A stretch of 64,000 nt of DNA from Verrucomicrobiales bacterium (GTDB taxonomy: Bacteria; Verrucomicrobiota; Verrucomicrobiia; Limisphaerales; UBA11358). The notes below the pieces were generated by a model, which was given only the letters and a program-made list of their open reading frames with translations, searched no databases and was not told the origin of the DNA. The stretch lies in NCBI GenBank assembly GCA_028712475.1, contig JAQTQB010000001.1, positions 372,001-436,000 of the forward strand, in the 5' to 3' direction. The position numbers and the translations under genes are program-made. Of the stretch, positions 1 through 64,000 are shown piece after piece. How positions within the stretch are numbered: position 1 is the first letter of the stretch; every line of letters starts with the position of its first letter.

Positions 1-1
1 A

Positions 2-442
2 TTTGACGCGAACTACACCGACTGGAGCAGTTTCGATTCAACCACCATTCATCAGGCGAATCCGCCGGCTCCGTTCCATCCAGACGTTCCAGTGACGCTC
101 GACTGGCAGGCGAGCTGGATGTATGAATTCGGTGTGACGCGGTATTTTGACAACGGCTGGCATGTGAGCGGCGGCTACGTTTTCAACGAGAACTCGGTGC
201 CGGACAAATATTACACCCCGCTGGCCGCCGACATGGACCGGCATTTCTTCAGCCTCGGAGCCGGGCGCAAAGGCAAAACCTTTGATTTTGATGTCGCCTA
301 TCAATTTGGATATGGCCCGACGCACACAGTGTCGGACAGCAAGCCGTCATCCACCCCGGGTTTCATTACCGGGCAAAATGCCGATGGCAAATACAGCTTC
401 AACAGCCAGGCCGTCATCGTGTCGGTGGGAATGCACTTTTAA
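2..442 (+). CDS. Outer membrane beta-barrel protein, FadL/TodX-like, C-terminal part
   Basis: Only the last 146 codons are present; the frame is open from base 2 and the gene starts outside the window. The segment near the edge (FDANYTDWSSFD) resembles the conserved 'nwtDWSSf' block of the FadL/OmpP1 family of hydrophobic-substrate transporters. Alternating hydrophobic and aromatic strands follow, and the protein ends in Phe (VIVSVGMHF), as expected of a barrel recognised by the BAM complex. It therefore probably sits in the outer membrane and moves fatty acids or similar hydrophobic molecules. The family call is by motif resemblance only; another 14-strand barrel family is possible. Confidence 0.6.
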   Translation, partial: FDANYTDWSSFDSTTIHQANPPAPFHPDVPVTLDWQASWMYEFGVTRYFDNGWHVSGGYVFNENSVPDKYYTPLAADMDRHFFSLGAGRKGKTFDFDVAYQFGYGPTHTVSDSKPSSTPGFITGQNADGKYSFNSQAVIVSVGMHF

Positions 443-538
443 TCCCGCCTCCTAATGCGGAAACTTGAGGCGCCCAGCGGCAAAGGAAACATGAATCGTG
501 CTTGACGCGGGCGGCTTTTTTGATTGGAGTATGCGCAT

Positions 539-934
539 ATGAAAAAGATAATTTTTGCGGCGTTTGCGGGAATGGTCATCATCGCCACCGGTTGCGTCAA
601 AACCGTGAGCGGCACCCACTCACCGGCGATCACCTGGTCCAAGGACCGTGTCGTGGGCCGTTACCAGCGTTCCCTTGATCAGGTTTATCAGGCCTCCGTG
701 GCCGTCATCCAGGCCAACGGAGTGATGATTCAAGAATATATTCCGCACGACACCACCAACACCGTGCGCTCGGTGCAGGGCAAGGTGAATGAGAAAAATG
801 TCTGGATCAGCGTTGAGGCGGTGGATCCCAAAATCACTCAGGTCACCGTGCAGGCCCGCTCGACGATGGGCGTCAGCGACATTGATCTCTCGCACGAACT
901 GGAAAAGGAAATCGCCCTACAACTGGCGCGGTGA
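539..934 (+). CDS. DUF3568-like lipoprotein
   Basis: A 131-residue protein beginning MKKIIFAAFAG, with a lipoprotein signal peptide ending VIIATGC, so Cys19 would be lipidated. The mature part (GRYQRSLDQVYQASVAVIQ) resembles the short DUF3568 lipoproteins common in Verrucomicrobiota, whose role is unknown. I chose the ATG at 539 because a GGAG ribosome-binding site lies 9 bases upstream (526-529); the upstream TTG at 524 would precede that site. The 3' end overlaps the convergent TPR gene by 18 bases. It is probably exported and anchored in the outer or inner membrane; no substrate can be inferred. Confidence 0.65.
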   Translation: MKKIIFAAFAGMVIIATGCVKTVSGTHSPAITWSKDRVVGRYQRSLDQVYQASVAVIQANGVMIQEYIPHDTTNTVRSVQGKVNEKNVWISVEAVDPKITQVTVQARSTMGVSDIDLSHELEKEIALQLAR

Positions 935-2119
935 GCCGTATTTCAGCCCGATGTTTTGCTCGTAAACGCCGAGTTTTTTGCCCGGCGTTTCTTTTTGCCC
1001 CTTGATCTCCAGCTTCAAACGCCCCAGCCGCGATTGGGCGATTTCTGCGACGGGCAGATCAGGAAAGCGCTCCACGATTTGCTCCAAAGTCCCGCGCACC
1101 GTGTCATAATCCGCGCCGCCATGAATCTGCAAATCCGCCAGCAGATTAAGCCAGTGCGCCACGCGCTTCACCGGCTGGTTCGGCTCGTTGATCAACTGTT
1201 CCAGTTCGAGCGCCGCCAGATCCAGCCGCTGATAGTGGCGCGCATAAATGATCGCCAGTTCCTCCCGCGCCTCCGTGTCCTGCGGGTGCTGCTCCAGGTG
1301 CTTCACATATTCCGCCGCCAGTTTTTCCGGGTCGGTTTCAGTCGGTCGTAAAAACTCGGTGGAATCCAGCAGGCCGATATTATTGACGCCTTCCGGGAGA
1401 AACATTGCCTGCCGGTCATGCGCTGCCGACAGAATTTTCTCCGCGCCGCCCAGATGCGCGATGCGTTGCGCCGCCTGCGCCGCCAGTGCGGTTCCCGGAA
1501 ACCGGGCGATGATTTTTTCCAGCACGGCGCGCGCGGAATCCGCGTCCTGCGCGATTTTCAAATGCCAGTCGGCAAGTTGCGTGAGCGCGGCGGCGACCTG
1601 CAATGGCGGCGCGTCTTTCCGGTCGCAAAAATGATTGAAGGTGATTTCCGCGCCGGGCAGATCCTTCATGTCCTCCGCCTGGATGCTCGCGAGCAGCGCG
1701 ACGCCTTCGTAATCATTTGGAAATTTGGCGAGTTGTTTGCGGATTTCCACGACCGCTTCGAGCGGCTTGTTCAATTTCCGCTTGGTCATGGCGGTGGAAT
1801 AAAGTGGTTTTGGATCCGGCGGTTCAGTGCCGCCGTCATACAATCCTGCCAACGGTTTGGCCAGCAATTCGCCGATGTGCGGCGCCCACATTGGCGACAG
1901 AACGACGGCCATAAAAACTATGAGGAACGGGCCGGCCACGCCTATGTGTCCCGCTGTCCATATGCAAAAGATCACAAAAGGAATGGTGAACGCCCATTTG
2001 AACAGCAACTTCATCGGGTCGTCACTCCGCTTAAGCATGTGGTAAAGCGCCCAGGCGACGAGGCCGATGGAGGCCGCCAGAACAGTCGTTCCCAATACGA
2101 TGTCAAAAATCCGGCTCAT
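917..2119 (-). CDS. Membrane-anchored TPR protein
   Basis: 400 residues. The first ~95 residues hold two or three membrane segments (FDIVLGTTVLAASIGLVAWA, then a second near residues 40-62 and a possible third). The rest is a soluble helical repeat region with TPR-like units (for example YEGVALLASIQAEDMKDLPG and TEAREELAIIYARHYQRLD). The reading frame stays open upstream to 2374, but that extension runs through yraN, so I start at the ATG at 2119 (MSRIFDIV). The product is probably a scaffold or assembly factor facing cytoplasm or periplasm. No partner is identifiable from the neighbours yraN and rnhB, which lie upstream on the same strand. Confidence 0.6.
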   Translation of the reverse strand: MSRIFDIVLGTTVLAASIGLVAWALYHMLKRSDDPMKLLFKWAFTIPFVIFCIWTAGHIGVAGPFLIVFMAVVLSPMWAPHIGELLAKPLAGLYDGGTEPPDPKPLYSTAMTKRKLNKPLEAVVEIRKQLAKFPNDYEGVALLASIQAEDMKDLPGAEITFNHFCDRKDAPPLQVAAALTQLADWHLKIAQDADSARAVLEKIIARFPGTALAAQAAQRIAHLGGAEKILSAAHDRQAMFLPEGVNNIGLLDSTEFLRPTETDPEKLAAEYVKHLEQHPQDTEAREELAIIYARHYQRLDLAALELEQLINEPNQPVKRVAHWLNLLADLQIHGGADYDTVRGTLEQIVERFPDLPVAEIAQSRLGRLKLEIKGQKETPGKKLGVYEQNIGLKYGSPRQL

Positions 2120-2169
2120 GGCTGTTGTGCAACATTCATCCCGTTTATCATTGCCTGCAAGGAAATACT

Positions 2170-2598
2170 TCAGCCGTAGCGATACGGTTTCGCCATCGGA
2201 AACGTGTTCGGCAAATGGCGGATTTCCCGCACGACTCCACCCGCCAGCAAAACCTCCACGATGTCGAAACGGATTTTCACCGCCGGATTTTTCAACAGCC
2301 GTAGATAATCCAGCGCCGTCTGCGAAAGCAACCGGCGCTTGCGCGCATCCACCGCCGCTGCCGGACGCGTCCATTCTTCCGACGAGCGGGTTTTGACTTC
2401 CACAAACGCCAGGCAGTCGCCGTCGCGAAAAACCAGGTCGATCTCGCCGCGTGCGGAACGGAAATTGGCCGCGAGAAATTTCAGGCCTGCCTTCTGCAAA
2501 AACTTTTTGGCCGCCCGCTCGCCCATCTCGCCGCGCCGCAGATGCTCCGGCTTGTCCTTGCCGGAGAGCACGGATTTAATTTTTCCGAGAAGATTCAT
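2170..2598 (-). CDS. yraN: YraN/UPF0102 family endonuclease-fold protein
   Basis: 142 residues from the ATG at 2598; a TTG three codons upstream is possible. The core GEIDLVFRDGDCLAFVEVKT is the family's PD-(D/E)XK signature: Asp in GEIDLV followed by Glu-Val-Lys. The N-terminal GERAAKKFLQKAGLK helix is also typical. UPF0102 proteins are predicted Holliday-junction-resolvase-like nucleases of unproven cellular role. Adjacent rnhB, just upstream on the same strand, is the usual genomic partner of yraN in many bacteria, which supports the call. The 61-base gap between the two genes is filled with a dispersed AATTCGCG-type repeat. Confidence 0.9.
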   Translation of the reverse strand: MNLLGKIKSVLSGKDKPEHLRRGEMGERAAKKFLQKAGLKFLAANFRSARGEIDLVFRDGDCLAFVEVKTRSSEEWTRPAAAVDARKRRLLSQTALDYLRLLKNPAVKIRFDIVEVLLAGGVVREIRHLPNTFPMAKPYRYG

Positions 2599-2610
2599 TT
2601 TTACCAACCA

Positions 2611-2662
2611 GAATTTTGACGCGAATTAAATTTATCGGTTTGAATTCGCGTAATTCGCTTCA
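2611..2662. repeat. Dispersed 'ACGCGAATT/AATTCGCG' repeat
   Basis: Two oppositely oriented GCGAATT words (GACGCGAATTAAATTT and GAATTCGCGTAATTCGC) fill the space between rnhB and yraN and run into the rnhB stop codon. Similar words occur at 12565-12600, 17825-17876 and 39738-39780, so this is one member of a dispersed family. Confidence 0.6.
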
Positions 2663-3313
2663 AAGCTGCCCCGGTTCTTTCAGCTTCAACGGCGCAAAAC
2701 TTTTGCGGTGGATCGGGCACGCGCCAAATTCTTCAATTGCCGCCAGATGCTTTACAGTGCCGTAGCCTTTGTGTTCCGCAAAACCATATTCTGGAAACTG
2801 CGCGTGATATTCCAGCATCAGCCGGTCGCGCGTGACCTTGGCCAGCACGCTCGCGGCGGCGATGGAATAGCTGCGCGCATCGCCCTTCACGATGGCCGTC
2901 TGCGGCACGCGCATCGTCCTGACCGGGCGGCCGTCCACGAGCGCGTGCTGCGGCTGCGGATTTAATTTTGCCAGCGCGTCATTCATCGCGCGGTGCGTCG
3001 CCTGCAGGATGTTGATCTCATCAATCACTCCCGCGTCCACGGCGGCGATGGCGGATTCGATTTCCGCGCAGGCGGTGAGAAATTCAAAATACTTTTCGCG
3101 CTGCGCTTTGGTGAGCTGCTTGGAATCGTTCAAGCCAACGAGTTCGGCGGGCAAACCCGCTTCCGCCCAGCGCGACGGCAGAATGGCGGCGGCGGCGACG
3201 ACCGGCCCGGCGAGCGGCCCGCGCCCGGCCTCATCCACGCCCGCGACGCGCGCGAGATTTTGCTGCCACAGCACGCGCTCGAACTCGAAACGGTCAATGA
3301 ATTTTGCTCCCAT
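2660..3313 (-). CDS. rnhB: Ribonuclease HII
   Basis: 217 residues, the normal length. RNase HII cuts the RNA strand of RNA-DNA hybrids and excises single ribonucleotides from DNA. The signature VDEAGRGPLAGPVVAAAAIL (Asp26-Glu27) and the downstream LVDG and YSIAAASVLAKVTRDR blocks supply the metal-binding acids and substrate-binding residues. The ATG at 3313 begins MGAKFIDRF. It is the upstream member of an rnhB-yraN unit on the minus strand. Confidence 0.95.
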   Translation of the reverse strand: MGAKFIDRFEFERVLWQQNLARVAGVDEAGRGPLAGPVVAAAAILPSRWAEAGLPAELVGLNDSKQLTKAQREKYFEFLTACAEIESAIAAVDAGVIDEINILQATHRAMNDALAKLNPQPQHALVDGRPVRTMRVPQTAIVKGDARSYSIAAASVLAKVTRDRLMLEYHAQFPEYGFAEHKGYGTVKHLAAIEEFGACPIHRKSFAPLKLKEPGQL

Positions 3314-3433
3314 TCAAATTTGATTCACGATGACGTGGTGCGCGAAGTCAGGCAATGAAAAATCCGCTACATTCGCGTCCTTCCTGCCATCGCCGCTTGC
3401 TTCGGCGTGGCAAGCCGTGGTTAAATTTTGCCT

Positions 3434-3964
3434 ATGAAAATTGATTCCCTACACATCGGCATGAGCGTCCGGCATCCGCAATACGGCCTGGGCACGGTCA
3501 AGACGATCTCCGAAATCACGGCGGATATTTTATTCAGCGAAGGCAAGCGCACCATTGAACCTGATGCCGCCGGCCTCGAACCCGCCGAACCGCAGGCGGC
3601 GGTGAGCGGCTTGAGCGTGCCGCTGAAACAATTTGTCGAGCAGACGCTGGCGGCGGCGGTCGCGAAGCTCGGTCTGGAAAAGCCGGATTCGGTCGTGGAA
3701 CAACTCGGCCTGCGCTGGCACGGCGGCAAACTGGTCATGCATCCGGCGGACGTCACGTTGCAGACCAAGGAAGTGCCGTTGGAAGTTTTTTTTCACAAAA
3801 TCGTGATGGTCAGAAATAATCTCCGAGTGCTGGAACAAAAGATCAACGCGCACGAAAAACTTTCCGACGGCGAGAAGGTGGAGATGCAGCAATACATCAC
3901 CAGGAGCTACGGTTCGTTGACGACGTTCAATGTGTTGTTCAAGGAAAAGGAGGATCAGTTTTGA
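3434..3964 (+). CDS. Hypothetical protein with N-terminal Tudor-like strand block
   Basis: 176 residues from the ATG at 3434 ([18 protein letters not shown]); a TTG two codons upstream is less likely. The first ~35 residues ([17 protein letters not shown]) look like the small beta-barrel seen in CarD-like and UvrD C-terminal Tudor domains, which bind RNA polymerase or nucleic acid. The remainder is helical and charged, with a middle segment [14 protein letters not shown] and a C-terminal coiled-coil-like stretch ([20 protein letters not shown]). I do not recognise the full-length family. It ends five bases before the tRNA-Val gene on the other strand. Confidence 0.6.
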
Positions 3965-3968
3965 AGAA

Positions 3969-4043
3969 TGGTGCGCGGTGCAGGGTTTGAACCTGCGACC
4001 CCTTGCGTGTGAAGCAAATGCTCTACCACTGAGCTAACCGCGC
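3969..4043 (-). tRNA. tRNA-Val (anticodon CAC), CCA encoded
   Basis: Read on the minus strand, the gene folds into a full cloverleaf. The acceptor stem is GCGCGGT/ACCGCGC and the D arm is GCTC-AGTGGTA-GAGC. The anticodon stem TTTGC/GCAAG closes the loop TTCACAC, so the anticodon is CAC. The T arm is GCAGG-TTCAAAC-CCTGC. The discriminator is A at 3972 and the 3' CCA is genomically encoded at 3971-3969. It decodes GUG. Confidence 0.95.
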
Positions 4044-4234
4044 GTCGCCATTTAAGGCTAACCAGCGGCAGAATTTTCGCAAGCCAAATGCCCTGCCCGC
4101 ATCAGTTTTAACTGCCCCGCCGCCAAGCCGCGTTGTCCGCAAATCGTCCGCTGCAAGGGGTTGCAGCTTGTTTTTGGGACACCCGGCTAAAACAGGCTTA
4201 AGATGAAATGCGCGATTTCATTGATGATTATCGG

Positions 4235-4251
4235 TTGGCACACGCATTGCT
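4235..4251 (+). promoter_or_regulatory. Candidate sigma-54 (RpoN) promoter
   Basis: TTGGCACACGCATTGCT matches the -24/-12 consensus TGGCAC-N5-TTGCT with exact spacing. The predicted start of transcription would be near 4262, directly at the GTG of the small secreted protein. The message would then be leaderless, or translation would begin at the TTG at 4290. Confidence 0.55.
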
Positions 4252-4262
4252 AAATTCAGCGC

Positions 4263-4757
4263 GTGCAGAAAACCGAACACGTCGCCCGGTTGCTTCACCT
4301 GTCCACGACGGGGAAGTCCTTCTGCATCATCACCGCGCTTCTGATTTCCGCCGCCGTTTCCGTGTGCGCTGGAGAACCCGTCATGACGCTGGCGCTGGCG
4401 GATCAGCATCAATCGCCGGTGGAATCAAACGCGCCGGAGCCAACGGACTTGCTGTCCGGCGTGGACAGTTCGCTTTTTGATTTGAAAAGCAGTCCGCCCG
4501 CAGCGTCTCGCCCTGGAAAAGAAATGCCGGTGGAATTTTCAACGGGGACATTGCTCGAAGAACAGGCCAGATTCAGCCATGGCGATTCACTCCAGCTCGT
4601 CCGCGAAAATCGAACCTCCGCCAGCCGGTCGAATGTGACATTCAGCGTCCAGGCCGGTTACGGGCGGATTTGGGACGAAAAATCCATGCTCCAAAAAATT
4701 TCTGACGGCCATCAGGAATCCGGCTGCGCCTATGTCAGCGCGAACTTCAGTTTTTAA
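4263..4757 (+). CDS. Small secreted protein of unknown function, sigma-54-type promoter
   Basis: 164 residues from the GTG at 4263. A hydrophobic segment [19 protein letters not shown] (about residues 19-37) is a signal peptide with a likely cleavage after Ala-Gly. The mature protein is Ser/Pro-rich and then ends in strand-like sequence with a terminal Phe (YVSANFSF), hinting at a membrane-associated or barrel-like end. I know no family for it. Because the -12 element sits only 12 bases upstream, the true start could be the TTG at 4290, which still keeps the signal peptide. Its 3' end overlaps convergent nadB by 11 bases. Confidence 0.55.
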
Positions 4758-6351
4758 GTTTCCGCAGCACCGAGTCGCGCTGCGCCCAGGCGGGATTTGC
4801 GTCGGGAAAATCCAGGTTATAATTCAGCCCGCGACTTTCTTGTCGTTGCAACGCGCAATTCACAATCAGTTCCGCCACCGTCGCGATGTTGCGTAACTCC
4901 AGCAAATCGCCCGTCACGATAAAATTCCAATAATAGTCCCGGATTTCCTCCTGCAGATTCGCGATACGTTTCTGCGCGCGCTGCAATCGTTTGTTCGTCC
5001 GCACGATGCCGACGTAATCCCACATCAGCCGCCGGATCTCGTCCCAGTTGTGCGCGACAACGACGAGTTCGTCGGCATTCGTCGCGTTTCCGGACTGCCA
5101 CGCGGGAATTTTCAGATCCGAGCGCGGCTGCGGATGGGAAATAATTTTCACCGCCGCCCGATGCGCGCAGACCAGCGCCTCCAATAGTGAATTGCTCGCC
5201 AGCCGGTTAGCGCCGTGCAAACCAGTGCAGGCGACTTCGCCCACCGCAAAAAGTCCCGCGATGTCCGTCTCGCCGTCCACGTTTGTCACCACGCCGCCGC
5301 ATTGATAATGCGCCGCCGGCACGACGGGAATCGGCTCCTTCGTGATGTCAATGCCGTAGCTAAGGCAGGTTTGGTAAATGTTCGGAAACCGCTCGATGAT
5401 GAATTTTGCCGGCTTGTGCGTGATGTCCAGCAGCACATTGTCCGCGCCGCTTTTTTTCATCTCGCTGTCAATCGCCCGCGCCACGATGTCGCGCGGAGCG
5501 AGTGATTTCATTGCGTGCGCGCCGTCCATGAACTCCCGCCCGTCGAGCGATTTCAAAACGCCGCCTTCGCCGCGCACGGCTTCGCTGATGAGGAATGATT
5601 TTGCCTTCGGATGATACAGGCACGTCGGGTGGAACTGGACGAACTCCATGTTCGCGATGCTAGCGCCTGCGCGATACGCCATCGCCACACCGTCGCCCGT
5701 CGCGATGTCGGGATTCGTCGTGTAGAGATAAACCTTGCCGCAGCCGCCCGTCGCGAGAATTGTGACTGGCGCGGAAAAAGTCACGACACGATTGGAATTT
5801 TTGTCGAAAACGTAAGCGCCGAGGCAGCGATTCTCACCAACGTAACCAAGCTTCTCGCTCGTGATCAGATCAATCGCGATATGATTCTCAAAAATCTCGA
5901 TGTTCGGCTGCGCCGCCACCGCCGCCAGCAGCGCGCGCTCGATCTCCCGTCCCGTCACATCCTTCGCGTGCAGGATGCGGCGTTCGGAATGGCCGCCCTC
6001 ACGTCCGAGGTCAAGCTGTCTGCCGCCATCCTCGCCCGGCGCGTCGCTCTCGGAAAATTTCATGCCGAGTTCGATCAATTCCTGAATCCGCGCCGGGCCT
6101 TCCTCCACAATTGTGCGGACGACGCTTTCCTTGCACAAACCCGCGCCTGCCGTGAGCGTATCTTGAACGTGCGACTCGAAGGAATCCGTCTTGCTCGTCA
6201 CCGCCGCGATGCCGCCCTGCGCGTAATTCGTGTTCGACTCCGCGCGATCTTTCTTCGTGACGATGGCCACGCGCCCGCGCGGCGCGACCTTCAGCGCGAA
6301 CGTCAGCCCAGCGATGCCGCTGCCGAGGACGAGATAGTCGAATTGCTTCAT
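4747..6351 (-). CDS. nadB: L-aspartate oxidase
   Basis: 534 residues, the usual length. NadB oxidises L-aspartate to iminoaspartate, the first step of de novo NAD synthesis, and normally hands its product to NadA, which is not in this window. The FAD-binding Rossmann motif is at the N terminus ([16 protein letters not shown]). Downstream lie the [10 protein letters not shown] loop, the catalytic/substrate region HPTCLYHP and the C-terminal FAD block [18 protein letters not shown]. The C-terminal helical domain is complete. Succinate dehydrogenase/fumarate reductase flavoproteins are related, but the YAQGGIAA motif and length favour NadB. Confidence 0.95.
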
Positions 6352-6357
6352 AAAACC

Positions 6358-6843
6358 TTACCAACCTAAGCTCGTGAAATAACCTCGATACAAGGCAAAG
6401 CCAAAAGCTATCACTTCGCAGACAGCGCTTCCGAGAACAAGAATCCGGCCACCCTTTCTCTTCATTTTGCCCCAAACCCAAGCACAGGTAATAACCACAC
6501 CAACACATAATGGATATTGAAGCAATCCTCTTGTCTGAATCAATTCATGAAGTTGGTTTTCGCTTTGCCCCTTTTGAATATCCTGTTTCATCTGTAATAA
6601 TTCTGTGTCGTTCAACGGTGACTGGTCGGCCTCGCCGTCTTTCTCTAGACGATGATGTTTCTTCCAGAATTCCTCATTGATATCTGGCGACCACCTCCAT
6701 TTCGAGTGGGATTCATTTGCGTCGTTATGGGGTAAATAATATCCCGCCCTGGAATTTAAAGCTTCAATTTCAATGCAGGTCAATGCCGTATAAACAGCCG
6801 CTGTGACAACCAGCAAAACAATGAATGAGTTAAAGCCGCGCAT
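6358..6843 (-). CDS. Hypothetical membrane protein
   Basis: 161 residues from the ATG at 6843; a TTG two codons earlier is also open. There is one N-terminal membrane segment (FIVLLVVTAAVYTALTCI) and two near the C terminus (LCVGVVITCAWVWG and LVLGSAVCEVIAFGFALY). They are separated by a charged, probably extracytoplasmic stretch rich in Glu, Lys and His. I do not recognise a family. The start overlaps the end of panC by 14 bases and the stop lies six bases from nadB, so the three genes look co-transcribed. Its base composition is more AT-rich than panC or nadB, which could mean later acquisition. Confidence 0.55.
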   Translation of the reverse strand: MRGFNSFIVLLVVTAAVYTALTCIEIEALNSRAGYYLPHNDANESHSKWRWSPDINEEFWKKHHRLEKDGEADQSPLNDTELLQMKQDIQKGQSENQLHELIQTRGLLQYPLCVGVVITCAWVWGKMKRKGGRILVLGSAVCEVIAFGFALYRGYFTSLGW

Positions 6844-7708
6844 TATCAATCAACCGGGTCTTGCCGAAGAAAACCGCCAGCGCCATCTGTGTTCCGCTTT
6901 TCACCTGGGCGACGGGTTCCAGTGTTTCGGGATCAAAGAATTCCATGTAATCCAGCCGTGCCAGCGGTGCAGCGGTGGTGAATTCGTTCAAATCAATTTT
7001 CATGCGCCCGGCAGAAATGGACTTTTGCTTCACGGCTGCCTTCGCGGCCTGTAATGCATGGTATAGAATCACCGCCTGCGCCCGCTGCTCCGCGTCGAGA
7101 TACTTGTTCCGCGAACTCATCGCCAGGCCGTCGCGTTCGCGCAGCGTCGGCGCGACCACAATCTTCACTGGAAAATTCAAATCCGCCACCATGCGTTTGA
7201 TGACCGCCGCCTGCTGAAAATCTTTCTGCCCGAACACCGCCACGTCCGGCAGCACGATGTTGAACAGCTTGGCCACCACCGTCGTCACGCCGCGAAAATG
7301 CGCTGGCCGCGAGGCGCCTTCCATCGTGCGCGACAACTTTTCTTCGACGACATATGTGCTGAATCCGCTGGTGGGGCGAGACTCCGTCGAGCCCAAACCC
7401 GGATACATTTCCGCATCGCTCGGCGTGAACACAACATCCGCATTCAGCTCACGCAGCAATTTCAAATCACGCTTCAAGTCGCGCGGATATTTGGCGAGGT
7501 CTTCTTTCGGCCCGAACTGCGTCGGGTTCACGTAAATGCTCACAACGACTTTTCCGTTTTTGCCGACCGCTTGCCGCGCGCGTTTGACGAGGCTCAAATG
7601 ACCGTCGTGCAAATAGCCCATCGTCGGCACGAAGCCGATGCGCGTGCCGGCACGCTGCCATTTTTTTGCCAGCCGTTGCATCGCGGCGATGGAAGAAACG
7701 ATTTGCAT
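6830..7708 (-). CDS. panC: Pantothenate synthetase with an in-frame repeat insertion
   Basis: 292 residues from the ATG at 7708 (MQIVSSIAAM). PanC joins pantoate and beta-alanine using ATP in vitamin B5/coenzyme A synthesis. The nucleotidyl-transfer motif PTMGYLHDGHLSLVKRA (HxGH), the pantoate/ATP region GVTTVVAKLFN and the SSRNKYL loop are all present. Between the conserved EMYP and GFSTYV blocks there are about 11 extra residues (GLGSTESRPTS). They are encoded by a copy of the dispersed GGCTCGACGGAGTCTCGCCC repeat (see 7369-7401). Family members normally read 'MYP-x-GFxT' without this loop. The rest looks intact, so the enzyme is probably still active. Confidence 0.93.
   Translation of the reverse strand: MQIVSSIAAMQRLAKKWQRAGTRIGFVPTMGYLHDGHLSLVKRARQAVGKNGKVVVSIYVNPTQFGPKEDLAKYPRDLKRDLKLLRELNADVVFTPSDAEMYPGLGSTESRPTSGFSTYVVEEKLSRTMEGASRPAHFRGVTTVVAKLFNIVLPDVAVFGQKDFQQAAVIKRMVADLNFPVKIVVAPTLRERDGLAMSSRNKYLDAEQRAQAVILYHALQAAKAAVKQKSISAGRMKIDLNEFTTAAPLARLDYMEFFDPETLEPVAQVKSGTQMALAVFFGKTRLIDNARL
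7369..7401. repeat. Dispersed repeat inserted in panC
   Basis: CTGGTGGGGCGAGACTCCGT followed by CGAGCC matches, on one strand or the other, the repeats at 12608-12630 and 53631-53702. It encodes the extra PanC residues GLGSTESRPTS and keeps the frame. Confidence 0.75.
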
Positions 7709-7858
7709 GAAGTAAAAATGCGGCAGCAAAGACAGCCAATCAATGCAATTCAGGTGGGGTCAGCGCGCCGCGCTGTCCGGACGCCGCAGCGCGGCATCCC
7801 CGCCAAAATCAAAAAACCGCGCAGATGGCTCCACGCGGCTTGTGAGATTCAGGATTTT

Positions 7859-8200
7859 TTACCGGGGCGCAAAGTGTAACGGCTGGCTCTGCGGCATTTC
7901 GTGAGCGCAGGGCTGGTTGATGGGCGCGTCGGGCGTGCGGTCGTTGGGCGTCACGATGTTGTTCGCGAGCATCCAGGCTTCGACTTCCTCGCCGCTGATG
8001 TCGGGCAGCATCTGGCCGTTGATCTCGACGCACGGGCTCATCATCTGGCCGCTTTTCTCGATCATTTCCTGGCGTTGCAACGGGTCGTTGATTATGTCGC
8101 GATCCTCGAAGGGCAGATCGTATTTTTTGAGGACAGCGCGGACGCCCTGGCTCCAGCCGCAGCTCGGTTTCAAATAGGCAACAATTTTTGGTTTGCTCAT
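7859..8200 (-). CDS. Glutaredoxin-like protein, CGWS active site
   Basis: 113 residues from the ATG at 8200 (MSKPKIVAYLKPSCGWSQG); a longer open frame upstream has no support. The thioredoxin-fold active site is Cys14-Gly-Trp-Ser, a one-cysteine site close to the CGFS of monothiol glutaredoxins. The cis-Pro region is SPCVEING and the following DISGEEVEAWM helix is typical of glutaredoxins. A cysteine directly after the cis-proline is unusual. The C terminus carries a ~25-residue tail rich in Pro, Asn and His. Likely roles are glutathione-linked disulfide reduction or iron-sulfur handling; the one-cysteine site leans to the latter, by inference. Confidence 0.75.
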   Translation of the reverse strand: MSKPKIVAYLKPSCGWSQGVRAVLKKYDLPFEDRDIINDPLQRQEMIEKSGQMMSPCVEINGQMLPDISGEEVEAWMLANNIVTPNDRTPDAPINQPCAHEMPQSQPLHFAPR

Positions 8201-8499
8201 GGCAACACAGTGCCACATCCAAAAGCGCAGGGCAAATTCTTTAGCCAGGCGGAAAACTTTCAAGCCACGGATGGACACGGGAAAATCAGCAATTGAACTT
8301 TTATTTTGTCTTCCAAAATTCCCACCGCTGCCGATTTTGGCCAGTTGAACCAGACAATTGCCTTGTTCCGTTTCCGTGAACGCAAACAGTCAGCCAGGGC
8401 AAACATTGCGTTTGAAAGCACTTTCAGATTTAGGCCGGGCAAACGCTGCATAAATTACGGATTTCCCAACACTGTAATCTTCCTGCATCATTTCCCCGG

Positions 8500-9183
8500 A
8501 TGCCTGATTCCAATCCCAACGCAGAACTGCTCCGCTCGCTTGGACAACTTGCGCGCGGCCTGTCCGCCTTGTTCTGGGGCCTGCCCGTGTCGTTGATCAT
8601 CTGCGCGGAGACCGCGCGTGCAAGCTGGCTCAAGCCGCTCGGCATGTTGCCCGCGCTCTTTGCGACCGGGCTGCTGCTCTACGGCCTCTGGCAGATGGGC
8701 CGTTTTCAAAAACAGGAGCGCCCGTGGCGCAGCGCCCTCGACCGCGCCAAACTCTCCGGCCTTGTCAACTTCGGCCTCTGCCCGTTTCTTTACTGGCAGA
8801 ATAAAATGCCGGGCCAGCCGTTCTTCAACGCGGCGGTCCTGGTGCTGCTCCTCTCGGCGATCATTTTTTTGTTCAACCTGAACGTCGTCCTCAAACAACT
8901 CGGAGCGATGCTGCCGGACGAAACCTTGCGTCACGAAACACGGCAGTTCACCGCGCTCAACCGCTGGCTGCTTGTCGCGCTGTTGTTGTGCGCCACCGCA
9001 TATGTGGTCGTGATGAACGACCCGCGCCTGACCGCCAGGCTCGGCGACCTTTTTGTCTGGATCAACCGTTTCAGTTTCTGGGCGCTGATCTTGTTCGCGC
9101 TCCTGCCGCTGGCCATGACGATGGCGTTGATCTGGAAAACCAAGGAAGTCATCCTCGACAGCGTTTTCGGTTCAAGAAATTGA
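8500..9183 (+). CDS. Hypothetical multi-pass membrane protein
   Basis: 227 residues with about six hydrophobic helices: LSALFWGLPVSLIICA, MLPALFATGLLLYGLW, GLVNFGLCPFLYW, AAVLVLLLSAIIFLFNL, WLLVALLLCATAYVVV and FSFWALILFALLPLAMTMAL. No enzymatic motif is visible and I do not recognise the family. The ATG at 8500 begins MPDSNPNAELL. The ~300-base gap before it (8201-8499) shows no gene or clear signal. A short repeat (GTGGGCGGGCGTCCCTGCCG) directly follows the stop, separating it from the aminotransferase. Confidence 0.6.
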   Translation: MPDSNPNAELLRSLGQLARGLSALFWGLPVSLIICAETARASWLKPLGMLPALFATGLLLYGLWQMGRFQKQERPWRSALDRAKLSGLVNFGLCPFLYWQNKMPGQPFFNAAVLVLLLSAIIFLFNLNVVLKQLGAMLPDETLRHETRQFTALNRWLLVALLLCATAYVVVMNDPRLTARLGDLFVWINRFSFWALILFALLPLAMTMALIWKTKEVILDSVFGSRN

Positions 9184-9264
9184 TCGGTGGGCGGGCGTCC
9201 CTGCCGGACGAAATGTTTGTCCATTGCGGCCAACAAGCAGTCTCGCCCCACCGCAAACCGCCGC

Positions 9265-9294
9265 TTGCCTGTCGCGCAGAATTTCTGTTACCGT
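9265..9294 (+). promoter_or_regulatory. Candidate promoter (TTG-N21-TACCGT type)
   Basis: TTGCCT, an 18-base spacer and TACCGT lie 15 bases before the aminotransferase start. The TTCTGTTACCGTCACC context recurs upstream of prfC, the ABC-F gene and the helicase gene, suggesting a shared promoter form in this organism. Confidence 0.4.
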
Positions 9295-9309
9295 CACCAG
9301 CCATTTCAC

Positions 9310-10581
9310 ATGAAAACAAACGTCCTGTCCAAAATGGGTCGGCGCACCGCCGTGCCGCCAATCTCCTGGCTCATGCACGCGGCGCTCTCGCGGCCAAAGC
9401 TGATTTCACTCGCCGCCGGCTTCACCGACAACGCCACGCTGCCCACGGAATTCTCGCGGAAACTGCTCAATGAAATTTTGCGCTCGCCCAAAACCGGCCA
9501 GCCCGCGCTGCAATACGGCATCACCGCCGGCGAAAACAATCTGCGCCAGCTCACCGCGCAACACCTGCAAAAACTCGACGGCACAGGCGCGAAAAACAAA
9601 AGCCATTCGCCCGGCCGCGTCATGATCACCGGCGGCTCGCAGCAGTTGCTTTACATGACGCTCGAAGCGCTCTGCGACGAAGGCGACATCGTCCTCGTCG
9701 AAGACCCGACCTATTTTGTTTTCTTGAGCATCCTCCAAAGCTGCGGCATCCAGGCACGCGGCGTGAAACTCGAACGCGACGGCCTGGATCTGGCGCATCT
9801 CGAACGCGTTTTGGAATCGCTCAAACGCAGCGGCCAGTTGAAGCGCGTGAAGGCGCTTTACCTTGTCAGCTATTTCCAAAATCCGACCGGCGCTTCGACC
9901 AGCATTGCCAAAAAAGCCGCCGCGTTGAAGCTGCTGAAAAAATTCGAGCGCGCCGCCGGACATCCGATTTATCTGCTCGAAGACGCCGCGTATCGCGAAC
10001 TGCGCTACGCGGGAGAGGACACCAAGTCCGCGTTGACGCTGCCCGGCGCGGTGGAGCGCGTGATCTACACCGGCACTTACAGCAAGCCGTTCGCGCCGGG
10101 CGCGCGCGTGGGCTTCGGCATTTTGCCGGAACCGCTGTTCACGGCGGTGCAACGCATCAAGGGCAACCACGATTTCGGCACGGCGAACCTGTTGCAACAA
10201 CTGCTCGCCCGTGCGCTCGCCTCGGGGCTTTACGACCGGCATGTCGCGCGCATCAAAAGGCGCTACACGCAAAAGGCGCGCGTGATGAAGCGGGCGCTGG
10301 CGGAACATTTTCCAGCGAACGTGGAGATCTGGGAATCCGGCGGCGGACTTTATTTCTGGGCGCGACTGCCGAAGGGGATTTCCGCCGGCGTGAAATCACG
10401 CGTGTTCCAGACCGCGCTGAAGAACGACGTGCTCTACGTTCCCGGCGAACTCTGCTACGCCGACGATCCGTTACGCCGCAAACCGGACAACGAAATGCGC
10501 ATCAGCTTCGGCAGCGCGTCGGAAGCAAACATCCGCGAAGGCATCAAGCGGCTGGGAGCGGTGTTGGAGAAATTTGTTTGA
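9310..10581 (+). CDS. PLP-dependent aminotransferase, class I/II (2-aminoadipate/aromatic type)
   Basis: 423 residues from the ATG at 9310 (MKTNVLSKMGRR). Fold-type I features are clear: ITGGSQQLLYMTLEALCDEG for cofactor binding, YFQNPTGAS, LLEDAAYRELRY (the PLP-ring Asp) and the Schiff-base lysine in GTYSKPFAPGARVGFG. The sequence style, including LISLAAGFTDNATLP at the N terminus, resembles the LysN/kynurenine aminotransferase II group and MocR C-terminal domains, but there is no GntR DNA-binding part. Substrate cannot be assigned from the neighbours, so it may serve lysine, aromatic or branched-chain amino acid metabolism. Confidence 0.85.
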   Translation: MKTNVLSKMGRRTAVPPISWLMHAALSRPKLISLAAGFTDNATLPTEFSRKLLNEILRSPKTGQPALQYGITAGENNLRQLTAQHLQKLDGTGAKNKSHSPGRVMITGGSQQLLYMTLEALCDEGDIVLVEDPTYFVFLSILQSCGIQARGVKLERDGLDLAHLERVLESLKRSGQLKRVKALYLVSYFQNPTGASTSIAKKAAALKLLKKFERAAGHPIYLLEDAAYRELRYAGEDTKSALTLPGAVERVIYTGTYSKPFAPGARVGFGILPEPLFTAVQRIKGNHDFGTANLLQQLLARALASGLYDRHVARIKRRYTQKARVMKRALAEHFPANVEIWESGGGLYFWARLPKGISAGVKSRVFQTALKNDVLYVPGELCYADDPLRRKPDNEMRISFGSASEANIREGIKRLGAVLEKFV

Positions 10582-10610
10582 TGCCAAGTCGCGGAGCGGC
10601 GAAAGAAAGT

Positions 10611-10768
10611 AGCCCACGGTGAAACCGTGGGTAAAACGGAAAACGAGGCAAGCCCCGGCCGGGGCGACAGAAAATTTCCCCAAACAATCTTCAGCCAGAT
10701 TTCTTTCGCCCCCGCCGGGGCTTGATAATTTATTGGGCAAGAAACCCACGGTTGACACCGTGGGCTAC
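10611..10768. repeat. Intergenic palindromic repeat cluster
   Basis: The 324-base gap 10582-10905 has no gene. It holds AGCCCACGGTGAAACCGTGGG at one end and CCCACGGTTGACACCGTGGG at the other, with CCCCGGCCGGGG and CCCCCGCCGGGG palindromes between. The whole block is roughly an inverted repeat, similar in layout to the REP pairs at 24714-24950 but with a different core sequence. Confidence 0.7.
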
Positions 10769-10905
10769 GATCGGTCGCCGCTCCGCAGCTTCAAATGGCT
10801 TTTTATGTGCAAGAATTGACAAAGTTTTCGCGCATCAGCAAGATTCCGCCGGCGTCAGGAGATGTTCGGCTTTTCAGAAGCCCGGCCAACAACCATCAAT
10901 CCTAT

Positions 10906-11805
10906 ATGAAAATAAAACTCGCTGCTCTGCTGTTCACCGGATTTCTCGCTGCGACAGGCTTTGTCCGCGCGGAGGATGACACCAACCAGATCGCGCAGCT
11001 CAAGCAATTCATGCAGCTGGTGAAGAACTTGAAATATCAGCAGGGCGAGATCGAGTTGCGCGGAGGCCTTGCAAAATTAACCGTGCCGAAGGAATTTAAT
11101 TTTCTCGGGCCGGACGACGCCGAAACGGTGCTGGTGAAGCTGTGGGGCAATCCGCCTTCCGACGAGAAGCCGCTCGGCCTGCTGATTCCGGCGGGCATGA
11201 CGCCGATCAGTTCCAACTGCTGGGTCGTGACGATTGATTACAACGAGGACGGTTATGTGAAGGACGACGATGCGGGCAAGATCAATTACGACGATCTGCT
11301 CAAGAAGATGCAAAAGGGCATCGCGGCGAACAACAAGGCGCGGCAGGAACAGGGTTATCCGGCCATCACGCTGCTCGGCTGGGCCGCGCCGCCGCATTAC
11401 GATGCCGCCACGCACAAGCTGTATTGGGCGAAGTCGCTGAAGTTCGAAGGCGAATCCGGCGAGACATTGAATTACAGCATCCGCATGCTGGGCCGCAAAG
11501 GCGTGCTGGAGCTGAACGCGATCGCATCCGTGAATCAATTCGCCGAGATTGACGCGCAGACGCCGCAAATCCTCGGCATGGTGGATTTCAAGGAGGGCAG
11601 CCGCTACGCCGACTTCGATCCGAAGGTGGACAAGGTGGCAAAATACGGCATCGCCACGCTGGTGGCGGGCGGGGCGCTGGCGCTGGCGGCGAAGGCGGGA
11701 TTTTTCAAGGTGCTGCTGGTCGGCCTGCTGGCGGCGAAGAAATTCATCATCATCGGCCTGATCGCGGTGGTGGCGGTCGTGAGAAAGTTTTTCAAACGAA
11801 ACTAA
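10906..11805 (+). CDS. DUF2167 membrane-anchored protein
   Basis: 299 residues from the ATG at 10906, with a signal peptide (LAALLFTGFLAATGFVRAED). The body matches the DUF2167 style: GEIELRGGLAKLTVPKEFNF, then VLVKLWGNPP, GLLIPAGMTP, WVVTIDYNEDGYVKDDDAGK and the WAAPPHYDAATHKLYWAKSL block. The C terminus has hydrophobic segments (GIATLVAGGALALAAKAGF and KFIIIGLIAVVAVVRKFF) ending in basic residues, so a large periplasmic domain is anchored in the inner membrane. The function of the family is unknown. No partner gene is evident. Confidence 0.85.
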   Translation: MKIKLAALLFTGFLAATGFVRAEDDTNQIAQLKQFMQLVKNLKYQQGEIELRGGLAKLTVPKEFNFLGPDDAETVLVKLWGNPPSDEKPLGLLIPAGMTPISSNCWVVTIDYNEDGYVKDDDAGKINYDDLLKKMQKGIAANNKARQEQGYPAITLLGWAAPPHYDAATHKLYWAKSLKFEGESGETLNYSIRMLGRKGVLELNAIASVNQFAEIDAQTPQILGMVDFKEGSRYADFDPKVDKVAKYGIATLVAGGALALAAKAGFFKVLLVGLLAAKKFIIIGLIAVVAVVRKFFKRN

Positions 11806-11959
11806 AGTTTAAGCGAGGGAAATCCGAGCGTCTGACTCTATTTGTTGAGAGTTTTCAACGCTTCATAAAAAGACGAGCGATATTCATCCCTCGTCTTTTT
11901 TCTAATGCTTTCCCATTGGTCCACAGGAGTGCTTCGGGATTTGCACGAACCCCACTGGC

Positions 11960-12163
11960 TCATGCGATGGAAAATAATTCGTCGCCGGCAGGGACTGGCT
12001 CACCGTGTTCAAAACGGTCGGCCAGCACGCGCAAGGCGAGCGCCTTGGCTTTGGCCAGCGCATCCGTCCGGGTTTTCCCGTAAGCCATGCAGCCGGGCAG
12101 TTCCATGACTTCGGCAATCCAGCGGTCGTCCGATTCGCGATCCAGTTCTATTTTCAGATTCAC
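11960..12163 (-). CDS. HicB-like protein, no HicA seen
   Basis: 67 residues: MNLKIELDRESDDRWIAEV followed by MELPGCMAYGKTRTDALAKA. This is the partly degraded RNase H-like fold of HicB antitoxins (UPF0150). The pattern 'D-x-R-W-[IV]-A-E-[VI]-xx-L-P-G-C-xx-[YH]-G-x-T' is diagnostic. HicB normally pairs with a HicA toxin of about 60-80 residues, but I see no HicA-like frame within 200 bases on either side, so this looks like an orphan. It lacks an added DNA-binding domain. Confidence 0.75.
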   Translation of the reverse strand: MNLKIELDRESDDRWIAEVMELPGCMAYGKTRTDALAKAKALALRVLADRFEHGEPVPAGDELFSIA

Positions 12164-12213
12164 GTTTTGAACCTAGTTCAATTTATTATAACTGTCGAAT
12201 CCAAAACTTTCAT

Positions 12214-12558
12214 TCACCCCGGCGGCCAGGCCATGTGGCGTCCGCCGAGAATGTGGCAGTGCAGGTGCGGCACGGTTTCGCCGCCGTCCGCGCCGTTGTT
12301 GATGACGAGCCGGTAACCGCCCTTTTTCAATCCCACCTTGTCCGCGACTTCGGCGGCCTTGAGCAGCAAATGGCTCAAGAGTTTTCCATCTTCGCCTGTC
12401 GCCTCGGCGATTCGCGGAATAACTTTCTTTGGAAAAATCAAAACGTGGACGGGCGCCTGCGGATTGATGTCGCGGATGGCAAGCACGAGGTCGTCTTCAA
12501 AGACAATCGCCGCCGGGATTTCGCGGGCGATGATTTTTTCAAACAAGGTTTTGCTCAT
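12214..12558 (-). CDS. HIT family (HINT-type) nucleotide hydrolase
   Basis: 114 residues, normal for HINT proteins. They hydrolyse nucleotide phosphoramidates such as adenylated amines. The histidine triad is HLHCHILGG near the C terminus. The N-terminal LFEKIIAREIPAAIVFEDD and the central VHVLIFPKKVIPRI are also typical. The ATG at 12558 begins MSKTLFEKI. Upstream (12565-12600) is a TTTAGACACGAATTGCACG-type dispersed repeat. Downstream of the nrdR unit, a GGCTCGACGGAGTC repeat separates the two transcription units. Confidence 0.93.
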   Translation of the reverse strand: MSKTLFEKIIAREIPAAIVFEDDLVLAIRDINPQAPVHVLIFPKKVIPRIAEATGEDGKLLSHLLLKAAEVADKVGLKKGGYRLVINNGADGGETVPHLHCHILGGRHMAWPPG

Positions 12559-12607
12559 GCCGAAACTTTAGACACGAATTGCACGAATTTTCACTAATTA
12601 AATTTCG

Positions 12608-12630
12608 GCTCGACGGAGTCCCGCCCCACT
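12608..12630. repeat. Dispersed GGCTCGACGGAGTC repeat
   Basis: GGCTCGACGGAGTCCCGCCC plus CAC lies in the short gap between the HIT gene and the gene downstream of nrdR. It is the same word found inside panC (7369-7401) and as an inverted pair at 53631-53702. Confidence 0.7.
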
Positions 12631-12636
12631 GAAAAT

Positions 12637-13194
12637 TCATTCCACCACGAGCGCGCAGCCTTTTTGCTCCGGCTCGGCGGTCAGGCATTCGCGGAGGAAT
12701 TCGATGATCTGCTCCTGGATTTTATCGCAGCGCCCGCTCCAGCGTTGCGCGCCGGCGAGCTGCTTGACGCAGCTCCGAAGCCCGCGAAAACGCAGCAGTC
12801 GCGGTGACTGGCGGAGCCGGGCGCGCAGTTCGTCGCGCAGGCGGGGGAAGAAAAAAAGTTCAAGGCTGCTGTCGGATTCGCGGGCGATGTGGCAGAGATC
12901 AGCTTCGAGAATCTGTTTCACACAGGGCGGATCGTCGTCGGTGTAGAGGGTCAGGCCGAAATTGCGCATGACTTTTTCCAGCGCGAGGGCGAATTCGCCG
13001 ACGGTGACGGTTTCGCGTTCGAGCTCGACCTTGAAATAGTGGAACACGGAGGCGGCGGCGTGCCGGAGCATTTCCGCGTCAATAAATCCTTCCGAGTTGC
13101 CGACAATCTCGATGGTGATCATCTCCGCCGAGCAGGGGACGCTCTCGCCGTCGGTGAGCTGGAAGATCAGGTGGTCGGATGACAGGGCGATCAT
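12637..13194 (-). CDS. Hypothetical protein co-transcribed with nrdR
   Basis: 185 residues. The ATG overlaps the nrdR stop codon by four bases (ATGA), so the two are translationally coupled. The sequence begins MIALSSDHLIFQLTDGESVP and has a Cys pair region (DDPPCVKQILEADLCHIARE) and a basic C-terminal half. I do not recognise a family. The tight coupling suggests a role with NrdR in deoxynucleotide or DNA-precursor control, but that is inference from position only. Confidence 0.6.
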   Translation of the reverse strand: MIALSSDHLIFQLTDGESVPCSAEMITIEIVGNSEGFIDAEMLRHAAASVFHYFKVELERETVTVGEFALALEKVMRNFGLTLYTDDDPPCVKQILEADLCHIARESDSSLELFFFPRLRDELRARLRQSPRLLRFRGLRSCVKQLAGAQRWSGRCDKIQEQIIEFLRECLTAEPEQKGCALVVE

Positions 13195-13646
13195 TTGGCG
13201 GCCTCCAGTTTTTTGACTTCGTGGACGAAGTCGGTGGCTTCCTGAAACCGGCGATAGACGCTGGCAAAGCGGACATAGGCGACTTCGTCAATCCCGCGCA
13301 GCCCTTCCATGACGAGCTTGCCGATGAATTCGCCGGGAACTTCGCTTTCGTATTTGGCGGTGACGGCGGCGACGATGTGATCCACCAGATCTTCCATGGC
13401 CTGCGGACTGACGGGACGTTTCTGGCAGGCTTTCTTGAGGCCGGATAAAAGTTTTTCGCGGGAGAATTCCTCGTGGCGACCATCGCGTTTGAGCACCATC
13501 AGGCCTTCGTGTTCCACTTCTTCGTAGGTGGTGAAGCGATGACCGCACCCGGTGCATTCGCGGCGGCGGCGGATGGTCGCGCCTTCACGCGAGGCACGCG
13601 AATCAATGACTTTATCTTCCTGGCAACCGCACTTGGGGCAACGCAT
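13191..13646 (-). CDS. nrdR: Transcriptional repressor NrdR
   Basis: 151 residues from the ATG at 13646 (MRCPKCGCQEDKVIDSR); the open frame extends upstream but the zinc ribbon defines the start. The N-terminal ribbon has CPKC (Cys3, Cys6) and CTGC (Cys31, Cys34), and the ATP-cone follows (LMVLKRDGRHEEFSREKL). NrdR senses (d)ATP and represses ribonucleotide reductase genes. Its C-terminal YVRFASVYRRFQEATDF block is canonical. No nrd structural gene is in the window. Confidence 0.96.
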   Translation of the reverse strand: MRCPKCGCQEDKVIDSRASREGATIRRRRECTGCGHRFTTYEEVEHEGLMVLKRDGRHEEFSREKLLSGLKKACQKRPVSPQAMEDLVDHIVAAVTAKYESEVPGEFIGKLVMEGLRGIDEVAYVRFASVYRRFQEATDFVHEVKKLEAAK

Positions 13647-13759
13647 AAAACCACTGCTAATTGTGGTTGCACGTTTGTAACATACAAAATTTTGTGGTGT
13701 CAAGGGGCGGTTATTCACAGGAAGATGGCTTTTGAGCCGGGCGTTATCGAAAACCGGGC

Positions 13760-13787
13760 TTGCCTCGAAGCGAATTTGAGTTAATCT
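13760..13787 (+). promoter_or_regulatory. Candidate efp promoter
   Basis: TTGCCT, a 16-base spacer and TAATCT lie about 50 bases upstream of the efp start. The match is by eye only. Confidence 0.4.
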
Positions 13788-13835
13788 CTGCGACTCTGAT
13801 TACGCGAAAAATTGTTCAACAACTAATTTAATTTT

Positions 13836-14393
13836 ATGGCAACAGCAGGTGATCTTCGACGCGGCATGGCAATCAATTATAACGGCGACATTTCCGTGGT
13901 GCTGGACATGCAGCACCGCACGCCGGGCAACCTCCGCGCGTTTGTGCAGGCGACGCTCCGCAGCATCCGCACCGGCAAATCGTCGGACGTGCGCTTCAGC
14001 TCGACCGAAAAAATCGAGCCGGTGCCGATGATCACGACGAAGATGGAATTCAGCTACAAGGACGGCAAAGATTTTGTTTTCACCAATCCGGAAAATTACG
14101 AGACGGTCACGCTCTCGGCGGAACTGGTCGGAGACGACAAAAATTATCTCGTGGAAAATGCGCCGGTGACGGTGACGTTCGTCGAGGACAAGGCGGTTTC
14201 CATCGAACTGCCGTCGAATGTGATTTTGACCGTGACCGACGCGCCCGAAGGCGTGCGCGGCGATTCCGCCAACAACGTGCAGAAGGCCATCATCATGGAA
14301 ACCGGCATCACGGTGCAGGCGCCGCTGTTCATCAAGACCGGCGAGAAGATCAAGATTGATACGCGCACCGGCAAATACATGGAACGGGCGTGA
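13836..14393 (+). CDS. efp: Elongation factor P
   Basis: 185 residues, the normal three-domain length. EF-P binds between the P and E sites and relieves stalling at polyproline. The N-terminal KOW-like domain, the OB domains and the C-terminal signature (VQAPLFIKTGEKIKIDTRTG) are intact. The domain I loop reads HRTPGNLRAFVQ, so where E. coli has PGKGQAF with modified Lys34 this protein has Asn32 (PGNLRAF) and an Arg two positions later. Thus the usual lysine for beta-lysylation is missing and no EpmA, EpmB or EarP gene is nearby. A stem-loop terminator follows the gene. Confidence 0.95.
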   Translation: MATAGDLRRGMAINYNGDISVVLDMQHRTPGNLRAFVQATLRSIRTGKSSDVRFSSTEKIEPVPMITTKMEFSYKDGKDFVFTNPENYETVTLSAELVGDDKNYLVENAPVTVTFVEDKAVSIELPSNVILTVTDAPEGVRGDSANNVQKAIIMETGITVQAPLFIKTGEKIKIDTRTGKYMERA

Positions 14394-14432
14394 AAGTTGG
14401 TGAGGGTTGAAAGTTGAGGGTTGAGATTTTCA

Positions 14433-14459
14433 AAGCCCGCCGATTTGGCGGGCTTTTTC
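14433..14459 (+). terminator. Rho-independent terminator of efp
   Basis: AAGCCCGCC and GGCGGGCTT form a nine-pair stem around GATTT and are followed by a run of T. It sits about 40 bases after the efp stop codon. Confidence 0.85.
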
Positions 14460-14532
14460 TGTTTGATACGAAGGCTGGTCAGAAAATGCAGCTTGCGAAT
14501 TTCAAATAATCATCATATTTTGATTCAAAAGT

Positions 14533-14748
14533 ATGAGAATAACCATCGAACTTGATGCTGAAAACATGCGGCGGATTCAGAAGATCACCGGCCAAAAGAA
14601 GAAGTCGCCCGCCGTGAGCCGTGCGTTGTCCGAATTCATTCATCAACACCAAAGGCGCCAGTTCATTGAGCGGGCGCTGTCCGGCCAGACGGATTTTTCA
14701 CTGACCAACGAGGAATTGGAAACCCGCGACGTGTATGAAGCTCGTTGA
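14533..14748 (+). CDS. vapB: VapB-type antitoxin
   Basis: 71 residues. The N terminus MRITIELDAENMRRIQKITG followed by a basic helix looks like a ribbon-helix-helix DNA-binding domain, and the C-terminal half (FSLTNEELETRDVYEAR) would wrap the toxin. It overlaps the downstream PIN toxin by 14 bases, the standard vapBC arrangement in which the antitoxin is made first and the complex represses its own promoter. Confidence 0.8.
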   Translation: MRITIELDAENMRRIQKITGQKKKSPAVSRALSEFIHQHQRRQFIERALSGQTDFSLTNEELETRDVYEAR

Positions 14749-15127
14749 CACGTCCGCCTGGGTGGAATTTTTGCGGCGCAAAGGCGACGCGAAGGTGAAG
14801 CACTCGGTTGCCCGCCTGCTTCAAGCAGATGAGGCTGCCTACACGTGCCCGGTCCGGTTTGAACTGTTGAGCGGCGCGAAACCCGATGAAGAAGATGATC
14901 TGGAACAGGCCTTGGCATTGGCCCAGAACTACCAGTTTGAGCCGGATGACTGGCGTCAAGCAGCCTTGCTGGAACGCCGTCTCCGGGCAAAAGGACTGAC
15001 TATCCCCCGCAACGATCTTTTTGTCGCAGTGGTCGCCATTCGCGCCCGGATGCCGGTCGTGTGTCGTGACAAGCATTTTGATGCGATCAAGATGATTGTC
15101 AGCGAACTAAAAGTTGAACAAGCGTAG
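14735..15127 (+). CDS. vapC: VapC-type PIN-domain toxin
   Basis: 130 residues. PIN-domain acids are in place: Asp5 in LVDTSAWVEF, Glu43 in CPVRFELLSG, Asp94 in IPRNDLFVAVVA and Asp112 in VCRDKHFDAIK. VapC toxins are magnesium-dependent RNases that cut tRNA or rRNA. The start overlaps the antitoxin gene. All four metal ligands being present argues for an active toxin. Confidence 0.88.
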   Translation: MKLVDTSAWVEFLRRKGDAKVKHSVARLLQADEAAYTCPVRFELLSGAKPDEEDDLEQALALAQNYQFEPDDWRQAALLERRLRAKGLTIPRNDLFVAVVAIRARMPVVCRDKHFDAIKMIVSELKVEQA

Positions 15128-15201
15128 CGGGTTTTTTTCATTTTTGCGCGGAATTGCTTTTCAATGCAAAAGCATTTCGGTTATTTCTTTATGTGACTCG
15201 T

Positions 15202-16977
<1,776 letters not shown>

Positions 16978-16982
16978 ACGTT

Positions 16983-17060
16983 GTTGAATTGTTGAATCGT
17001 TTAATTGTATTTTCCTGCCGTGCTTGACGGTTTAACGATTCAACGATTCAACAATTCAAC
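16983..17060. repeat. Inverted repeat after ptsI (GTTGAATTGTTGAATCG)
   Basis: A perfect 17-base inverted repeat has arms at 16983-16999 and 17044-17060, with extra GATTCAAC units between. It fills the gap between ptsI and the nucleotidyltransferase gene. It could form a hairpin that ends ptsI transcripts, or be a dispersed repeat. Confidence 0.7.
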
Positions 17061-17077
17061 GGTTCAACGACTCACCA

Positions 17078-17824
17078 ATGAAAGTCATCATCCTTGCCGC
17101 CGGATACGCCACGCGCCTCTACCCGCTCACCCTCACGCAGCCCAAGCCGCTCCTGCCCGTCGCGGGCAAGCCGATGGTCGAGCACGTCCTCGACAACCTC
17201 GCGCCCATCACCGAGATTGACCGGGTTTATGTCGTGACCAACGCCAAGTTCGCCGGGCATTTCGAGAAATGGTCCGAACAGTATCACGCCACCAAGTCCA
17301 AGTTTGAATTCACCGTCGTCAACGACCATTCCACCGACGACACCAACAAGCTCGGCGCGATCGGCGACATTAATTACGTCCTCAAAACCCAGAACGTGGA
17401 CGATGATGTGATCGTGGTCGCCGGCGACAATTTGTTCAGCGACAAGCTGGGCGACTTCGGGAAATTCTGCCGGGCGAAAAATGCGCCCGCGCTCGCCGTC
17501 TATGACGTGGGCAATCTGGAAGAAATTAAAAAATACAATTCCATCACCACCGACGCTGCCGGACGCATCACCTTCTTCGAGGAAAAACCGAAGAATCCAA
17601 CCAGCACGCTCACCGGCATCGCGCTGTATTTTTATCCGAAGGCGACGATTCCGCTCATCCGGCAATACATCGCCGAGGGCAACAATCCCGACCAGCCCGG
17701 CCGTCTCGTGCAATGGCTTTATCCGCGCACGCCCGTCTATACCTGGCGCGTGCCCGGCCTGTGGTTCGACATCGGCTCGAAGGAGACTTTGGAAGAGGCG
17801 AACCAGATTTTTGCGAAGTTTTAA
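17078..17824 (+). CDS. Sugar nucleotidyltransferase (glucose-1-phosphate thymidylyltransferase-like)
   Basis: 248 residues. The N-terminal signature IILAAGYATRLYPLT plus QPKPLLPVAGKPM is the NTP_transferase nucleotide-binding and sugar-phosphate motif. The metal-binding VVAGDNLFSDKLGDFG and the later ITFFEEKPKNPTS are also typical. These enzymes transfer a nucleotide from NTP to a sugar 1-phosphate, making NDP-sugars for cell-surface polymers. It has no C-terminal hexapeptide repeat, so it resembles RmlA-type or short GlmU-like enzymes rather than bifunctional ones. The exact sugar and nucleotide are not decidable from sequence alone. Confidence 0.85.
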   Translation: MKVIILAAGYATRLYPLTLTQPKPLLPVAGKPMVEHVLDNLAPITEIDRVYVVTNAKFAGHFEKWSEQYHATKSKFEFTVVNDHSTDDTNKLGAIGDINYVLKTQNVDDDVIVVAGDNLFSDKLGDFGKFCRAKNAPALAVYDVGNLEEIKKYNSITTDAAGRITFFEEKPKNPTSTLTGIALYFYPKATIPLIRQYIAEGNNPDQPGRLVQWLYPRTPVYTWRVPGLWFDIGSKETLEEANQIFAKF

Positions 17825-17827
17825 TGA

Positions 17828-17945
17828 ACGCGAATTCAAATCCCATTCGCGATAATTCGTGTAATTCGCGTCAAAGTGTTTTGCAGTTCTTGTCTCACCC
17901 CTCCCCCGGCCCTCTCCCCGTTTGGGCGGGGGCGAGAGAGAAGAA
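17828..17945. repeat. Two dispersed repeats in the gap 17825-17966
   Basis: GAACGCGAATTCAAATCCC and ATTCGTGTAATTCGCGTCAA belong to the AATTCGCG family seen at 2611 and 39740. Next to them, CTCACCCCTCCCCCGGCCCT and the following GC palindrome resemble the CCGGCCCTCTCC words flanking the helicase gene. No gene is visible here. Confidence 0.6.
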
Positions 17946-17966
17946 GCGGCGGCGTTCTGTCTTGGA

Positions 17967-18938
17967 TTACGGCACCACCAAAATTTCCGGGCGCAACTGG
18001 CCGACAAACTGGCTGGGCAATTTCTTGTCCAGCGAGCCCGGCACCATGGATTCCAGCGCGACGTGGCCGTCCGCAAACGTCACATTCGCCTTCTGCGCGT
18101 GGCGGAAATGGCCGTTGGGATAATTGTTGGCGCTCGCGTAATTCGTCTCCAGATCCAGATAGTAAAATTCTTCGAGGAGTGGATTGCTCTTGGAGGCGGG
18201 CGGCTGAAAATTGTTGACCTGTGCTGCGTCGGCAAAGAGCGCGGTGTCGGTGGGCTTGGAGATTTTACCCACCTTCACCGGCGGCTGGCTGGCAATTTTG
18301 GGCGAGAGAAAATCATTGTAGCCGTAGCTGAAGATCACATTGGTGCCTTTCAGTTTGAACTGCGCGGCCAGGGCGTTGTTCAGCACGGGACAGAGCCGGA
18401 CATTGCTGCCGTTGAGATACGGAAACAAGGCGCCGGTGGACAGGTCAAATCCACGCTGCCCGTCCGGCGCGCCCGTTTCCAGCCAGCCGAACCACCAGAG
18501 CGCGCCGCCGTTGGCGCTGCCTTTTAGCTTGGAGAAACACTTGCCGCCGTTGTCGTCCCAATACATCTGCGTGGCGATGCCGAGCTGCCGCAGGTTGCCC
18601 TCGCACGCGGCGCGCTGGGCGGAAGCCTTCGCCCGTGCGAGCGCCGGCAGCAGCATCGCCGAAAGAATGGCGATGATGCCAATGACGACGAGCAGTTCAA
18701 TGAGCGTGAACGCCGACTGGTTCTGGGTTGATGCGCGGTTAAACGATTCCGCACACCGGCGACAGATGCAGGCGCGGTTGCGCAAATTTTCCGGCACGCG
18801 CGCGAGGAGCGCCGCCGGAATCTCAACCTGCGCGCACCAGCACGGGCCTTTGACCGCTGCAACCGAGCAACGTTGGCAATCGTTCGGCCCGCCGCATAGC
18901 GGACACAAACCGGGATTGTCAGGCTGCGGGGCGTTCAT
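17967..18938 (-). CDS. Cysteine-rich CWC domain fused to a pseudopilin (type IV pilin-like)
   Basis: 323 residues from the ATG at 18938, which overlaps the upstream gene by four bases. Residues 1-66 form a zinc-ribbon-like CWC domain: [22 protein letters not shown] and [12 protein letters not shown] type III-like prepilin signal starts at Phe77 ([20 protein letters not shown]) with cleavage expected after Ala76 and Glu81 as the invariant E5. The rest is the Verrucomicrobiota/Planctomycetes pseudopilin style, including [11 protein letters not shown] near the C terminus. Stand-alone CWC proteins and stand-alone pseudopilins are common, but the fusion gives a 76-residue cytoplasmic leader, far longer than usual. 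It lies in a two-gene unit behind a cobalamin riboswitch. Confidence 0.85.
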
Positions 18939-19873
18939 GGCAGGTCGGCGCGGACGCGGTAAAACGATTGGTCGGCGGGAGGATTTGTGGCTTGCAGCAC
19001 AAGGTTGGTGCCGTTGCCCACGCTCACGGGCGCGGCGGGCGTCCACGTTTTCAGGTTGGCGGATTGTTCCAGCGTGTAGAGCCAGTTGGTGTCGCTGATG
19101 AATTGAACTTCTCCGGCGGCGAGGGTGTTGACCTTGTCAACCGGCAGCGGCGACGCAAAGGCGAGATTGTCCACGATGCCATGCGCCAGCAGCGAATCAC
19201 CATAGATGTCATCGGTCGTCGTGTAACTGCTGATGGTGAGCGTATCGAGGTTGAAATCGTTTGCGCCGTATGCGGCGATGCTGGGCAGCGATGTGAAGAC
19301 CTGGCCATTTGTGAAAACCGTGCCGCCGATGCTGGCCGCGCCGGCGCGGTGGATGAGCACGACCCGGTAAGTCACGCCGTTGGCCAGCGGCTGGCTGGTG
19401 TCGTAGGCGAAATAAAAATTGTCGCTCGCGTCAATCAGCGTGGCGTCAATGGACGGCCCGTAGCTGTTCGGACCATCGGGAAAATAATCAAATTCAAACA
19501 GGTTCGGGGAGATGCCGTTGGCGCGGGAAAAATTGGTGCTGGTGGCGTCGGCAAAGTTGCACAAGCCGATGGCCAGCTCAAAGTATCCGGTGGCGGCGGC
19601 ATCCGTCAGCTTCAGGTCAAACTGCACGCAGAAGCCGTCGGCCTTCGTGAAGGTCGCGCCGAGCGGATGATAAAAATAGCTGTTGGTCTGCGATGAATCC
19701 CAGGTGACAGCGAGATTTTGGTTGATGGAATCCCACTGGAACAGATTCGTGTCGCCGAAAATTTGCCAGCCGTTGAGCGCCGGGTCGGTGCTGAATTTTT
19801 CGTGGACAAGGGTTGCGTGGGCGATGGTCAGGACGAACAGGCTGGCAACGGCCAGCGAACGGATTTTTAACAT
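18935..19873 (-). CDS. Secreted protein with lectin-like fold and Verrucomicrobiota C-terminal tail
   Basis: 312 residues with a signal peptide ([15 protein letters not shown]). The body ([20 protein letters not shown], then [20 protein letters not shown] and [13 protein letters not shown]) is beta-rich and looks like a concanavalin-type jelly-roll domain. The tail ([19 protein letters not shown] and FYRVRADLP) is the short beta module often found at the end of secreted verrucomicrobial proteins. It overlaps the pseudopilin gene by four bases, so both are on one message. That message starts behind the terminator at 19945-19988 and the cobalamin riboswitch at 20084-20255. Function is not known. 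Confidence 0.7.
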
Positions 19874-19944
19874 GGCTGATCTTTCATTTTGGTTCCGCGA
19901 ACACAGTTCACGGAACGGTTTTGATGGGAGACCAGCGCGAAATC

Positions 19945-19988
19945 TGAAAATAAAAAACCTCCAGACTTCGCAAACGAGGAATGGAGGA
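19945..19988 (-). terminator. Intrinsic terminator between riboswitch and coding region
   Basis: Read on the minus strand, CCTCCA and TGGAGG form the base of a stem with an imperfect upper stem, followed by TTTTTTATTTT. It lies 72 bases before the start codon and about 95 bases after the riboswitch core, where an expression platform would be. A second hairpin, CCGCCCAAA/TTTGGGCGG, sits at 20002-20024. Confidence 0.7.
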
Positions 19989-20083
19989 AATTCGACGAGC
20001 CGCCCAAAAACAGTTTGGGCGGACTGGTCTCATCCTTCTCTTTGCGGAGAAGCGCCCCGATACGCTCGGAGCCGACGAGTGCA

Positions 20084-20255
20084 ATCAAACCGGTATCCTG
20101 ACTTCGGCTTCAAACCTCACTCCCGCCTTCCCGGGCCTGTGCCCGGTGGCATTGGGAATTTGTAGCCGTTACAGTGGCGCAACCGTCCCGGATTCACACC
20201 GGGTTCCCTGACATTTGACTGCGATTGTTGGCGGAAACTTTTCCGCCGGTTTCAA
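20084..20255 (-). promoter_or_regulatory. Cobalamin (vitamin B12) riboswitch
   Basis: On the minus strand the conserved core reads GGTGTGAATCCGGGACGG, then the B12-box-like GCGCCACTGTAACGG and near the 3' end GAAGTCAGGATACCGG. The ends pair as AACCGG with CCGGTTT to form P1, and GC-rich stems (CACCGGGC and GCCCGGGA) lie between. These are the hallmark elements of the adenosylcobalamin-type riboswitch. It is oriented toward the secreted-protein/pseudopilin pair, and the downstream terminator suggests that B12 binding stops transcription. The gap 19874-20366 holds only this element, its terminator and the mdh promoter. Confidence 0.92.
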
Positions 20256-20319
20256 AGAGCGGTTCCTTTTTACGCTGAATAATTTTTTTTCCAAGCTAAA
20301 TTTTCGCCGCGCGGAAAAC

Positions 20320-20348
20320 TTGCGCAGAAACGCCTGCATTCGCATAAT
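20320..20348 (+). promoter_or_regulatory. Candidate mdh promoter
   Basis: TTGCGC, a 17-base spacer and CATAAT end 18 bases before the mdh ATG. The match is by eye. Confidence 0.4.
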
Positions 20349-20366
20349 GTCCCTCCAAATTTTATT

Positions 20367-21362
20367 ATGAACAAAGCTCCCCTTCGCGTGGCGATCACCG
20401 GCGCGGCCGGCCAGATCGGTTATTCACTTCTATTCCGCATCGCCTCCGGCGCGGCTTTCGGCCCGGATCAGCCGGTCATCCTCCACCTCATCGAAATCCC
20501 CGACGAAAAAGCCATGGCCGCGCTGAACGGTGTCTGCATGGAACTGGACGACTGCGCGTTCCCCTTGCTCAAAGGACTCGTGCCGACCTCCAACCTCGAC
20601 GAAGGTTTCAAGGGCGTGAACTGGGCGCTGCTCGTCGGCGCGGTGCCGCGCAAGGCTGGCATGGAGCGCAAAGACCTGCTCGGCATCAACGGGAAAATTT
20701 TCACCGGCCAAGGCAACGCCATTGCGAAAAACGCCGCGAGCGACATCCGCGTGCTCGTCGTCGGCAACCCGTGCAACACCAATTCGCTCATCGCCGCCAA
20801 CAACGCGCCCGGCGTGCCGAAGGAACGCTTCTTCGCCATGACCGCCCTTGACGAAAACCGCGCCAAGAGCCAGCTCGCCCAGAAGGCCAGCGTGGATGTC
20901 ACCGCCGTCACCAACCTCGCCATCTGGGGCAACCACAGCGCCACGATGTTTCCTGATTTCTTCAACGCGAAGATCAACGGCCGCCTTGTGCCGGAAGTCA
21001 TCAGCCATCGTGAATGGCTGGAAAAAGATTTCATCACCACCGTGCAGCAGCGCGGCGCGGCCATCATCAAGGCGCGCGGCTTGAGCAGCGCCGCCAGCGC
21101 CGCGAATGCCGCCTGCAACACCGTCTATAAGCTCACGCACCCGACGCCCGCCGGCGACTGGTTCAGTGTGGGCGTGCATTCCGACGGCAGCTACGGCATC
21201 GAGAAGGGCTTAATCTTCAGCTATCCGACCCGCAGCAACGGCAAGGATTTTGAGATCGTCCAGGACGTGCCGCTCAACGATTTCAGCAAGGCGAAAATCG
21301 CCGCGACCGAGGCCGAACTCAAGGAAGAGAAGTCGCTCGTCGCCGACTTGCTGCCGAAATAA
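20367..21362 (+). CDS. mdh: Malate dehydrogenase
   Basis: 331 residues. MDH interconverts malate and oxaloacetate with NAD(H) in the TCA cycle. The NAD-binding motif is [19 protein letters not shown], of the cytosolic/type 2 MDH style. [18 protein letters not shown] is the mobile loop with substrate arginines and [13 protein letters not shown] carries the catalytic His. Length and order match the family. The gene is monocistronic and followed by an AACGCAAAGGCG inverted repeat. Confidence 0.96.
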
Positions 21363-21371
21363 ACAGGTTTC

Positions 21372-21445
21372 AACGCAAAGGCGCAGAGATGCAAAGACGC
21401 AAAGGTCTTTCACTCTGCGCCTTTGCGCCTTCGCGTCTTTGCGTT
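21372..21445. repeat. Inverted AACGCAAAGGCG repeat
   Basis: AACGCAAAGGCGCAGAGATG and AAAGACGCAAAG face CTTTGCGCCTTCGCGTCTTT and GCGTT. The arms could form a long hairpin between mdh and the thioesterase gene, acting as a terminator or as a dispersed element. Confidence 0.7.
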
Positions 21446-21457
21446 AAATTCCGAAAA

Positions 21458-21853
21458 ATGAAATCGCGTCCCAGAATCGGTGAAGTCGGCGAGCTGGCCA
21501 TCCCCACGGACATGAAACACGTCGTGGAATTTCACGGCGACGGCATGCCCGCCGTCGTGTCCACGCCGAACATCATCCAGTTCCTCGAACGCACCGCGCG
21601 CCACACGCTCGCGCCGCACCTCGAAGCGGATGAACGCTCCGTGGGTCTTGAGATTGACATCCGTCACCTCGCGCCGACGCCCGTCGGCCAGACGATTCAT
21701 TGCACCGCCCGCGTCATCTCGGTTGATGGCAGCAAGGGGCAATTCCAGATTGAAGCGCGCGATGCGCACGAAGTCATCGTGCGCGGCCTGCACAAACGCG
21801 CCATCATCCGCACGGAAAGTTTCAGTCGCCGGCTGAAGGCGAAGACGGGATAA
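21458..21853 (+). CDS. Hot-dog thioesterase, FlK-like
   Basis: 131 residues from the ATG at 21458 (MKSRPRIGEVGELAI). The catalytic triad spacing matches fluoroacetyl-CoA thioesterase FlK exactly: Thr36 and Glu44 in VVSTPNIIQFLERTA and His70 in IRHLAPTPVGQ, against Thr42, Glu50 and His76 in FlK. Proteins of this group hydrolyse small acyl-CoA esters. The FlK-like call rests on residue spacing seen here plus family knowledge. Fluoroacetate as substrate is not implied; many bacteria carry such housekeeping-like homologues. Confidence 0.8.
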   Translation: MKSRPRIGEVGELAIPTDMKHVVEFHGDGMPAVVSTPNIIQFLERTARHTLAPHLEADERSVGLEIDIRHLAPTPVGQTIHCTARVISVDGSKGQFQIEARDAHEVIVRGLHKRAIIRTESFSRRLKAKTG

Positions 21854-21924
21854 ACGCAGCGTCGCGGAAGAATTGTTCAATTTTACCTTCTCGACAAATC
21901 GAAACGTGGAAATAGCATTTCAAT

Positions 21925-22794
21925 ATGCCGCGCGTGGCAATTTTTTTATGCAATAACCGAACTATGGCTGGATGTTTTGAACATCAGCTATTCGGAACTG
22001 GAGACGGCTATGGGCTTCAAGTGAGGCAAGGGGATTTCTGTTTGCTTTATAACTTTGAACAAAATCAAGTTTTTGGTGTTTGGCGAGCCACTTCTGATGG
22101 CGGCAATTACGAGCCACACGCATGGCATGGTCAATTTCCAAATCAAGTCCGCATCGAGGAGGCTGGTGAGATTAAACAAGCAACTCGAAATCAAATTCAG
22201 GCACTTGTTGGTTCTCAAATTATTGGAAAAATTTATGTTGGCGAACTAGCTGAGAGTTTACTTCAGCATTTCCAGCCAGAAGTGAGAGGACAAACAGCGC
22301 GAACAGGGCAAACTGCGACGGCTTCAAGACCAACTGAAAGTCGCGCACCACGGCAGACGACACCGGATTATTTATTGCTTCCGCCCAAATTCTTTTGCGA
22401 AGACACACACCGCGTGCGTTCACAGGGTGAAAAAATTATTGATGATTGTCTTTTCCGACTTGGAGTGCGACATGACTACGAACCGCAAATCACAATCCAA
22501 GGCGGGCAGATGATTCCCGACTTTGTTGTATACGCAAGAGATGGCAAGCCAGTTTATATTGAATATTGGGGCAAGCTTAACGAACGAGATTACGATGCTC
22601 GTCGCATAGAAAAAACTTTACTCTATCGGAGCAATAATTTGCCGCTCATTCAAATAATCCCCGACGACCTTCAGAAGATTAAGTTTGTTCTTGAGAAAGA
22701 ATTAGAAAATTGGGACGTGCCTTTTAAGGACAGTTTTTTCAGCTTGCTCGGTTATTTTTTCAAGCGGCTTTTCAATATGCTCCGTTCACGTTGA
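21925..22794 (+). CDS. DCD-like domain fused to PD-(D/E)XK nuclease
   Basis: 289 residues, AT-rich compared with its neighbours. The N-terminal ~115 residues (IFLCNNRTMAGCFEHQLFG, FCLLYNFEQNQVFGVWRATS, then FPNQVRI) closely resemble the DCD domain, known mainly from plant development and cell-death proteins. A linker rich in Thr, Arg and Ala follows. The C-terminal half has a restriction-like fold: EKIIDDCLFRLGVRHDYEP, then MIPDFVVYARDGKPVYIEYW with the Asp and the Glu expected of PD-(D/E)XK sites (the last position is Tyr-Trp-Gly-Lys). It may recognise modified nucleic acid and cut it, i.e. a defence or repair nuclease. That role is inference. Confidence 0.65.
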   Translation: MPRVAIFLCNNRTMAGCFEHQLFGTGDGYGLQVRQGDFCLLYNFEQNQVFGVWRATSDGGNYEPHAWHGQFPNQVRIEEAGEIKQATRNQIQALVGSQIIGKIYVGELAESLLQHFQPEVRGQTARTGQTATASRPTESRAPRQTTPDYLLLPPKFFCEDTHRVRSQGEKIIDDCLFRLGVRHDYEPQITIQGGQMIPDFVVYARDGKPVYIEYWGKLNERDYDARRIEKTLLYRSNNLPLIQIIPDDLQKIKFVLEKELENWDVPFKDSFFSLLGYFFKRLFNMLRSR

Positions 22795-22843
22795 AATGCC
22801 AGCGATTGCCCGCCGCAGGGTTTTCAGTTAGCTTCGAGGGCGT

Positions 22844-24382
22844 ATGGCTTTTGATTCCTTCCGCGATTTCGTCAACGCCCTCGACCGTGCGGGCGAACTC
22901 AAACGCATTTCCCAGCCCGTCGCCACCGAACTCGAGATCACCGAACTCGCCGACCGTGAAATGAAATTGCCCGGCGGCGGCAAGGCGCTGCTGTTTGAGA
23001 AACCCACCGTCAACGGCGTCGTCTCGCCGTTTCCCGTGGCCATCAACACGCTCGGCTCACACAAGCGCATGGCCATGAGCATGGGCGCGGCGTCCGTGGA
23101 GGAAGTGGCGAACGAACTCGGCGCGCTGATGAAAGCCAAGCCGCCGACGAGTTTCAAGGAAGCCATCAAGCTGCTTTCGCTCGCGCTGGATTTGCGCCAC
23201 GCGAAACCGAAGCTCGTTAAAGACGGCCCGTGCAAGGAAATAGTTCACAAGTTTCAAGATTCAAGTTTCAAGCCCGGCATGACGTGGCCGTCCGCCCCAT
23301 CACTTGAAACTTCCAACTTGAAACTTGAAACTGCGCCACCACCGACACTCCTAAATCTCCCTATCCTGAAATGCTGGCCTTTGGATGGCGGACGGTTCAT
23401 CACGCTGCCGTGTGTTGTCACGCGCGACCCGGACACTGGCGAACGCAACGTCGGCATGTATCGCATCCAGATTTACGACGACCGCACCACCGGCATGCAC
23501 TGGCAGCTTCAGAAGGTCGGCGCGCGCCACGGTCGCCGTTATTACGAGACCGGCACGCGGATGCCCGTCAGCATTTTTCTCGGCGGCGATCCGATGTTTC
23601 CCTTCGCCGCCACCGCGCCGTTGCCCGATGGTCTCGACGAGTTTCTCCTCGCCGGTTATCTGCGCAAAAAATCCGTCGAACTCGTCAAATGCGAAACCAA
23701 CGACCTCGAAGTCCCCGCCAACGCCGACTTCGTCATCGAAGGCTACGTTGACCCGACCGAGCCGCTGCGCGACGAAGGTCCGTTCGGCGACCATACCGGC
23801 TACTACACGTTGCCCGAGCCGTATCCGGTGTTTCACATAACGGCCATCACGCACCGCAAGGACGCCGTTTATCCCGCCACCATCGTCGGCATCCCGCCAA
23901 TGGAGGACTTCTACATCGGCGGCGCGTCCGTGAAACTCTTCCTGCCCATCTTCAAGATGAACTTCCCCGAGATCGTGGATATCGCGCTGCCGGCCGAAGG
24001 CGTCTTCCACAACCTCGTCTTCGTGAGCATCAAGAAGACCTACCCGATGCAGGCCTACAAAATCATGCACGGCCTCTGGGGCATGGGCCAGATGATGTTC
24101 ACCAAATACATCGTGGTGGTGGACGACGACGTGGACGTGCACAACACCAGCGAAGTCCTCTTCCGCCTTTGCGCCAACACCGACCCGCAACGCGACAGCA
24201 TCTTCACCAAAGGCCCGTCCGACGTGCTCGACCACGCCACCAGCGAAATCGCCAGCGGCAGCAAACTCGGCATTGACGCGACGAAGAAATTGCCGGGCGA
24301 AGGTTTCAAACGCCCCTGGCCGCCGCTCATCAAGATGGATGAAAGCGTGAAGGCGAAGGTGGAGAAACTTTTCAACCCGTAG
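22844..24382 (+). CDS. ubiD: UbiD-family decarboxylase with internal palindrome insertion
   Basis: 512 residues. UbiD enzymes use prenylated FMN (from UbiX) to decarboxylate aromatic or unsaturated acids, for example in quinone biosynthesis. Conserved blocks are GERNVGMYRIQIYD, the SIFLGGDP region, FGDHTGYYTLPEPYPVFH, VGIPPMEDFYIGGASVKLF and the C-terminal VVVDDDVDVHN. Between KDGPCKEIV and LPILKCWPLDGG the usual short 'G-x-x-V-D-L' linker is replaced by about 30 residues (FQDSSFKPGMTWPSAPSLE and more) encoded by an inverted repeat (23249-23332). The rest is intact. Substrate is unknown; a menaquinone/ubiquinone-type role is the default guess. Confidence 0.9.
   Translation: MAFDSFRDFVNALDRAGELKRISQPVATELEITELADREMKLPGGGKALLFEKPTVNGVVSPFPVAINTLGSHKRMAMSMGAASVEEVANELGALMKAKPPTSFKEAIKLLSLALDLRHAKPKLVKDGPCKEIVHKFQDSSFKPGMTWPSAPSLETSNLKLETAPPPTLLNLPILKCWPLDGGRFITLPCVVTRDPDTGERNVGMYRIQIYDDRTTGMHWQLQKVGARHGRRYYETGTRMPVSIFLGGDPMFPFAATAPLPDGLDEFLLAGYLRKKSVELVKCETNDLEVPANADFVIEGYVDPTEPLRDEGPFGDHTGYYTLPEPYPVFHITAITHRKDAVYPATIVGIPPMEDFYIGGASVKLFLPIFKMNFPEIVDIALPAEGVFHNLVFVSIKKTYPMQAYKIMHGLWGMGQMMFTKYIVVVDDDVDVHNTSEVLFRLCANTDPQRDSIFTKGPSDVLDHATSEIASGSKLGIDATKKLPGEGFKRPWPPLIKMDESVKAKVEKLFNP
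23249..23332. repeat. Palindromic element inside ubiD
   Basis: AAGTTTCAAGATTCAAGTTT at the left faces CTTGAAACTTCCAACTTGAA plus ACTTGAAACT at the right. The element stays in frame and encodes a low-complexity loop of about 28 residues in the UbiD protein. Confidence 0.8.
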
Positions 24383-24395
24383 CAGTCAAAATGAA

Positions 24396-24692
24396 ATGAA
24401 CGACACCGTTGAAAGTCTTGTTGCCTATTGCCGCGAGAAGAATCGCGTTTGTCCACAGCCGGGATTGTGGCATCAGATGTGGGAAATGCTGCCAAACCGT
24501 CGGCAGGTCGGGGCTGGTTGGCAACCACCGCTGCCATTGATTCTCGCCGCTTGGGACGAAGCACCAGCACTACTCAAGATGCTTCGCCTTGCAGAACACA
24601 TTGAATGGGCAGAGAAGCATACCGCACTCGTCCCGATTTCCGCCTTCCTTCGGAATTTGCGTGAGGAGGACTGGCATCACATTGGTGAATGA
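24396..24692 (+). CDS. Small hypothetical protein downstream of ubiD
   Basis: 98 residues starting 13 bases after the ubiD stop (MNDTVESLVAYCREKNRVCP). It is acidic and Trp-rich (LWHQMWEMLPNRRQVG, LILAAWDEAP, WAEKHTALVPISAFLRN). The sequence looks like a real protein but matches no family I know. The short gap suggests co-transcription with ubiD. A REP cluster begins directly after it. Confidence 0.5.
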   Translation: MNDTVESLVAYCREKNRVCPQPGLWHQMWEMLPNRRQVGAGWQPPLPLILAAWDEAPALLKMLRLAEHIEWAEKHTALVPISAFLRNLREEDWHHIGE

Positions 24693-24713
24693 TTCTGTCG
24701 TCATGCCTCCGGG

Positions 24714-24827
24714 AATCCCAACGGGATTCTGCCCCAAAGCCCAGGGTTGCGAGGCACGAGCTACCCTGGGTCACCGTCCGCAAATCATTTTCAACCGCAA
24801 CGCGGTTGCGGCCATTCCCACCAGCCA
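24714..24827. repeat. REP element, first copy (inverted orientation)
   Basis: The order here is AATCCCAACGGGATT, then CCCAGGGTTGCGAGGCACGA with GCTACCCTGGG (24740-24770), then AACCGCAACGCGGTTG (24812-24827). This is the reverse complement of the element order at 24848-24950 and 25452-25552. Confidence 0.85.
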
Positions 24828-24847
24828 ATCGCGCACGACATTCGCCA

Positions 24848-24950
24848 CAACCGCGTTGCGGTTGATGATTTATTTGAACGATGACCCAAGGTAGGCGCTG
24901 ACGCGCCAACCTTGGGCTGGAGGCCACAATCCCTTTGGGATTGGAAAACG
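24848..24950. repeat. REP element, second copy
   Basis: CACAACCGCGTTGCGGTTGA, then CCCAAGGTAGGCGCTGACGC with GCCAACCTTGGG (24885-24916), then ACAATCCCTTTGGGATTG. It faces the first copy and ends just upstream of the transposase start, forming a BIME-like pair. Confidence 0.85.
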
Positions 24951-24975
24951 CGGATGCACGTGCCATCATTTTGCC

Positions 24976-25431
24976 ATGCCACAATCCCTGTCCGCCGTTT
25001 ACATTCATCTGGTTTTCTCCGCCAAAGACCGACGGCCATTGCTGCGCGACAAACCCACGCGCGACGCGCTTCACGCATATCTCGGTGGCATTTCCAAACA
25101 ATTGGATTGCGCGCCGATCCAGATCGGCGGCGTGGAGGATCATGTTCATGTGCTGGCGCGGTTCGATCGCACCATCTCGCAGGCCGAATGGGTGAAGGAA
25201 TTGAAACGCGTCTCGAACCTCTGGCTGAAAGCGCGCGGTCGCGATTACGCCGACTTCGAGTGGCAAGGCGGTTACGCGGATTTCTCCGTGAGCCAATCGA
25301 ACCTCGAACAGGTGAAGCAATACATCGCCGGACAGGAGGAGCATCATCGTAAAATTGGATTTCAGGATGAGTTGCGGGCGTTGTTGAAACGACACGAAAT
25401 CGAATGGGATGAGAAATACGTTTGGGAATGA
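24976..25431 (+). CDS. REP-associated tyrosine transposase (RAYT, IS200/Y1 family)
   Basis: 151 residues. Y1-type single-strand transposase features: the N-terminal strand VYIHLVFSAKDRRPLL, the HUH motif in GGVEDHVHVLARF (His-Val-His) and the probable nucleophile Tyr in LEQVKQYIAGQEEHH. RAYTs move or propagate REP palindromes rather than themselves. Here the gene is flanked by three copies of a matching REP (24714-24827, 24848-24950 and 25452-25552). The same REP core occurs at both ends of the helicase gene 14 kb away. All catalytic residues appear intact. Confidence 0.93.
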   Translation: MPQSLSAVYIHLVFSAKDRRPLLRDKPTRDALHAYLGGISKQLDCAPIQIGGVEDHVHVLARFDRTISQAEWVKELKRVSNLWLKARGRDYADFEWQGGYADFSVSQSNLEQVKQYIAGQEEHHRKIGFQDELRALLKRHEIEWDEKYVWE

Positions 25432-25451
25432 ATCATTTCCTCGCGGGGGAA

Positions 25452-25552
25452 ATTGCCACAACCGCGTTGCGGTTGAATTTATTTCCGAACCGTAACCCAA
25501 GGTAGCTCGTTCCTCGCAACCTTGGGCTGGAGGACACAATCCCGTTGGGATT
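25452..25552. repeat. REP element, third copy
   Basis: CCACAACCGCGTTGCGGTTG, then CCCAAGGTAGCTCGTTCCTC with GCAACCTTGGG (25496-25526), then ACAATCCCGTTGGGATTG. It follows the transposase gene in the same orientation as the second copy. Confidence 0.85.
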
Positions 25553-25587
25553 GCCGCAGAACAGTTGTGCTCCGCGTCGCCCGACAC

Positions 25588-26040
25588 TCACGCGCCGCGT
25601 GGCGGCAGGAATTCCAGCCCGAATTTTTTCGCAATCTCCATCACGCGCGGGATGTCCTGCTGTTGCTGCGGACTCATCGCGCCGATCTCCTCGAAGAATC
25701 CTTCAAACCCCGACGGCGTGATGACGCACATGAGCCGGCCCGGCGTCTGGCCGATGTAACGGTAGGTGTGCGGGATTCCGCGCGGCGCGAAAATCGTCGT
25801 GCCCGGTCTGGCAATGAATGATTTTCCGGCCACGGTGAATTCGTATTCGCCTTCGAGAATCTGAAACGTCTCGTCCTCGCGATGATGGATGTGCGGCGGC
25901 GGTCCGCCGCCGGGCACGTCGTGTGATTCAACCACGCTCAACACGCCGCCGGTGTCGCGACCGTGGATGCGGATGAGCATCGGGATGCCGAGGATGTTCA
26001 CGGATTTGCCGCCATTGTTGGGAATGGAGATTGGATTCAT
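25588..26040 (-). CDS. Cupin-domain protein
   Basis: 150 residues. Single conserved cupin with both metal motifs: PPPHIHHREDETFQILEGEY (G-x5-HxH-x3-4-E type) and the second motif around PRGIPHTYRYIG (His). The sequence is like small quercetin-dioxygenase-type cupins. The C-terminal tail (MSPQQQQDIPRVMEIAKKFG) is helical. It binds a metal and may be an oxygenase, isomerase or sugar/auxin-like binding protein; the substrate cannot be told from sequence. Confidence 0.85.
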   Translation of the reverse strand: MNPISIPNNGGKSVNILGIPMLIRIHGRDTGGVLSVVESHDVPGGGPPPHIHHREDETFQILEGEYEFTVAGKSFIARPGTTIFAPRGIPHTYRYIGQTPGRLMCVITPSGFEGFFEEIGAMSPQQQQDIPRVMEIAKKFGLEFLPPRGA

Positions 26041-26086
26041 AAACGAATTGAGGCTGGTTGATTGATGTTCCGCTGTTCTCGGTTTC

Positions 26087-26776
26087 TCACGGTTTCGCCG
26101 CCGTTACTGCTTCGACCGGCTCAAACTCGAAATAGGCGAAGTTGTTGCCTTTGCCGTAGTGAAAGGTCAGGAGCTGCGGGCCGGCGGCGGGAAAGTGGAT
26201 TATGCCGATGTCCGCAAGGTTCCACTGATGAAAGCTCGCGGTCGGCAAGGGCAGGCGGCAGGTGGCGGCAGGCTTGCCATTGAGGTCAAAGGTGACGGTG
26301 TTGGTCTGGAAAGTGTAGAGGGCTTTGATGCGGTAATCGCCAGGGCGGGTCACGTTGACCGTGTAATTGCACCACTCACCATCCTCGGTCCAGCCAATGT
26401 AGAACTGGTTGATGGGCGGAGTGACGAGGTTGGTGTGGTTGAGGTCGGCGAAATCCTTCACGAACGAGACATCCACGCCGTCGCCCTTTCGGAAATGCCA
26501 GATATATTCGCCGGCGTGAGGGCGTTGGTGTTTGGTTTCGAGGTTCAACCTGCCGCTGCCGCTGTTGGTGGAGTCGGTGTCGTGATAGGCGACGCCTTCG
26601 CCGCCGAGATCATAGAGCGCGCACTGGACAATGCCGGGGATGTTCGGCGCACCTGTCTTGTGGAATGTATCGGCGAATGGTTTGCCCTGGTAATCAGCGG
26701 GGACTTCGGCGCGCACGGTGAAGGCCGTGCAGCAGCACATCAAGCCAAGAGCGGCAACGAGAGTTGGGTTGTTCAT
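26087..26776 (-). CDS. Secreted CBM6-like carbohydrate-binding protein
   Basis: 229 residues from the ATG at 26776, with a signal peptide (VAALGLMCCCTAFTVRAEVP). The frame stays open further upstream, but that part lies in the promoter region of the MarR gene. The C-terminal ~120 residues match the CBM6 beta-sandwich: GEWCNYTVNVTRPGDYRIKA, VTFDLNGKPAATCRLP and GPQLLTFHYGKGNNFAYFEF. CBM6 modules bind xylan, glucans or related sugars. The N-terminal region (CALYDLGGEGVAYHDTDSTN) is typical of such verrucomicrobial secreted proteins. No catalytic domain is attached. Confidence 0.75.
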   Translation of the reverse strand: MNNPTLVAALGLMCCCTAFTVRAEVPADYQGKPFADTFHKTGAPNIPGIVQCALYDLGGEGVAYHDTDSTNSGSGRLNLETKHQRPHAGEYIWHFRKGDGVDVSFVKDFADLNHTNLVTPPINQFYIGWTEDGEWCNYTVNVTRPGDYRIKALYTFQTNTVTFDLNGKPAATCRLPLPTASFHQWNLADIGIIHFPAAGPQLLTFHYGKGNNFAYFEFEPVEAVTAAKP

Positions 26777-26886
26777 CAAGGTGATTCTAACGGGACATTC
26801 TCCAGCGTCAGCTTTTTTCTCCCCGACCCCGGCACAACGCCGTTCGCGCTGTTTCGATTTCCGAACACGCTTCGCAAAATAATTGA

Positions 26887-26919
26887 TTGACAATTTCGCC
26901 GTCGTTGTGTATATGCACA
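26887..26919 (+). promoter_or_regulatory. marR promoter with overlapping palindromic operator
   Basis: A consensus -35 TTGACA (26887-26892), a 17-base spacer and TATATG (26910-26915). The -10 lies inside the palindrome TGTGTATATGCACA (26906-26919). The same word in reverse orientation recurs at 27419-27432. The layout fits autorepression. Confidence 0.75.
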
Positions 26920-26924
26920 CTATT

Positions 26925-27362
26925 ATGGCCAAAGAACTGGATTTGTCGGCGATGGAAAACTGCGTGTGCTTCAACCTGCGCTGGGTTTCGCGCGCCTTTT
27001 CGCAGTTCTTTGTGTCTGAGTTGAATCAGCACGGGCTGTTGCCCACGCAAACGCCCATCCTCGGCTTGCTCGCCGCCAAACCGGAAGCAAGCATGGCCGA
27101 GGTCAGCGACTGGCTGGGCATGGATCGCACGACGCTGGTGCGCAATCTGCGTCCGCTCGAACGCGACGGTCTGATCAAGGCCACCGGCAAGGGCCGCGGC
27201 AACAAGGTGAGCCTGGCGCTCACGCCCAGGGGCCGGGCGGTGTTGCAAAAATTTCTGCCCGACTGGCAGCTTGCCCAGCAGAAAGTCATCAAGACCCTCG
27301 GCAAGGAGCGCTGGGCGGAAATCCTCCGCGATCTCGAGCGTGCCGCGCTCGCGTTGACCTGA
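26925..27362 (+). CDS. MarR-family transcriptional regulator
   Basis: 145 residues from the ATG at 26925; the in-frame ATG at 26913 lies inside the operator, so I reject it. The winged helix is clear: LGLLAAKPEASMAEVSDWLG, then MDRTTLVRNLRPLERDGLIK (recognition helix) and the wing KGRGNKVSLALTPRGRAVL. MarR dimers bind short palindromes and usually respond to phenolics or oxidants; Cys residues in ENCVCFNLRW could sense redox state (inference). It sits 18 bases upstream of the QueG-like gene, whose start region contains the second operator copy. Confidence 0.92.
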   Translation: MAKELDLSAMENCVCFNLRWVSRAFSQFFVSELNQHGLLPTQTPILGLLAAKPEASMAEVSDWLGMDRTTLVRNLRPLERDGLIKATGKGRGNKVSLALTPRGRAVLQKFLPDWQLAQQKVIKTLGKERWAEILRDLERAALALT

Positions 27363-27380
27363 ACTAAGCCCGATAAAACC

Positions 27381-28736
27381 ATGAACTCACACACCACCAC
27401 CTTCGATTCAAGAAGAAATGTGCATATACACACTAAAACACCCGTGAGCGCCACTGCGCCCGTGCCCCGCGTGCTTGATGCGGTCTGGCTGCGGGAGCTT
27501 TGTCTGGAGGCCGGCGCGGATGATGCCGGCTTCGTCGAACTGGCGCGTCCCGCGCTGGCCGAGGAACGTCCGCACATTGAGCGGGCCTTTCCGCGCACAC
27601 GCAGCCTGATCAGCTTCGTGTTGCGGATGAACCGGGACAATGTTCGCAGTCCGGCGCGGTCGGTCGCGAACGCGGAGTTCCATCACACGGGCGACGAAGT
27701 GAACAGCGTGGCACGGCGCATCACCGCCGCGTTGGAGAGGGCGGGCGTCCGTGCGCTGAATCCGCCGATGGCGTTTCCGATGGAGGCGGACCGCTGGATG
27801 ACGGAACGCATGTGGGTCGTGGCGCACAAGCCAATCGCGGTTGCAGCCGGTCTGGGGCACATGGGGATTCATCGGAACGTGATTCATCCGCGCTTCGGGA
27901 ATTTCGTCCTGCTGGGCACGATTCTGGTTGCGGCGGAAATCAGCGAATACTCGAAGGAACTGGATTACAATCCATGCCTGACGTGCAAGCTCTGCGTGGC
28001 GGCGTGCCCGGTGGGAGCGATCGGCGCGGATGGCACATTCAACTTCTCGTCGTGCTACACGCACAACTACCGCGAGTTCATGGGCGGATTTGCCGACTGG
28101 GTCGAAGCCATTGCCGACAGCCGGAACGGTTTGGATTACCGCCGCCGGGTGAAGGATTCGGAAAGCGTTTCAACGTGGCAGAGCTTGGGCTTTGGCCCGA
28201 ATTACAAGGCGGCGTATTGCATGGCCGTATGTCCGGCGGGCGAGGATGTGATCGGGCCTTACCTCGCCTCGAAAAAGGATTTTGCCGACGAAGTGATGCG
28301 TCCCTTGCAGGCGAAGCGCGAGCCGGTCTATGTCATTCGCGGTTCAGATGCGGAGGCGCATGTGCAGAAACGTTATCCGCACAAGACCGTGCGGCACGTC
28401 CGCAATTCACTGCGTCCACGCAGCATCGCCGCCTTGCTGCAAGGAATGCCGCTGACTTTCCAGCGACAGGCCGCCGGGAAACTGGAAGCCACCTATCATT
28501 TCGTTTTCATGGGCAGTGAGCAGGTTGAGGCGACCGTGGTGATTCGGAGTGGAGAAATGACGATTGAAAATGGACTGCAAGGCCGGCCAAACATCAAGGT
28601 CACCGCCGATTCAGAAACGTGGCTGGGGTTTCTGGCAAAGGAAAAGAATTTGCTATGGGCGCTGCTGGCGCGGCGCGTCAAACTACGGGGCAATCCCAAA
28701 TGGCTGCTGGCATTCGGACGGTGTTTTCCGTCGTAA
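27381..28736 (+). CDS. QueG-like iron-sulfur protein with C-terminal SCP2 domain
   Basis: 451 residues if started at the ATG at 27381. The operator lies at codons 13-18, so the GTG at 27444 (VSATAPVPRVLDAVW) may be the true start. The N-terminal domain (LCLEAGADDAGFVELARP, HMGIHRNVIHPRFGNFVLLG) resembles epoxyqueuosine reductase and reductive dehalogenase relatives. A 4Fe-4S motif CLTCKLCVAACPVG is near residue 199 and a second Cys cluster YCMAVCPAGED is near residue 280. Residues ~360-451 (EATYHFVFMGSEQVEATVVI and after) form an SCP2 sterol-carrier-like domain. Likely a lipid- or quinone-handling reductase; substrate unknown. Confidence 0.75.
   Translation: MNSHTTTFDSRRNVHIHTKTPVSATAPVPRVLDAVWLRELCLEAGADDAGFVELARPALAEERPHIERAFPRTRSLISFVLRMNRDNVRSPARSVANAEFHHTGDEVNSVARRITAALERAGVRALNPPMAFPMEADRWMTERMWVVAHKPIAVAAGLGHMGIHRNVIHPRFGNFVLLGTILVAAEISEYSKELDYNPCLTCKLCVAACPVGAIGADGTFNFSSCYTHNYREFMGGFADWVEAIADSRNGLDYRRRVKDSESVSTWQSLGFGPNYKAAYCMAVCPAGEDVIGPYLASKKDFADEVMRPLQAKREPVYVIRGSDAEAHVQKRYPHKTVRHVRNSLRPRSIAALLQGMPLTFQRQAAGKLEATYHFVFMGSEQVEATVVIRSGEMTIENGLQGRPNIKVTADSETWLGFLAKEKNLLWALLARRVKLRGNPKWLLAFGRCFPS
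27419..27432. promoter_or_regulatory. Second MarR operator
   Basis: TGTGCATATACACA is the reverse complement of the palindrome in the marR promoter (26906-26919). It contains a -10-like TATACA and lies just upstream of a possible GTG start at 27444. Confidence 0.7.
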
Positions 28737-28756
28737 ATTTCCCGCACTGAAGCCGC

Positions 28757-28943
28757 ATGACCGTCCAGAATCCGCCCCCATTTGGCCGGGTTGACGAAAA
28801 ACAAACACCCTGCAATTCAAAAAAAGGGCGGACAATTGAAAGAGTTTGATGCCATCGAAGGCGGCAGACAGACTTTGGAACGGCTTGGAAATCATCTGAT
28901 GAGGCTGGACATCGCGTTGCAAAAGCAACGCACCGCTGCTTGA
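28757..28943 (+). other. Possible small gene with a frame break at an A7 run
   Basis: One frame reads MTVQNPPPFGRVDEKQTPCN from 28757. A second frame, open from about 28791 to the stop at 28941-28943, continues with GGQLKEFDAIEGGRQTLERL and ends ALQKQRTAA. The two join naturally at the seven-A run near 28820. It may be a small protein broken by a frameshift or a sequencing error, or chance. The gap 28737-28992 otherwise holds only a GCGTTGC/GCAACGC hairpin at 28914-28931. Confidence 0.22.
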
Positions 28944-28992
28944 CTCATCCCCGTCGTGGCGGGATATTCCGAACGCATTTGCCTGAACACAA

Positions 28993-30330
28993 ATGAGTCA
29001 AACCGAGATCAGCAACCCGGAACCGCGGGAAATCGGCCAGGTGGTCGAACATCTTTTCCGTCATGAAGCGGGAAAAATGGTGGCCGCGCTGACGGGCATT
29101 TTCGGCATTGAGCATCTCACGCTGGCGGAGGACGTGGTGCAGGAGGCGCTGGCGCGGGCGTTGCAGACCTGGCCGTTTTACGGCGTGCCGCGCAATCCGG
29201 CGGCATGGATCATGCGCGCCTCGCGCAACCTCGCGCTCGACGTCGTGCGCCGGCAGCAAAATTTCCGCGCGAAGGAGGCGGAAATCATCCGGGTGATGGA
29301 TCGCGACGTCGCCTCGCCGGATGACATCATCTTTTCCGAGCAGGAAATCTCCGACGACCGGCTGCGGATGATGTTTGTGTGCTGTCATCCGGCGATTCCG
29401 GCGGAAGCACAGGTGGCGCTCGCGCTGAAAACGCTTTGCGGCTTCAGCATCACGGAAATCGCCAGCGCATTTTTGACGACGGACGCGGCCATCGCCAAAC
29501 GCCTGACGCGCGCGAAACAGAAAATTGCCGAGGCGAAGATTCCTTTTGAAATTCCCGCCGGTGAAGAATTATCGCAGCGGCTGGACGGCGTTTTGCAGTC
29601 GCTGTATCTGCTGTTCAACGAAGGCTACAAGGCATCGGCCGGCGACAAGCTCGTCCGCGAAGACATTTGCGAGGAGGCGCTCCGGCTGGCGGATTTGCTG
29701 GCGGGACATCCGGCGGGCAACCAGCCGAAGACGCACGCGCTGCTCGCACTGATGCTGCTGACGGCCGCACGAACGCCGGCACGCGTGGACGACGAGGGCA
29801 ATCTGCTGCGCCTGCGCGACCAGGACCGCGCGAAATGGAATCCGGCGATGATTGCGCGCGGCCTGTTTCACCTGACGCACTCGGCCAACGGCGAGGAAAT
29901 TTCCGAGTTCCATTTGCAGGCCGGCATCGCGGCGTGCCATTGCGCGGCGCAGGATTATGCGTCCACCGATTGGGAAAAGATTTTGGCGCTCTACGACCGG
30001 CTGCTGGAGTTTGACGACTCGCCGGTCGTCGCGCTGAACCGCGCCGTGGCGCTGGCGGAAGCGCGCGGGCCGCAGGCGGGCATCGAAGCGGTGAATGCAA
30101 TTCCGAATCTGAAATCGCTGGAGTCGTATTATCTGTTTCACGCGGTGCTGGGCGATTTTGAATGGCAGTTGAACCATCTGCCAATTGCGGCGGCGCATTT
30201 CCAAAGGGCGTTGCAACTGGCGGAAATCAAATCGGAGAAAATTTTTTTGGAAAAGCGGTTGCAGACGTGCGATCAGGTGTCGGGGAGCGCAGCCGCCCCG
30301 GACGGTTCGCGCGGCGGACAGACGGGCTGA
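28993..30330 (+). CDS. ECF42-type RNA polymerase sigma factor with TPR-like extension
   Basis: 445 residues. The N-terminal sigma2 (VVEHLFRHEAGKMVAALTGI and NPAAWIMRASRNLALDVVRR) and sigma4 (LALKTLCGFSITEIASAFLT) regions are followed by a ~220-residue helical extension (LLFNEGYKASAGDKLVREDI and repeat-like helices). That architecture is the ECF42 group, which is genetically linked to DGPF/YCII proteins and acts without a classical anti-sigma factor. Two DGPF genes follow here. The last ~20 residues (SGSAAAPDGSRGGQTG) are encoded by one arm of an inverted repeat, so the C terminus seems repeat-derived. No ECF42-type promoter is visible before this gene itself. Confidence 0.93.
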   Translation: MSQTEISNPEPREIGQVVEHLFRHEAGKMVAALTGIFGIEHLTLAEDVVQEALARALQTWPFYGVPRNPAAWIMRASRNLALDVVRRQQNFRAKEAEIIRVMDRDVASPDDIIFSEQEISDDRLRMMFVCCHPAIPAEAQVALALKTLCGFSITEIASAFLTTDAAIAKRLTRAKQKIAEAKIPFEIPAGEELSQRLDGVLQSLYLLFNEGYKASAGDKLVREDICEEALRLADLLAGHPAGNQPKTHALLALMLLTAARTPARVDDEGNLLRLRDQDRAKWNPAMIARGLFHLTHSANGEEISEFHLQAGIAACHCAAQDYASTDWEKILALYDRLLEFDDSPVVALNRAVALAEARGPQAGIEAVNAIPNLKSLESYYLFHAVLGDFEWQLNHLPIAAAHFQRALQLAEIKSEKIFLEKRLQTCDQVSGSAAAPDGSRGGQTG

Positions 30331-30373
30331 ATTCGGAGGCTCAACGCCAAGACCGGGGCGGGCGCGCTCCCCG
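30284..30373. repeat. Inverted repeat at the 3' end of the sigma gene
   Basis: CGGGGAGCGCAGCCGCCCCG faces GACCGGGGCGGGCGCGCTCC plus CCG. The left arm is coding (sigma C terminus) and the right arm lies after the stop. It may also terminate transcription. Confidence 0.65.
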
Positions 30374-30391
30374 AAAATTTATTTGAATTGT

Positions 30392-30420
30392 TGTCCTAAA
30401 CGGGGCTGGCCGTTCGTCGT
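30392..30420 (+). promoter_or_regulatory. Predicted ECF42 promoter 1
   Basis: TGTCCT (30392-30397), a 17-base spacer and CGTCGT (30415-30420) stand 45 bases before the VOC gene. The same layout occurs at 30899-30927 and 34423-34451. Published ECF42 promoters have a TGTC-type -35 and a CGTC-type -10. Confidence 0.78.
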
Positions 30421-30465
30421 ATCCATGACGGAACGACAAAACCATCAACGATAACAACGAAAATT

Positions 30466-30897
30466 ATGAAAAATTCAATCATTCAACCTTACCTGTTCTT
30501 CGACGGCAAATGCGAGGCGGCCCTCGAATTTTACAAAAAAGCGCTCGGCGCGAACGTCAACATGCTGCTGCGCTTCAAGGACAGTCCCGAACCGCCGAAG
30601 CCGGGCTGCACGCCGGCGGACACGAACAAAGTCATGCACGCGCAGTTTCAGATCGGCGAGACCGTGGTCATGGCGTCGGACGGACGCGCCACGGGCAATC
30701 CAAAGTTCGAGGGTTTCGCGCTGTCGCTCACGGTAAAAACGGAAGCGGAGGCGGACCAGGCTTTCAACGCGCTGGCGAACGGCGGAAAAATTGAAATGCC
30801 GCTGGCAAAAACGTTTTTTTCGGCGAGATTCGGCATGGTCGAGGACAAGTTCGGCGTGTTCTGGATGATTTTGGTGACGCCGAATCCGGTGAAATAA
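30466..30897 (+). CDS. VOC-superfamily protein, PhnB-like
   Basis: 143 residues. Typical small PhnB-like vicinal-oxygen-chelate protein: PYLFFDGKCEAALEFYKKAL at the N terminus and MVEDKFGVFWMILV at the C terminus. These form a beta-alpha-beta-beta-beta metal-site fold, but ligand residues vary and the function is unknown. It is preceded by ECF42 promoter 1 and followed, inside promoter 2, by the DGPF gene. It would be made when the sigma factor is active. Confidence 0.88.
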   Translation: MKNSIIQPYLFFDGKCEAALEFYKKALGANVNMLLRFKDSPEPPKPGCTPADTNKVMHAQFQIGETVVMASDGRATGNPKFEGFALSLTVKTEAEADQAFNALANGGKIEMPLAKTFFSARFGMVEDKFGVFWMILVTPNPVK

Positions 30898-30898
30898 T

Positions 30899-30927
30899 TG
30901 TCGTGAAACGCCGGACTCATTCGTCTT
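30899..30927 (+). promoter_or_regulatory. Predicted ECF42 promoter 2
   Basis: TGTCGT (30899-30904), 17 bases, CGTCTT (30922-30927). The -35 overlaps the last base region of the VOC gene stop, and the DGPF gene starts 42 bases downstream. Confidence 0.75.
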
Positions 30928-30969
30928 AATGTTGAAAGTTAATTTAAACAACCAAACGAAAGGAAAATT

Positions 30970-31371
30970 ATGAGCACACAAAATCAAACCGGCTACATGC
31001 TGCTGTTCGTCGGCATGGACTGGCACAAAGGTCTGTCGCCGGAGCAGGCGCAAACGGTTTCCGAAGCCTGGATGGCGTGGTTCAAACGCCTGAACGAGCT
31101 AGGCAAAGCGGTCGCCGGCCATCCGCTCGGCGGCGAGGGCAAAAGTGTTTCGGGAAAAAATCGCACGGTGACGGATGGGCCGTTCGCGGAAGCCAAGGAA
31201 GCCATCGGCGGCTATTTCATGCTCGATGTGGCGACGATGGACGAGGCCGTGGCCATCGCGCAGCAATGCCCGGGGCTGCCTTACGGCGCAAAAGTGGAGG
31301 TGCGTCCGGTGCTTTCGGAATGCCCGATGGCGATGGAAGCCCGTGTGGAAGCCCAGCTCGCACAGGCTTGA
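30970..31371 (+). CDS. YCII-related DGPF-domain protein
   Basis: 133 residues. It carries the name-giving motif in RTVTDGPFAEAKEAIGGYFM and the N-terminal strand GYMLLFVGMDWHKGL. DGPF proteins are the standard partners and targets of ECF42 sigma factors; their biochemical role is unresolved. An AAAGGAAAA ribosome-binding site precedes the ATG. It is likely transcribed from promoter 2. Confidence 0.93.
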   Translation: MSTQNQTGYMLLFVGMDWHKGLSPEQAQTVSEAWMAWFKRLNELGKAVAGHPLGGEGKSVSGKNRTVTDGPFAEAKEAIGGYFMLDVATMDEAVAIAQQCPGLPYGAKVEVRPVLSECPMAMEARVEAQLAQA

Positions 31372-31404
31372 TCCACTTCAACCGACGCCAAAAATCTGAA
31401 AACC

Positions 31405-31938
31405 ATGAAAACACAAATCACCTCCATCTGCACCCTGTTGCTGCTGGCCACCTCCCTCGGGCTGCAAGCAGTCGAAACCGAAAAGAACGAGAAACCGAAG
31501 CAAGGTTCGGCAGAATTCGAGCGGATGAAAACCCTCGTCGGCTCGTGGACGGGCAAGACCGACATGGGCCAGGGTCCGATGGACATCACGCTGCAATACC
31601 GGCTGCTCGCGGGCGGCACGGTGCTCGAAGAGCGCTGCTTCGCCGGCACGCCGAACGAGATGGTCACGATGTATTACGACCAGAACAACCAACTGGCCAT
31701 GACCCATTACTGCGTGCTGGGCAACCGCCCCGGCATGAAGCTCAAATCCTCCGACGCCAAGACGATCAGGTTCGACTTTGACGCGACCTGCGGCATCAAC
31801 CCCAGGAAGGAATCGCATATGCACGCATTGAGCATCACGTTCGACGACGCGGACACGATCACGACCAGTTGCAAGGCGGTTATGGACGGCAAGGAAATGG
31901 AGGAGAAACCCACCCCGCTCAAGCGCGTGAAGCTGTGA
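31405..31938 (+). CDS. Secreted DUF1579-like protein
   Basis: 177 residues with a signal peptide (ICTLLLLATSLGLQAVETE). The mature part (FERMKTLVGSWTGKTDMGQG) opens like DUF1579/lipocalin-type proteins, in which 'LVGsW.g' starts the barrel. The later strands (GTVLEERCFAGTPNEMVTMY and NQLAMTHYCVLGNRPGMKLK) fit a beta barrel. The ligand is unknown. It lies 33 bases after the DGPF gene and is probably on the same message. Confidence 0.7.
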   Translation: MKTQITSICTLLLLATSLGLQAVETEKNEKPKQGSAEFERMKTLVGSWTGKTDMGQGPMDITLQYRLLAGGTVLEERCFAGTPNEMVTMYYDQNNQLAMTHYCVLGNRPGMKLKSSDAKTIRFDFDATCGINPRKESHMHALSITFDDADTITTSCKAVMDGKEMEEKPTPLKRVKL

Positions 31939-32013
31939 GCGGAACGCCCCGGCAGGAAATGAAAGCACCAACCTTGATTCAAGCACTCTCACCCCACCAA
32001 ACCAAAAAATCCC

Positions 32014-32550
32014 ATGATTAAAAAAATCCTTCTCGGCGGCGGCCTCATCGTTGTCTTCCTCATCGTCGTTGCGATGCAACCCGGCGACTTCAAAGTCAGC
32101 CGCAGCGCCACGCTTGCAGCATCGCCTGCCGCCTTGTTCGAGCAGGTGAACGATCATCGCAAGTTCACCGTGTGGAATCCGTTCATGAAACTCGACCCCA
32201 ATGTGAAGAATACCTACAGCGGCCCGGATTCCGGCGTTGGCGCGGTGTGCAGTTGGGAGGGCAACAGCGACATTGGCGCGGGAAGCTGCACCATCATTGA
32301 GAGCAAACCGGGCGAACTGGTGCGTTGCCGCATGGACTGGAAGCGGCCGATGGCAGGCACCAGCACGGTTGACTTCACGTTCAAACCGGAAGGCGACAAG
32401 ACCATCGTGACGTGGAGCATGTATGGCAAGAATGGTTTCATGGGCAAGGCGATGAGCCTGTTCATGGATTGCGACAAGATGTGTGGTCCCCAATTTGAGC
32501 AGGGCCTTGCCAGTCTCGGTGAAGTCGCCGCCGCCACGCCGGCCAGGTAA
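32014..32550 (+). CDS. SRPBCC (START/Bet v1-like) protein, copy 1
   Basis: 178 residues. One N-terminal membrane segment (LLGGGLIVVFLIVVAMQ), then a helix-grip domain: FKVSRSATLAASPAALFEQV, NDHRKFTVWNPFMKLDP, GNSDIGAGSCTIIESKPGEL, and a C-terminal helix with MDCDKMCGPQFEQGLASL. It is a lipid/hydrophobic-ligand binding fold anchored in the membrane. A close paralogue is at 36412-36948. A 54-base copy of its 3' end sits at 33334-33387, the remnant of another paralogue. Confidence 0.85.
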   Translation: MIKKILLGGGLIVVFLIVVAMQPGDFKVSRSATLAASPAALFEQVNDHRKFTVWNPFMKLDPNVKNTYSGPDSGVGAVCSWEGNSDIGAGSCTIIESKPGELVRCRMDWKRPMAGTSTVDFTFKPEGDKTIVTWSMYGKNGFMGKAMSLFMDCDKMCGPQFEQGLASLGEVAAATPAR

Positions 32551-32580
32551 CAGCAGCCTAATCTCAACAGTGAATAAACT

Positions 32581-33171
32581 ATGAGAAAGATCATTGCCAT
32601 TACCCAAGTCACGCTGGACGGCGTCATGCAGTCGCCCGGTGGCCCCGAGGAGGATCCGAGTGGTGGGTTCACCCACGGAGGCTGGGCCATGCCCTTCATG
32701 GACGACGACTCGGGCCAGGCCATCGGCGAGATTGTCTCCAGTGAGTTCGACCTGCTTCTGGGGCGACGGACCTACGAAATCTGGGCCTCCTACTGGCCGC
32801 ATCACGGTGACAACCCGATTGGGAAGGCCTTCAACCAAGCAACAAAATACGTCGTCACACGCAGCCTCGACCAACTCGATTGGAAGAAATCGCAACACAT
32901 AGGCGGTGATGTCGTGGACGAACTCCGTCGGCTGAAGGCATCGGATGGGCCGGCGTTGCATGTTTGGGGCAGCAGCGAATTGCTGCAGACGCTGATCGCC
33001 GCCGATCACATTGACGAATATCGCCTCTGGGTCTTTCCGGTGGTGCTCGGCGAAGGCAAGCGGCTGTTCGGGAATGGCGTTCCGTCACGCGGCCTCACTT
33101 TGATCGAGACGCGAAGCACGCCCAAGGGCGTTCTCATCAACGCATACCGCCCGAAGCAAGGTAAAATTTGA
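32581..33171 (+). CDS. RibD C-terminal/dihydrofolate reductase-fold protein
   Basis: 196 residues. MRKIIAITQVTLDGVMQSPG, then LLLGRRTYEIWASYWP, KYVVTRSLDQLDWKKSQHI and LHVWGSSELLQTLIAADHID match the stand-alone RibD_C/YyaP-like family, which has a DHFR fold and binds NADPH. Such genes are frequent members of ECF42/DGPF clusters. The physiological reduction catalysed is not known. Confidence 0.9.
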   Translation: MRKIIAITQVTLDGVMQSPGGPEEDPSGGFTHGGWAMPFMDDDSGQAIGEIVSSEFDLLLGRRTYEIWASYWPHHGDNPIGKAFNQATKYVVTRSLDQLDWKKSQHIGGDVVDELRRLKASDGPALHVWGSSELLQTLIAADHIDEYRLWVFPVVLGEGKRLFGNGVPSRGLTLIETRSTPKGVLINAYRPKQGKI

Positions 33172-33187
33172 TGCCCATCGCGACTTT

Positions 33188-33387
33188 ATGAAACAACCAG
33201 CTTTCTCTGAGACCATGCAAATCGGCATCGTGGTGCGCGACCTTGATGCGATGATGCGGGGATATACGGACGACTACGGAGTCGGTCCGTGGGAGATCCA
33301 TCAGTTCAAGCGCGAAAACATCAAAGAGTGGTTGAGCAGGGCCTGGCCAGTCTCGGTGAAGTGGCCGCCGCCACGCCGGCCAAGTAA
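33188..33387 (+). pseudogene. Truncated VOC gene joined to the 3' end of a lost SRPBCC gene
   Basis: The first ~48 codons (MKQPAFSETMQIGIVVRDLD to NIKEW) encode the start of a glyoxalase/methylmalonyl-CoA-epimerase-type VOC domain. At 33334 the DNA switches to a 54-base stretch that matches 32497-32550, the 3' end of SRPBCC copy 1, at about 51 of 54 positions, including its taa stop. The VOC frame runs through this piece out of phase and stops at 33409. This is best read as a deletion scar that removed the end of a VOC gene and most of another SRPBCC gene. Confidence 0.75.
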
Positions 33388-33405
33388 CACTTACCCATTC
33401 ACCCC

Positions 33406-33891
33406 ATGAGCACACCCGTCAAATACCCGCCCATGAGTCCTTACCTCACCGTGAAGGACGCCAGCAAAGCCATCGCGTTTTACCAGGCCGCCTTCGGAGC
33501 CACGGAGCTTTTCCGGCTCACGGATGCGGGCACCGGAACCATTGGCCACGCCGAAATCATGATCAACGGCAGCCACTTCATGCTCGCCGATGAAAATCCC
33601 GCGTGGGGCAGCAAGTCGCCGTTGACCCTTGGCGGCACCGCCGTGAAACTCTGCCTCATGGTGAAGAACATCGACAGCGCCGTGGCCCGCGCGAGTGCGG
33701 CGGGCGCGACCGTCGAGATGCCGCCCAGCGACATGTTCTACGGTTTCCGCTGCGCCGCGATCCGCGATCCGTTCGGCCATCAATGGCTGATCCAGCATGA
33801 GATCGAAAAAGTGTCGCCCCAGGAAATGCAGAAGCGTTGGGATGCGATGGTGAAGTTGGGAACCACGGGTTGCCCGGCCACCGACAAATAA
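33406..33891 (+). CDS. VOC-superfamily protein, PhnB-like, second copy
   Basis: 161 residues. PYLTVKDASKAIAFYQAAFG, HAEIMINGSHFMLADENP and the C-terminal IRDPFGHQWLIQHEIEKV are typical PhnB/glyoxalase-like VOC motifs. It starts at an ATGA overlapping the end of the truncated upstream frame. With the DGPF gene only four bases downstream, it forms a VOC-DGPF pair that mirrors 30466-31371. Confidence 0.88.
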   Translation: MSTPVKYPPMSPYLTVKDASKAIAFYQAAFGATELFRLTDAGTGTIGHAEIMINGSHFMLADENPAWGSKSPLTLGGTAVKLCLMVKNIDSAVARASAAGATVEMPPSDMFYGFRCAAIRDPFGHQWLIQHEIEKVSPQEMQKRWDAMVKLGTTGCPATDK

Positions 33892-33895
33892 GGCC

Positions 33896-34285
33896 ATGAA
33901 TACCGACGCAAAATTCAACTACCTCGTCATCTCGCGCGGCCAATGGGACAAGGACACGGCGAAGGAGGAAATCCAGCAGGCGATTGACCAGTTTTACGTC
34001 TGGCTCACCCGCTCCATTGAGGAAGGCCGGATGAAAATGGGCAGCCGCCTCGCCGATGAGGGGGCCACGGTTTCAAAGTCGGGCATCGCGACCGACGGCC
34101 CTTTCGGCGAAGCCAAGGAAGCCATCGGCGGCTATTGGTTCATCGTGGCCAGCAGCCTCCAGGAAGCGGCGAAGATCGCGGCCGAGAATCCGTGTCTGAA
34201 ACACGGTTTGTTCTTCGAGATCCGCCCGACCGACCCGGAGCGGGCTTCTGCCTTCAGCGTGATGACCGAAACCCCGGACGAGTGA
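33896..34285 (+). CDS. YCII-related DGPF-domain protein, second copy
   Basis: 129 residues. KSGIATDGPFGEAKEAIGGY carries the DGPF motif; the N terminus is NYLVISRGQWDKDTAKEEIQ. It lies four bases after the VOC gene, so translation is probably coupled. It is the second DGPF protein of the ECF42 locus. A ~200-base gap with no gene follows, ending in promoter 3. Confidence 0.92.
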   Translation: MNTDAKFNYLVISRGQWDKDTAKEEIQQAIDQFYVWLTRSIEEGRMKMGSRLADEGATVSKSGIATDGPFGEAKEAIGGYWFIVASSLQEAAKIAAENPCLKHGLFFEIRPTDPERASAFSVMTETPDE

Positions 34286-34422
34286 TCCCTCACAAAAACA
34301 CAGTCATCGGCGACGCGGTTCGTTCTGCGCCGCCGCGCCTCGCGGTTCATCCGTGTTTTATTTGTGCCTCAGCGTGGTTTCGGTTAAAACGGTGGCGCGT
34401 TCACAGATTATTTCCGGAAAGT

Positions 34423-34451
34423 TGTCCTGAGTGGCGGCTTTCGTTCGTCGT
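34423..34451 (+). promoter_or_regulatory. Predicted ECF42 promoter 3
   Basis: TGTCCT (34423-34428), a 17-base spacer and CGTCGT (34446-34451). Both hexamers are identical to promoter 1. The Asp-box gene starts 43 bases downstream. Confidence 0.78.
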
Positions 34452-34494
34452 AGTATTGGGATTGAGTTAAACCGTAAACCCGAAGAGGAAAACT

Positions 34495-35661
34495 ATGAGC
34501 AAAGTTCGAGTCTTGGTTGGCACAAAAAAGGGCGCGTTCATCCTGACCGCGGATGGCAAGCGCAAGGACTGGCAGGTCAGCGGCCCGCACTTCGCGGGCT
34601 GGGAGATGTATCACTTGAAAGGTTCGCCGGTTGATCCGAACCGCATCTATGCCTCGCAGACGAGCGGCTGGTTCGGGCAGATCATCCAGCGTTCCGACGA
34701 CGGCGGTAAAACCTGGAACACGCCCGGCAGCAGCCCGGAAGAGTTGAAAGGTGAAGGCGGTTTCCCGAAAGGCGAGAGCAACAAATTTGTCTATGAGGGC
34801 GAAGTTGGCAAACATCTGTGGTATGACGGCACGCAGCATCCGTGGGAGTTCAAGCGCATCTGGCATATTGAGCCGTCGCCCACCGATCCTGACACCGCTT
34901 ATGCCGGCGCGGAGGACGCGGCGCTTTTCAAGACCACTGACGGCGGAAAAACATGGAAGGAACTTTCTGGGTTGCGCAAAACCAAAAGCCATCTCTGGCA
35001 GCCGGGCGCGGGCGGCATGGGCGTTCACACCATTCTGCTTGATCCTAAAAATGAGAAGCGCATTTACGTTGCCATCTCGGCGGGCGGCTGTTTCCGCACG
35101 GACGATGGCGGCAAGACGTGGAAGCCCATCACGCGCGGACTGAAATCACAATTTGAACTTCCCGATCCCGATGCGGAAGTCGGGCACTGCGTGCATCGTA
35201 TTGCACTGCATCCATCCAAGCCGGACGTGCTGTTCATGCAGAAGCACTGGGACGTGTTGCGCACGGACAACGCCGGCGAGCAGTGGAACGAGGTCAGCGG
35301 CAATCTGCCCAGTGATTTCGGTTTCCCGATTGATGTGAACTTCAATGAACCGGAGACAATCTACGTCGTGCCGATCACCAGCGATTCGTTGCATTATCCC
35401 CCGGAGGGAAAGTTGCGCGTGTATCGCAGTAAAACCGGCGGCGGTGAATGGGAGCCGTTGACGAAAGGTCTGCCGCAAAAGGATTGCTACGTCAACGTGC
35501 TCCGCGACGCGATGGCTGTGGATTCGCTCGACCAGTGCGGAATCTATTTTGGCACGACTGGCGGCCAGGTTTATTGCTCCGCCGACAGCGGCGACAGTTG
35601 GAACGCCATCGTCCGCGACCTGCCGGCGGTTTATTCGGTGGAAGTGCAAACATTGAAATGA
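34495..35661 (+). CDS. Asp-box (BNR/sialidase-like) beta-propeller protein
   Basis: 388 residues without a signal peptide, hence cytoplasmic. Repeated Asp-box turns are visible: [47 protein letters not shown] and [11 protein letters not shown]. These build a propeller as in sialidases and VPS10-like proteins, but no sialidase catalytic Tyr/Glu/Arg set can be assigned by eye. The stop overlaps the start of the MoaD-like gene (ATGA). It is driven by promoter 3. Confidence 0.85.
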
Positions 35662-35954
35662 TTCGCGTCGTGCTGCCATTTCACCTGCGAAACCTCGCGC
35701 GCGTGGACGGCGAGGTGGAGCTTGACGTTGCCGCGCCGGTCACAGTGCGCGCCGTGCTCGATGCGCTGGAGTCGCGCTATCCAGCGCTGCGCGGGACGAT
35801 CCGCGACCATGGCACATTGAAGCGCCGTCCGTTTGTCCGCTTTTTTGCGTGCAAAGAAGACATTTCGCTCGAACCGCCGGGGATCATTTTGCCCGACGAA
35901 GTGGTTAACGGCGCGGAGCCGTTCCTCATCGTGGGCGCGATGGCGGGCGGTTGA
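35658..35954 (+). CDS. MoaD/ThiS-family ubiquitin-like protein
   Basis: 98 residues. [20 protein letters not shown], then [20 protein letters not shown] and a C terminus ending AMAGG. The Gly-Gly end is the site that is adenylated and thiocarboxylated in sulfur-carrier proteins. No MoeB/ThiF-like activating enzyme is in the window. The four-base overlap with the Asp-box gene shows tight coupling; the two proteins are often neighbours in genomes (family knowledge), but the sulfur acceptor is unknown. Confidence 0.85.
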
Positions 35955-36001
35955 ACTTTTTGAGAATTTTAAAAAACCAAACCAAACCAAAAAAACCATC
36001 C

Positions 36002-36394
36002 ATGAAAAAACACCTACCGACCGTCGCCGGCATCCTGCTGGGGCTTTGCTTTCTCGCCGCAAGCGTCCCGGTCTTGCTTAACCTTGATTTTGCCAAGCCG
36101 CCGCCGTTGCCGGAGGGCACGCCGGTCTGGCATTTCATGGAGGCGTTCGGACCGACCGGTTACGTCAAGTTCGTGAAGATATTTGAGTTCGTCGGCGCCA
36201 TCATTGTGATGGTTCCGCGTTTGCGAAACATCGGCCTGCTGCTGCTCGGCCCGGTCATCGTGAACATCATCGCGTTCCATGTGCTCATGGACGACCCACG
36301 TCACCTGATCAATCCGATGCTCGACATCATCATCGTCTGCGCGCTGTTTTTGCTTTGGGATGCGCGCCGGAAATTTGCCGGACTGCTGAACTAA
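36002..36394 (+). CDS. DoxX-like small membrane protein
   Basis: 130 residues from the ATG at 36002. Four hydrophobic helices: VAGILLGLCFLAASVPVLL, VKFVKIFEFVGAIIVMVPRL, IGLLLLGPVIVNIIAFHVLM and PMLDIIIVCALFLLW. The GTPVWHFMEAFGPTGYVKFV loop and the order of helices fit the DoxX/DoxD-like family. Its role is unknown and possibly linked to redox or sulfur chemistry. It follows the MoaD-like gene by 47 bases and precedes SRPBCC copy 2 by 17. Confidence 0.75.
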   Translation: MKKHLPTVAGILLGLCFLAASVPVLLNLDFAKPPPLPEGTPVWHFMEAFGPTGYVKFVKIFEFVGAIIVMVPRLRNIGLLLLGPVIVNIIAFHVLMDDPRHLINPMLDIIIVCALFLLWDARRKFAGLLN

Positions 36395-36411
36395 ACTTCG
36401 AAAGGAAATTT

Positions 36412-36948
36412 ATGCTTCCCATCTTTCTCGCCCTCGCGTTCATCGCCATCCTGTTCATCATCGTCATCGTCGGGCAGCCCGATGAATTCAAACTCTCCCG
36501 GTCGGCGACAATCTCCGCGCCGCCGGAAAAAGTCTTTCCGCACGTCAACGACCTCCACAAATGGGAGGCCTGGTCGCCGTGGGCGAAAATGGATCCGAAC
36601 GCAAAGAATTCGTTTTCCGGCCCTGACGCCGGCACCGGCGCGGCGATGCGTTGGGAGGGCAACAACAAAGTCGGCGTCGGCACGATGACCATCACGGAAA
36701 GCAGGCCCGCCGAAGCGATCCGCTTCCGGCTGGATTTTGAAAAGCCGATGAAAGCGACAAACAGCGCCGAGTTCACATTCAAACCGGAGGGCGGCCAGAC
36801 GCTCGTGGCCTGGAGCATGTCCGGCACAAGCAATTTCACCGGCAAAATCTTTGGCCTGCTCATGAACTGCGACAAGATGGTCGGCGGGCAGTTCGAGAAA
36901 GGTCTGGCGGCGTTGAAATTATTGGCGGAAAGCGATGGCAAGAATTAA
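36412..36948 (+). CDS. SRPBCC (START/Bet v1-like) protein, copy 2
   Basis: 178 residues from the ATG at 36412, with an AAAGGAAAT ribosome-binding site. N-terminal membrane segment (LPIFLALAFIAILFIIVIV) and helix-grip domain: FKLSRSATISAPPEKVFPHV, AWSPWAKMDP, NKVGVGTMTITESRPAEAIR and MNCDKMVGGQFEKGLAALK. It is clearly paralogous to 32014-32550 over its full length. It probably binds a hydrophobic ligand at the membrane. Confidence 0.85.
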   Translation: MLPIFLALAFIAILFIIVIVGQPDEFKLSRSATISAPPEKVFPHVNDLHKWEAWSPWAKMDPNAKNSFSGPDAGTGAAMRWEGNNKVGVGTMTITESRPAEAIRFRLDFEKPMKATNSAEFTFKPEGGQTLVAWSMSGTSNFTGKIFGLLMNCDKMVGGQFEKGLAALKLLAESDGKN

Positions 36949-37071
36949 GCCGGCAGTTGCGTTCTGATTCCGATGATTGCGAGGGAATAGATCCTGTGGT
37001 TCTGACACCGTAGTTGCACTTCTCCCGTGCCGGTGTAAGTTGCGCGCGCATTTGACACAGCGCGGGATGAC

Positions 37072-37443
37072 ATGAACCAAAAAACTCAAAAATTACCAGT
37101 CCTGGGAACGGCGAAGCGCGGCACATTCTTCAGCAAGGCTTTTCGCTGGCATCCGGCCAGGCCGGGCGACCCGAACCCCGCGTCAGTTGAGATCGCGGGC
37201 ACCTTCACCGGCTGGAAGCCCGTGGCCATGGCGCATGACCGCGCGACCAACCACTGGCAGCTTATGCTCCATCACATCCCCGGCAATTGCACGCACCACT
37301 ACATGCTGCTGGTGGACGGCCATCCGGCGAGCCACAAGCATTGCGACGGGCTGGCCGTGCCGGCGACCGAACAGGAAAAGCAATACGCGTTGCAGACGCC
37401 GCGCGGGCCGCGGGTGTTCATGCTGTTCAGCAACACGAAGTAA
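37072..37443 (+). CDS. Glycogen-binding (AMPK-type CBM48/early-set) domain protein
   Basis: 123 residues. SVEIAGTFTGWKPVAMAHDR, WQLMLHHIPGNCTHHYMLLV and the VDGHPASHKHC strand correspond to the beta-sandwich of the CBM48/AMPK1 glycogen-binding family (V-x-I-x-G-x-F-x-x-W pattern). It stands alone without a catalytic domain and without a signal peptide. No other glycogen gene is nearby, so its link to the ECF42 locus is positional only. Confidence 0.75.
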   Translation: MNQKTQKLPVLGTAKRGTFFSKAFRWHPARPGDPNPASVEIAGTFTGWKPVAMAHDRATNHWQLMLHHIPGNCTHHYMLLVDGHPASHKHCDGLAVPATEQEKQYALQTPRGPRVFMLFSNTK

Positions 37444-37593
37444 ATTTTTGGAGTTCGCAGCCGGCCTGGCTGTCGTCCGGGTTTTCAAACGGTCAAAGCA
37501 AACCGGATGGTGCGCTTGAATTTATCCGCGCACGCAGTAGTTTCTAAACCATAGGAGCGGATTCCCGTTCTGACAATTGAAAGGGCACCGATT

Positions 37594-38019
37594 ATGAAAC
37601 GCAAAGCATCAGCAGTCTGGCATGGCGGTTTGAAGGAGGGCAAGGGCAGCATCTCGACCGAAAGCGGCGTGCTCAAGGACACCCAATACTCGTTCGGCAC
37701 GCGCTTCGAGAGCGGCGCCGGCACGAATCCCGAGGAATTGATCGCGGCGGCGCACGCGGGCTGTTTCTCGATGGCGCTCTCGGCGGAACTCGGCAAGGCC
37801 GGCTTCACTCCCGCATCCATCCACACCACGGCGACTGTCACGCTGGACAAGACGGACGCGGGCTGGACGGTCACGGAATCGGATCTGGATCTGACGGCGA
37901 AAATCCCCGGCATTGACGAGGCGCAGTTCATTGCCATCGCGGACGGAGCCAAGGCTGGCTGCCCGATTTCGCGTTTGTTGAATGCGAAAGTCACGCTCTA
38001 TGCGAAGCTGGCGGGATGA
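37594..38019 (+). CDS. OsmC-family peroxide reductase
   Basis: 141 residues, full length for the OsmC subgroup. The catalytic cysteines are Cys57 in ELIAAAHAGCFSMALSAEL and Cys123 in AKAGCPISRLLNAKV. OsmC proteins reduce organic hydroperoxides. This fits a stress theme for the upstream ECF42 locus, but no ECF42-type promoter is seen directly before it, so it may have its own control. Confidence 0.93.
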   Translation: MKRKASAVWHGGLKEGKGSISTESGVLKDTQYSFGTRFESGAGTNPEELIAAAHAGCFSMALSAELGKAGFTPASIHTTATVTLDKTDAGWTVTESDLDLTAKIPGIDEAQFIAIADGAKAGCPISRLLNAKVTLYAKLAG

Positions 38020-38049
38020 GCGAAGATCGCCCCGGTCAAAATCCAAAAC

Positions 38050-38077
38050 TTGTTCCCGCCTGATTCTCTGTTACCGT
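38050..38077 (+). promoter_or_regulatory. Candidate prfC promoter
   Basis: TTGTTC, 16 bases, TACCGT. The stretch is nearly identical to those at 43450-43477 and 44284-44311. Confidence 0.45.
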
Positions 38078-38088
38078 TCACGACCTTT

Positions 38089-39690
38089 GTGAACATCACG
38101 GAAGAAATCCAGCGGCGACGCACGTTCGCCATCATTTCGCATCCCGACGCGGGCAAAACCACGTTGACGGAGAAGCTGCTGCTTTACGGCGGCGCGGTGC
38201 AGCTGGCCGGCTCCGTGACTGCGCGCAAAAACCAGCGCGCCACCACCTCCGACTGGATGGAATTGGAAAAGAAACGCGGCATCTCCATCAGCTCGACCGT
38301 GCTTCAGTTCGATTACGACGGCTACCGGCTCAACCTGCTCGACACGCCCGGCCACAAGGATTTTTCCGAGGACACCTATCGCGTGCTGACCGCCGTGGAC
38401 GCCGTGGTGATGGTGATTGATTCCGCGAAAGGCATCGAGCCGCAGACGCGAAAGCTTTTTGAGGTTTGCCGCCAGCGTGGCGTGCCGATCTTCACGTTCA
38501 TGAACAAGTGTGATCGCCCGATGAAAAATCCGCTGGAGCTGATTGACGAACTCGAGCGCGTGTTGGGCATCGGCGCGTTTCCTGTGAACTGGCCCATCGG
38601 CAACGGCCCGGAATTTCAGGGCATCTACGACCGGCAGACCAGGACGATGCACACGTTTGAGCGCGTCGTGGGCGGCAAACATCGCGCGCCCGTGGTCGTA
38701 GGCGGACTGCATGATCCCGAGGTGCGCGGCAATTTGAGCGAAGCTGAATTCAGCAAAACTCTCGAAGAACTGGAAATGCTCGAACACGCCGGGAATGAAT
38801 TCGATGAAGCCGCCGTGCTCGCAGGCAAAACGACGCCGGTGTTCTTCGGCAGCGGCGTGAATAATTTCGGCGTGCAACTGCTGCTCGACGGTTTCCTGAA
38901 ACATTCGCCCGCACCGAAATCACGCGTGATGGGCGGCATTGAGATCGCGCCGGAAAATCCCGCGTTCTCCGGTTTCATCTTCAAGATCCAGGCGAACATG
39001 GATCCGAAGCACCGCGACCGCATCGCGTTCATCCGCGTCTGCTCCGGCAAGTTCGACCGCGACATGACCGTGCATCATTCGCGCTCCGAGAAAAAAGTGC
39101 GCCTGTCCAGTTCGCACAAACTGTTCGGCAACGAACGCGAAACCGTGGACGAAGCGTATCCCGGCGATGTCATCGGCCTCGTGGGCCACGACAGCTTTGG
39201 CATCGGCGACACGCTGACGACCGATCCAAAAATTCTCTACAAGGAAATCCCGCGCTTCACGCCCGAGGCGTTTTCGTATCTGCACAATCCGAACACGGGG
39301 AAATACAAACAATTTCGCCAGGGCCTCGAACAGCTTTTGCAGGAAGGCGTCATCCAGGCGTTGTATCTCCGCAACTCGTCGGTCAAAACGCCGTTGCTGG
39401 CCGCCGTCGGCCCGCTGCAATTTGAAGTCGTGCAATTCCGTCTCGAAAGCGAATACGGCGCGGAATCCCGTCTCGAAGCCGCGCCGTGGAGCGTCGTCCG
39501 CTGGCTGCCAACCGACATCAAGGAAGAAGAACTCGACGCGCTTTCGCTCCCGACCGGCGCAAAGCTCGCCTATGACATCGGCAAAAATGCCGTCATCCTT
39601 TTCCAGAACGAGTGGTCGGCCAACTACTTCGGTGAGACGAACAAGAACACGCCGCTGTCGGCGCTGCCCGTGCAAACGGCGAAAGAATAA
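38089..39690 (+). CDS. prfC: Peptide chain release factor 3
   Basis: 533 residues from the GTG at 38089 (VNITEEIQRRRTFAIISHPD); an upstream TTG at 38050 lies inside the promoter and is rejected. RF3 is a GTPase that recycles RF1/RF2. The P-loop is SHPDAGKTTLTEK, switch regions RGISISSTVLQF and LLDTPGHKDFSEDTYRVLTA, and the guanine-specificity motif FMNKCDRP. The C-terminal domains (GPLQFEVVQFRLESEYGAES) are complete. Confidence 0.95.
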   Translation: MNITEEIQRRRTFAIISHPDAGKTTLTEKLLLYGGAVQLAGSVTARKNQRATTSDWMELEKKRGISISSTVLQFDYDGYRLNLLDTPGHKDFSEDTYRVLTAVDAVVMVIDSAKGIEPQTRKLFEVCRQRGVPIFTFMNKCDRPMKNPLELIDELERVLGIGAFPVNWPIGNGPEFQGIYDRQTRTMHTFERVVGGKHRAPVVVGGLHDPEVRGNLSEAEFSKTLEELEMLEHAGNEFDEAAVLAGKTTPVFFGSGVNNFGVQLLLDGFLKHSPAPKSRVMGGIEIAPENPAFSGFIFKIQANMDPKHRDRIAFIRVCSGKFDRDMTVHHSRSEKKVRLSSSHKLFGNERETVDEAYPGDVIGLVGHDSFGIGDTLTTDPKILYKEIPRFTPEAFSYLHNPNTGKYKQFRQGLEQLLQEGVIQALYLRNSSVKTPLLAAVGPLQFEVVQFRLESEYGAESRLEAAPWSVVRWLPTDIKEEELDALSLPTGAKLAYDIGKNAVILFQNEWSANYFGETNKNTPLSALPVQTAKE

Positions 39691-39775
39691 AATTGTGAAT
39701 TTGTTGAATCGGCGGGGCAAGTGATCGCAACGCAAAAACTTTGACACGAATTGCACGGATTAACGCGAATTCAAA

Positions 39776-39893
39776 TACGCTGAAGGCGTAATGGAAATTA
39801 GCCTAGGGTTGTGAGGAACGAACTACCCTAGGAAACGTCCCACAAAATAATTCTCCCTCTCCTCGCCAAACGAGGGCCGGGGTGAGGAGTCGA
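39776..39893. repeat. Left inverted repeat of the helicase element (REP-type)
   Basis: About 118 bases matching the right repeat (43291-43419) in inverted orientation. It contains the REP palindrome CCTAGGGTTGTGAGGAACGA with ACTACCCTAGG (39802-39832), the unique block GTCCCACAAAATAATTCTCC and a CTCCTCGCC/GGCCGGGG palindrome. Confidence 0.9.
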
Positions 39894-39911
39894 ACATTGA
39901 GAGGCCATTCC

Positions 39912-39941
39912 TTGCTGAAACTCACAGTTTCTTGTTATCGT
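39912..39941 (+). promoter_or_regulatory. Candidate promoter of the helicase gene
   Basis: TTGCTG, 18 bases, TATCGT, followed by CACC and the ATG nine bases on. It has the same form as the promoters before the aminotransferase and prfC. Confidence 0.4.
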
Positions 39942-39949
39942 CACCGCCG

Positions 39950-42900
39950 ATGGCTCTGGAAGATGACATTCTCGCAGCACTCACGCGTGAACCGGGTTTG
40001 AAAGGCCGGGAAATCGCGAGCCGTCTTGGTTTGGACAAGAGCTTTGTCAATTCGACGCTCTACAAACTCCGGCTGCGGAAACTCGCATGGCAAGACAGCG
40101 GCTATCGCTGGTTTCTCAAGTCTGCCAGTCGTGAGTCTGGCCAGACCGCCCAGCCCCAACTTGACACGCCGTTGACGAAGTTGAGCCGTTATTATCTTCA
40201 CTGCCTCAGTCTGGATGACGAGAGTGGGGTCAGTTTGTTCGCTCAGTCTCGGTTTTCGCCGGAATACATCGAACTGCCAGTTCTCCCCGAGTTCGATCCT
40301 GAAGAACGCAGCCTCGCGAGCTTCACCGGAGTTTCGGAGTTATTTCAACGGTTGCGAACTTCTGCGAGTCGTCAAGTGCCTTATCTCGGTTATCCAGTCC
40401 GGTTAAGAGCGCACCGGTCAGAAAAGGGTTGGGAAGGATTTTTTGTCGAGCCGGTGTTTCTTTTTGATTTCACAGATGACGCGCTCCAGAGAGGCGCAGA
40501 CCCTGCGCTTACTGGCGAATTGCCAACCTTCAATTTTCGCGTTCTGAAATCCCTCGCAATGGGCGACGACTCGCAAATCATGGACGAAGCCGCGCGGCTT
40601 GCAGAGGAGCTTGGATTTTCTGAAGCCGAGCCACCGGAACTGGATGAGTTCATAGCGCGGCTGGTTCAAATTCGAGAGGATTGGGATTGGAAAGAGGAAA
40701 TGAATCCCGCGAGCCTTTCATCGGGAACACCTCTTAGCCAAATCAGTGACGGCGGAATTTACAACCGGGCTATTGTGTTCGGCTGCGAGCGCTCGCCATT
40801 CACAAAAGGGCTCGAACAAGAACTGGCAGAGCTGCAAAAGAAAACTGAAGAAGCATATCGTCCCACTGCGCTCGGAGCTTGGTTGCGCCGTGATTTCACG
40901 TCGTTTCGAGCGCCCGCCGCTCAAGAATCGGAGTTGCTTGAACCGCTTCCACTCAATTCAGAACAACGTGAAGCCATTGAAAAGGGGCTTTCACTTCCGC
41001 TGACCGTTATCACTGGCCCGCCGGGAACAGGAAAATCGCAAGTTGTTTCGACGCTGCTGGTCAATGCTGCAAAGCGAGGACTGCGAGTTCTGTTTGCCAG
41101 CAAAAACAATAAGGCGGTGGATGTAGTTGAGACACGCGTGAATGCTTTGGGGTCGCGCCCAATCTTGTTGCGTCTTGGGCGCGGAGAATATCAGGCCAAT
41201 CTTTCGCAATACCTCACAACCTTGCTCGCCAGTCGCGCGACGCCGGAAGATGAAGAGAATTTCCGTGAGGCACAAAGTGAATACGCCGCCTTGACCGTGA
41301 AGATTCGGGCGTTGCAGGACAGAGCGCAGGAGATTGTCGAGTTACGGAATACTGTGGATGCCGCAGAAAGGAAGGCCGAAACCGTCCGCAGCGAACTTGG
41401 CGAAGAACGGTTCAATCAATTCTGCTCGTTTGACGCGAACGGCCTTCAGCAGCAAGCAGAACGTCTTCTGGCGGTAGCAGAACATGCCTGCCGTGAGAGA
41501 CAACCAATCTTCACACGGTTGTTCTGGTTTGCTTTTCGGAACGCCCGCATAGCCGCACTCTGTCGAGTCACGGAAGATGTTCGGAAGTCGCTTGAGTCCG
41601 TCGGAATCTCAGTTCCAACAAATCCAACTGCGGACACCCATGTGGCAGCTTGGATTGAAACTTCAGGTGAACTTCGCCGCCGGTCTGAACAGGTTCGCTT
41701 GACTTCGGCTTACTCGAAGCAACTGAATCTGCTGTCAGCGGGCGAGCGATTGGAAGACCTGACAAGCAAGTTGGTCGGCCTTAAGAACGATTGTGCTTCC
41801 AAGTCCATGCGAGTGTGGGAGGCGTGGCTGTGTCTCGCACCTGCCCGACTCAACCAATCTGACAGGAAGAATCTAGGTGACTTCAACGCCGTGCTCAGGC
41901 TCTTGGTTCAAAGCGATGGGCAAGGGCAACGCGCTGGCCGCGATGTGTTCGCACGCTATTATCGTCTGTTTCCACATCTTGTAAGCCAGTTGCCTTGCTG
42001 GGCTGTGACTTCGTTATCGGCACGCGGTCGAATCCCGCTTGAAGCAGGATTCTTTGATCTTCTTGTTGTTGATGAGGCAAGTCAGTGCGACATCGCATCG
42101 TTGCTGCCGTTACTCTTCAGGGCGAAAGCGGCGGTAATCATCGGTGACCCGATGCAGCTCCGCCATATCAGCGCAATTTCCCCGCGACGCGACCGCGATC
42201 TTTTGCAGCAACATGGCTTGGCAGAAACACACATCAACTGGGCTTTCTCGGAGAATTCAGTTTTCGATCTGGCAAGCCCGCTTGCATCGGCTGACGACAT
42301 TATCATGCTGCGGGATCACCACCGGTCACACGCCGACATCATTGGCTTCTCCAACGATCATTTCTACGGAGGCCGATTGCGCGTTGCGACAAACTATGAT
42401 CGCCTGCGACGGCCCGCGCTTGATACACCGACAGTCCGATGGGTTCAGGTCGAAGGAACGGTCACGAAGCCCGGTTCAGGTGCGTTGAATGAAGCCGAGG
42501 CTAAAGCTGTCGTCTTGGAACTTGAACGCATGTTGGTGCGGCAGGGATACCGAGGCAGTGTCGGCGTTGTGACTCCGTTTCGCGCGCAGGCAAACAAAAT
42601 CCGTGACTTGCTGCACGCGCATCCGCAAGCCAACCTGATGCTCAGAAATGGAGAGTTGCTTGTGGACACTGTTCACCGTTTTCAAGGCGACGAGCGAGAC
42701 GTGATGATTTTCTCGCCCGTCGTGTCGCGAGCAATGCCGCAAGGCGCTTCAATCTTTTTGAGAAAGACCGGCAACCTGTTCAATGTGGCAATCACCAGAG
42801 CGCGAGCTACGCTGGTAGTCGTTGGAGATTTTGGCGCAGCCAAGAACTCCGACATCAAACACCTTTCCGCTTTTGCGAACTATGTCGAGGGCGTGAACAC

Positions 42901-43288
42901 AAACACACGTCATGCCGGGATGCGGGGACAAGAAAACTATGACGGCGGTCCGAACTTTCCAGCGGTCGCTCGTCCCGAATTGGTTTCGGATTGGGAACGG
43001 GTGCTTTATACCAAACTTTACCAAGCTGGCCTCAGACCAATTCCGCAGTATGACGTGGAGAAATTCATTCTCGACTTCGCGTTAATTGCTGGCAATCGCC
43101 GGCTCGACATCGAGGTTGATGGCGAGCGATACCATAGGGACTGGACGGGTGAATTGTTGCGTCGCGATCAACTTCGGAATATGCGACTCATCGAGCTTGG
43201 GTGGGACGTGATGCGCTTTTGGGTTTACGAACTCCGTGACAACATGCCGCAGTGCATTGAGCGCGTGAAGCGCTGGACGCGCGGATAG
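39950..43288 (+). CDS. wHTH / SF1 helicase / Vsr-like nuclease fusion
   Basis: 1112 residues from the ATG at 39950. Residues 1-60 form a winged helix (GLKGREIASRLGLDKSFVNS). An SF1 (UPF1/DNA2-like) helicase follows: Walker A VITGPPGTGKSQVVSTLL, Walker B LLVVDEASQCDIA, GDPMQLRHIS, HHRSHADIIGFSN, VGVVTPFRAQANKI, VDTVHRFQGDERDVMIFS and NVAITRARATLVVVGD. The last ~100 residues (DIEVDGERYHRDWTGELLRR) are a Vsr/DUF559-like PD-(D/E)XK nuclease. Such single-gene helicase-nucleases are frequent in defence islands. The gene is AT-rich and lies alone between 118-129 base inverted repeats, which suggests it moved in as a unit. Confidence 0.88.
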   Translation: MALEDDILAALTREPGLKGREIASRLGLDKSFVNSTLYKLRLRKLAWQDSGYRWFLKSASRESGQTAQPQLDTPLTKLSRYYLHCLSLDDESGVSLFAQSRFSPEYIELPVLPEFDPEERSLASFTGVSELFQRLRTSASRQVPYLGYPVRLRAHRSEKGWEGFFVEPVFLFDFTDDALQRGADPALTGELPTFNFRVLKSLAMGDDSQIMDEAARLAEELGFSEAEPPELDEFIARLVQIREDWDWKEEMNPASLSSGTPLSQISDGGIYNRAIVFGCERSPFTKGLEQELAELQKKTEEAYRPTALGAWLRRDFTSFRAPAAQESELLEPLPLNSEQREAIEKGLSLPLTVITGPPGTGKSQVVSTLLVNAAKRGLRVLFASKNNKAVDVVETRVNALGSRPILLRLGRGEYQANLSQYLTTLLASRATPEDEENFREAQSEYAALTVKIRALQDRAQEIVELRNTVDAAERKAETVRSELGEERFNQFCSFDANGLQQQAERLLAVAEHACRERQPIFTRLFWFAFRNARIAALCRVTEDVRKSLESVGISVPTNPTADTHVAAWIETSGELRRRSEQVRLTSAYSKQLNLLSAGERLEDLTSKLVGLKNDCASKSMRVWEAWLCLAPARLNQSDRKNLGDFNAVLRLLVQSDGQGQRAGRDVFARYYRLFPHLVSQLPCWAVTSLSARGRIPLEAGFFDLLVVDEASQCDIASLLPLLFRAKAAVIIGDPMQLRHISAISPRRDRDLLQQHGLAETHINWAFSENSVFDLASPLASADDIIMLRDHHRSHADIIGFSNDHFYGGRLRVATNYDRLRRPALDTPTVRWVQVEGTVTKPGSGALNEAEAKAVVLELERMLVRQGYRGSVGVVTPFRAQANKIRDLLHAHPQANLMLRNGELLVDTVHRFQGDERDVMIFSPVVSRAMPQGASIFLRKTGNLFNVAITRARATLVVVGDFGAAKNSDIKHLSAFANYVEGVNTNTRHAGMRGQENYDGGPNFPAVARPELVSDWERVLYTKLYQAGLRPIPQYDVEKFILDFALIAGNRRLDIEVDGERYHRDWTGELLRRDQLRNMRLIELGWDVMRFWVYELRDNMPQCIERVKRWTRG

Positions 43289-43290
43289 GG

Positions 43291-43419
43291 TCGACTCCTC
43301 ACCCCGGCCCTCTCCTCGTTCGGCGAGGAGAGGGAGAATTATTTTGTGGGACGCATCCTAGGGTAGTTCTTGCTTCGCGCGAGCAACCCTAGGCTAATTT
43401 CCTTAGCGCCTTCAGCGCA
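43291..43419. repeat. Right inverted repeat of the helicase element (REP-type)
   Basis: Inverted counterpart of 39776-39893. Shared blocks include GACTCCTCACCCCGGCCCTC, GGAGAATTATTTTGTGGGAC, the REP palindrome at 43357-43393 and AGGCTAATTTCC. The palindrome loop differs from the left copy (GCTTCGCGCGAGC instead of GTTCCTCAC), so the copies have diverged. The gap 43289-43671 otherwise holds only the duplicated ABC-F leader. Confidence 0.9.
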
Positions 43420-43440
43420 TATAAAAGCGGCCTCCGTTCC

Positions 43441-43612
43441 TTTCCCGTCTTGTTCCCGCCTGATTATCTGCTACCGTTCACGTTCTTGTGAAACTGATTT
43501 TACATTCTTTGGGCGGTTAAAAAATATGCCCACCATCATTTCCGCCTCCGAGATCGCCGTTAGCACGGCGACTGCGCATCTTCCCGCAAAGATGGTAAGG
43601 GATTGCCAATAA
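43441..43612 (+). pseudogene. Duplicated leader and first codons of the ABC-F gene
   Basis: 43441-43477 (TTTCCCGTCTTGTTCCCGCC and on) repeats the sequence just upstream of the ABC-F gene (44276-44311). After a diverged stretch, the ATG at 43526 begins MPTIISASEIAV, against MATIISASEITV in the intact gene. Similarity then ends and the frame stops at 43612. It is a truncated duplicate; the APS kinase gene lies between the two copies. Confidence 0.75.
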
Positions 43613-43671
43613 ATGATTGGGCGGAGGGCGGATCCATCCTTAAACTTGCCGGATCTAGAATTCAGTCAACC

Positions 43672-44226
43672 ATGATCGGCGAAATGATCACGACCAATTC
43701 CAAAGTTTTCTGGCTCTTTGGCCGTTCCGGTGCGGGCAAGACCACGCTCGCCCGGCGGTTGCAACAAGGCTTCAACAACCGCAATATTCCGATGCTTTAC
43801 CTGGACGGCGACGACATGCGCTCGGGCATCTGCGCCGACCTGGGCTTCAGCAGCGAAGCCCGGCTGGAGAATCACCGGCGGATCGCCGAAATCGCCCGGC
43901 TGGCGACGGAGCAGGGTTTAAGCGTCGTGGTGTCCACCATGGCCCCGGAACTGAAAGACCGGGATCGAGTGAAACAGGTGCTCACCGACCGGCTCGTCTG
44001 GGTTTACATCCACGCTTCCCTGAATGTGTGCATGCACCGCGATCCCAAGGGACTTTACCGGCGGGCGCAGGCCGGCAGCATCCAGAATCTGATTGATTTT
44101 CCTTTTGATCCGCCCCGACCGGAAGAACGCCAGCACACGATTGACACCATGGCGCTGGACATTACGGGCGGATATGAAGCCCTCGCTGAACTGGCGTTTT
44201 TTCAACTGATTGATTACTCCATCTGA
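43672..44226 (+). CDS. cysC: Adenylylsulfate (APS) kinase
   Basis: 184 residues from the ATG at 43672. P-loop WLFGRSGAGKTTLARRL, then LYLDGDDMRSGICADLGFSS (APS-binding loop, normally 'DGDnvR'), ENHRRIAEIARLATEQGLSV and DPKGLYRRAQAGSIQNL, all in CysC order. APS kinase phosphorylates adenylyl sulfate to PAPS. No cysD, cysN or sat gene is nearby. It stands between two copies of the ABC-F leader, so it probably arrived with a duplication. A role in sulfated-polymer synthesis rather than assimilation is possible. Confidence 0.85.
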   Translation: MIGEMITTNSKVFWLFGRSGAGKTTLARRLQQGFNNRNIPMLYLDGDDMRSGICADLGFSSEARLENHRRIAEIARLATEQGLSVVVSTMAPELKDRDRVKQVLTDRLVWVYIHASLNVCMHRDPKGLYRRAQAGSIQNLIDFPFDPPRPEERQHTIDTMALDITGGYEALAELAFFQLIDYSI

Positions 44227-44283
44227 CGGGGCCGGCCATCCCGAATTCAAGGGGCGATGCGCCAGGCAACGCCTTTTCCCGTC

Positions 44284-44311
44284 TTGTTCCCGCCTGATTC
44301 TCTGCTACTGT
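44284..44311 (+). promoter_or_regulatory. Candidate promoter of the ABC-F gene
   Basis: TTGTTC, 16 bases, TACTGT, almost identical over about 30 bases to the prfC upstream region (38049-38077). Confidence 0.4.
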
Positions 44312-44360
44312 CCGTGTTCCTTTGAAGACTAAAACAAATTCCGCAGCGGCTTGAACTGGC

Positions 44361-46286
44361 ATGGCCACCATCATTTCCGCCTCTGAAATCACCGTTCGCT
44401 ACGGTGACCGCGCCATCCTCGACGCCACCACGCTCGGCATCCAGGAAGGCGAACGCCTCGGGCTCGTCGGTCGTAATGGCGCGGGCAAGACGACGTTCCT
44501 GCGCATTCTTGCCGGCCTGCAAGCGCCCGACATCGGCGAAGTCGCACGCCAGCGCGATCTCGTCGTCAGTTATCTGCCGCAGGATTTCATGCTGGATGCC
44601 TCGAAGTCCGTGGAGGAAAACATCCGCGACGGCGCGAAGCCCGTGCTGGATCTGATCGCGGAATTTGAATCGCTGCCGCACGACTCAAAGCGTCACGAGT
44701 TTCTGGAGCATCGCATCCAGGCCCTGGAAGGCTGGACGCTCGACACCCGCATCCAGATTGCGATGGCGCACTTGAACTGTCCCGCCAGCGACCGGCGCGT
44801 TGACACACTTTCCGGCGGTGAGAAACGCCGCGTCGCCATGTGCCGCGCGGTGGTTTCGCTGCCCGACTTTCTGATTCTCGACGAGCCGACAAACCATCTC
44901 GACCCCGAATCCATCGAATGGGTCGCGGAATTTCTCGACGAATTTCATGGCACGTTTCTCGTCGTGACGCATGACCGCTATTTTCTGGATCGCGTGGTGA
45001 AGCGCATGATCGAGTTGTCCGACGGGAAATTTTTCTCGCACGACGGCAATTACACCGAATACCTGCTCGCCAAGGCCGAGCGGCAAGCCGCTGACGCGAC
45101 CGTGGAACACAAGCGCCAGATGTTTCTGAAAAAGGAACTCGCCTGGGTGCGCCAGGGTCCTCGCGCCCAACGCAGCAAGCAGAAGGATCGTTTTGAGCGA
45201 TACTACGACACCGCCGCACAAGCTGGCCCGGTGATCGAGGAAGACGTGGAGCTTTGCATTCCACCGCCGCCGCAACTGGGTAATCGCACGGTTGAGGTTG
45301 CGGATTTGGGCATGACGATTGGCGGGAAAAAGTTGTTTTCCGGCTTCTCCTTCAACTTTGCGAACGGCCAGCGCATCGGCGTTTGCGGGCGGAACGGTCT
45401 GGGCAAAACCACGCTGCTCAAGGCCATCATCGGCCAGTTGCCGCCGACCGAAGGCACGGTCAAGATCGGCCAGCTCACGAAATTCAACTACGTGGACCAA
45501 GGGCGTCTGCACCTGAACGAAGAAAACACGGTGATGGACGAAGTCGCCGAGGGCCGGGAGTTCGTGCAATGGGGCGACGACAAAATTTCCGTGCGTTCCT
45601 ATCTCAAAAGATTTTTGTTCTCGGATGATCGCATCACAACCCAGGTGAAAAAATTGAGCGGCGGCGAACGCAGCCGGTTGTTGCTCGCGCAGGTTTTAAA
45701 AAATGGCGGCAACTTCCTGATTCTCGACGAACCGACGAACGATCTGGACCTGCCGACGTTGCGTGTGCTGGAGGAAGCGTTGATCGCATTCACCGGCATG
45801 GTGCTGGTGGTGAGCCATGACCGCTATTTTCTTAACCGCGTCTGCACGGACATCCTGGCGTTTGAAGGCGACGGCAGGATTCATCACAGCGTCGGTGACT
45901 ACGATTATTACCTGGAGAAGAAAAAGAAGGCGGAGGCATCGGCGGCCCGGCAGAGCGCCGCCATTCTCGCGACCAATAAATCAGAAGCGCTTGCCCGCGA
46001 AGCCGCCAAGCCGAAAACGAAGCTGCGCAAACTGTCCTTCAAGGAGCAACGCGAACTCGAAGGCATGGAGGCGCAGATTCATGCGCTTGAGGCCGAAGTA
46101 ACGCGCATCGAAGGTTTGTTCGCCGACCCAGAATTTTTCCGCAAGCACGCGGCGCAGGTCAACCAGCTCACACACGAACTCGACGCGGCGAAGGCAAATG
46201 TGCCGAAGCTTTACGCGCGCTGGGAAGAGCTGGAGGCCATCAAGTCGGCAAGCGAAGTGACTGTCCCGGCAGCGCGAGCGACTTGA
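44361..46286 (+). CDS. uup: ABC-F ATPase, Uup type
   Basis: 641 residues with two ABC cassettes and no membrane segment. Walker A sites: GLVGRNGAGKTTFLRIL and GVCGRNGLGKTTLLKAI. Signatures: LSGGEKRRVAMCRAVV and LSGGERSRLLLAQVLK. Walker B: FLILDEPTNHLDPESI and FLILDEPTNDLDLPTL. The linker between cassettes is present and the C terminus is a coiled coil (KLSFKEQRELEGMEAQIHAL) as in Uup. ABC-F proteins act on ribosomes or on DNA; Uup has been linked to precise transposon excision and ribosome function. Its 3' end overlaps the convergent gene by 76 bases. Confidence 0.92.
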   Translation: MATIISASEITVRYGDRAILDATTLGIQEGERLGLVGRNGAGKTTFLRILAGLQAPDIGEVARQRDLVVSYLPQDFMLDASKSVEENIRDGAKPVLDLIAEFESLPHDSKRHEFLEHRIQALEGWTLDTRIQIAMAHLNCPASDRRVDTLSGGEKRRVAMCRAVVSLPDFLILDEPTNHLDPESIEWVAEFLDEFHGTFLVVTHDRYFLDRVVKRMIELSDGKFFSHDGNYTEYLLAKAERQAADATVEHKRQMFLKKELAWVRQGPRAQRSKQKDRFERYYDTAAQAGPVIEEDVELCIPPPPQLGNRTVEVADLGMTIGGKKLFSGFSFNFANGQRIGVCGRNGLGKTTLLKAIIGQLPPTEGTVKIGQLTKFNYVDQGRLHLNEENTVMDEVAEGREFVQWGDDKISVRSYLKRFLFSDDRITTQVKKLSGGERSRLLLAQVLKNGGNFLILDEPTNDLDLPTLRVLEEALIAFTGMVLVVSHDRYFLNRVCTDILAFEGDGRIHHSVGDYDYYLEKKKKAEASAARQSAAILATNKSEALAREAAKPKTKLRKLSFKEQRELEGMEAQIHALEAEVTRIEGLFADPEFFRKHAAQVNQLTHELDAAKANVPKLYARWEELEAIKSASEVTVPAARAT

Positions 46287-48457
46287 AACACCGCGAGGCA
46301 GACTTGCACCTGCGCGGGATCGTTCAGACAAATGGCTCCTTCACGGATTCTTGCCGTCGGTTCGCCTTCGAGCCGGAGTGGAAAGTGTTTGTTCAATGAG
46401 CGCGCACAGGCCGCGAAATCAGCGAAGCCTTCGGCGAGCGCCTGTTTGCGGCTGATCAGCCGGAACAGCCCGTGGCTGCCGGAACACGCCTGCCGCATCA
46501 ATTCCACCATCACCCGTCCCATCGTGTAGCGGGGATTGATCTCCACAATCGGCTTGAGCCGGATTTTGCCATCATCATCGCGATACGCAAAAGCGTCAAT
46601 ACCCACCGGGCCGAGATAATTGACGCGGCGCAACTCCTCTTCCAGCAACTCAAAAATGTCTGCGTAAAGCGCGTGCAGCCGTTGCGCGATGTCGGCGGGT
46701 TCACGGAACAGGGCGATGACATTTGCAGGAATCCGTTTCTCATGGCCGGGCGCGGCGAAGTTACCCTGGAACTGGCCCCTGGCATCATTGAGCAAACCCG
46801 TGTAACCGCACAGTTTCAAACCGTCGGCGGTCATTTCCAGTTGCACGGAGAAATCCAGTTCGCGTTCCAGCCACGGCTCGACAACGAGTTGGCGGTGATT
46901 CTCGACCGCATTGGCAATCCAGCGGCGATGCGTTTCCAAAAGTTCCGGCTCGAACAAGCGCATCGCGTTGCTGCCCGCAAGCCCGAGCGCCTCCTTGATG
47001 ACAATTTTGTGATGGCCGCGTTGACGGATGGTGGCAATCGCGGCGAGGGCGTCATTGAGCGAATCCACCTCCACGCCGACTTCGTATTCAGTGCAAAGGT
47101 AGGGCGCGTCACTCCGTGCGCGCCGCTCGGCGGGCAGAGGACTGCCCGCCCTACCAAGAATCCTCTTTAGCAAGGCCGCGCTCCACGCCTTTGAGTAAAG
47201 CTGCGCGATGTCCGGATTGAAACTACCCCTTGCGGTGCGTTTTTCGCCGGTGAGATTGGCGAACAGCGGCGCGAATAATTCAACGCTGTCCGGCCCCCAG
47301 GCCCACGGGCGCAGGCGGCCGAGCTTGCGTTCGGTGAGATTCGTGAACGCAGGCGGAACGCCGGTCTCCGCCCCGGCGAGTTTTGCGACCGCCAATCCGA
47401 TTTGCTTGCCGGGCCGGAGGCCGGCGCTCCAATCCAGTTCAACAAACTCCGGCAAATCGAAGCCCGCCTGCTTGATGCCGCTTAAAAATTCCACCGACGG
47501 TTTTTGATCCACCAACACGATGTCATCCTGCCGACACAAAAATTGCGGCAGATTTGCGAGGTCGCGCGCGAGTTGCGCCTGATGCTTCGTGGGATTGAAT
47601 GATTTGCCGTGGGCAATGCGGGCTTCCGCTAATGGATTGAAGACAAAAACATTCGGTGTGCGTCCCCGCGATTGCGAGAAGACATCCAACTCGGCGATGA
47701 AATGTGCGTCGAGTCCGGCGGCGCGGCGGCCTTCGACATTCAACGTCATGCCTTTCGCGCGCTGTGGGGACAGGGGAAATTTCAACTGGCGGCAAAATGC
47801 TTCCCAGTCGCTTTCGTTTGGATTTTTCCAGCGGCGAAACCATTTCAGCCCGTAGGCGACGTGGCCGATTTCGTCGTGATAGATTTTATCGAGCAGCTTC
47901 GCCGTCGCGTCGTCGCCCACGGTTGCGAAGCCTTGGGCGAAATGACGGGCGAAATCCAGGTTCGCCTGCTCGAAGGTCAGGCACAGACTGGAGACGTAAT
48001 CCATCGGGTTTTCCATCACGGAAACCGAGCGCCAGAAATAGCCGCTTACCGGCAGCTCGCCGAAGCGGATGCCGCATTGCTTCATGCGGTGGAGGTAAAG
48101 CTGCGTGTGTTCCTGTTCGTCCTTAAGCGTCTGATAAACGCCTTTGCGGAACGCGGTGGGGGCATCGGGAAATTTCAACAGCACCAGCGCCATCAATTCG
48201 GTGGCAAGCAGTTCGTGATTGGCGAAGAAGTGAAGGAGTTTTCCGCGTTCGGATTCCCGTTCCAGATTTTTCGTGCCGGGAAAACTGTCGCGCGCCTCAC
48301 CGGTCACTTTGAATTGCAACTCAGCCGGACGACCCGGCGCGGCGGGCGTCTCGAAGGCGGGACCGGGACGCTCATCGGTGATGTCGGCTGGACGCAGGAG
48401 TTTTTCCTCCAGCGTCGTGGCGAACAAAACGCGTTCGGCAAATTCACGAAGTTCCAT
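46211..48457 (-). CDS. DUF455 ferritin-like domain fused to an ATP-grasp domain
   Basis: 748 residues from the ATG at 48457 (MELREFAERVLFATTLEEKL). Residues ~1-270 are a DUF455 ferritin-like domain with helix-borne metal ligands: FANHELLATELMALVLLKFP, KDEQEHTQLYLHRMKQCG and IYHDEIGHVAYGLKWFRRW. Residues ~270-748 form an ATP-grasp enzyme: HHKIVIKEALGLAGSNAMRL, VVEPWLERELDFSVQLEMT and the metal site KPIVEINPRYTMGRVM. An in-frame repeat (47098-47155) lies within the ATP-grasp half. DUF455 proteins usually stand alone, so the fusion suggests one pathway that joins an oxygenase-like and a ligase step, perhaps in peptide or cofactor modification (inference). Confidence 0.82.
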   Translation of the reverse strand: MELREFAERVLFATTLEEKLLRPADITDERPGPAFETPAAPGRPAELQFKVTGEARDSFPGTKNLERESERGKLLHFFANHELLATELMALVLLKFPDAPTAFRKGVYQTLKDEQEHTQLYLHRMKQCGIRFGELPVSGYFWRSVSVMENPMDYVSSLCLTFEQANLDFARHFAQGFATVGDDATAKLLDKIYHDEIGHVAYGLKWFRRWKNPNESDWEAFCRQLKFPLSPQRAKGMTLNVEGRRAAGLDAHFIAELDVFSQSRGRTPNVFVFNPLAEARIAHGKSFNPTKHQAQLARDLANLPQFLCRQDDIVLVDQKPSVEFLSGIKQAGFDLPEFVELDWSAGLRPGKQIGLAVAKLAGAETGVPPAFTNLTERKLGRLRPWAWGPDSVELFAPLFANLTGEKRTARGSFNPDIAQLYSKAWSAALLKRILGRAGSPLPAERRARSDAPYLCTEYEVGVEVDSLNDALAAIATIRQRGHHKIVIKEALGLAGSNAMRLFEPELLETHRRWIANAVENHRQLVVEPWLERELDFSVQLEMTADGLKLCGYTGLLNDARGQFQGNFAAPGHEKRIPANVIALFREPADIAQRLHALYADIFELLEEELRRVNYLGPVGIDAFAYRDDDGKIRLKPIVEINPRYTMGRVMVELMRQACSGSHGLFRLISRKQALAEGFADFAACARSLNKHFPLRLEGEPTARIREGAICLNDPAQVQVCLAVFQVARAAGTVTSLADLMASSSSQRA
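47098..47155. repeat. GTAGGGCG palindromic element inside the DUF455/ATP-grasp gene
   Basis: GGTAGGGCGCGTCACTCCGT and CGGGCAGAGGACTGCCCGCC plus CTACC; the element encodes GRAGSPLPAERRARSDAPY in frame. The same two half-sites occur in the DEAD-box gene at 49280-49354. Confidence 0.82.
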
Positions 48458-48503
48458 GAAACGAGGAATGGCGTAACAGTTACGCCGCAAGATTGCCAGC
48501 CCA

Positions 48504-48863
48504 CTATTTCGGTGCCGCGTCGGGTTTCTTTGACGGATGCAGCGGCTCGTTGATGCGGTGCGGCTTCAATTCGGCGTAGATGGATTTGGCGAGGTCGGAC
48601 TTCGCAAAGCCGACCGTCTTCGCGCCTTTGATCTGGAACAGCCGCTCAAAATCCGCCGCCGTGAATTGCTGCACCACCGGATAATGGATAAAATCTTTGA
48701 GCACTTCTGCGCGATGATTGGCGATGATGTCCGTGGCGATCAAAACAAAATGCAGATGACTTTTGTTCCGGCGCAACGCTTCGCGCCCGATCAGCAGGAG
48801 CTTTGACGACACGGCCAGCTCAAACAACTGCTCAATGCGCGAGGCTGGAACTTCACCGCTCAT
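48504..48863 (-). CDS. L7Ae/L30e-like RNA-binding protein (tentative)
   Basis: 119 residues from the ATG at 48863, which overlaps the helicase stop by one base (TGATG). The central part (SKLLLIGREALRRNKSHLHF, VLIATDIIANHRAEVLKDF and KTVGFAKSDLAKSIYAEL) follows the alpha-beta-alpha pattern of YlxQ/L7Ae proteins, where 'G-x-x-A' and 'vGfa' segments line the K-turn RNA-binding face. Coupling to an RNA helicase fits an RNA-related role. The family call is by pattern only. The C terminus is a Lys/Pro-rich tail. Confidence 0.6.
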   Translation of the reverse strand: MSGEVPASRIEQLFELAVSSKLLLIGREALRRNKSHLHFVLIATDIIANHRAEVLKDFIHYPVVQQFTAADFERLFQIKGAKTVGFAKSDLAKSIYAELKPHRINEPLHPSKKPDAAPK

Positions 48864-50971
48864 CACGCCGCCTTGATCTTCACCTTGTGGCCTTTGATCT
48901 CGGCGCGGTTCAGCTTGGCGAGAATGGCATTGGCGTGCTCGGTGGACACGTCCACAAACGAATGCCGCTCGCGGATGTCCACCTTGCCGACGACCTTGCC
49001 GGGCAGGCCGGTCTCGCCGGCGATGGAATTCACGACGTCAATCGGCATGACGCCCATCTCTTCGCCGACGTTGAGGTGCAGGCGGGTCTGGTCCGACGGA
49101 GTTTTGCGCTCACCTTTCACCTTGCTCTTTTTCGGGAAGGATTCCGCGCCGGCGACCTTCGCATAAAAGGGTGCGGGCTTGGATTTGACGAACGCCGGAG
49201 CCGGCGGTTCGGGTGTTTTCACCGACGCGAGAATTTCCTCATCGGAATAAGTTTTTACCGGTTCAATTTTCGCTTCGCTGGTAGGGCGCGTCACTCCGTG
49301 CGCGCCGACCACAGGTTTTTCCACGACGGCGGGCAGAGGACTGCCCGCCCTACCTTCGACGGCTTTTTCCCCTGACGCGGCTGCCGGTGCGTCATGAAAT
49401 GTTTTCACGACACGCTTCGGCGGCGGAATGATGGTCTTCGGAACGCGCGGAGCCGTGCTTGGTGCAACCATCGGACGCGGCGCTCCGTAGGGCTTCGGCG
49501 TTGGGCGATCATCGCGCGGATCACGATAAGGCGCGCGTCGGTCGTCATCACGGGAACGGGCGTTATACGCAGGACGATCTTCGTAACGGCCTCCACGATC
49601 ATCGCGGCGTTCACGAAAAGGCGGACGTTCCGGGCGTTCAAAGACTGGCTCTTCACGCGGCGCGGGTTTCGCGGGCGTGGCGTCGCCGCCTTGCAGGTGA
49701 TGGATGAGCGCGGAAGCGATGTCGGTGGAATTGAAACCTTCCTCCAGCAGACGTTCGATGAGGTGATCCTGTTTTTTGTATTCGCCGCTGGTCAGCGTGG
49801 CGCGCAGTTTGTCGAGAAACAAACTCGCGCGGACTTCGTGGACTTCATCCACGGTCGGAATCTTGGCGCGCTGAATCCGCGTGTTGGTGTAGCGCTCGAT
49901 GTTGCGGATCTGAAAGAGTTCGCGGCCGGAGGCGAATGAAATCGCGCGACCGGTGCGGCCCGCGCGACCGGTGCGGCCGATGCGGTGGACGTAATCTTCG
50001 CCGTCGTAAGGCAGGTCGTAGTTGAACACCACCTGGATGTCGTCCACGTCAATGCCGCGCGCGGCGATGTCGGTGGCGACGAGAAATTCGAGGCCGGACT
50101 TGCGGAATTTGTTCATCACGCGGTCGCGTTGCATCTGCGTCATGTCGCCGTGGAGACGGTCGGCCATGTAGCCTTGCGCTTCGAGATGATCCACGAGTTC
50201 GTCCACCATGCGCTTGGTGTTGCAAAAAATGATTCCCAGCTTGAGGTCGTAAATGTCAATGAGGCGCGTGAGCAAATCCACTTTGAACCGGCGGTCCACT
50301 TCGTAATAAACCTGTTCGACGGTCGGCACGGTCATCGCCTTCTGTTCGATCTTCACGTTCTGCGGATCGCGGGAAAATTTTTCGATCAGGTCGCGGATCG
50401 GGCGCGGCATCGTGGCGGAAAAGAAAACGGTCTGCCGTTCCTTCGGCGCGTCCTTCAAAATGGTCTCAATGTCCTCGCGGAAACCCATGTTGAGCATCAC
50501 GTCGGCTTCGTCGAGGATCATCATCTTCAACGTGTCGAGGCGGATTGTGCCGCGCCGCATGTGATCCATCACGCGCCCTGGCGTGCCGATGACGATTTGC
50601 GCGCCTTGCTTGAGTCCCCAAAACTGCCGTTCGTAGGACTGGCCGCCGTAAATCGGTAGCGAGGTGATGCCGCGTTTGTAGAGCGTGAGCTTGTGAAATT
50701 CTTCCGCCACCTGCACGGCCAGTTCGCGCGTCGGGCAAAGAATTAAAACCTGAACGGCCTTCAAATTCGGGTCGGTCTTTTCAATGGCCGGAATGGCGAA
50801 CGCCGCCGTCTTGCCGGAACCGGTCTGCGACTGGCCCACGACATCGCGTCCGCTCATGAGAACGGGGATGGCTTCGGCCTGAATTGGAGCGGCCTTTTCA
50901 AAGCCAAGTTTCTCAATCGCCTTCAGGATTTCAGGAGAAAGGCCGAGTTCGGAAAATAATTTGATGCTCAT
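48863..50971 (-). CDS. DEAD-box RNA helicase, CsdA/DeaD-like
   Basis: 702 residues. Motifs in order: Q motif GFEKAAPIQAEAIPVL, Walker A SQTGSGKTAAFAIPA, PTRELAVQVAEE, LDEADVMLNMGF, SATMPRPIRDL, GIIFCNTKRMVDELVDHLEA, VATDIAARGIDVDDIQVV and YVHRIGRTGRAGR. After an Arg/Pro/Asp-rich linker (RPERPPFRERRDDRGGRYED), the C terminus is a DbpA-type RNA-binding domain (LHLNVGEEMGVMPIDVVNSI). A palindromic repeat (49280-49354) adds a 25-codon segment to the linker. Roles are ribosome assembly and RNA unwinding, often at low temperature. Confidence 0.94.
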   Translation of the reverse strand: MSIKLFSELGLSPEILKAIEKLGFEKAAPIQAEAIPVLMSGRDVVGQSQTGSGKTAAFAIPAIEKTDPNLKAVQVLILCPTRELAVQVAEEFHKLTLYKRGITSLPIYGGQSYERQFWGLKQGAQIVIGTPGRVMDHMRRGTIRLDTLKMMILDEADVMLNMGFREDIETILKDAPKERQTVFFSATMPRPIRDLIEKFSRDPQNVKIEQKAMTVPTVEQVYYEVDRRFKVDLLTRLIDIYDLKLGIIFCNTKRMVDELVDHLEAQGYMADRLHGDMTQMQRDRVMNKFRKSGLEFLVATDIAARGIDVDDIQVVFNYDLPYDGEDYVHRIGRTGRAGRTGRAISFASGRELFQIRNIERYTNTRIQRAKIPTVDEVHEVRASLFLDKLRATLTSGEYKKQDHLIERLLEEGFNSTDIASALIHHLQGGDATPAKPAPREEPVFERPERPPFRERRDDRGGRYEDRPAYNARSRDDDRRAPYRDPRDDRPTPKPYGAPRPMVAPSTAPRVPKTIIPPPKRVVKTFHDAPAAASGEKAVEGRAGSPLPAVVEKPVVGAHGVTRPTSEAKIEPVKTYSDEEILASVKTPEPPAPAFVKSKPAPFYAKVAGAESFPKKSKVKGERKTPSDQTRLHLNVGEEMGVMPIDVVNSIAGETGLPGKVVGKVDIRERHSFVDVSTEHANAILAKLNRAEIKGHKVKIKAA
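49280..49354. repeat. GTAGGGCG palindromic element inside the DEAD-box gene
   Basis: The half-sites GTAGGGCGCGTCACTCCGTG and CGGGCAGAGGACTGCCCGCC flank a short unique piece. The element spans 75 bases, a multiple of three, and encodes GRAGSPLPAVVEKPVVGAHG in frame. Confidence 0.82.
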
Positions 50972-51045
50972 AAAATGTCTTTCGACTTTCCCAGTGTATC
51001 TGGTATTGGCGCGAAAGGAGAGTTAATTCGGCGGGCCTCTGGTTA

Positions 51046-51124
51046 GGAGCGCGACTGTGCGCGAAGCGTCAGCCGCGGCTATTTTCAAACTGCTGCGGCT
51101 GGTCTGCGACACAGCCGCGCTCCG
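51046..51124. repeat. Palindromic repeat GCGGCTGTGTCGCAG type
   Basis: GGAGCGCGACTGTGCGCGAA and GTCTGCGACACAGCCGCGCT form an imperfect inverted repeat with GCCGCGGC and CTGCGGCTGG inside. It lies in the gene-free stretch 50972-51480. Confidence 0.65.
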
Positions 51125-51171
51125 TTAAAATCAGGACTTGCTGCATTTCGGGCGCATCTCACTTTCTTGCA

Positions 51172-51370
51172 ATGTCCCGGAGGGACAAACGACAATAGCC
51201 CGGCGTTTCAACGCCGGGAATGTCGGTTCGCAATCCAAGTCCCGCAGGGACGGCTGAATGAATGAGCCAGCCAGAACCATCAGCCGTCCTTTCAGGACTT
51301 GGTGTTCTTGCCAACCGTTCCCGGCGTTGAAACGCCGGGCTATTCTCAAACGTCCCTCTGGGACGACCGG
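51172..51370. repeat. Inverted repeat pair 'TAGCCCGGCGTTTCAACGCCGGG'
   Basis: AATGTCCCGGAGGGACAAAC, then TAGCCCGGCGTTTCAACGCC at one end. GGCGTTGAAACGCCGGGCTA, then ACGTCCCTCTGGGACGACC at the other. The ~200-base block is a near-symmetrical double REP in the same gene-free stretch. No gene lies between 50972 and 51480. Confidence 0.8.
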
Positions 51371-51480
51371 TATGACGCCCAACCCAATTGAGCCTGCAAG
51401 TAACTGAGTTGCGCCCCTGCATTTCTTCGTTCTGCAAAGACAGTTGCCCGCTTCGTATTCCTGCGGCAAGATTATGTGTC

Positions 51481-52443
51481 ATGGCCGGAACCGGCGAAAA
51501 AATAGACTCCGTGCGACTGAACCGTTTTGAAATGAAACGGCTGGCGCTGGCATTGGCGTTGTCGCTCGCGGCGCATTTTCTGGTGTGGGGCGGCTATGAA
51601 CTCGGCAAGAAAACCGGCCTGTGGCAGCGGTTGCACTTGCCGGCGCGGCTGCATCTGGCGCAAAAAAAATTCCCGCCGCCCGTGGTTAACGAAACCGAAC
51701 CGACGATGTTTCTGGACGTGGATCCCGACCAAGCCGCGCTGGAAGCGCCGAAAGATGCGAAATATTATTCCAGCAAAAATTCCCGCGCCGCCAATCCTGA
51801 AGCGGACCGCGATTTGAACCAGCCGAAGCTGGAGGGCAAACAATCCGACGTGCCGAAAACCAAGGACGTGCCGCGCACGCCAAATTCCAAACCGCAACCA
51901 GCCCCGGAACCGCAATCCAAAAAGGAAGAGCAGCCGGCGCAGCCCAAGCCGGTGGAACAGCCGGGCAACATGAAGCTGGCGAAGCTGGACATCTCACGGG
52001 AGGAAAAAACCCCCGCGCCGGAAAAACCCCGCACACTCAAAGAGGCGCTTGCCCAATCGAAACTAAGGCCGAGCATGGCCATGCACCAGGAGGGCGGGAT
52101 GCGGCGGACGTCGCTCGTTCCGTCGCTGGATGCGAAGGCCACCCCGTTTGGCGAATACGACCGGAAGTTCATAGATGCCGTGACGGATCGCTGGTATAGC
52201 TTGCTGGACAGCCAGAAATTCGCGCAGGACCGCAGCGGCAAGGTGACGCTCCGGTTTCGCTTGAATTACGACGGCACCATCGCTGACATGCAGATTTTGG
52301 AGAACACCGTCGGCGACCTGCTCGGCTACGTCTGCCGGAATGCGGTGACCGACCCTGCGCCGTTCGAGGCGTGGCCGTCCGACATGCGGCACATGGTCGG
52401 TGCGAATTTTCGGGAAATCACCTTCACCTTTTACTATTATTGA
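51481..52443 (+). CDS. tonB: TonB-like energy transducer
   Basis: 320 residues from the ATG at 51481. There is a short cytoplasmic N terminus, one membrane helix (LALALALSLAAHFLVWGGY), then a long Pro/Lys/Glu-rich periplasmic stretch (PNSKPQPAPEPQSKKEEQPA). The C-terminal domain (YDRKFIDAVTDRWYSLLDSQ, GKVTLRFRLNYDGTIADMQI) is TonB/TolA-like. It is followed by exbB and exbD, completing a proton-motive-force unit that powers outer membrane receptors or TolA-type envelope functions; TolA-like use is a real alternative. Confidence 0.82.
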   Translation: MAGTGEKIDSVRLNRFEMKRLALALALSLAAHFLVWGGYELGKKTGLWQRLHLPARLHLAQKKFPPPVVNETEPTMFLDVDPDQAALEAPKDAKYYSSKNSRAANPEADRDLNQPKLEGKQSDVPKTKDVPRTPNSKPQPAPEPQSKKEEQPAQPKPVEQPGNMKLAKLDISREEKTPAPEKPRTLKEALAQSKLRPSMAMHQEGGMRRTSLVPSLDAKATPFGEYDRKFIDAVTDRWYSLLDSQKFAQDRSGKVTLRFRLNYDGTIADMQILENTVGDLLGYVCRNAVTDPAPFEAWPSDMRHMVGANFREITFTFYYY

Positions 52444-52478
52444 AATTGAGCCGCGCGTTGCGGCCGTGGAAAAAATTT

Positions 52479-53069
52479 ATGGACGCACTTATTTATACGT
52501 TGCTGGCGCTGACTTCGATTGTCGGGCTGGCGTTTATCGTGGAACGCGGGCTGGCCCTGCGCTGGGACAAGGTCGTGCCGCCGGCCATCGAAGAAGCGCT
52601 CGCCGCGTGCCGGACACGCGCCGACGTGGAACAATTGCGGCTGGCCTGCGCGCAAAAACCGTCGCCGCTCGGACGCCTGCTGACGCTCGCCGCAGACCAC
52701 CTCGACTGGCCGAAGGCGGACAACGTGGATGCGATCCAGTCCGCCGCGCGCCATGAAATCGTGCGGCTGGAACGCGGGATTGTCGTGATGGAGATCATCG
52801 TCGGCATCGCGCCGCTGCTTGGTCTGGTCGGCACGATTGCGGGCATGATGACCGTGTTCGGCGACCTCGGCCAGACGGGCTTGAACGACGCCGCCAAGCT
52901 GGCGCAGGGCATCGCGCTGATCCTGCGGGCAACGCTCATCGGCCTGCTCATCGCCATCCCGGCGCTCATTGCGTGGAGTTATTTCAGCAAGAAAGTCGAG
53001 GTGCTCGCCGTGGAGATGGAGGCGCTGTGCGACGATTTCATCCGGCGGCAATATCGCAACGACAAATGA
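52479..53069 (+). CDS. exbB: ExbB/TolQ proton channel protein
   Basis: 196 residues from the ATG at 52479. The N-terminal membrane helix is LIYTLLALTSIVGLAFIVER. The MotA/TolQ/ExbB domain follows: IVVMEIIVGIAPLLGLVGTI, GMMTVFGDLGQTG and ALILRATLIGLLIAIPALIA, with the conserved Thr/Gly residues of the proton path. It starts 35 bases after tonB. With ExbD it forms the stator complex in the inner membrane. Confidence 0.92.
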   Translation: MDALIYTLLALTSIVGLAFIVERGLALRWDKVVPPAIEEALAACRTRADVEQLRLACAQKPSPLGRLLTLAADHLDWPKADNVDAIQSAARHEIVRLERGIVVMEIIVGIAPLLGLVGTIAGMMTVFGDLGQTGLNDAAKLAQGIALILRATLIGLLIAIPALIAWSYFSKKVEVLAVEMEALCDDFIRRQYRNDK

Positions 53070-53073
53070 AGAA

Positions 53074-53169
53074 ACATCGAACATCGAACATCCAACGCCC
53101 AACATCCAATGATTGTGCGGACGCAATTTCTTTGGGAGTTCAATGTTGGATGTTGGATGTTGGATGTTC
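53074..53169. repeat. Inverted repeat of GAACATCCAAC/GTTGGATGTT
   Basis: AACATCGAACATCGAACATC and CAACATCCAATG face CAATGTTGGATGTTGGATGT and TGGATGTT. It fills the exbB-exbD gap and could form a hairpin in the operon mRNA. Confidence 0.75.
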
Positions 53170-53182
53170 CCCCTTTTAAATT

Positions 53183-53620
53183 ATGCACTTTCAGGTTCGC
53201 AAACGCCGCAACACGCCGACGGTCATCATCGTTGCGCTGGTGGACGTGCTCGTGGTGCTGCTGATTTTCCTGATGGTCACGACCACGTTCAAGCAGCAGC
53301 CCGCGCTCAAGCTGGCGCTGCCGGAATCCTCGTCGGCCCAGAAATCCGGGGTGACCACCAACGAACCGCCGTTCATTATCAATATCACCTCCAACGCCGT
53401 CATCGTTGTGGGCACGGAGAAAATGCCGATTGAGCCTAAAAACCTCAAGGCCCGGTTGCAGGCGGAAGTCGCCAAAAATCCGCAGCTCCGGCTTGCCATT
53501 AACGCGGATCGGAACGCGCCGTTCTACCGGATTGTGAACGTGATGGACATTGCCAAGGAATTGAAGATCAAATCCGTCAGCGCCTCCACGGCGGCGGCAA
53601 AGGAAGCGGCCAAGCCGTGA
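53183..53620 (+). CDS. exbD: ExbD/TolR biopolymer transport protein
   Basis: 145 residues. It has one N-terminal membrane helix with the key aspartate (VIIVALVDVLVVLLIFLMVT, Asp in ALVDVL) that carries protons. The periplasmic domain is PALKLALPESSSAQKS and IEPKNLKARLQAEVAKNPQL. It pairs with ExbB and TonB upstream. The gap of 113 bases before it is filled by the GAACATCCAAC repeat, which may lower ExbD expression relative to ExbB. Confidence 0.92.
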   Translation: MHFQVRKRRNTPTVIIVALVDVLVVLLIFLMVTTTFKQQPALKLALPESSSAQKSGVTTNEPPFIINITSNAVIVVGTEKMPIEPKNLKARLQAEVAKNPQLRLAINADRNAPFYRIVNVMDIAKELKIKSVSASTAAAKEAAKP

Positions 53621-53628
53621 AATAAAAG

Positions 53629-53710
53629 GTGGGGCGAGACTCCGTCGAGCCCTGACTTCCAAAAAACGAACTTAAAATTTGGGCTCGACGGAGTCTCGCC
53701 CCCCCCCCAC
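53629..53710. repeat. Inverted repeat between convergent exbD and asd
   Basis: GGGGCGAGACTCCGTCGAGC and GCTCGACGGAGTCTCGCCCC form 22-base arms (53631-53652 and 53681-53702). A run of ten C follows. The arms are the same word as in panC and at 12608. It probably acts as a two-way terminator. Confidence 0.85.
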
Positions 53711-53713
53711 AAT

Positions 53714-54718
53714 TTACTTCAACAGCTCTTCCGCGATCTGCACCGCGTTGAGCGCCGCGCCTTTGAGCAGTTGATCGCCGCTCACCCAGAAGCACAGGCC
53801 GTTGTCCAGCGCGCAGTCCAGACGGAGGCGGCCCACTTCGCAGTTGTATTGCTCGGAAGTGTGGAGCGGCATCGGATATTTTTTGTTCTCCGGCTCGTCC
53901 ACCACGTCGAGGCCGGGCGCTTTGAGCAGCACGGCGCGGGCGGCGGCCACGGTCACGGGCTTTTCAAATTCTGCGCTCACGGCGATGGAATGGGAACGAT
54001 AGACCGGCACGCGCACGCAGGTCACGCTGGCGCGGAACGCCGGGTGATGCATGATTTTGCGGCCTTCGTTTTCCATCTTCATCTCTTCCTTCGTGTAGCC
54101 GCTGGGCAGAAATGAATCCACCTGCGGGATCACATTGAAGGCGATCTGGTGCGGATAAACTTCCTTTGTCACCGGCTGTTTGCCGACGATCTGTTCCACC
54201 TGGCGTTCGAGTTCTTCCAACGCCTTCGCGCCCGTGCCGCTCACGGCCTGATAGCTCGATGCAAAAATGCGCTTCACGCCGAACGCCTGATGCAGCGGAT
54301 ACAACGCCATGAGCGTGATGGCCGTGGTGCAATTGGGATTGGCGATGATGCCCTTGTGCTGCTTCACGTCGGCGGCGTTGATCTCCGGCACGACGAGCGG
54401 CACATCCGGGTCTTGCCGGAACACGCTGGAATTATCCACGACCACGCAGCCTGCCTTCACGGCGGCGGGCGCAAATTCCTTCGAGATGCTGCCGCCCGCG
54501 CTGAACAGGGCGATGTCAATGCCGGCGAACGAATCCTTCGTGAGTTCCTGCACCGTGATGTCCCGGCCTTTGAACTTGAGCTTCCTGCCGGTCGAACGGG
54601 CGGAAGCGAGCAAGGTGAGCCTGCCCGCGGGAAAATTTCTTTTTTCCAGCGTCTTGATCATTTCGATGCCGACAGCGCCGGTCGCGCCGACCACGGCCAC
54701 ATGAGGATTCCGGTTCAT
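53714..54718 (-). CDS. asd: Aspartate-semialdehyde dehydrogenase
   Basis: 334 residues from the ATG at 54718 (MNRNPHVAVVGATGAVGIEM). Asd reduces aspartyl phosphate to the semialdehyde for lysine, threonine, methionine and diaminopimelate synthesis. The NADP motif is VVGATGAVG and the catalytic Cys is in IANPNCTTAITLMAL. FASSYQAVSGTGAKALEELE and VRVPVYRSHSIAVSAEF (catalytic His) also match. Stop and exbD stop are separated by the inverted repeat. Confidence 0.96.
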   Translation of the reverse strand: MNRNPHVAVVGATGAVGIEMIKTLEKRNFPAGRLTLLASARSTGRKLKFKGRDITVQELTKDSFAGIDIALFSAGGSISKEFAPAAVKAGCVVVDNSSVFRQDPDVPLVVPEINAADVKQHKGIIANPNCTTAITLMALYPLHQAFGVKRIFASSYQAVSGTGAKALEELERQVEQIVGKQPVTKEVYPHQIAFNVIPQVDSFLPSGYTKEEMKMENEGRKIMHHPAFRASVTCVRVPVYRSHSIAVSAEFEKPVTVAAARAVLLKAPGLDVVDEPENKKYPMPLHTSEQYNCEVGRLRLDCALDNGLCFWVSGDQLLKGAALNAVQIAEELLK

Positions 54719-54849
54719 AAAGGGCGCGAAATATACCAGATATCGCCCTTGCGTCAATCACACCAGCCGGGACCCAACACATTTTCTTTTGATTTCTGAT
54801 TGACCGGCGTTGCGACGTATGACGAAATGATAGACCTAAATTTTTTCAG

Positions 54850-57800
54850 ATGCCGAAATCAGCAAATCGAAATGGGAACAGCCCGCGCGCGGGCACGACG
54901 AAATACGACGCCCATCATAAGGTGCTGTCGCAAACCTATGGCGCCTTCGCGGATCTGCGTCGGGAACTTTCCGATTCCAAGACCACCGTCAACGAGCGCG
55001 AGGAGATGCTGCGCAGCTTCGCGGCCTGTCCCGATTCGCAGCGCGCGTGGCTGCTGCTGGAGGATTATTTCGAGAAACTGCTGCTCTCGCGCAAGGATTT
55101 CCCCGACACGAACTGGTGGCCGCGCCTTTTGAATGCGACCGGCAAAACGCGACTGGAAGAACTCGCGTTTTTGTTTTTACGCGCGAAACGTTCCGTGCCG
55201 CCGGAATTGTCGGCGCACGCGAGCTTGGATCGTTTTGCGAAGGCCGAGGAAGCCGAGCAGGAAGTGAAGCTCGTGCAGGAGCTGGAAAAATGGCTCGCGC
55301 CGCCCGCGTTGCCGCTGCTCGACACGCCGCGCGCCACGCTCCGCGTCGCCTGCCGCGTGCAGGCGGGCGAGGACGAACCGTCGCATCACCGGCTCGCGGT
55401 GCAGTTTCTTCTGTCGCGTCCGCGCACGGGCGAGAAGGCGCGCACGTTGCGCGAGATGATTGACCTCGTCGTCCGCGCCACGCACGAGCAGGAATTGTTT
55501 CCGCCGGGCGACTGGGAATTCATCCAGTGGATCGCCGACACGCACCGCAACCGCAATGACGGTGCTGACACGCTGGTCTTGTCGGACGCGGAACTGCTCC
55601 AATGGCTCGCGCGCTGGGGCCACACGAACCGCCTCGAACTCGCCGACAACGGCCAGCCGCTGCACTTTCAAGGTCAGGTCGTCGCGCTCACGCCGCATCT
55701 TGAAAACGGCGACAAGGAACTGTCTTTCACGCACCACATCGCGCTGCCCGGCGGTGAAAATCATTCCGTCGGCAATGTGAAGTTTTTCAACCACCAGCCG
55801 CCGCTCGCATTGGTGGGCAACACTTTTTTCCTGCTCCGCAACGCGCCGCCGTCGCCGGTGCTGCGTCATCTCGCCAAACAGCCGTCCGTCCCGGTCCGCA
55901 AATTGAGCCACCGGCTGCTGCTGCATCTGCGCAAGACGCAGTCCAATCACGGCGTGGACTGGGAAAGCCTGTGCGTCGCGCATCCGGCGACGCCGCAGTT
56001 CGTGTTTGAACTGCTCGACGAAACCGTCCGTCTGCGGCTGCTCGCGAAAAGTCTGCGCGACAAAAGCACCTGGTTTTGGAACGGCCACGAATGGGTGCCG
56101 AACGACCGCAAACATCGCGCGGGCGACAAGCCGGAAATCCTCGATGACCCGCGCCTCGAACCCGCGACGCAATGGCTGCGCCGGCTCGACTGGTTCACGC
56201 CGGAATCCGGTTTGTGGATTGGCGATGCGAATGAAAATTTCCTGGATTCACTCGCAGGCGCATGGGCGACGCGTCCGGCAGAAGCGGAATTTCTCGGCAA
56301 CCCGGCGTTTCACCGGCTGTTCCTTACGCCGCGTCTGCTCAAGCCCAAGCTCATCGTCAAGGGCAGCGGCATTGACTGGCTCGCTGTTTCCGCCGAGTGG
56401 GAACAGGAAGGGCTGAAACTTTCCAAGGCCGACCTCGAGCGGCTCGCGAGCGCGACCGGACGTTTTGTGAAGCTGCCGAATTCCGGCTGGGTCGAACTCG
56501 ACACCGCCGCCGTGCAGGGCGCGCACGAGGCGATGGCCGAGATGGGCGTGGAAGGCCTCATCGCCGTGCCGCAGCGCATCGGCCTGGAAAACGTGGCGCA
56601 TCTGGACGAGGACGGGTTGACGCGCTTTGTGGATTCGCCGGAGGCGCAGGCGTTGCGCGAACGTGTCCGCGATTTCAAGGGCGTTCCGTCCGTCAACCTG
56701 CCGAAAAATTTGCAGGCGGAACTGCGGCCGTATCAAAAGGACGGCTTCGATTTTCTGGCCCATCTCGTGCAAATCAAGCTCGGCGGCATTCTGGCCGACG
56801 ACATGGGCCTCGGCAAAACGCTGCAAACCTTGACGTGGCTGGGCTGGCTCAAGGAACGCAACACGAAAAATCCCAAGCCGTCGCTCGTCATCTGCCCGGC
56901 ATCCGTGCTGCACAACTGGCGGCGCGAGGCGGAAAAATTCACGCCGAATTTAAAAGTGCTCGTGCTGGAAAGCGGCGCGGCGCGGCACAACTTGCGGAAA
57001 CAGATTCCGCAAAACGACATCATCGTCACGAACTACGCGCTGCTGCGGCGTGACTTGGAGGAATTGCAGAAGTTCGCTTTCCGCGCGGTCATCCTCGACG
57101 AGGCGCAGTTCATCAAAAATCCCGGCGCGCAGGTCACGCAATCCGTCAAGCAGCTCAAGTCCGAGAACCGCATCGCGCTCACCGGCACGCCGCTGGAAAA
57201 CCGGCTGCTTGATTTGTGGAGCATCGTGGATTTTGTGCAGCCGAATTATCTCGGAAATCAGGAACATTTTCTCGATACCTACGAACCGCGCGGCGAAAAC
57301 GCCGAGTCCGAACAGCGCATCGCGCGCAAACGGCTTTCCGCGAAATTGCGCCCGTTATTGTTGCGCCGCCTGAAGAAGCACGTCGCGAAGGATCTGCCCG
57401 ACCGCATCGAGGAACGCCTGGATTGTCCGCTCGGCGACGAACAGCGGAAACTTTATCTCGCCGAACTGCGCCGCAGCCGCGACCAGATCCAGCAGGCCGT
57501 CGCGGAGCAGGGCCTCAACAAAAGCAAGATGCACGTCCTCGCCGCGCTCACGCGGTTGCGGCAGGTCTGCTGCCATCCGTCGCTCGTCGGCAACGACACC
57601 GCGTCCGGTAAAACGGAAACGCTGTTTGAGCTGCTTGACCCGCTGGTGGCCGACGGCCAGAAAGTGCTGGTCTTCTCGCAGTTCGTGCAGATGCTGCACA
57701 TCCTTGAAAAGGAATGTCAGGCGCGGAACATCCCGACGCACATCCTCACCGGCCAGACAAAGGATCGTCAGGCGGTCGTCAACGCATTTCAAGGCGACAA

Positions 57801-58113
57801 GGGCGCGGGCGTTTTCCTGTTAAGCTTGCGCGCGGCGGGAACGGGCTTGAATCTGACGAACGCCAGCTACGTGGTGCTTTACGACCCGTGGTGGAATCCG
57901 GCGGTCGAGGCGCAGGCCATTGACCGTTCGCATCGCATCGGCCAGACGCAGACGGTGAACGCCTACCGCCTCATCGCGCCCGGCACCGTCGAGGAAAAGA
58001 TCTGGGAACTGCAGCAGAGCAAGGCGCAGACGATCGCCGACGTGCTCGGCGAAGAAGGTTTCGCGCGCAGCCTCACGACGACGGATCTGGAATATCTGTT
58101 CGCGGAGGATTGA
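54850..58113 (+). CDS. SNF2-family (Swi2/Snf2) helicase-like ATPase
   Basis: 1087 residues. The C-terminal ~460 residues are the Snf2 motor: LADDMGLGKTLQTLTWL (Walker A, near residue 651), CPASVLHNWRREAEKF, VILDEAQFIKNPGAQVTQ, ALTGTPLENRLLDLWS, VLVFSQFVQMLHILEKE, LLSLRAAGTGLNLTNASYV and DRSHRIGQTQTVNAYRL. The N-terminal ~600 residues are unannotated and helical with Trp-rich parts. No nuclease or methyltransferase is adjacent, so it is a solitary bacterial Snf2 protein that remodels DNA- or RNA-polymerase complexes (family inference). Confidence 0.93.
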   Translation: MPKSANRNGNSPRAGTTKYDAHHKVLSQTYGAFADLRRELSDSKTTVNEREEMLRSFAACPDSQRAWLLLEDYFEKLLLSRKDFPDTNWWPRLLNATGKTRLEELAFLFLRAKRSVPPELSAHASLDRFAKAEEAEQEVKLVQELEKWLAPPALPLLDTPRATLRVACRVQAGEDEPSHHRLAVQFLLSRPRTGEKARTLREMIDLVVRATHEQELFPPGDWEFIQWIADTHRNRNDGADTLVLSDAELLQWLARWGHTNRLELADNGQPLHFQGQVVALTPHLENGDKELSFTHHIALPGGENHSVGNVKFFNHQPPLALVGNTFFLLRNAPPSPVLRHLAKQPSVPVRKLSHRLLLHLRKTQSNHGVDWESLCVAHPATPQFVFELLDETVRLRLLAKSLRDKSTWFWNGHEWVPNDRKHRAGDKPEILDDPRLEPATQWLRRLDWFTPESGLWIGDANENFLDSLAGAWATRPAEAEFLGNPAFHRLFLTPRLLKPKLIVKGSGIDWLAVSAEWEQEGLKLSKADLERLASATGRFVKLPNSGWVELDTAAVQGAHEAMAEMGVEGLIAVPQRIGLENVAHLDEDGLTRFVDSPEAQALRERVRDFKGVPSVNLPKNLQAELRPYQKDGFDFLAHLVQIKLGGILADDMGLGKTLQTLTWLGWLKERNTKNPKPSLVICPASVLHNWRREAEKFTPNLKVLVLESGAARHNLRKQIPQNDIIVTNYALLRRDLEELQKFAFRAVILDEAQFIKNPGAQVTQSVKQLKSENRIALTGTPLENRLLDLWSIVDFVQPNYLGNQEHFLDTYEPRGENAESEQRIARKRLSAKLRPLLLRRLKKHVAKDLPDRIEERLDCPLGDEQRKLYLAELRRSRDQIQQAVAEQGLNKSKMHVLAALTRLRQVCCHPSLVGNDTASGKTETLFELLDPLVADGQKVLVFSQFVQMLHILEKECQARNIPTHILTGQTKDRQAVVNAFQGDKGAGVFLLSLRAAGTGLNLTNASYVVLYDPWWNPAVEAQAIDRSHRIGQTQTVNAYRLIAPGTVEEKIWELQQSKAQTIADVLGEEGFARSLTTTDLEYLFAED

Positions 58114-58122
58114 AAACTAAAG

Positions 58123-59304
58123 TCAGGTCGTTACAGAAATGTTGCGGATTCGTTTTCTGATGAGAAACGCAATGAGCGCGGCGATTCCTCCGACAACCAA
58201 GGCTAGGAGAATCCCGCCAATCGCCCCCAAAGTGATATTCAGTGCTTTATTTGGCCTTACTGGCGCATTGCCAGGTTTGGCCGTGGTAACGATTTCCGCC
58301 ATTGAAGTATTCGGAATTTGTTCGTCTATTTTTTCGGCCTCAATATGGGCGGCGAGTAGTTTGTGAAACTGAAGTAGCTGTGCCAATTCGCGTTTTTTGT
58401 CCCAATAAGGCTGCTCTTGCGGTGATATAGTTGGGCTTGGGGTGAGGGCTAGCGAATCTTGATAATTTATTTTTAGATCCCGCCGCAGGCTGTCTAGGTT
58501 GGCTTGCAAAGTCTGGATTTGTTCTGCCTCTTGCCTAAATTCCGACTGCAATACCCCGAGGCCTTTTGCGGTTAATGTCGCGTGGTATTTCACTCGATAA
58601 TCCTGATAGGATTGGGCAATGGCATTAGCGATTTGTGCGGCCTCATTTTTATCATTGCTATAAACAGCAATTTCGATGAGCGAGGTATTGCGCACGGGAG
58701 TGAGCTTAATTCGTTTTTTAAGCATTTCCAGCGTGTTCTCTGTCTTGAGCGGTTCGTTATAACCATATTTTTTGCCCCAGATAGAGTTTAGATTGAGTTT
58801 CTCTATGACCGGTTCTAGAACGAGTTGGGACTCCATGATTTCAAACGTTGTTTGGATGAAATACGGATCGTTAGACGGTGTGCCACGAACTGGCTCATCC
58901 GATTCTACCTTCATACACGAAATACTGGCATACGTTTCCGGCAACAGAAATGTGACGGCCACCGTTGTGCAAAGGATTAAAAGAAACACCATGACAAACA
59001 CCTTGAAAAAAGCTGTGCGCGGTTGAGTCAATATAGTCATTTTGTCGAACATAGATTTCCTTTCGTTAAGAGCGGCAAGACGTTCAGTAATTGAAGTGTT
59101 CACCAAATCCGGCAAGACGCGCAGCCAGAGTCTGGCCACACCCCAGCCTCGTGATTCATTCCACGCATCGCGGCACTGGTCGCGGAATAGTTGGGCCATC
59201 GCCGGGCCATAATCCGCGCGGTGCGCCTTGGGATACGCCAGCAGCAGCCGGCAATAAAGTCTTTGCGAAACCGCCAGCGTCTGATTGTTGAAGTCTTTTG
59301 ACAT
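58123..59304 (-). CDS. Wzz-like chain-length protein with ABC-permease 'prefix' domain
   Basis: 393 residues. The first ~75 residues (QRLYCRLLLAYPKAHRADYG, then LFRDQCRDAWNESRG and RLWLRVLPDL) match the N-terminal prefix found in Acidobacteria-style FtsX permeases. A membrane helix follows (FKVFVMVFLLILCTTVAVTF), then a Wzz domain (NDPYFIQTTFEIMESQLVLE, YSNDKNEAAQIANAIAQSYQ), a coiled coil and a second helix (ITLGAIGGILLALVVGGIAA). No kinase domain is attached. The upstream PadR gene is four bases away, so the pair is co-transcribed. The combination is unusual; the role may be envelope polymer length control. Confidence 0.75.
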   Translation of the reverse strand: MSKDFNNQTLAVSQRLYCRLLLAYPKAHRADYGPAMAQLFRDQCRDAWNESRGWGVARLWLRVLPDLVNTSITERLAALNERKSMFDKMTILTQPRTAFFKVFVMVFLLILCTTVAVTFLLPETYASISCMKVESDEPVRGTPSNDPYFIQTTFEIMESQLVLEPVIEKLNLNSIWGKKYGYNEPLKTENTLEMLKKRIKLTPVRNTSLIEIAVYSNDKNEAAQIANAIAQSYQDYRVKYHATLTAKGLGVLQSEFRQEAEQIQTLQANLDSLRRDLKINYQDSLALTPSPTISPQEQPYWDKKRELAQLLQFHKLLAAHIEAEKIDEQIPNTSMAEIVTTAKPGNAPVRPNKALNITLGAIGGILLALVVGGIAALIAFLIRKRIRNISVTT

Positions 59305-59308
59305 CAGT

Positions 59309-59671
59309 TTACACAGGTTTGCGAATCAATTTTTTCCCGCGCGCAATGTCAACAATCTCCGCATAGCGCCGCGCCTCTGCCTTGACCACCTCTTCGCCAA
59401 CTCCGGTCAACCGATAATACCGACGGCGCTCATCATCCAAGCGCGGGTCAGGGCGTTCGTGAGATTCCTCGATCAACTGCACTTCTAGCAAGCGTTTCAC
59501 CGTGCCATATAAAGTCCCCGGCCCCATTTTAATTTGTCCGTTCGTGCTCCCGGCTACTTCCTGCATAATGGCATAACCATGCCGCTCCTCGCCCGCCAGC
59601 GCGAGCAGCACATGAAACACCGCCGGTGTGAGCGGCAACATACTTTCGGGATCAATTTTTGGATTTGCCAT
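59309..59671 (-). CDS. PadR-family transcriptional regulator
   Basis: 120 residues. Winged helix: LTPAVFHVLLALAGEERHGY, IKMGPGTLYGTVKRLLEVQL and RRYYRLTGVGEEVVKAEARR are the PadR core. PadR proteins repress neighbouring transporters or stress genes. A 15-base palindrome (59683-59697) lies just before the start codon. The downstream gene starts after four bases, so PadR likely controls itself and the Wzz-like protein. The MacAB-like operon upstream (59760-64000) on the same strand may be a further target. Confidence 0.93.
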   Translation of the reverse strand: MANPKIDPESMLPLTPAVFHVLLALAGEERHGYAIMQEVAGSTNGQIKMGPGTLYGTVKRLLEVQLIEESHERPDPRLDDERRRYYRLTGVGEEVVKAEARRYAEIVDIARGKKLIRKPV

Positions 59672-59682
59672 TTTAACAGATG

Positions 59683-59697
59683 TATCGGTTACGGATA
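59683..59697. promoter_or_regulatory. Candidate PadR operator
   Basis: TATCGGTTACGGATA, a palindrome with one mismatched pair around a central T, lies 11 bases before the padR ATG. It is followed by the AT-rich TATAATTAACC (59695-59705), likely the -10 region on the plus-strand view. Confidence 0.5.
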
Positions 59698-59759
59698 TAA
59701 TTAACCAAAGCTACCATTATGTCAACGCCATTTTGAATTTTTCAACGCGCTGCGTGGCT

Positions 59760-61022
59760 TTATTCGTATCGCAACGACTCAATCGGATCCAGATTCGCCG
59801 CTTTCCACGCCGGGTAAGTGCCGAAGACGACGCCGACGACGGAGCAGATGCCCAGCCCGAGCGCGATCCAGTCGAACGGGATCACGGGCGGGACTTTCAT
59901 CAGCAGGGCGACGCTGTTGCCGCCCAGAATCCCCAGCCCGACGCCGATGACGCCGCCGACTTCGCAGAGCACCACCGCCTCCAGGATAAATTGCGTCATG
60001 ATGTTCCGCTTCTTCGCGCCGATCGCGCGGCGGATGCCGATCTCGCGCGTCCGTTCCGTCACGGAAACGAGCATGATGTTCATGATGCCGATGCCCGCCG
60101 CGATGAGCGCGATGGAACTGACCACGGCCACGCCAAACCGCACGGCGCGCGTGAAGGTGTTGAATTGTTCGATGAGCGAATCGTTCGAGAACAGTTCAAA
60201 GTCGTCGTCCGCGCCGGGTGGAACTTTGCGCGCGTTGCGCAGGATGCCGCGAACCTGTTCTTCGCAATCGTCATAACTGGCAGTGTCGCGCGCCTGCACC
60301 AGAATCGTGAGGTCCTCCCACCAGCGACCGTAACGGTTGAGCGCGGTGGTGATGGGAATGACGGCGAAATTATCCTGGTCGCCGCCGAGCGAACCGCCTT
60401 TGGGCGCGATCACGCCGATCACAGAGTAGTTGATGCCATTGAGCTTGAGCTGTTCGCCGATGGGCGAGCCAAGCGGGAAAACCGTTTTGGCCAGGCTGTC
60501 GCCGATCACACAGACGTTGCGGGCGCTGTCCACGTCGCTTTCCATCAAGCTGCGGCCTTCGGCGATGAGCCAGTTCTTCGCGGGAAAACTGCCGGGCGTT
60601 TCGCCGAAGATGTTGACGTTGGGCGGCGTTTTTTTGTAGCGCGTCTGGATCTGGCCGCGCCAGAAATTGCCCTCGATGCCCACGCTGCTTGCGAGCGTGG
60701 CCTTTTCCGCAACCTGTCGTCCCTGCGCGAGGGAAATCGTTTTCCGCCGCCAGTATTTTTCCCAGTCGGCGTGGGTGCCAAAATTGATGGTCGGCTGGCG
60801 TTGGACCGCAAACGTCTGGCTGCCCAACTGGCTGATCTCGGATTCGATGTTCTGCTTCAGCACCCGCATCGCGGTCATCACGACGATGATGGAAAAGACA
60901 CCAATCAACACGCCAAGCAGCGTGAGCGCCGAGCGCAGCTTGTGCGACGCGAGCGCGTTCATGGCCATCGTGAAACTTTCGCGAACTTCGGCCAGCAGCA
61001 GGGTTGGTTTTTTAAGGCGCAT
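59760..61022 (-). CDS. MacB-like ABC transporter permease (second of two)
   Basis: 420 residues from the ATG at 61022; an upstream open frame is repeat-derived. FtsX/MacB layout: an N-terminal helix (LRSALTLLGVLIGVFSIIVV), a large periplasmic domain with the strand VCVIGDSLAKTVFPLGSPIG, and three C-terminal helices (SSIALIAAGIGIMNIMLVSV, GGVIGVGLGILGGNS, ALGLGICSVVGVVFGTYPAW). The RTREIGIRRAIGAKKRNI block is diagnostic. It likely forms a heterodimer with 61580-62809 under the ATPase 62996-63691 and a periplasmic adaptor, exporting a peptide, lipid or drug. Confidence 0.9.
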   Translation of the reverse strand: MRLKKPTLLLAEVRESFTMAMNALASHKLRSALTLLGVLIGVFSIIVVMTAMRVLKQNIESEISQLGSQTFAVQRQPTINFGTHADWEKYWRRKTISLAQGRQVAEKATLASSVGIEGNFWRGQIQTRYKKTPPNVNIFGETPGSFPAKNWLIAEGRSLMESDVDSARNVCVIGDSLAKTVFPLGSPIGEQLKLNGINYSVIGVIAPKGGSLGGDQDNFAVIPITTALNRYGRWWEDLTILVQARDTASYDDCEEQVRGILRNARKVPPGADDDFELFSNDSLIEQFNTFTRAVRFGVAVVSSIALIAAGIGIMNIMLVSVTERTREIGIRRAIGAKKRNIMTQFILEAVVLCEVGGVIGVGLGILGGNSVALLMKVPPVIPFDWIALGLGICSVVGVVFGTYPAWKAANLDPIESLRYE

Positions 61023-61554
61023 GGCTGTCGTCCGACCTGGTGATGCGTGATGCGTGATGCGTGAAATCGTGGAGCGGGGCGTCTTCCATCCAGTCTGGTA
61101 ATTGAACGGTTCCAGACTCGGACGCACAGTCATACGGAGTGGGAACCTCTTTGAGATATGAACCGCGTTGATCGGGAACCATCGTCAGCAGCAGACGGAT
61201 AATTTGAGTGGCCAGCCGGATCCGATGTTCGGCGACATTCTCTCCGAGCACATGGCGGCCTTTGTAAAACCAGCCCCGGCTTTCGCGGGCGGAACCGAGG
61301 GCATACTCATAAAAGCGGGCGCGGTCTTTTCCGCTGCTGCGCGAGTATCCTTCCGAAATGTTCGCGCTCATTGAGCCAACAGCGCGATAAAGCTGGTCAG
61401 CCAGTCCAAACATCCGCTTGTCCTGCGTGAGCTTGGTCACATCGTGCCAGGCAAGGTCGGCAAGAAATAGCGCCAGCCGATACGCTTCGACCTTCCACAA
61501 CAGATCGCCGGCAATTTCCGTCGGAACTGATTTTAGCCATTCATCAAATTTCAT
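61012..61554 (-). CDS. Four-helix-bundle protein (23S rRNA-intervening-sequence type) in the ABC operon
   Basis: 180 residues. AYRLALFLADLAWHDVTKLT, RMFGLADQLYRAVGSMSANI and SEGYSRSSGKDRARFYEYAL are the three signature blocks of the four-helix-bundle/bIVP family, related to Avd of diversity-generating retroelements. It sits between the two ABC permease genes. It is bracketed by inverted TGATGCGTGATGCGTGA repeats (61041-61064 and 61564-61589), and its own C terminus is encoded by the left one. It therefore looks like an inserted cassette. Function is unknown. Confidence 0.85.
   Translation of the reverse strand: MKFDEWLKSVPTEIAGDLLWKVEAYRLALFLADLAWHDVTKLTQDKRMFGLADQLYRAVGSMSANISEGYSRSSGKDRARFYEYALGSARESRGWFYKGRHVLGENVAEHRIRLATQIIRLLLTMVPDQRGSYLKEVPTPYDCASESGTVQLPDWMEDAPLHDFTHHASRITRSDDSHAP
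61041..61064. repeat. ATGCGTG repeat, left arm
   Basis: TGATGCGTGATGCGTGATGC plus GTGA; it is inverted relative to 61564-61589. It encodes the C-terminal HASRITRSDD-type tail of the four-helix-bundle protein. Confidence 0.8.
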
Positions 61555-61563
61555 AATTTTTCA

Positions 61564-61589
61564 GATCACGCATCACGCATCACTCATTA
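61564..61589. repeat. ATGCGTG repeat, right arm (inverted)
   Basis: GATCACGCATCACGCATCAC followed by TCATTA lies upstream of the four-helix-bundle start and overlaps the last codons of the upstream permease gene. It pairs with 61041-61064. Confidence 0.8.
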
Positions 61590-62809
61590 CGAAGCGCATC
61601 CACGGGATTCATCCGCGCCGCGCGCCAGGCCGGCAGAAAGCCGGAGATCAATCCGGTCAGCAATGACACGACCAGCGACATGACCACGATGTTAAATGAG
61701 AGCGACGTCGGCAAAATATGTTTCACCGCCAGCGTCGCGAGCCACGCGATGCCCAGCCCGATGACGCCGCCGATCAGGCAGATGCACGCGGCTTCGATGA
61801 GAAATTGCAGCAAGATCGTCCGGCGTTTGGCGCCGATGGCCTTGCGGATGCCGATCTCCCGCGTCCGCTCGGCCACCGAAACGAACATGATGTTCATGAT
61901 GCCGATGCCGCCGACGAACAGCGACAGGCTCGTGATGCAGAGGCCGATGATCGCGATGCGTCCCGTCACGCGATGGAACATGTCAACGATCTGATCCTGC
62001 TGGTTGACGGCGAAATCGTCCGGCTGATTGGGCGCGAGATGGCGGACATGGCGCATCGCCTGGCGCAATTCCTCGCGCGCTTCATCAAGCTGCACCAGAC
62101 CCTTGACCTTCACATGGATTTCAACTTCCGGGCGGTTATGGATCTCCGCGAGAAACTGTCGCAACGGGACTATTATGCGGTTGTCGAGGCTCCAGCCCAG
62201 CATGGTTCCCTGCTTCTCCAAAATGCCGACCACTTCAAACGACTGGTCTTCAATCTTGATTTTCTCGCCGATGGGCGATTCGCCTCGAAACAGATTGCTC
62301 GCCACTTCGCTGCCGATGACGCAGATCGGGCGTCCGCCTTCGGCATCGGCGGCGGTGAGAAAACGGCCTTGCGCCACAGCCACGCCGCTGGTGTCCAGAT
62401 ATTCGTCGGTCGTGCCGATGATGAACGCGGTGCTGGCGCTGCGGTCCTTGTATTTCACTGAATTGCCGCTGTCGTTTGCCACGGGCGCGACGGCGGCGAG
62501 TTGAAGCTGGCCGGCCAGCGCTTCGGCTTCCGCCAGCCGGATGGGACGGCGTTTCTGCGCTTTGAGCCAGGAGCCTTCGGTGTTTTCATTGATCCAACTG
62601 TTGCGCTGGACGTAAAACACATCCGCGCCCAGCGACGAAATGCTTTGCAGAAACGCCTTGTCCAAACCTTCAATGGCCGCCGCCATAAGCGTGACGGTGA
62701 CGATGCCGATGACGATGCCCAGCGTGGTGAGCGACGAACGCAACTTATGCGCGCGGATGGCGTCCCACGAGATGCCAAAGCCTTCCCGAAGTTCGGAGAA
62801 GAAGTTCAC
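61580..62809 (-). CDS. MacB-like ABC transporter permease (first of two)
   Basis: 409 residues from a GTG at 62809 (VNFFSELREGFGISWDAIRA). FtsX/MacB topology: helix LRSSLTTLGIVIGIVTVTLM, a periplasmic domain (ICVIGSEVASNLFRGESPIG), then GRIAIIGLCITSLSLFVGGI, RTREIGIRKAIGAKRRTILL and LIGGVIGLGIAWLATLAVKH. It resembles the downstream permease over its whole length, so the two are ancient duplicates. It lies between the ATPase gene and the inserted four-helix-bundle cassette. Confidence 0.9.
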   Translation of the reverse strand: MNFFSELREGFGISWDAIRAHKLRSSLTTLGIVIGIVTVTLMAAAIEGLDKAFLQSISSLGADVFYVQRNSWINENTEGSWLKAQKRRPIRLAEAEALAGQLQLAAVAPVANDSGNSVKYKDRSASTAFIIGTTDEYLDTSGVAVAQGRFLTAADAEGGRPICVIGSEVASNLFRGESPIGEKIKIEDQSFEVVGILEKQGTMLGWSLDNRIIVPLRQFLAEIHNRPEVEIHVKVKGLVQLDEAREELRQAMRHVRHLAPNQPDDFAVNQQDQIVDMFHRVTGRIAIIGLCITSLSLFVGGIGIMNIMFVSVAERTREIGIRKAIGAKRRTILLQFLIEAACICLIGGVIGLGIAWLATLAVKHILPTSLSFNIVVMSLVVSLLTGLISGFLPAWRAARMNPVDALRNE

Positions 62810-62995
62810 TGGATTGGTGGATTATTGGATGATGGATTGGTGGGCGGCGGAGTGCGCCGCCACGCTGCGAGCTTCATGCAGCCCCGGTTCAGATTTCGTC
62901 GCCTCGTGTATTCCATAAAATCAAAACGGATGGTTGGATTGTCAGATGAATGGATTAGTGGTCCGGCGCGTTTATCCAACAATCCAATTATCCAC
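62810..62995. repeat. ATT/GGA-rich dispersed repeat between permease and ATPase genes
   Basis: GGATTGGTGGATTATTGGAT and GATGGATTGGTGG at one end and TCCAACAATCCAATTATCCA at the other give an inverted pair around a 100-base centre containing GGCGGCGGAGTGCGCCGCC. No convincing gene is seen. Confidence 0.55.
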
Positions 62996-63691
62996 TCATC
63001 CGCTGCTGTGCGGCACCTTTTCATCGCTGGCAATCAACCCGTCGCGGATGCGGACGATGCGGCGGGACAACCGCGCCACCTCCTCCTCGTGTGTGACGAC
63101 GATGATGGTGTTGCCTTTGCGCGACAGCTCCTCAAACAATGCCATGATTTCCGCGCCGGTTTTGGAATCGAGATTTCCCGTCGGCTCGTCCGCCAGCAAA
63201 ATGGACGGGCTGTTCACGAGCGCACGCGCAACGGCGACGCGCTGGCGTTGCCCGCCGGAAAGTTCCGTGGGCTTGTGGTGGATGCGGTCGGCCAGACCGA
63301 CGTTCGCCAATGCTTCCAGCGCAATTTTCCGGCGCTCTGCCGACGACACGCCGGCGTAAATGAGCGGCAGCTCCACGTTATGCAACGCGTTTGAGCGCGC
63401 GAGCAGGTTGAACGTCTGGAAGACAAAACCGATTTCGCGGTTGCGGACTTCAGCAAGCTGGTTATCGCCCATGTCGCTCACGTTGGTGCCGTTGAGTTCG
63501 TAGCTGCCGGACGTGGCGGTGTCGAGGCAGCCGATCAGATTCATCAAGGTGGATTTGCCGGAGCCGGACGGCCCCATGATGGCGACGTATTCGCCACGCT
63601 GGATCTCCAGCGACACGTCGCGCAGCGCGTGGACGGTTTCCGCGCCCATCTGGTAGCGCCGCGAAATGTTTTGGAGGCGGATCAGGCTCAT
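62996..63691 (-). CDS. ABC transporter ATP-binding protein, MacB/LolD-like
   Basis: 231 residues, a single cassette. Walker [21 protein letters not shown]-loop [20 protein letters not shown], signature [16 protein letters not shown], Walker [17 protein letters not shown] and H-loop [20 protein letters not shown]. This is the LolD/MacB-type ATPase that powers FtsX-like permeases by mechanotransmission rather than substrate transport. It follows the adaptor gene by 67 bases. Confidence 0.95.
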
Positions 63692-63758
63692 GCGGAAAAA
63701 TTAAAAATTAAAAATGCAAAACGACCTCGCGTGGAGTGGTTTTTTAATTTTGCATTTT

Positions 63759-64000
63759 TCATTTTGAATTTGTGTCCGCTTCGGCCACGCCTTTTTTGAC
63801 TTTTTTGCCGTCGGCCAGGTCGCGGCTGATGGCGCGATAACCGCCGACGACAATCTCCTGCCCCTCGGCGAGGCCGTCGGTGATTTCCCAGTAATTGTCG
63901 TCGCAGATGCCGATCTTCACCGGCGCCATCTTCACATGGTCGCCTTCAAGGACAAACACGACCTCGCTCAATTTGGGCATGGAATCCTTGGACTTCTTGT
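63759..64000 (-). CDS. Periplasmic adaptor (MacA/HlyD-like), C-terminal part
   Basis: Only the last 80 residues are in the window; the gene starts beyond 64000. PKLSEVVFVLEGDHVKMAPV and the GLAEGQEIVVGGYRAISRDL segment match the C-terminal 'membrane-proximal' domain of RND/MacA-type adaptors, ending in a Lys-rich tail. It heads the export operon and would bridge the inner membrane permeases to an outer membrane channel outside the window. Confidence 0.82.
   Translation of the reverse strand, partial: KKSKDSMPKLSEVVFVLEGDHVKMAPVKIGICDDNYWEITDGLAEGQEIVVGGYRAISRDLADGKKVKKGVAEADTNSK

Follow-up and report, generated by a model that had tools for sequence, protein, structure and literature searches.

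Asparagine in place of the modified lysine in the elongation factor P loop of Limisphaerales

Elongation factor P (EF-P), which eases translation of consecutive prolines, is usually described as needing a modified lysine or arginine at the tip of its loop. In a window of 64,000 nucleotides from a Limisphaerales bacterium, which is the whole stretch of DNA analyzed here, the initial annotation reported an EF-P with asparagine at the place of this lysine and no clear arginine-type loop, and proposed that the protein either works unmodified or uses the arginine two places further on in a new way. The question raised by this locus is how an EF-P with such a tip could act, and whether the genome encodes a known enzyme that would modify it.

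The EF-P gene and its loop

The gene and the parts of its loop are as follows:

13836–14393, + strand: efp, elongation factor P, 185 aa; ATG start; the sole EF-P match in the genome
13914–13949, + strand: HRTPGNLRAFVQ, residues 27–38, the invariant segment holding the beta3–beta4 loop, from column conservation
13920–13940, + strand: seven-residue loop TPGNLRA, residues 29–35, lying between strands 18–28 and 36–43 of the predicted model
13929–13931, + strand: codon for Asn32, which occupies the position of E. coli Lys34, from translation and alignment
13935–13937, + strand: codon for Arg34, which occupies the position of E. coli Gln36, a candidate basic contact

E. coli positions follow the numbering of E. 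coli EF-P, in agreement with P32/K34/G35/Q36 in the main text of PMC6544042.

The product of efp carries the three Pfam EF-P domains (PF08207, PF01132 and PF09285; KOW-like, OB and C-terminal, respectively) and exceeds the cut-offs of two NCBIfam EF-P models, TIGR00038 (209.6 versus 185.8 bits) and NF001810, but stays below those of the EfpL/YeiP models (NF003392, 134.1 versus 216; TIGR02178, 134.5 versus 264.05). The best solved relatives by sequence are the EF-Ps 6RK3/6RJI, 1YBY and 6S8Z, titled as S. aureus, Clostridium thermocellum and Corynebacterium glutamicum, respectively, and the nearest named relatives belong to Verrucomicrobia subdivision 3/Limisphaerales. The structure predicted from an alignment of 25 sequences has a mean pLDDT of 86.2 and a pTM of 0.69 and reaches TM-scores of up to 0.81 against solved EF-Ps; two of the five models were poor (54.1 and 49.9), and the prediction is usable for the fold and the loop length, not for side-chain contacts. 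The gene thus encodes the housekeeping EF-P of this bacterium, a member of Limisphaerales (Verrucomicrobia subdivision 3).

A second, lysine-bearing EF-P covering for this protein was considered and rejected, as the genome has one EF-P match only. Across the searched genomes, an EF-P match was found in 94/97, two genomes of 0.9 Mb also have one, and G030 (69% complete) has only a second, Gln-tipped type. A further EF-P-like protein of this kind is present in 12/97 genomes (13 matches; L188–L199 and L242); 12 of the 13 matches show the Gln-tipped loop SGTAQT[RK]H and the remaining one (G040) is cut before the loop, and the three paralogues that were scanned fall under the TIGR00038 cut-off and far under the EfpL cut-offs.

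In the gap-free alignment to the S. aureus EF-P 6RK3 (HRTPGNLRAF versus HVKPGKGSAF), Asn32 replaces lysine, so that translation and alignment both bear out the reading of the Lys34 counterpart as asparagine. The loop of the predicted model has the canonical length of seven residues and is not lengthened as in EfpL/YeiP. The lysine type of EF-P, like the Bacillus 5-aminopentanol type, has Lys at position 34, where Asn32 stands here; the EarP type has an arginine tip and no proline two places before it, whereas the present loop combines an asparagine tip with Pro30, and the doubt first expressed about an arginine-type loop was thus justified. Compared with the lysine-type EF-Ps that are accompanied by EpmA, in E. 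coli and in other classes of Verrucomicrobiota, the fold, the seven-residue loop and the PG before the tip are the same, but the tip is asparagine, EpmA is not found and HRT takes the place of F-x-K before PG.

Conservation and history of the loop

When verrucomicrobial EF-Ps were aligned, as the initial annotation had suggested, the core RTPGNLRAF proved common to 110/110 Limisphaerales loci (L001–L110); two sets among these (L002–L030 and L031–L110) share some genomes, and the distinct proteins number 94, down to about 72% identity. The alignment of these 94 proteins has 181 columns, of which 48 do not vary; the longest unbroken stretch of such columns is HRTPGNLRAFVQ, with 12, a length reached by none of 20,000 column shuffles, a rough yardstick in that the shuffle ignores relatedness and domain structure. 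Decay or sequencing error as the source of the Asn tip is ruled out, because the loop is invariant in 94 distinct proteins. The same type of loop occurs in three loci (L079, L100 and L103) titled as Akkermansia muciniphila metagenome-assembled genomes; as the loop is of the Limisphaerales type, these titles are probably wrong.

The phylum-wide set of loops covers 199 loci, equal to 182 distinct proteins. Asparagine tips are found in 133 of them (126 PGNLR[AG], 4 PGNKR[AG], 2 PPNNAS and 1 PPNLTS), all with Pro at position 32 in E. coli numbering, and arginine tips in 8 (4 PPRMAS, 3 QGRQAG and 1 PGRRMA). Lysine tips are found in 29, comprising 25 canonical loops (24 KPGKG and one RPGKG) and 4 in an HRT context, and the Gln-tipped paralogues account for 12. 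Arginine two places after the tip is present in 130/133 Asn-tip, 0/8 Arg-tip and 1/4 HRT-context Lys proteins, the three Asn-tip proteins that lack it being the two PPNNAS and the one PPNLTS.

In a tree of 112 rows, made by a quick method with the loop columns left out and having many open forks and a midpoint root, a single 75-row group (SH-aLRT 96) unites the Asn rows (63), the Arg rows (8) and the HRT-context Lys rows (4); the canonical Lys rows (25) and the Gln rows (12) stand on the other side. The loop departs from the canonical Lys loop at more positions than the tip: the differences from the canonical-Lys proteins to this group in which both sides reach at least 80% consensus include 27 F→H, 29 K→T, 32 K→N and 37 Y→V, among others. 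The four tip states need 8 changes on the tree and the Asn label alone needs 7, and because the starred branches force at least 3 of the latter, a single origin of the Asn tip is not established. We infer an early replacement of lysine near the base of the class, which we take to be Verrucomicrobiae, followed by later arginine tips. The few HRT-context Lys states (genomes G333, G100, G049 and G084, of which G100 belongs to the phylum and is not listed in the class) may have been either retained or regained, and the tree fits both.

Independent contrasts between the Asn tip and the +2 arginine gave three supported pairs, which are too few to reach significance; among these three, the other trait changed in the matching direction in an average of 2.3 and never in the opposite one. 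It is hypothesized that positive charge sits at either position 34 or position 36 in E. coli numbering, and this stays a hypothesis because of the PPNNAS and PPNLTS exceptions and because only three contrasts are supported.

Four genomes, drawn from two families within the class, encode the EF-Ps with PPRMAS loops (L142–L145), and no EarP match was obtained in them in a search that had no positive control. An arginine tip with proline two places before it, as in PPRMAS, is rare in print, at 2.33% in the main text of PMC6544042.

Modification enzymes and an orphan aminomutase-like protein

The modification enzymes EpmA, EpmB and EarP were searched for in 80 Verrucomicrobiota genomes, all with a known tip (22 canonical-Lys, 4 altered-loop Lys and 54 non-Lys); many of them are incomplete, and the genome of the window is 97.95% complete. 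EpmA was found in 20/22 canonical-Lys genomes. In 16 of these it is over the cut-off, which was exceeded in no other genome of the 80, and all 16 come from other classes; in four (G219, G368, G359 and G208) it lies just under the cut-off (270–281 versus 286.9 bits), in ORFs of 319–357 aa beside efp. The distance between EpmA and efp is at most about 210 bp in 19/20 genomes, and in G254 EpmA is on another contig. In the 54 non-Lys genomes and the 4 altered-loop (HRT-context) Lys genomes, there was no EpmA match over the cut-off, and in one non-Lys genome, G094 (85% complete), the matches to the EpmA model are mostly fragmentary and the negative result is weak. The genome of the window likewise gave no EpmA match over the cut-off; the model hit nothing there but LysRS (633 aa) and another ORF resembling a class II synthetase (614 aa). 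Two canonical-Lys genomes stand apart, with no EpmA found in G287 and a fragment only in G217; this fragment (G217:C1:667620-667934) is a C-terminal piece of EpmA with an in-frame TGA, either a pseudogene or an assembly error. In the LysRS of the window's genome (L208:5778-7679, + strand, contig G000:C22), an insertion of about 100–140 residues lies inside the catalytic domain, and a similarly split match was seen in G011, G032, G042 and G282.

The EpmB model TIGR03821 had a match in 79/80 genomes, none over the cut-off, and no match in G126. Two genomes were tested further, that of the window and G132; in both, the matched protein resembles lysine 2,3-aminomutase over its full length and carries a LAM_C domain, and so is not EpmB. 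EarP was matched in 0/80 genomes at E values up to 0.001, with no control genome matched either, so that the search by itself does not prove absence; at E values up to 10, none was found in the genome of the window, and two control genomes were matched, both below the cut-off. The search for epmA, epmB and earP in the genome itself, which the initial annotation had named as a check, thus found no known modification enzyme for this loop, the EarP part having no positive control.

Meanwhile, the TIGR03821 search revealed a KamA-type radical SAM protein in 53/54 non-Lys genomes (E 1e-72 or better, far under the EpmB cut-off), including the two 0.9-Mb genomes, the only non-Lys genome without a match being G126. 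Two of these proteins were identified further:

L208:8866-10110, − strand, contig G000:C22 of the window's genome: full-length lysine 2,3-aminomutase-like protein
L211:5111-6373, − strand, 0.9-Mb genome G132: full-length lysine 2,3-aminomutase-like protein

Both are closest to the lysine 2,3-aminomutase AblA, at 499.6 and 477.1 bits, respectively, under the cut-off of 525.4. The protein of the window's genome was matched to 2A5H and keeps Asp at chain positions 293 and 330 by hand count, which we take to be the lysine-selecting residues. Its possible partner AblB, the beta-lysine acetyltransferase that would yield N-acetyl-beta-lysine, exceeds the cut-off in 5/80 genomes and in 0/54 non-Lys genomes.

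In the genome of the window, LysRS stands beside the aminomutase-like gene, and a meaningful pair was considered. In G045 and G033 the two genes lie on separate contigs, in G012 the distance between them is about 14 kb, and the adjacency is taken as chance because of this separation. Conserved neighbors of the aminomutase-like gene were sought in 18 loci, the best recurring in 3. In G132, the gene adjoins SctU-, SctT- and SctR-like type III secretion export genes (L211:6415-8258 and L211:8614-9276).

As neighbors of efp, the window carries a gene of the NrdR type, an ORF with a PIN domain and the gene of a PEP-utilizing enzyme. The PIN-domain ORF (window 14735–15127) lies between efp and the gene of the PEP-utilizing enzyme and is possibly the toxin of a toxin–antitoxin pair. 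In a survey of 80 efp loci, some with flanks cut by contig ends, no dedicated modification gene recurs beside efp, the commonest true neighbors occurring in 25 and 19 loci. Larger clusters (41 and 38 loci) were rejected as neighbors, as by position they are ORFs lying over efp itself.

Proposed working of the loop

It is fairly probable that the Asn-tipped EF-P works without the usual post-translational extension, through an adapted loop. In the proposed mechanism, a lineage spanning the class would have replaced the tip lysine by asparagine, or by arginine in some branches, with the beta-lysylation ligase EpmA missing. The EF-P would bind the ribosomal E site and steady the P-site prolyl-tRNA like other EF-Ps, without the extension, whose job the rebuilt loop HRT-PG-N-L-R-AFVQ would take over. 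Arg34 probably supplies the positive charge in the unmodified loop, where it could give a cationic contact to the CCA end of the tRNA or to 23S rRNA. The first suggestion, that the protein works unmodified, is consistent with the data, and the searches for EpmA, EpmB and EarP, the last with no positive control, turned up no known enzyme that would modify this loop. The second, that the downstream arginine is put to a new use, agrees with the 130/133 and 0/8 counts for Asn and Arg tips, but falls short of significance with three supported contrasts.

There are precedents for parts of this mechanism. It has been reported that Arg32 of Thermus EF-P contacts C75 and 23S rRNA phosphates (main text of PMC2821294). 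The Arg-type EF-Ps without EarP described for Thermus, Deinococcus and Borrelia (main text of PMC4739656) share with the present protein the lack of EarP and a basic loop residue, but carry the arginine at the tip itself, and here it stands two residues later. A finding that speaks against the mechanism comes from E. coli, where Volkwein et al. saw no reporter activity for EF-P with K34 replaced by A, M, N or Q (main text of PMC6544042). Asparagine alone is thus insufficient in the E. coli loop, because the K34N protein is inactive.

The loop of actinobacterial EF-P keeps lysine. The protein is reportedly unmodified (Pinheiro 2020, cited in PMC11611912). Both this EF-P and EfpL are said to function unmodified through the design of the loop (main text of PMC11611912), as proposed here for the Asn loop; EfpL differs in its lengthened loop with an arginine tip, and the efp product is well under the EfpL cut-offs.

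A new modification of Asn32 or Arg34, carried out by an enzyme outside the known families, is an unlikely alternative that would account for an invariant loop, as expected of an enzyme target, and for the inactivity of E. coli K34N (PMC6544042, main text); the KamA-type match in 53/54 non-Lys genomes, with neither EpmA nor AblB over the cut-off, indicates in addition that an orphan product may exist. Against it, no gene recurs beside efp (the top true neighbor in 25/80 loci, with flanks partly cut), the Asn loop is found in two 0.9-Mb genomes, which would leave little room for a special pathway, the tip residue changes among Asn, Arg and Lys inside the group, a variation that an enzyme specific for one residue would be expected to oppose, and G126 has no KamA-type match. 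A link between the KamA-type product and EF-P is speculation, and it is highly improbable that the class swapped beta-lysylation for a new modification of the asparagine or the +2 arginine fed by the orphan lysine 2,3-aminomutase-like enzyme.

An EF-P that works unmodified can be set beside the use of polyproline. The ValRS of the genome retains the PPP motif VIPPPNVTG. In small, uncurated samples of the longest ORFs, taken as predicted proteins of at least 200 aa with the expectation from within-protein shuffles, PPP was observed 17 times versus 9.3 expected in the genome of the window (G000; 156 proteins, 282 kb, GC 0.58) and 18 versus 10.7 in G236, another genome with an Asn tip (108 proteins, GC 0.62), and 6 versus 4.0 and 3 versus 3.9 in two Lys genomes with EpmA (GC 0.45 and 0.40, respectively). 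The corresponding PP pairs were 204 versus 166 (G000) and 138 versus 159 (G236) in the Asn-tip samples, and 80 versus 87 and 54 versus 79 in the two Lys genomes. PPP is not avoided in the sampled Asn-tip proteins; for PP, one of these samples falls slightly short of expectation.

It is decidedly doubtful that this EF-P is barely active and that polyproline stalls are tolerated or relieved mainly by ABCF factors of the Uup/YfmR type. The genome has three ABCF-domain matches over the cut-off, which could carry part of the rescue, and resolution of ribosomal stalling by EF-P and the ABCF ATPases YfmR and YkpA/YbiT is the subject of a paper (PMC11381351), but invariance over a run of 12 residues and in 48/181 columns would not be retained by a factor in decay, nor would such a factor be expected in 94/97 genomes, one of them with the second type only, and in two genomes of 0.9 Mb. 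That a known pathway acts through an undetected EpmA, EarP or 5-aminopentanol route is scarcely credible even with many incomplete genomes and an EarP search lacking a positive control, as EpmA and the Bacillus route (YmfI) need lysine, EarP needs arginine at the loop tip, and the EpmA search detected the enzyme in 20/22 canonical-Lys genomes and 0/54 non-Lys genomes. Proline, which stands here at the P32 place, is moreover almost absent from the Arg-type loops in print (PMC6544042, main text).

The Asn-tip type of EF-P is itself already known and has stood in print at about 2.2% since 2010. For organisms without the yjeA/yjeK (EpmA/EpmB) pair, Bailly and de Crecy-Lagard reported that the tip may be Arg, Met, Asn or Gln, with Asn in 2.2% of the organisms lacking yjeA/yjeK (PMC2821294); Volkwein et al. 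found it in 2019 in 2.23% of 1166 sequences, with P32 in 100% (PMC6544042); and it was mentioned in 2024 (PMC11611912), in a paper that names the Verrucomicrobia for EfpL. The protein described here has the same Asn at 34, Pro at 32 and a genome in which EpmA was not found, like the organisms without EpmA of the first two papers, but these report percentages only, and their main-text passages link these to no taxon, consensus of the loop or mechanism. The literature searched, which took in few subscription journals, contained no study devoted to EF-P loops in Verrucomicrobia; nor did it describe a loop invariant throughout the order, an absence of EpmA to match, or the orphan KamA-type match in non-Lys genomes.

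An EF-P lineage in which the Asn loop was kept through deep divergence, EpmA is not found and PPP is in use amounts to a natural test of the purpose of the modification, and it may show how the loop or the ribosome makes EF-P modification unnecessary.

Follow-up and report, generated by a model that had tools for sequence, protein, structure and literature searches.

The window, a 64,000-nucleotide stretch of the genome of a bacterium from the phylum Verrucomicrobiota, contains a gene for a protein that is probably a stand-alone, ATP-independent, modification-dependent (type IV) restriction endonuclease. A feature of type IV enzymes, the union of a modified-base reader and a nuclease in one protein, is present according to profile matches and a structure model. 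Computation reveals two domains with recognizable folds and conserved residues, an isolated insertion of the gene, and the same combination of reader and nuclease in a phage-like contig. We infer a DNA rather than an RNA target, base flipping, cleavage, and a role in defence. The N-terminal DCD domain would scan duplex DNA and take up a flipped-out modified base in an aromatic pocket. Joined to it by a flexible linker, the C-terminal Vsr-type PD-(D/E)XK domain would then cleave the DNA close by, with the help of metal bound to D199 and E213 and of E169 and K230. Unmodified host DNA would be spared, so that no partner methyltransferase would be needed. The gene would thus form a single-gene module, gained horizontally, that acts against phages (or plasmids) whose DNA is modified.

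Domain organization and predicted structure

Features of the locus, by window position:
21854-22843, no strand: interval between the FlK-like thioesterase gene and ubiD that holds the extra gene, 990 bp in the window
21925-22794, + strand: DCD-nuclease gene, an open reading frame with an ATG start encoding 289 residues, with Pfam and PADLOC matches and an AlphaFold2 model of mean pLDDT 78
21925-22275, + strand: DCD / PUA-like reader domain, residues 1-117, with predicted EVE/YTH-like fold; PF10539 match at 21937-22206
22123-22125, + strand: W67, which may line the base pocket and is the same in all nine sequences of the DCD alignment A5
22273-22386, + strand: flexible inter-domain linker, residues 117-154, pLDDT below 50
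22387-22719, + strand: Vsr-type / PD-(D/E)XK nuclease domain, residues 155-265, from the PDC-S69/S68 profiles and the predicted fold
22429-22431, + strand: E169, putative catalytic Glu in the first helix, kept in 11 of 11 sequences
22519-22521, + strand: D199 (PDF motif), putative metal ligand, kept in 11 of 11
22561-22563, + strand: E213 (IEYWG), putative metal ligand, kept in 10 of 11 sequences and replaced by Q in the remaining one, Vibrio L055
22612-22614, + strand: K230, putative catalytic Lys moved from E-x-K into the following helix, kept in 10 of 11 sequences, the exception being Vibrio L055
22732-22785, + strand: C-terminal amphipathic helix, residues 270-287, helical in the model, with the highest hydrophobic moment of the protein (0.59)

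Residues 5-94 match the Pfam family Dev_Cell_Death (PF10539) with an E-value of 2.9e-15 and a score of 56.6 bits, twice the curated cut-off of 27.8; this profile check, together with the predicted EVE/YTH-like fold, bears out the DCD domain that the first-pass annotation had recognized in the N-terminal half. The nuclease that it had placed in the C-terminal half is upheld by PADLOC profiles (PDC-S69, 3.7e-19; PDC-S68, 7e-15; HEAT_CxxC_PDDEXK, 6e-10) and by a Vsr-like model fold, and the nuclease residues are conserved among homologues. No Pfam family exceeds the threshold in this half; DUF790/Bax1 reaches only an E-value of 0.0014. The PDC-S69 match of the window protein covers only profile positions 177-286 of 289 and leaves the winged-helix N-terminal part unmatched; by contrast, P0001 spans positions 1-289. 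Profiles built without the window sequence recover the window protein with E-values of 2e-24 for the DCD part and 2e-21 for the nuclease part; 2000 shuffled versions of the protein gave no hit with either profile. Therefore, the pattern of DCD plus nuclease is not a product of chance.

The structure was predicted with AlphaFold2 from 12 sequences comprising the window protein, phage relatives, and eight other prokaryotic DCD domains; the nuclease half of this input consists of three sequences only. The DCD core and the nuclease blocks mostly have pLDDT values of 80-95, and residues 117-154 are disordered. A model computed from the single sequence was discarded because of its pLDDT of 38.6. In the retained model, residues 1-117 resemble the EVE proteins PH1033 (1wmm; Z 10.9, rmsd 2.9, 114 residues aligned) and MJECL36 (2p5d; Z 10.6), the latter being also the top Foldseek match (E 8e-5), as well as the YTH m6A readers Mmi1 and YTHDC1 (Z about 10). 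The DCD half is predicted to have the fold of EVE/YTH modified-base readers. Modelled residues 155-265 resemble the catalytic domain of I-Bth0305I (Z 11.1, rmsd 2.7, 93 residues aligned); further neighbours in the PDB are Vsr (Z 9.5), NGO0050 (Z 9.4), and Bax1 (Z 9.4). The weak DUF790 match of the nuclease half agrees with the likeness to Bax1, because DUF790 is presumably the Bax1 family. Sequence searches of the PDB gave MJECL36 as the sole match of the DCD profile (E 0.016) and I-Bth0305I as a match of the nuclease profile (E 0.32), both of which are weak alone and consistent with the fold assignments. Profile comparison with hhalign relates the DCD alignment to the EVE-type domain of an archaeal protein that matches the Pfam EVE family and, more weakly, DCD.

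In the hhalign comparison, W67 is aligned with a Trp of the EVE domain; the second DCD of the phage-borne relative L057 has F at this position. It has been shown that the base flipped by the EVE-HNH enzyme VcaM4I is stacked on W82 and Y130 (PMC7897488), and by analogy W67 may have a base-stacking role.

The nuclease residues were compared in an alignment of 11 sequences from Verrucomicrobiota, Methylotuvimicrobium, Nostoc, Vibrio, and two viral contigs. The canonical (D/E)-x-K spacing is absent: the sequence reads E213-Y-W215, and the conserved lysine, K230, follows 17 residues after E213. Migrated lysines occur in the PD-(D/E)XK superfamily. Therefore, the displacement of K230 weakens the description of the site as canonical, but not its assignment to PD-(D/E)XK nucleases. 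The C-terminal amphipathic helix is not present in the phage relatives L057 and L089.

Acquisition and surroundings of the gene

In two congeners with the gene order mdh-thioesterase-ubiD, the gap that corresponds to the 990-bp interval measures 51 bp (L065) and 105 bp (L062). The GC content of the DCD-nuclease gene is 44.1% (GC3 0.38), compared with 61.7% (GC3 0.83) for mdh, 59.3% (GC3 0.79) for ubiD, and 59-62% (GC3 0.75-0.83) for the neighbouring genes overall, which agrees with the AT-richness noted on first reading. Because of the tiny gaps in the congeners and the low GC content, the gene looks acquired, and a horizontal transfer of this single gene is probable. No clear target-site duplication or terminal repeat is present at the insert. 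A 14-bp imperfect direct repeat (21915/22767) was judged to be due to chance; its second copy lies within the coding end.

The nearest genes examined with Pfam are mdh, the FlK-like thioesterase gene, ubiD, an unassigned ORF, a Y1 transposase gene, and a MarR-like gene. These nearest flanks, the part of the window covered by this search, contain no methyltransferase; the locus revealed no partner gene and is not surrounded by a defence island. The transposase gene is IS200-like (24976-25428, + strand; Y1_Tnp, 1.5e-21), lies 0.6 kb beyond ubiD, and is possibly REP-associated. Elsewhere in the window, positions 39932-43285 (+ strand) encode an 1118-residue SF1 helicase with a C-terminal REase_MTES_1575/DUF559 (Vsr-like) domain. 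It matches the PADLOC profiles MkoC (5e-67), MkoA (2e-50), PDC-S37 (2e-48), and Hhe (3e-24) and is a candidate for a second defence nuclease in the window.

Relatives of the reader and of the nuclease

An order-wide search of 320 genomes with a profile of the window protein and L057 found the nuclease, or part of it, in 14 other genomes, and the fusion of DCD to the nuclease in none besides that of the window. In these relatives, the partners of the nuclease are a winged-helix/KilAC pair (PDC-S69), HEAT-CxxC repeats, a Top1 zinc ribbon, and SF1 helicases. The variety of N-terminal partners indicates that this nuclease has been shuffled among proteins as an effector module.

The 438-residue protein L057, from an IMG/VR contig, has two DCD domains (Pfam, 7e-30) followed by a nuclease of the window type and is 27% identical to the window protein over 266 residues (E 6e-21). 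Its gene is located between terminase (gpA) and portal-like genes, beside a gene for a DpnII/MboI-type restriction endonuclease. L057 was found by scanning viral contigs with the nuclease alignment and is the sole viral fusion found. Two further nuclease scans of viral contigs returned the L057 contig again or nothing, four DCD-directed or full-length scans, some with queries that included partly invented consensus rows, returned no relative, and a final pattern search returned the nuclease-only phage protein L089. The partly invented rows served as search bait for genome contigs only, and every sequence in the subsequent analyses comes from a real locus. DCD is absent from the plasmid and phage record collections searched with tblastn. 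At 3023-4339 and 4700-5992 of the phage-like contig L088, a tandem-DCD nuclease gene and a DpnII/MboI-type restriction endonuclease gene lie on opposite strands, both of them between terminase and portal-like genes; the latter of the two matches the PADLOC profile Aga_Helical-REase (8e-24).

Among 388 genomes of the phylum, one has DCD, and among 384 of the class, two do; the genome of the window is included in both counts. With a nine-sequence prokaryotic profile, which also picks up weaker, partly EVE-like matches, the counts for the phyla of four other genomes are 18 of 300 (Bathyarchaeota), 7 of 198 (Thermodesulfovibrio), 4 of 35 (Omnitrophota), and 2 of 247 (Thermokryptus). Two DCD fusions, L024 from Bathyarchaeota (182-1018, - strand), with a weakly Hjc-like nuclease that has PD-(D/E)XK residues, and L050 (1492-2424, + strand), with a NucS_C nuclease, use nucleases other than that of the window protein. 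Therefore, the fusion of DCD to a nuclease arose more than once.

DCD is also joined to N4/N6 methyltransferases, followed in L008 by a BsaWI-type restriction endonuclease, occurs within type I restriction-modification operons (L010 and L013, in the latter as a DCD-AAA form), and stands alone adjoining HsdS and restriction endonuclease genes (L007/L010). The survey of neighbourhoods for defence islands that the first-pass annotation had proposed is thereby positive for type I operons and restriction enzymes next to other DCD genes, and negative for the window gene. In L013 (4246-12301, an Omnitrophota metagenome-assembled genome), and also in L014, L015, L051, and L052, DCD is combined with a classical AAA ATPase (PF00004 and AAA_lid_3) that matches the PADLOC profile IetA (6e-34). 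The L013 gene, as read by eye, is positioned between HsdM, nucleotidyltransferase/HEPN-like, and HsdS genes and an HsdR-like gene. This form is IetA-like; McrB-like fusions are mentioned by Bell et al. (2020, PMC7641849). The archaeal loci L030-L040 (phylum of G688) encode stand-alone DCD proteins of about 110-210 residues without a nuclease, some of which (L030-L032) share a C-terminal extension.

Restriction of modified DNA and its alternatives

Bell, Wolf & Koonin (2020, PMC7641849) described DCD as EVE-like, rare in prokaryotes, and associated with type I restriction. They reported its fusions to PD(D/E)XK, McrB-like, and methyltransferase domains; prokaryotic DCD, in their prediction, reads modified bases for restriction. 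DCD-PD(D/E)XK fusions are therefore a known kind, and the window protein shares their reader-plus-nuclease architecture and their rarity. The fusions reported there come mostly from archaea and hyperthermophilic bacteria, whereas the window gene belongs to Verrucomicrobiota; the nuclease of the window protein is Vsr-type and PDC-S69/S68-like, a comparison made with the text description of the earlier fusions only. New here are the Verrucomicrobiota member, the identification of its nuclease as the Vsr-like PDC-S69/S68 module, the reader and nuclease folds supported by AlphaFold2, the phage-borne tandem-DCD relative, the evidence for insertion, and an added pairing of reader and nuclease. The literature found contains no biochemical test of a prokaryotic DCD protein.

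Flipping of 5mC/5hmC and restriction of phage T4gt have been demonstrated for VcaM4I (PMC7897488). Like this enzyme, the window protein has an N-terminal reader of the PUA superfamily, a linker, and a C-terminal nuclease in one chain, with no methyltransferase; however, it pairs DCD with a Vsr/PD-(D/E)XK domain instead of EVE with HNH, and its linker is predicted to be disordered, whereas EVE-HNH enzymes have an auto-inhibitory helix (PMC7897488). A YTH/EVE-like reader also serves DNA restriction in YTH-McrB of Thermococcus gammatolerans, as cited in PMC7641849 and PMC7897488; there it works with a GTP-dependent McrB translocase and a separate McrC nuclease, whereas the window protein has no NTPase. 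The PADLOC candidates PDC-S69, PDC-S68, and HEAT_CxxC_PDDEXK share the nuclease module with its conserved S-x-x-E, D-F, E-[YF]-W-G, and K-x(2,3)-Y motifs, but have winged-helix pairs, an SF1 helicase, or HEAT repeats in their N-terminal parts, and none has DCD.

The protein could instead act in abortive infection, with DCD sensing a phage-induced signal and freeing a non-specific nuclease so that the cell dies. The first-pass annotation took this step from a death-associated domain, a description that derives from the name of the plant family, the sole support for this reading; however, the predicted fold is not that of a signalling domain but that of a reader of modified nucleic-acid bases, the two domains are joined by a short, disordered linker, and the locus revealed no partner gene, all of which makes abortive infection very unlikely. 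A YTH-like reader that binds modified RNA, with a C-terminal domain that cuts it, would suit RNA-targeting defence or tRNA/mRNA processing: Mmi1 and YTHDC1 are among the top Foldseek neighbours, and a Vsr-like domain is also found in the RNA-handling protein FASTKD4 (PMC11879112). By contrast, the nuclease of the relatives is joined to DNA helicases and DNA-binding domains, and elsewhere in prokaryotes DCD accompanies DNA methyltransferases and DNA restriction systems, so that an RNA substrate is quite improbable. Since both Vsr and Bax1 are repair nucleases, the reader might find a damaged or endogenously modified base, alongside which the Vsr-like domain would nick. The sporadic occurrence of a single gene that has no other copy in the 320 genomes of the order, the low GC content, and the relative on a phage contig point to a role in conflict rather than in housekeeping repair, and leave repair or mismatch-type nicking only a slim chance.

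Type IV restriction is favoured by the position of the nuclease module behind DNA-binding and helicase parts, by the restriction-modification settings of DCD, by L057, and, as an experimentally tested analogue, by VcaM4I. The points against it are the lack of a defence island, the E-x-W motif with its displaced lysine, and the three-sequence nuclease input of the structure prediction; RNA binding by YTH and some EVE domains counts against an assured DNA target, and the C-terminal amphipathic helix is not accounted for. The restriction of modified DNA that the first-pass annotation had suggested as its other reading is supported by the reader fold, the restriction-type nuclease, and the earlier DCD proposal in PMC7641849. 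A compact, soluble, single-gene DCD nuclease would permit a direct assay of which modified base is cut, and such an assay could reveal the ligands of DCD domains generally, including those of plant stress and cell-death proteins.

It is a long shot that DCD-nucleases constitute a distinct restriction class that reads a modification beyond those of EVE, SRA, and YTH domains, that phages carry them as weapons against rival modified phages, as the tandem-DCD L057 might be, and that the C-terminal helix of the window protein sets the nuclease at the membrane, where it would meet incoming DNA. The helix is a candidate for a membrane or dimer role.
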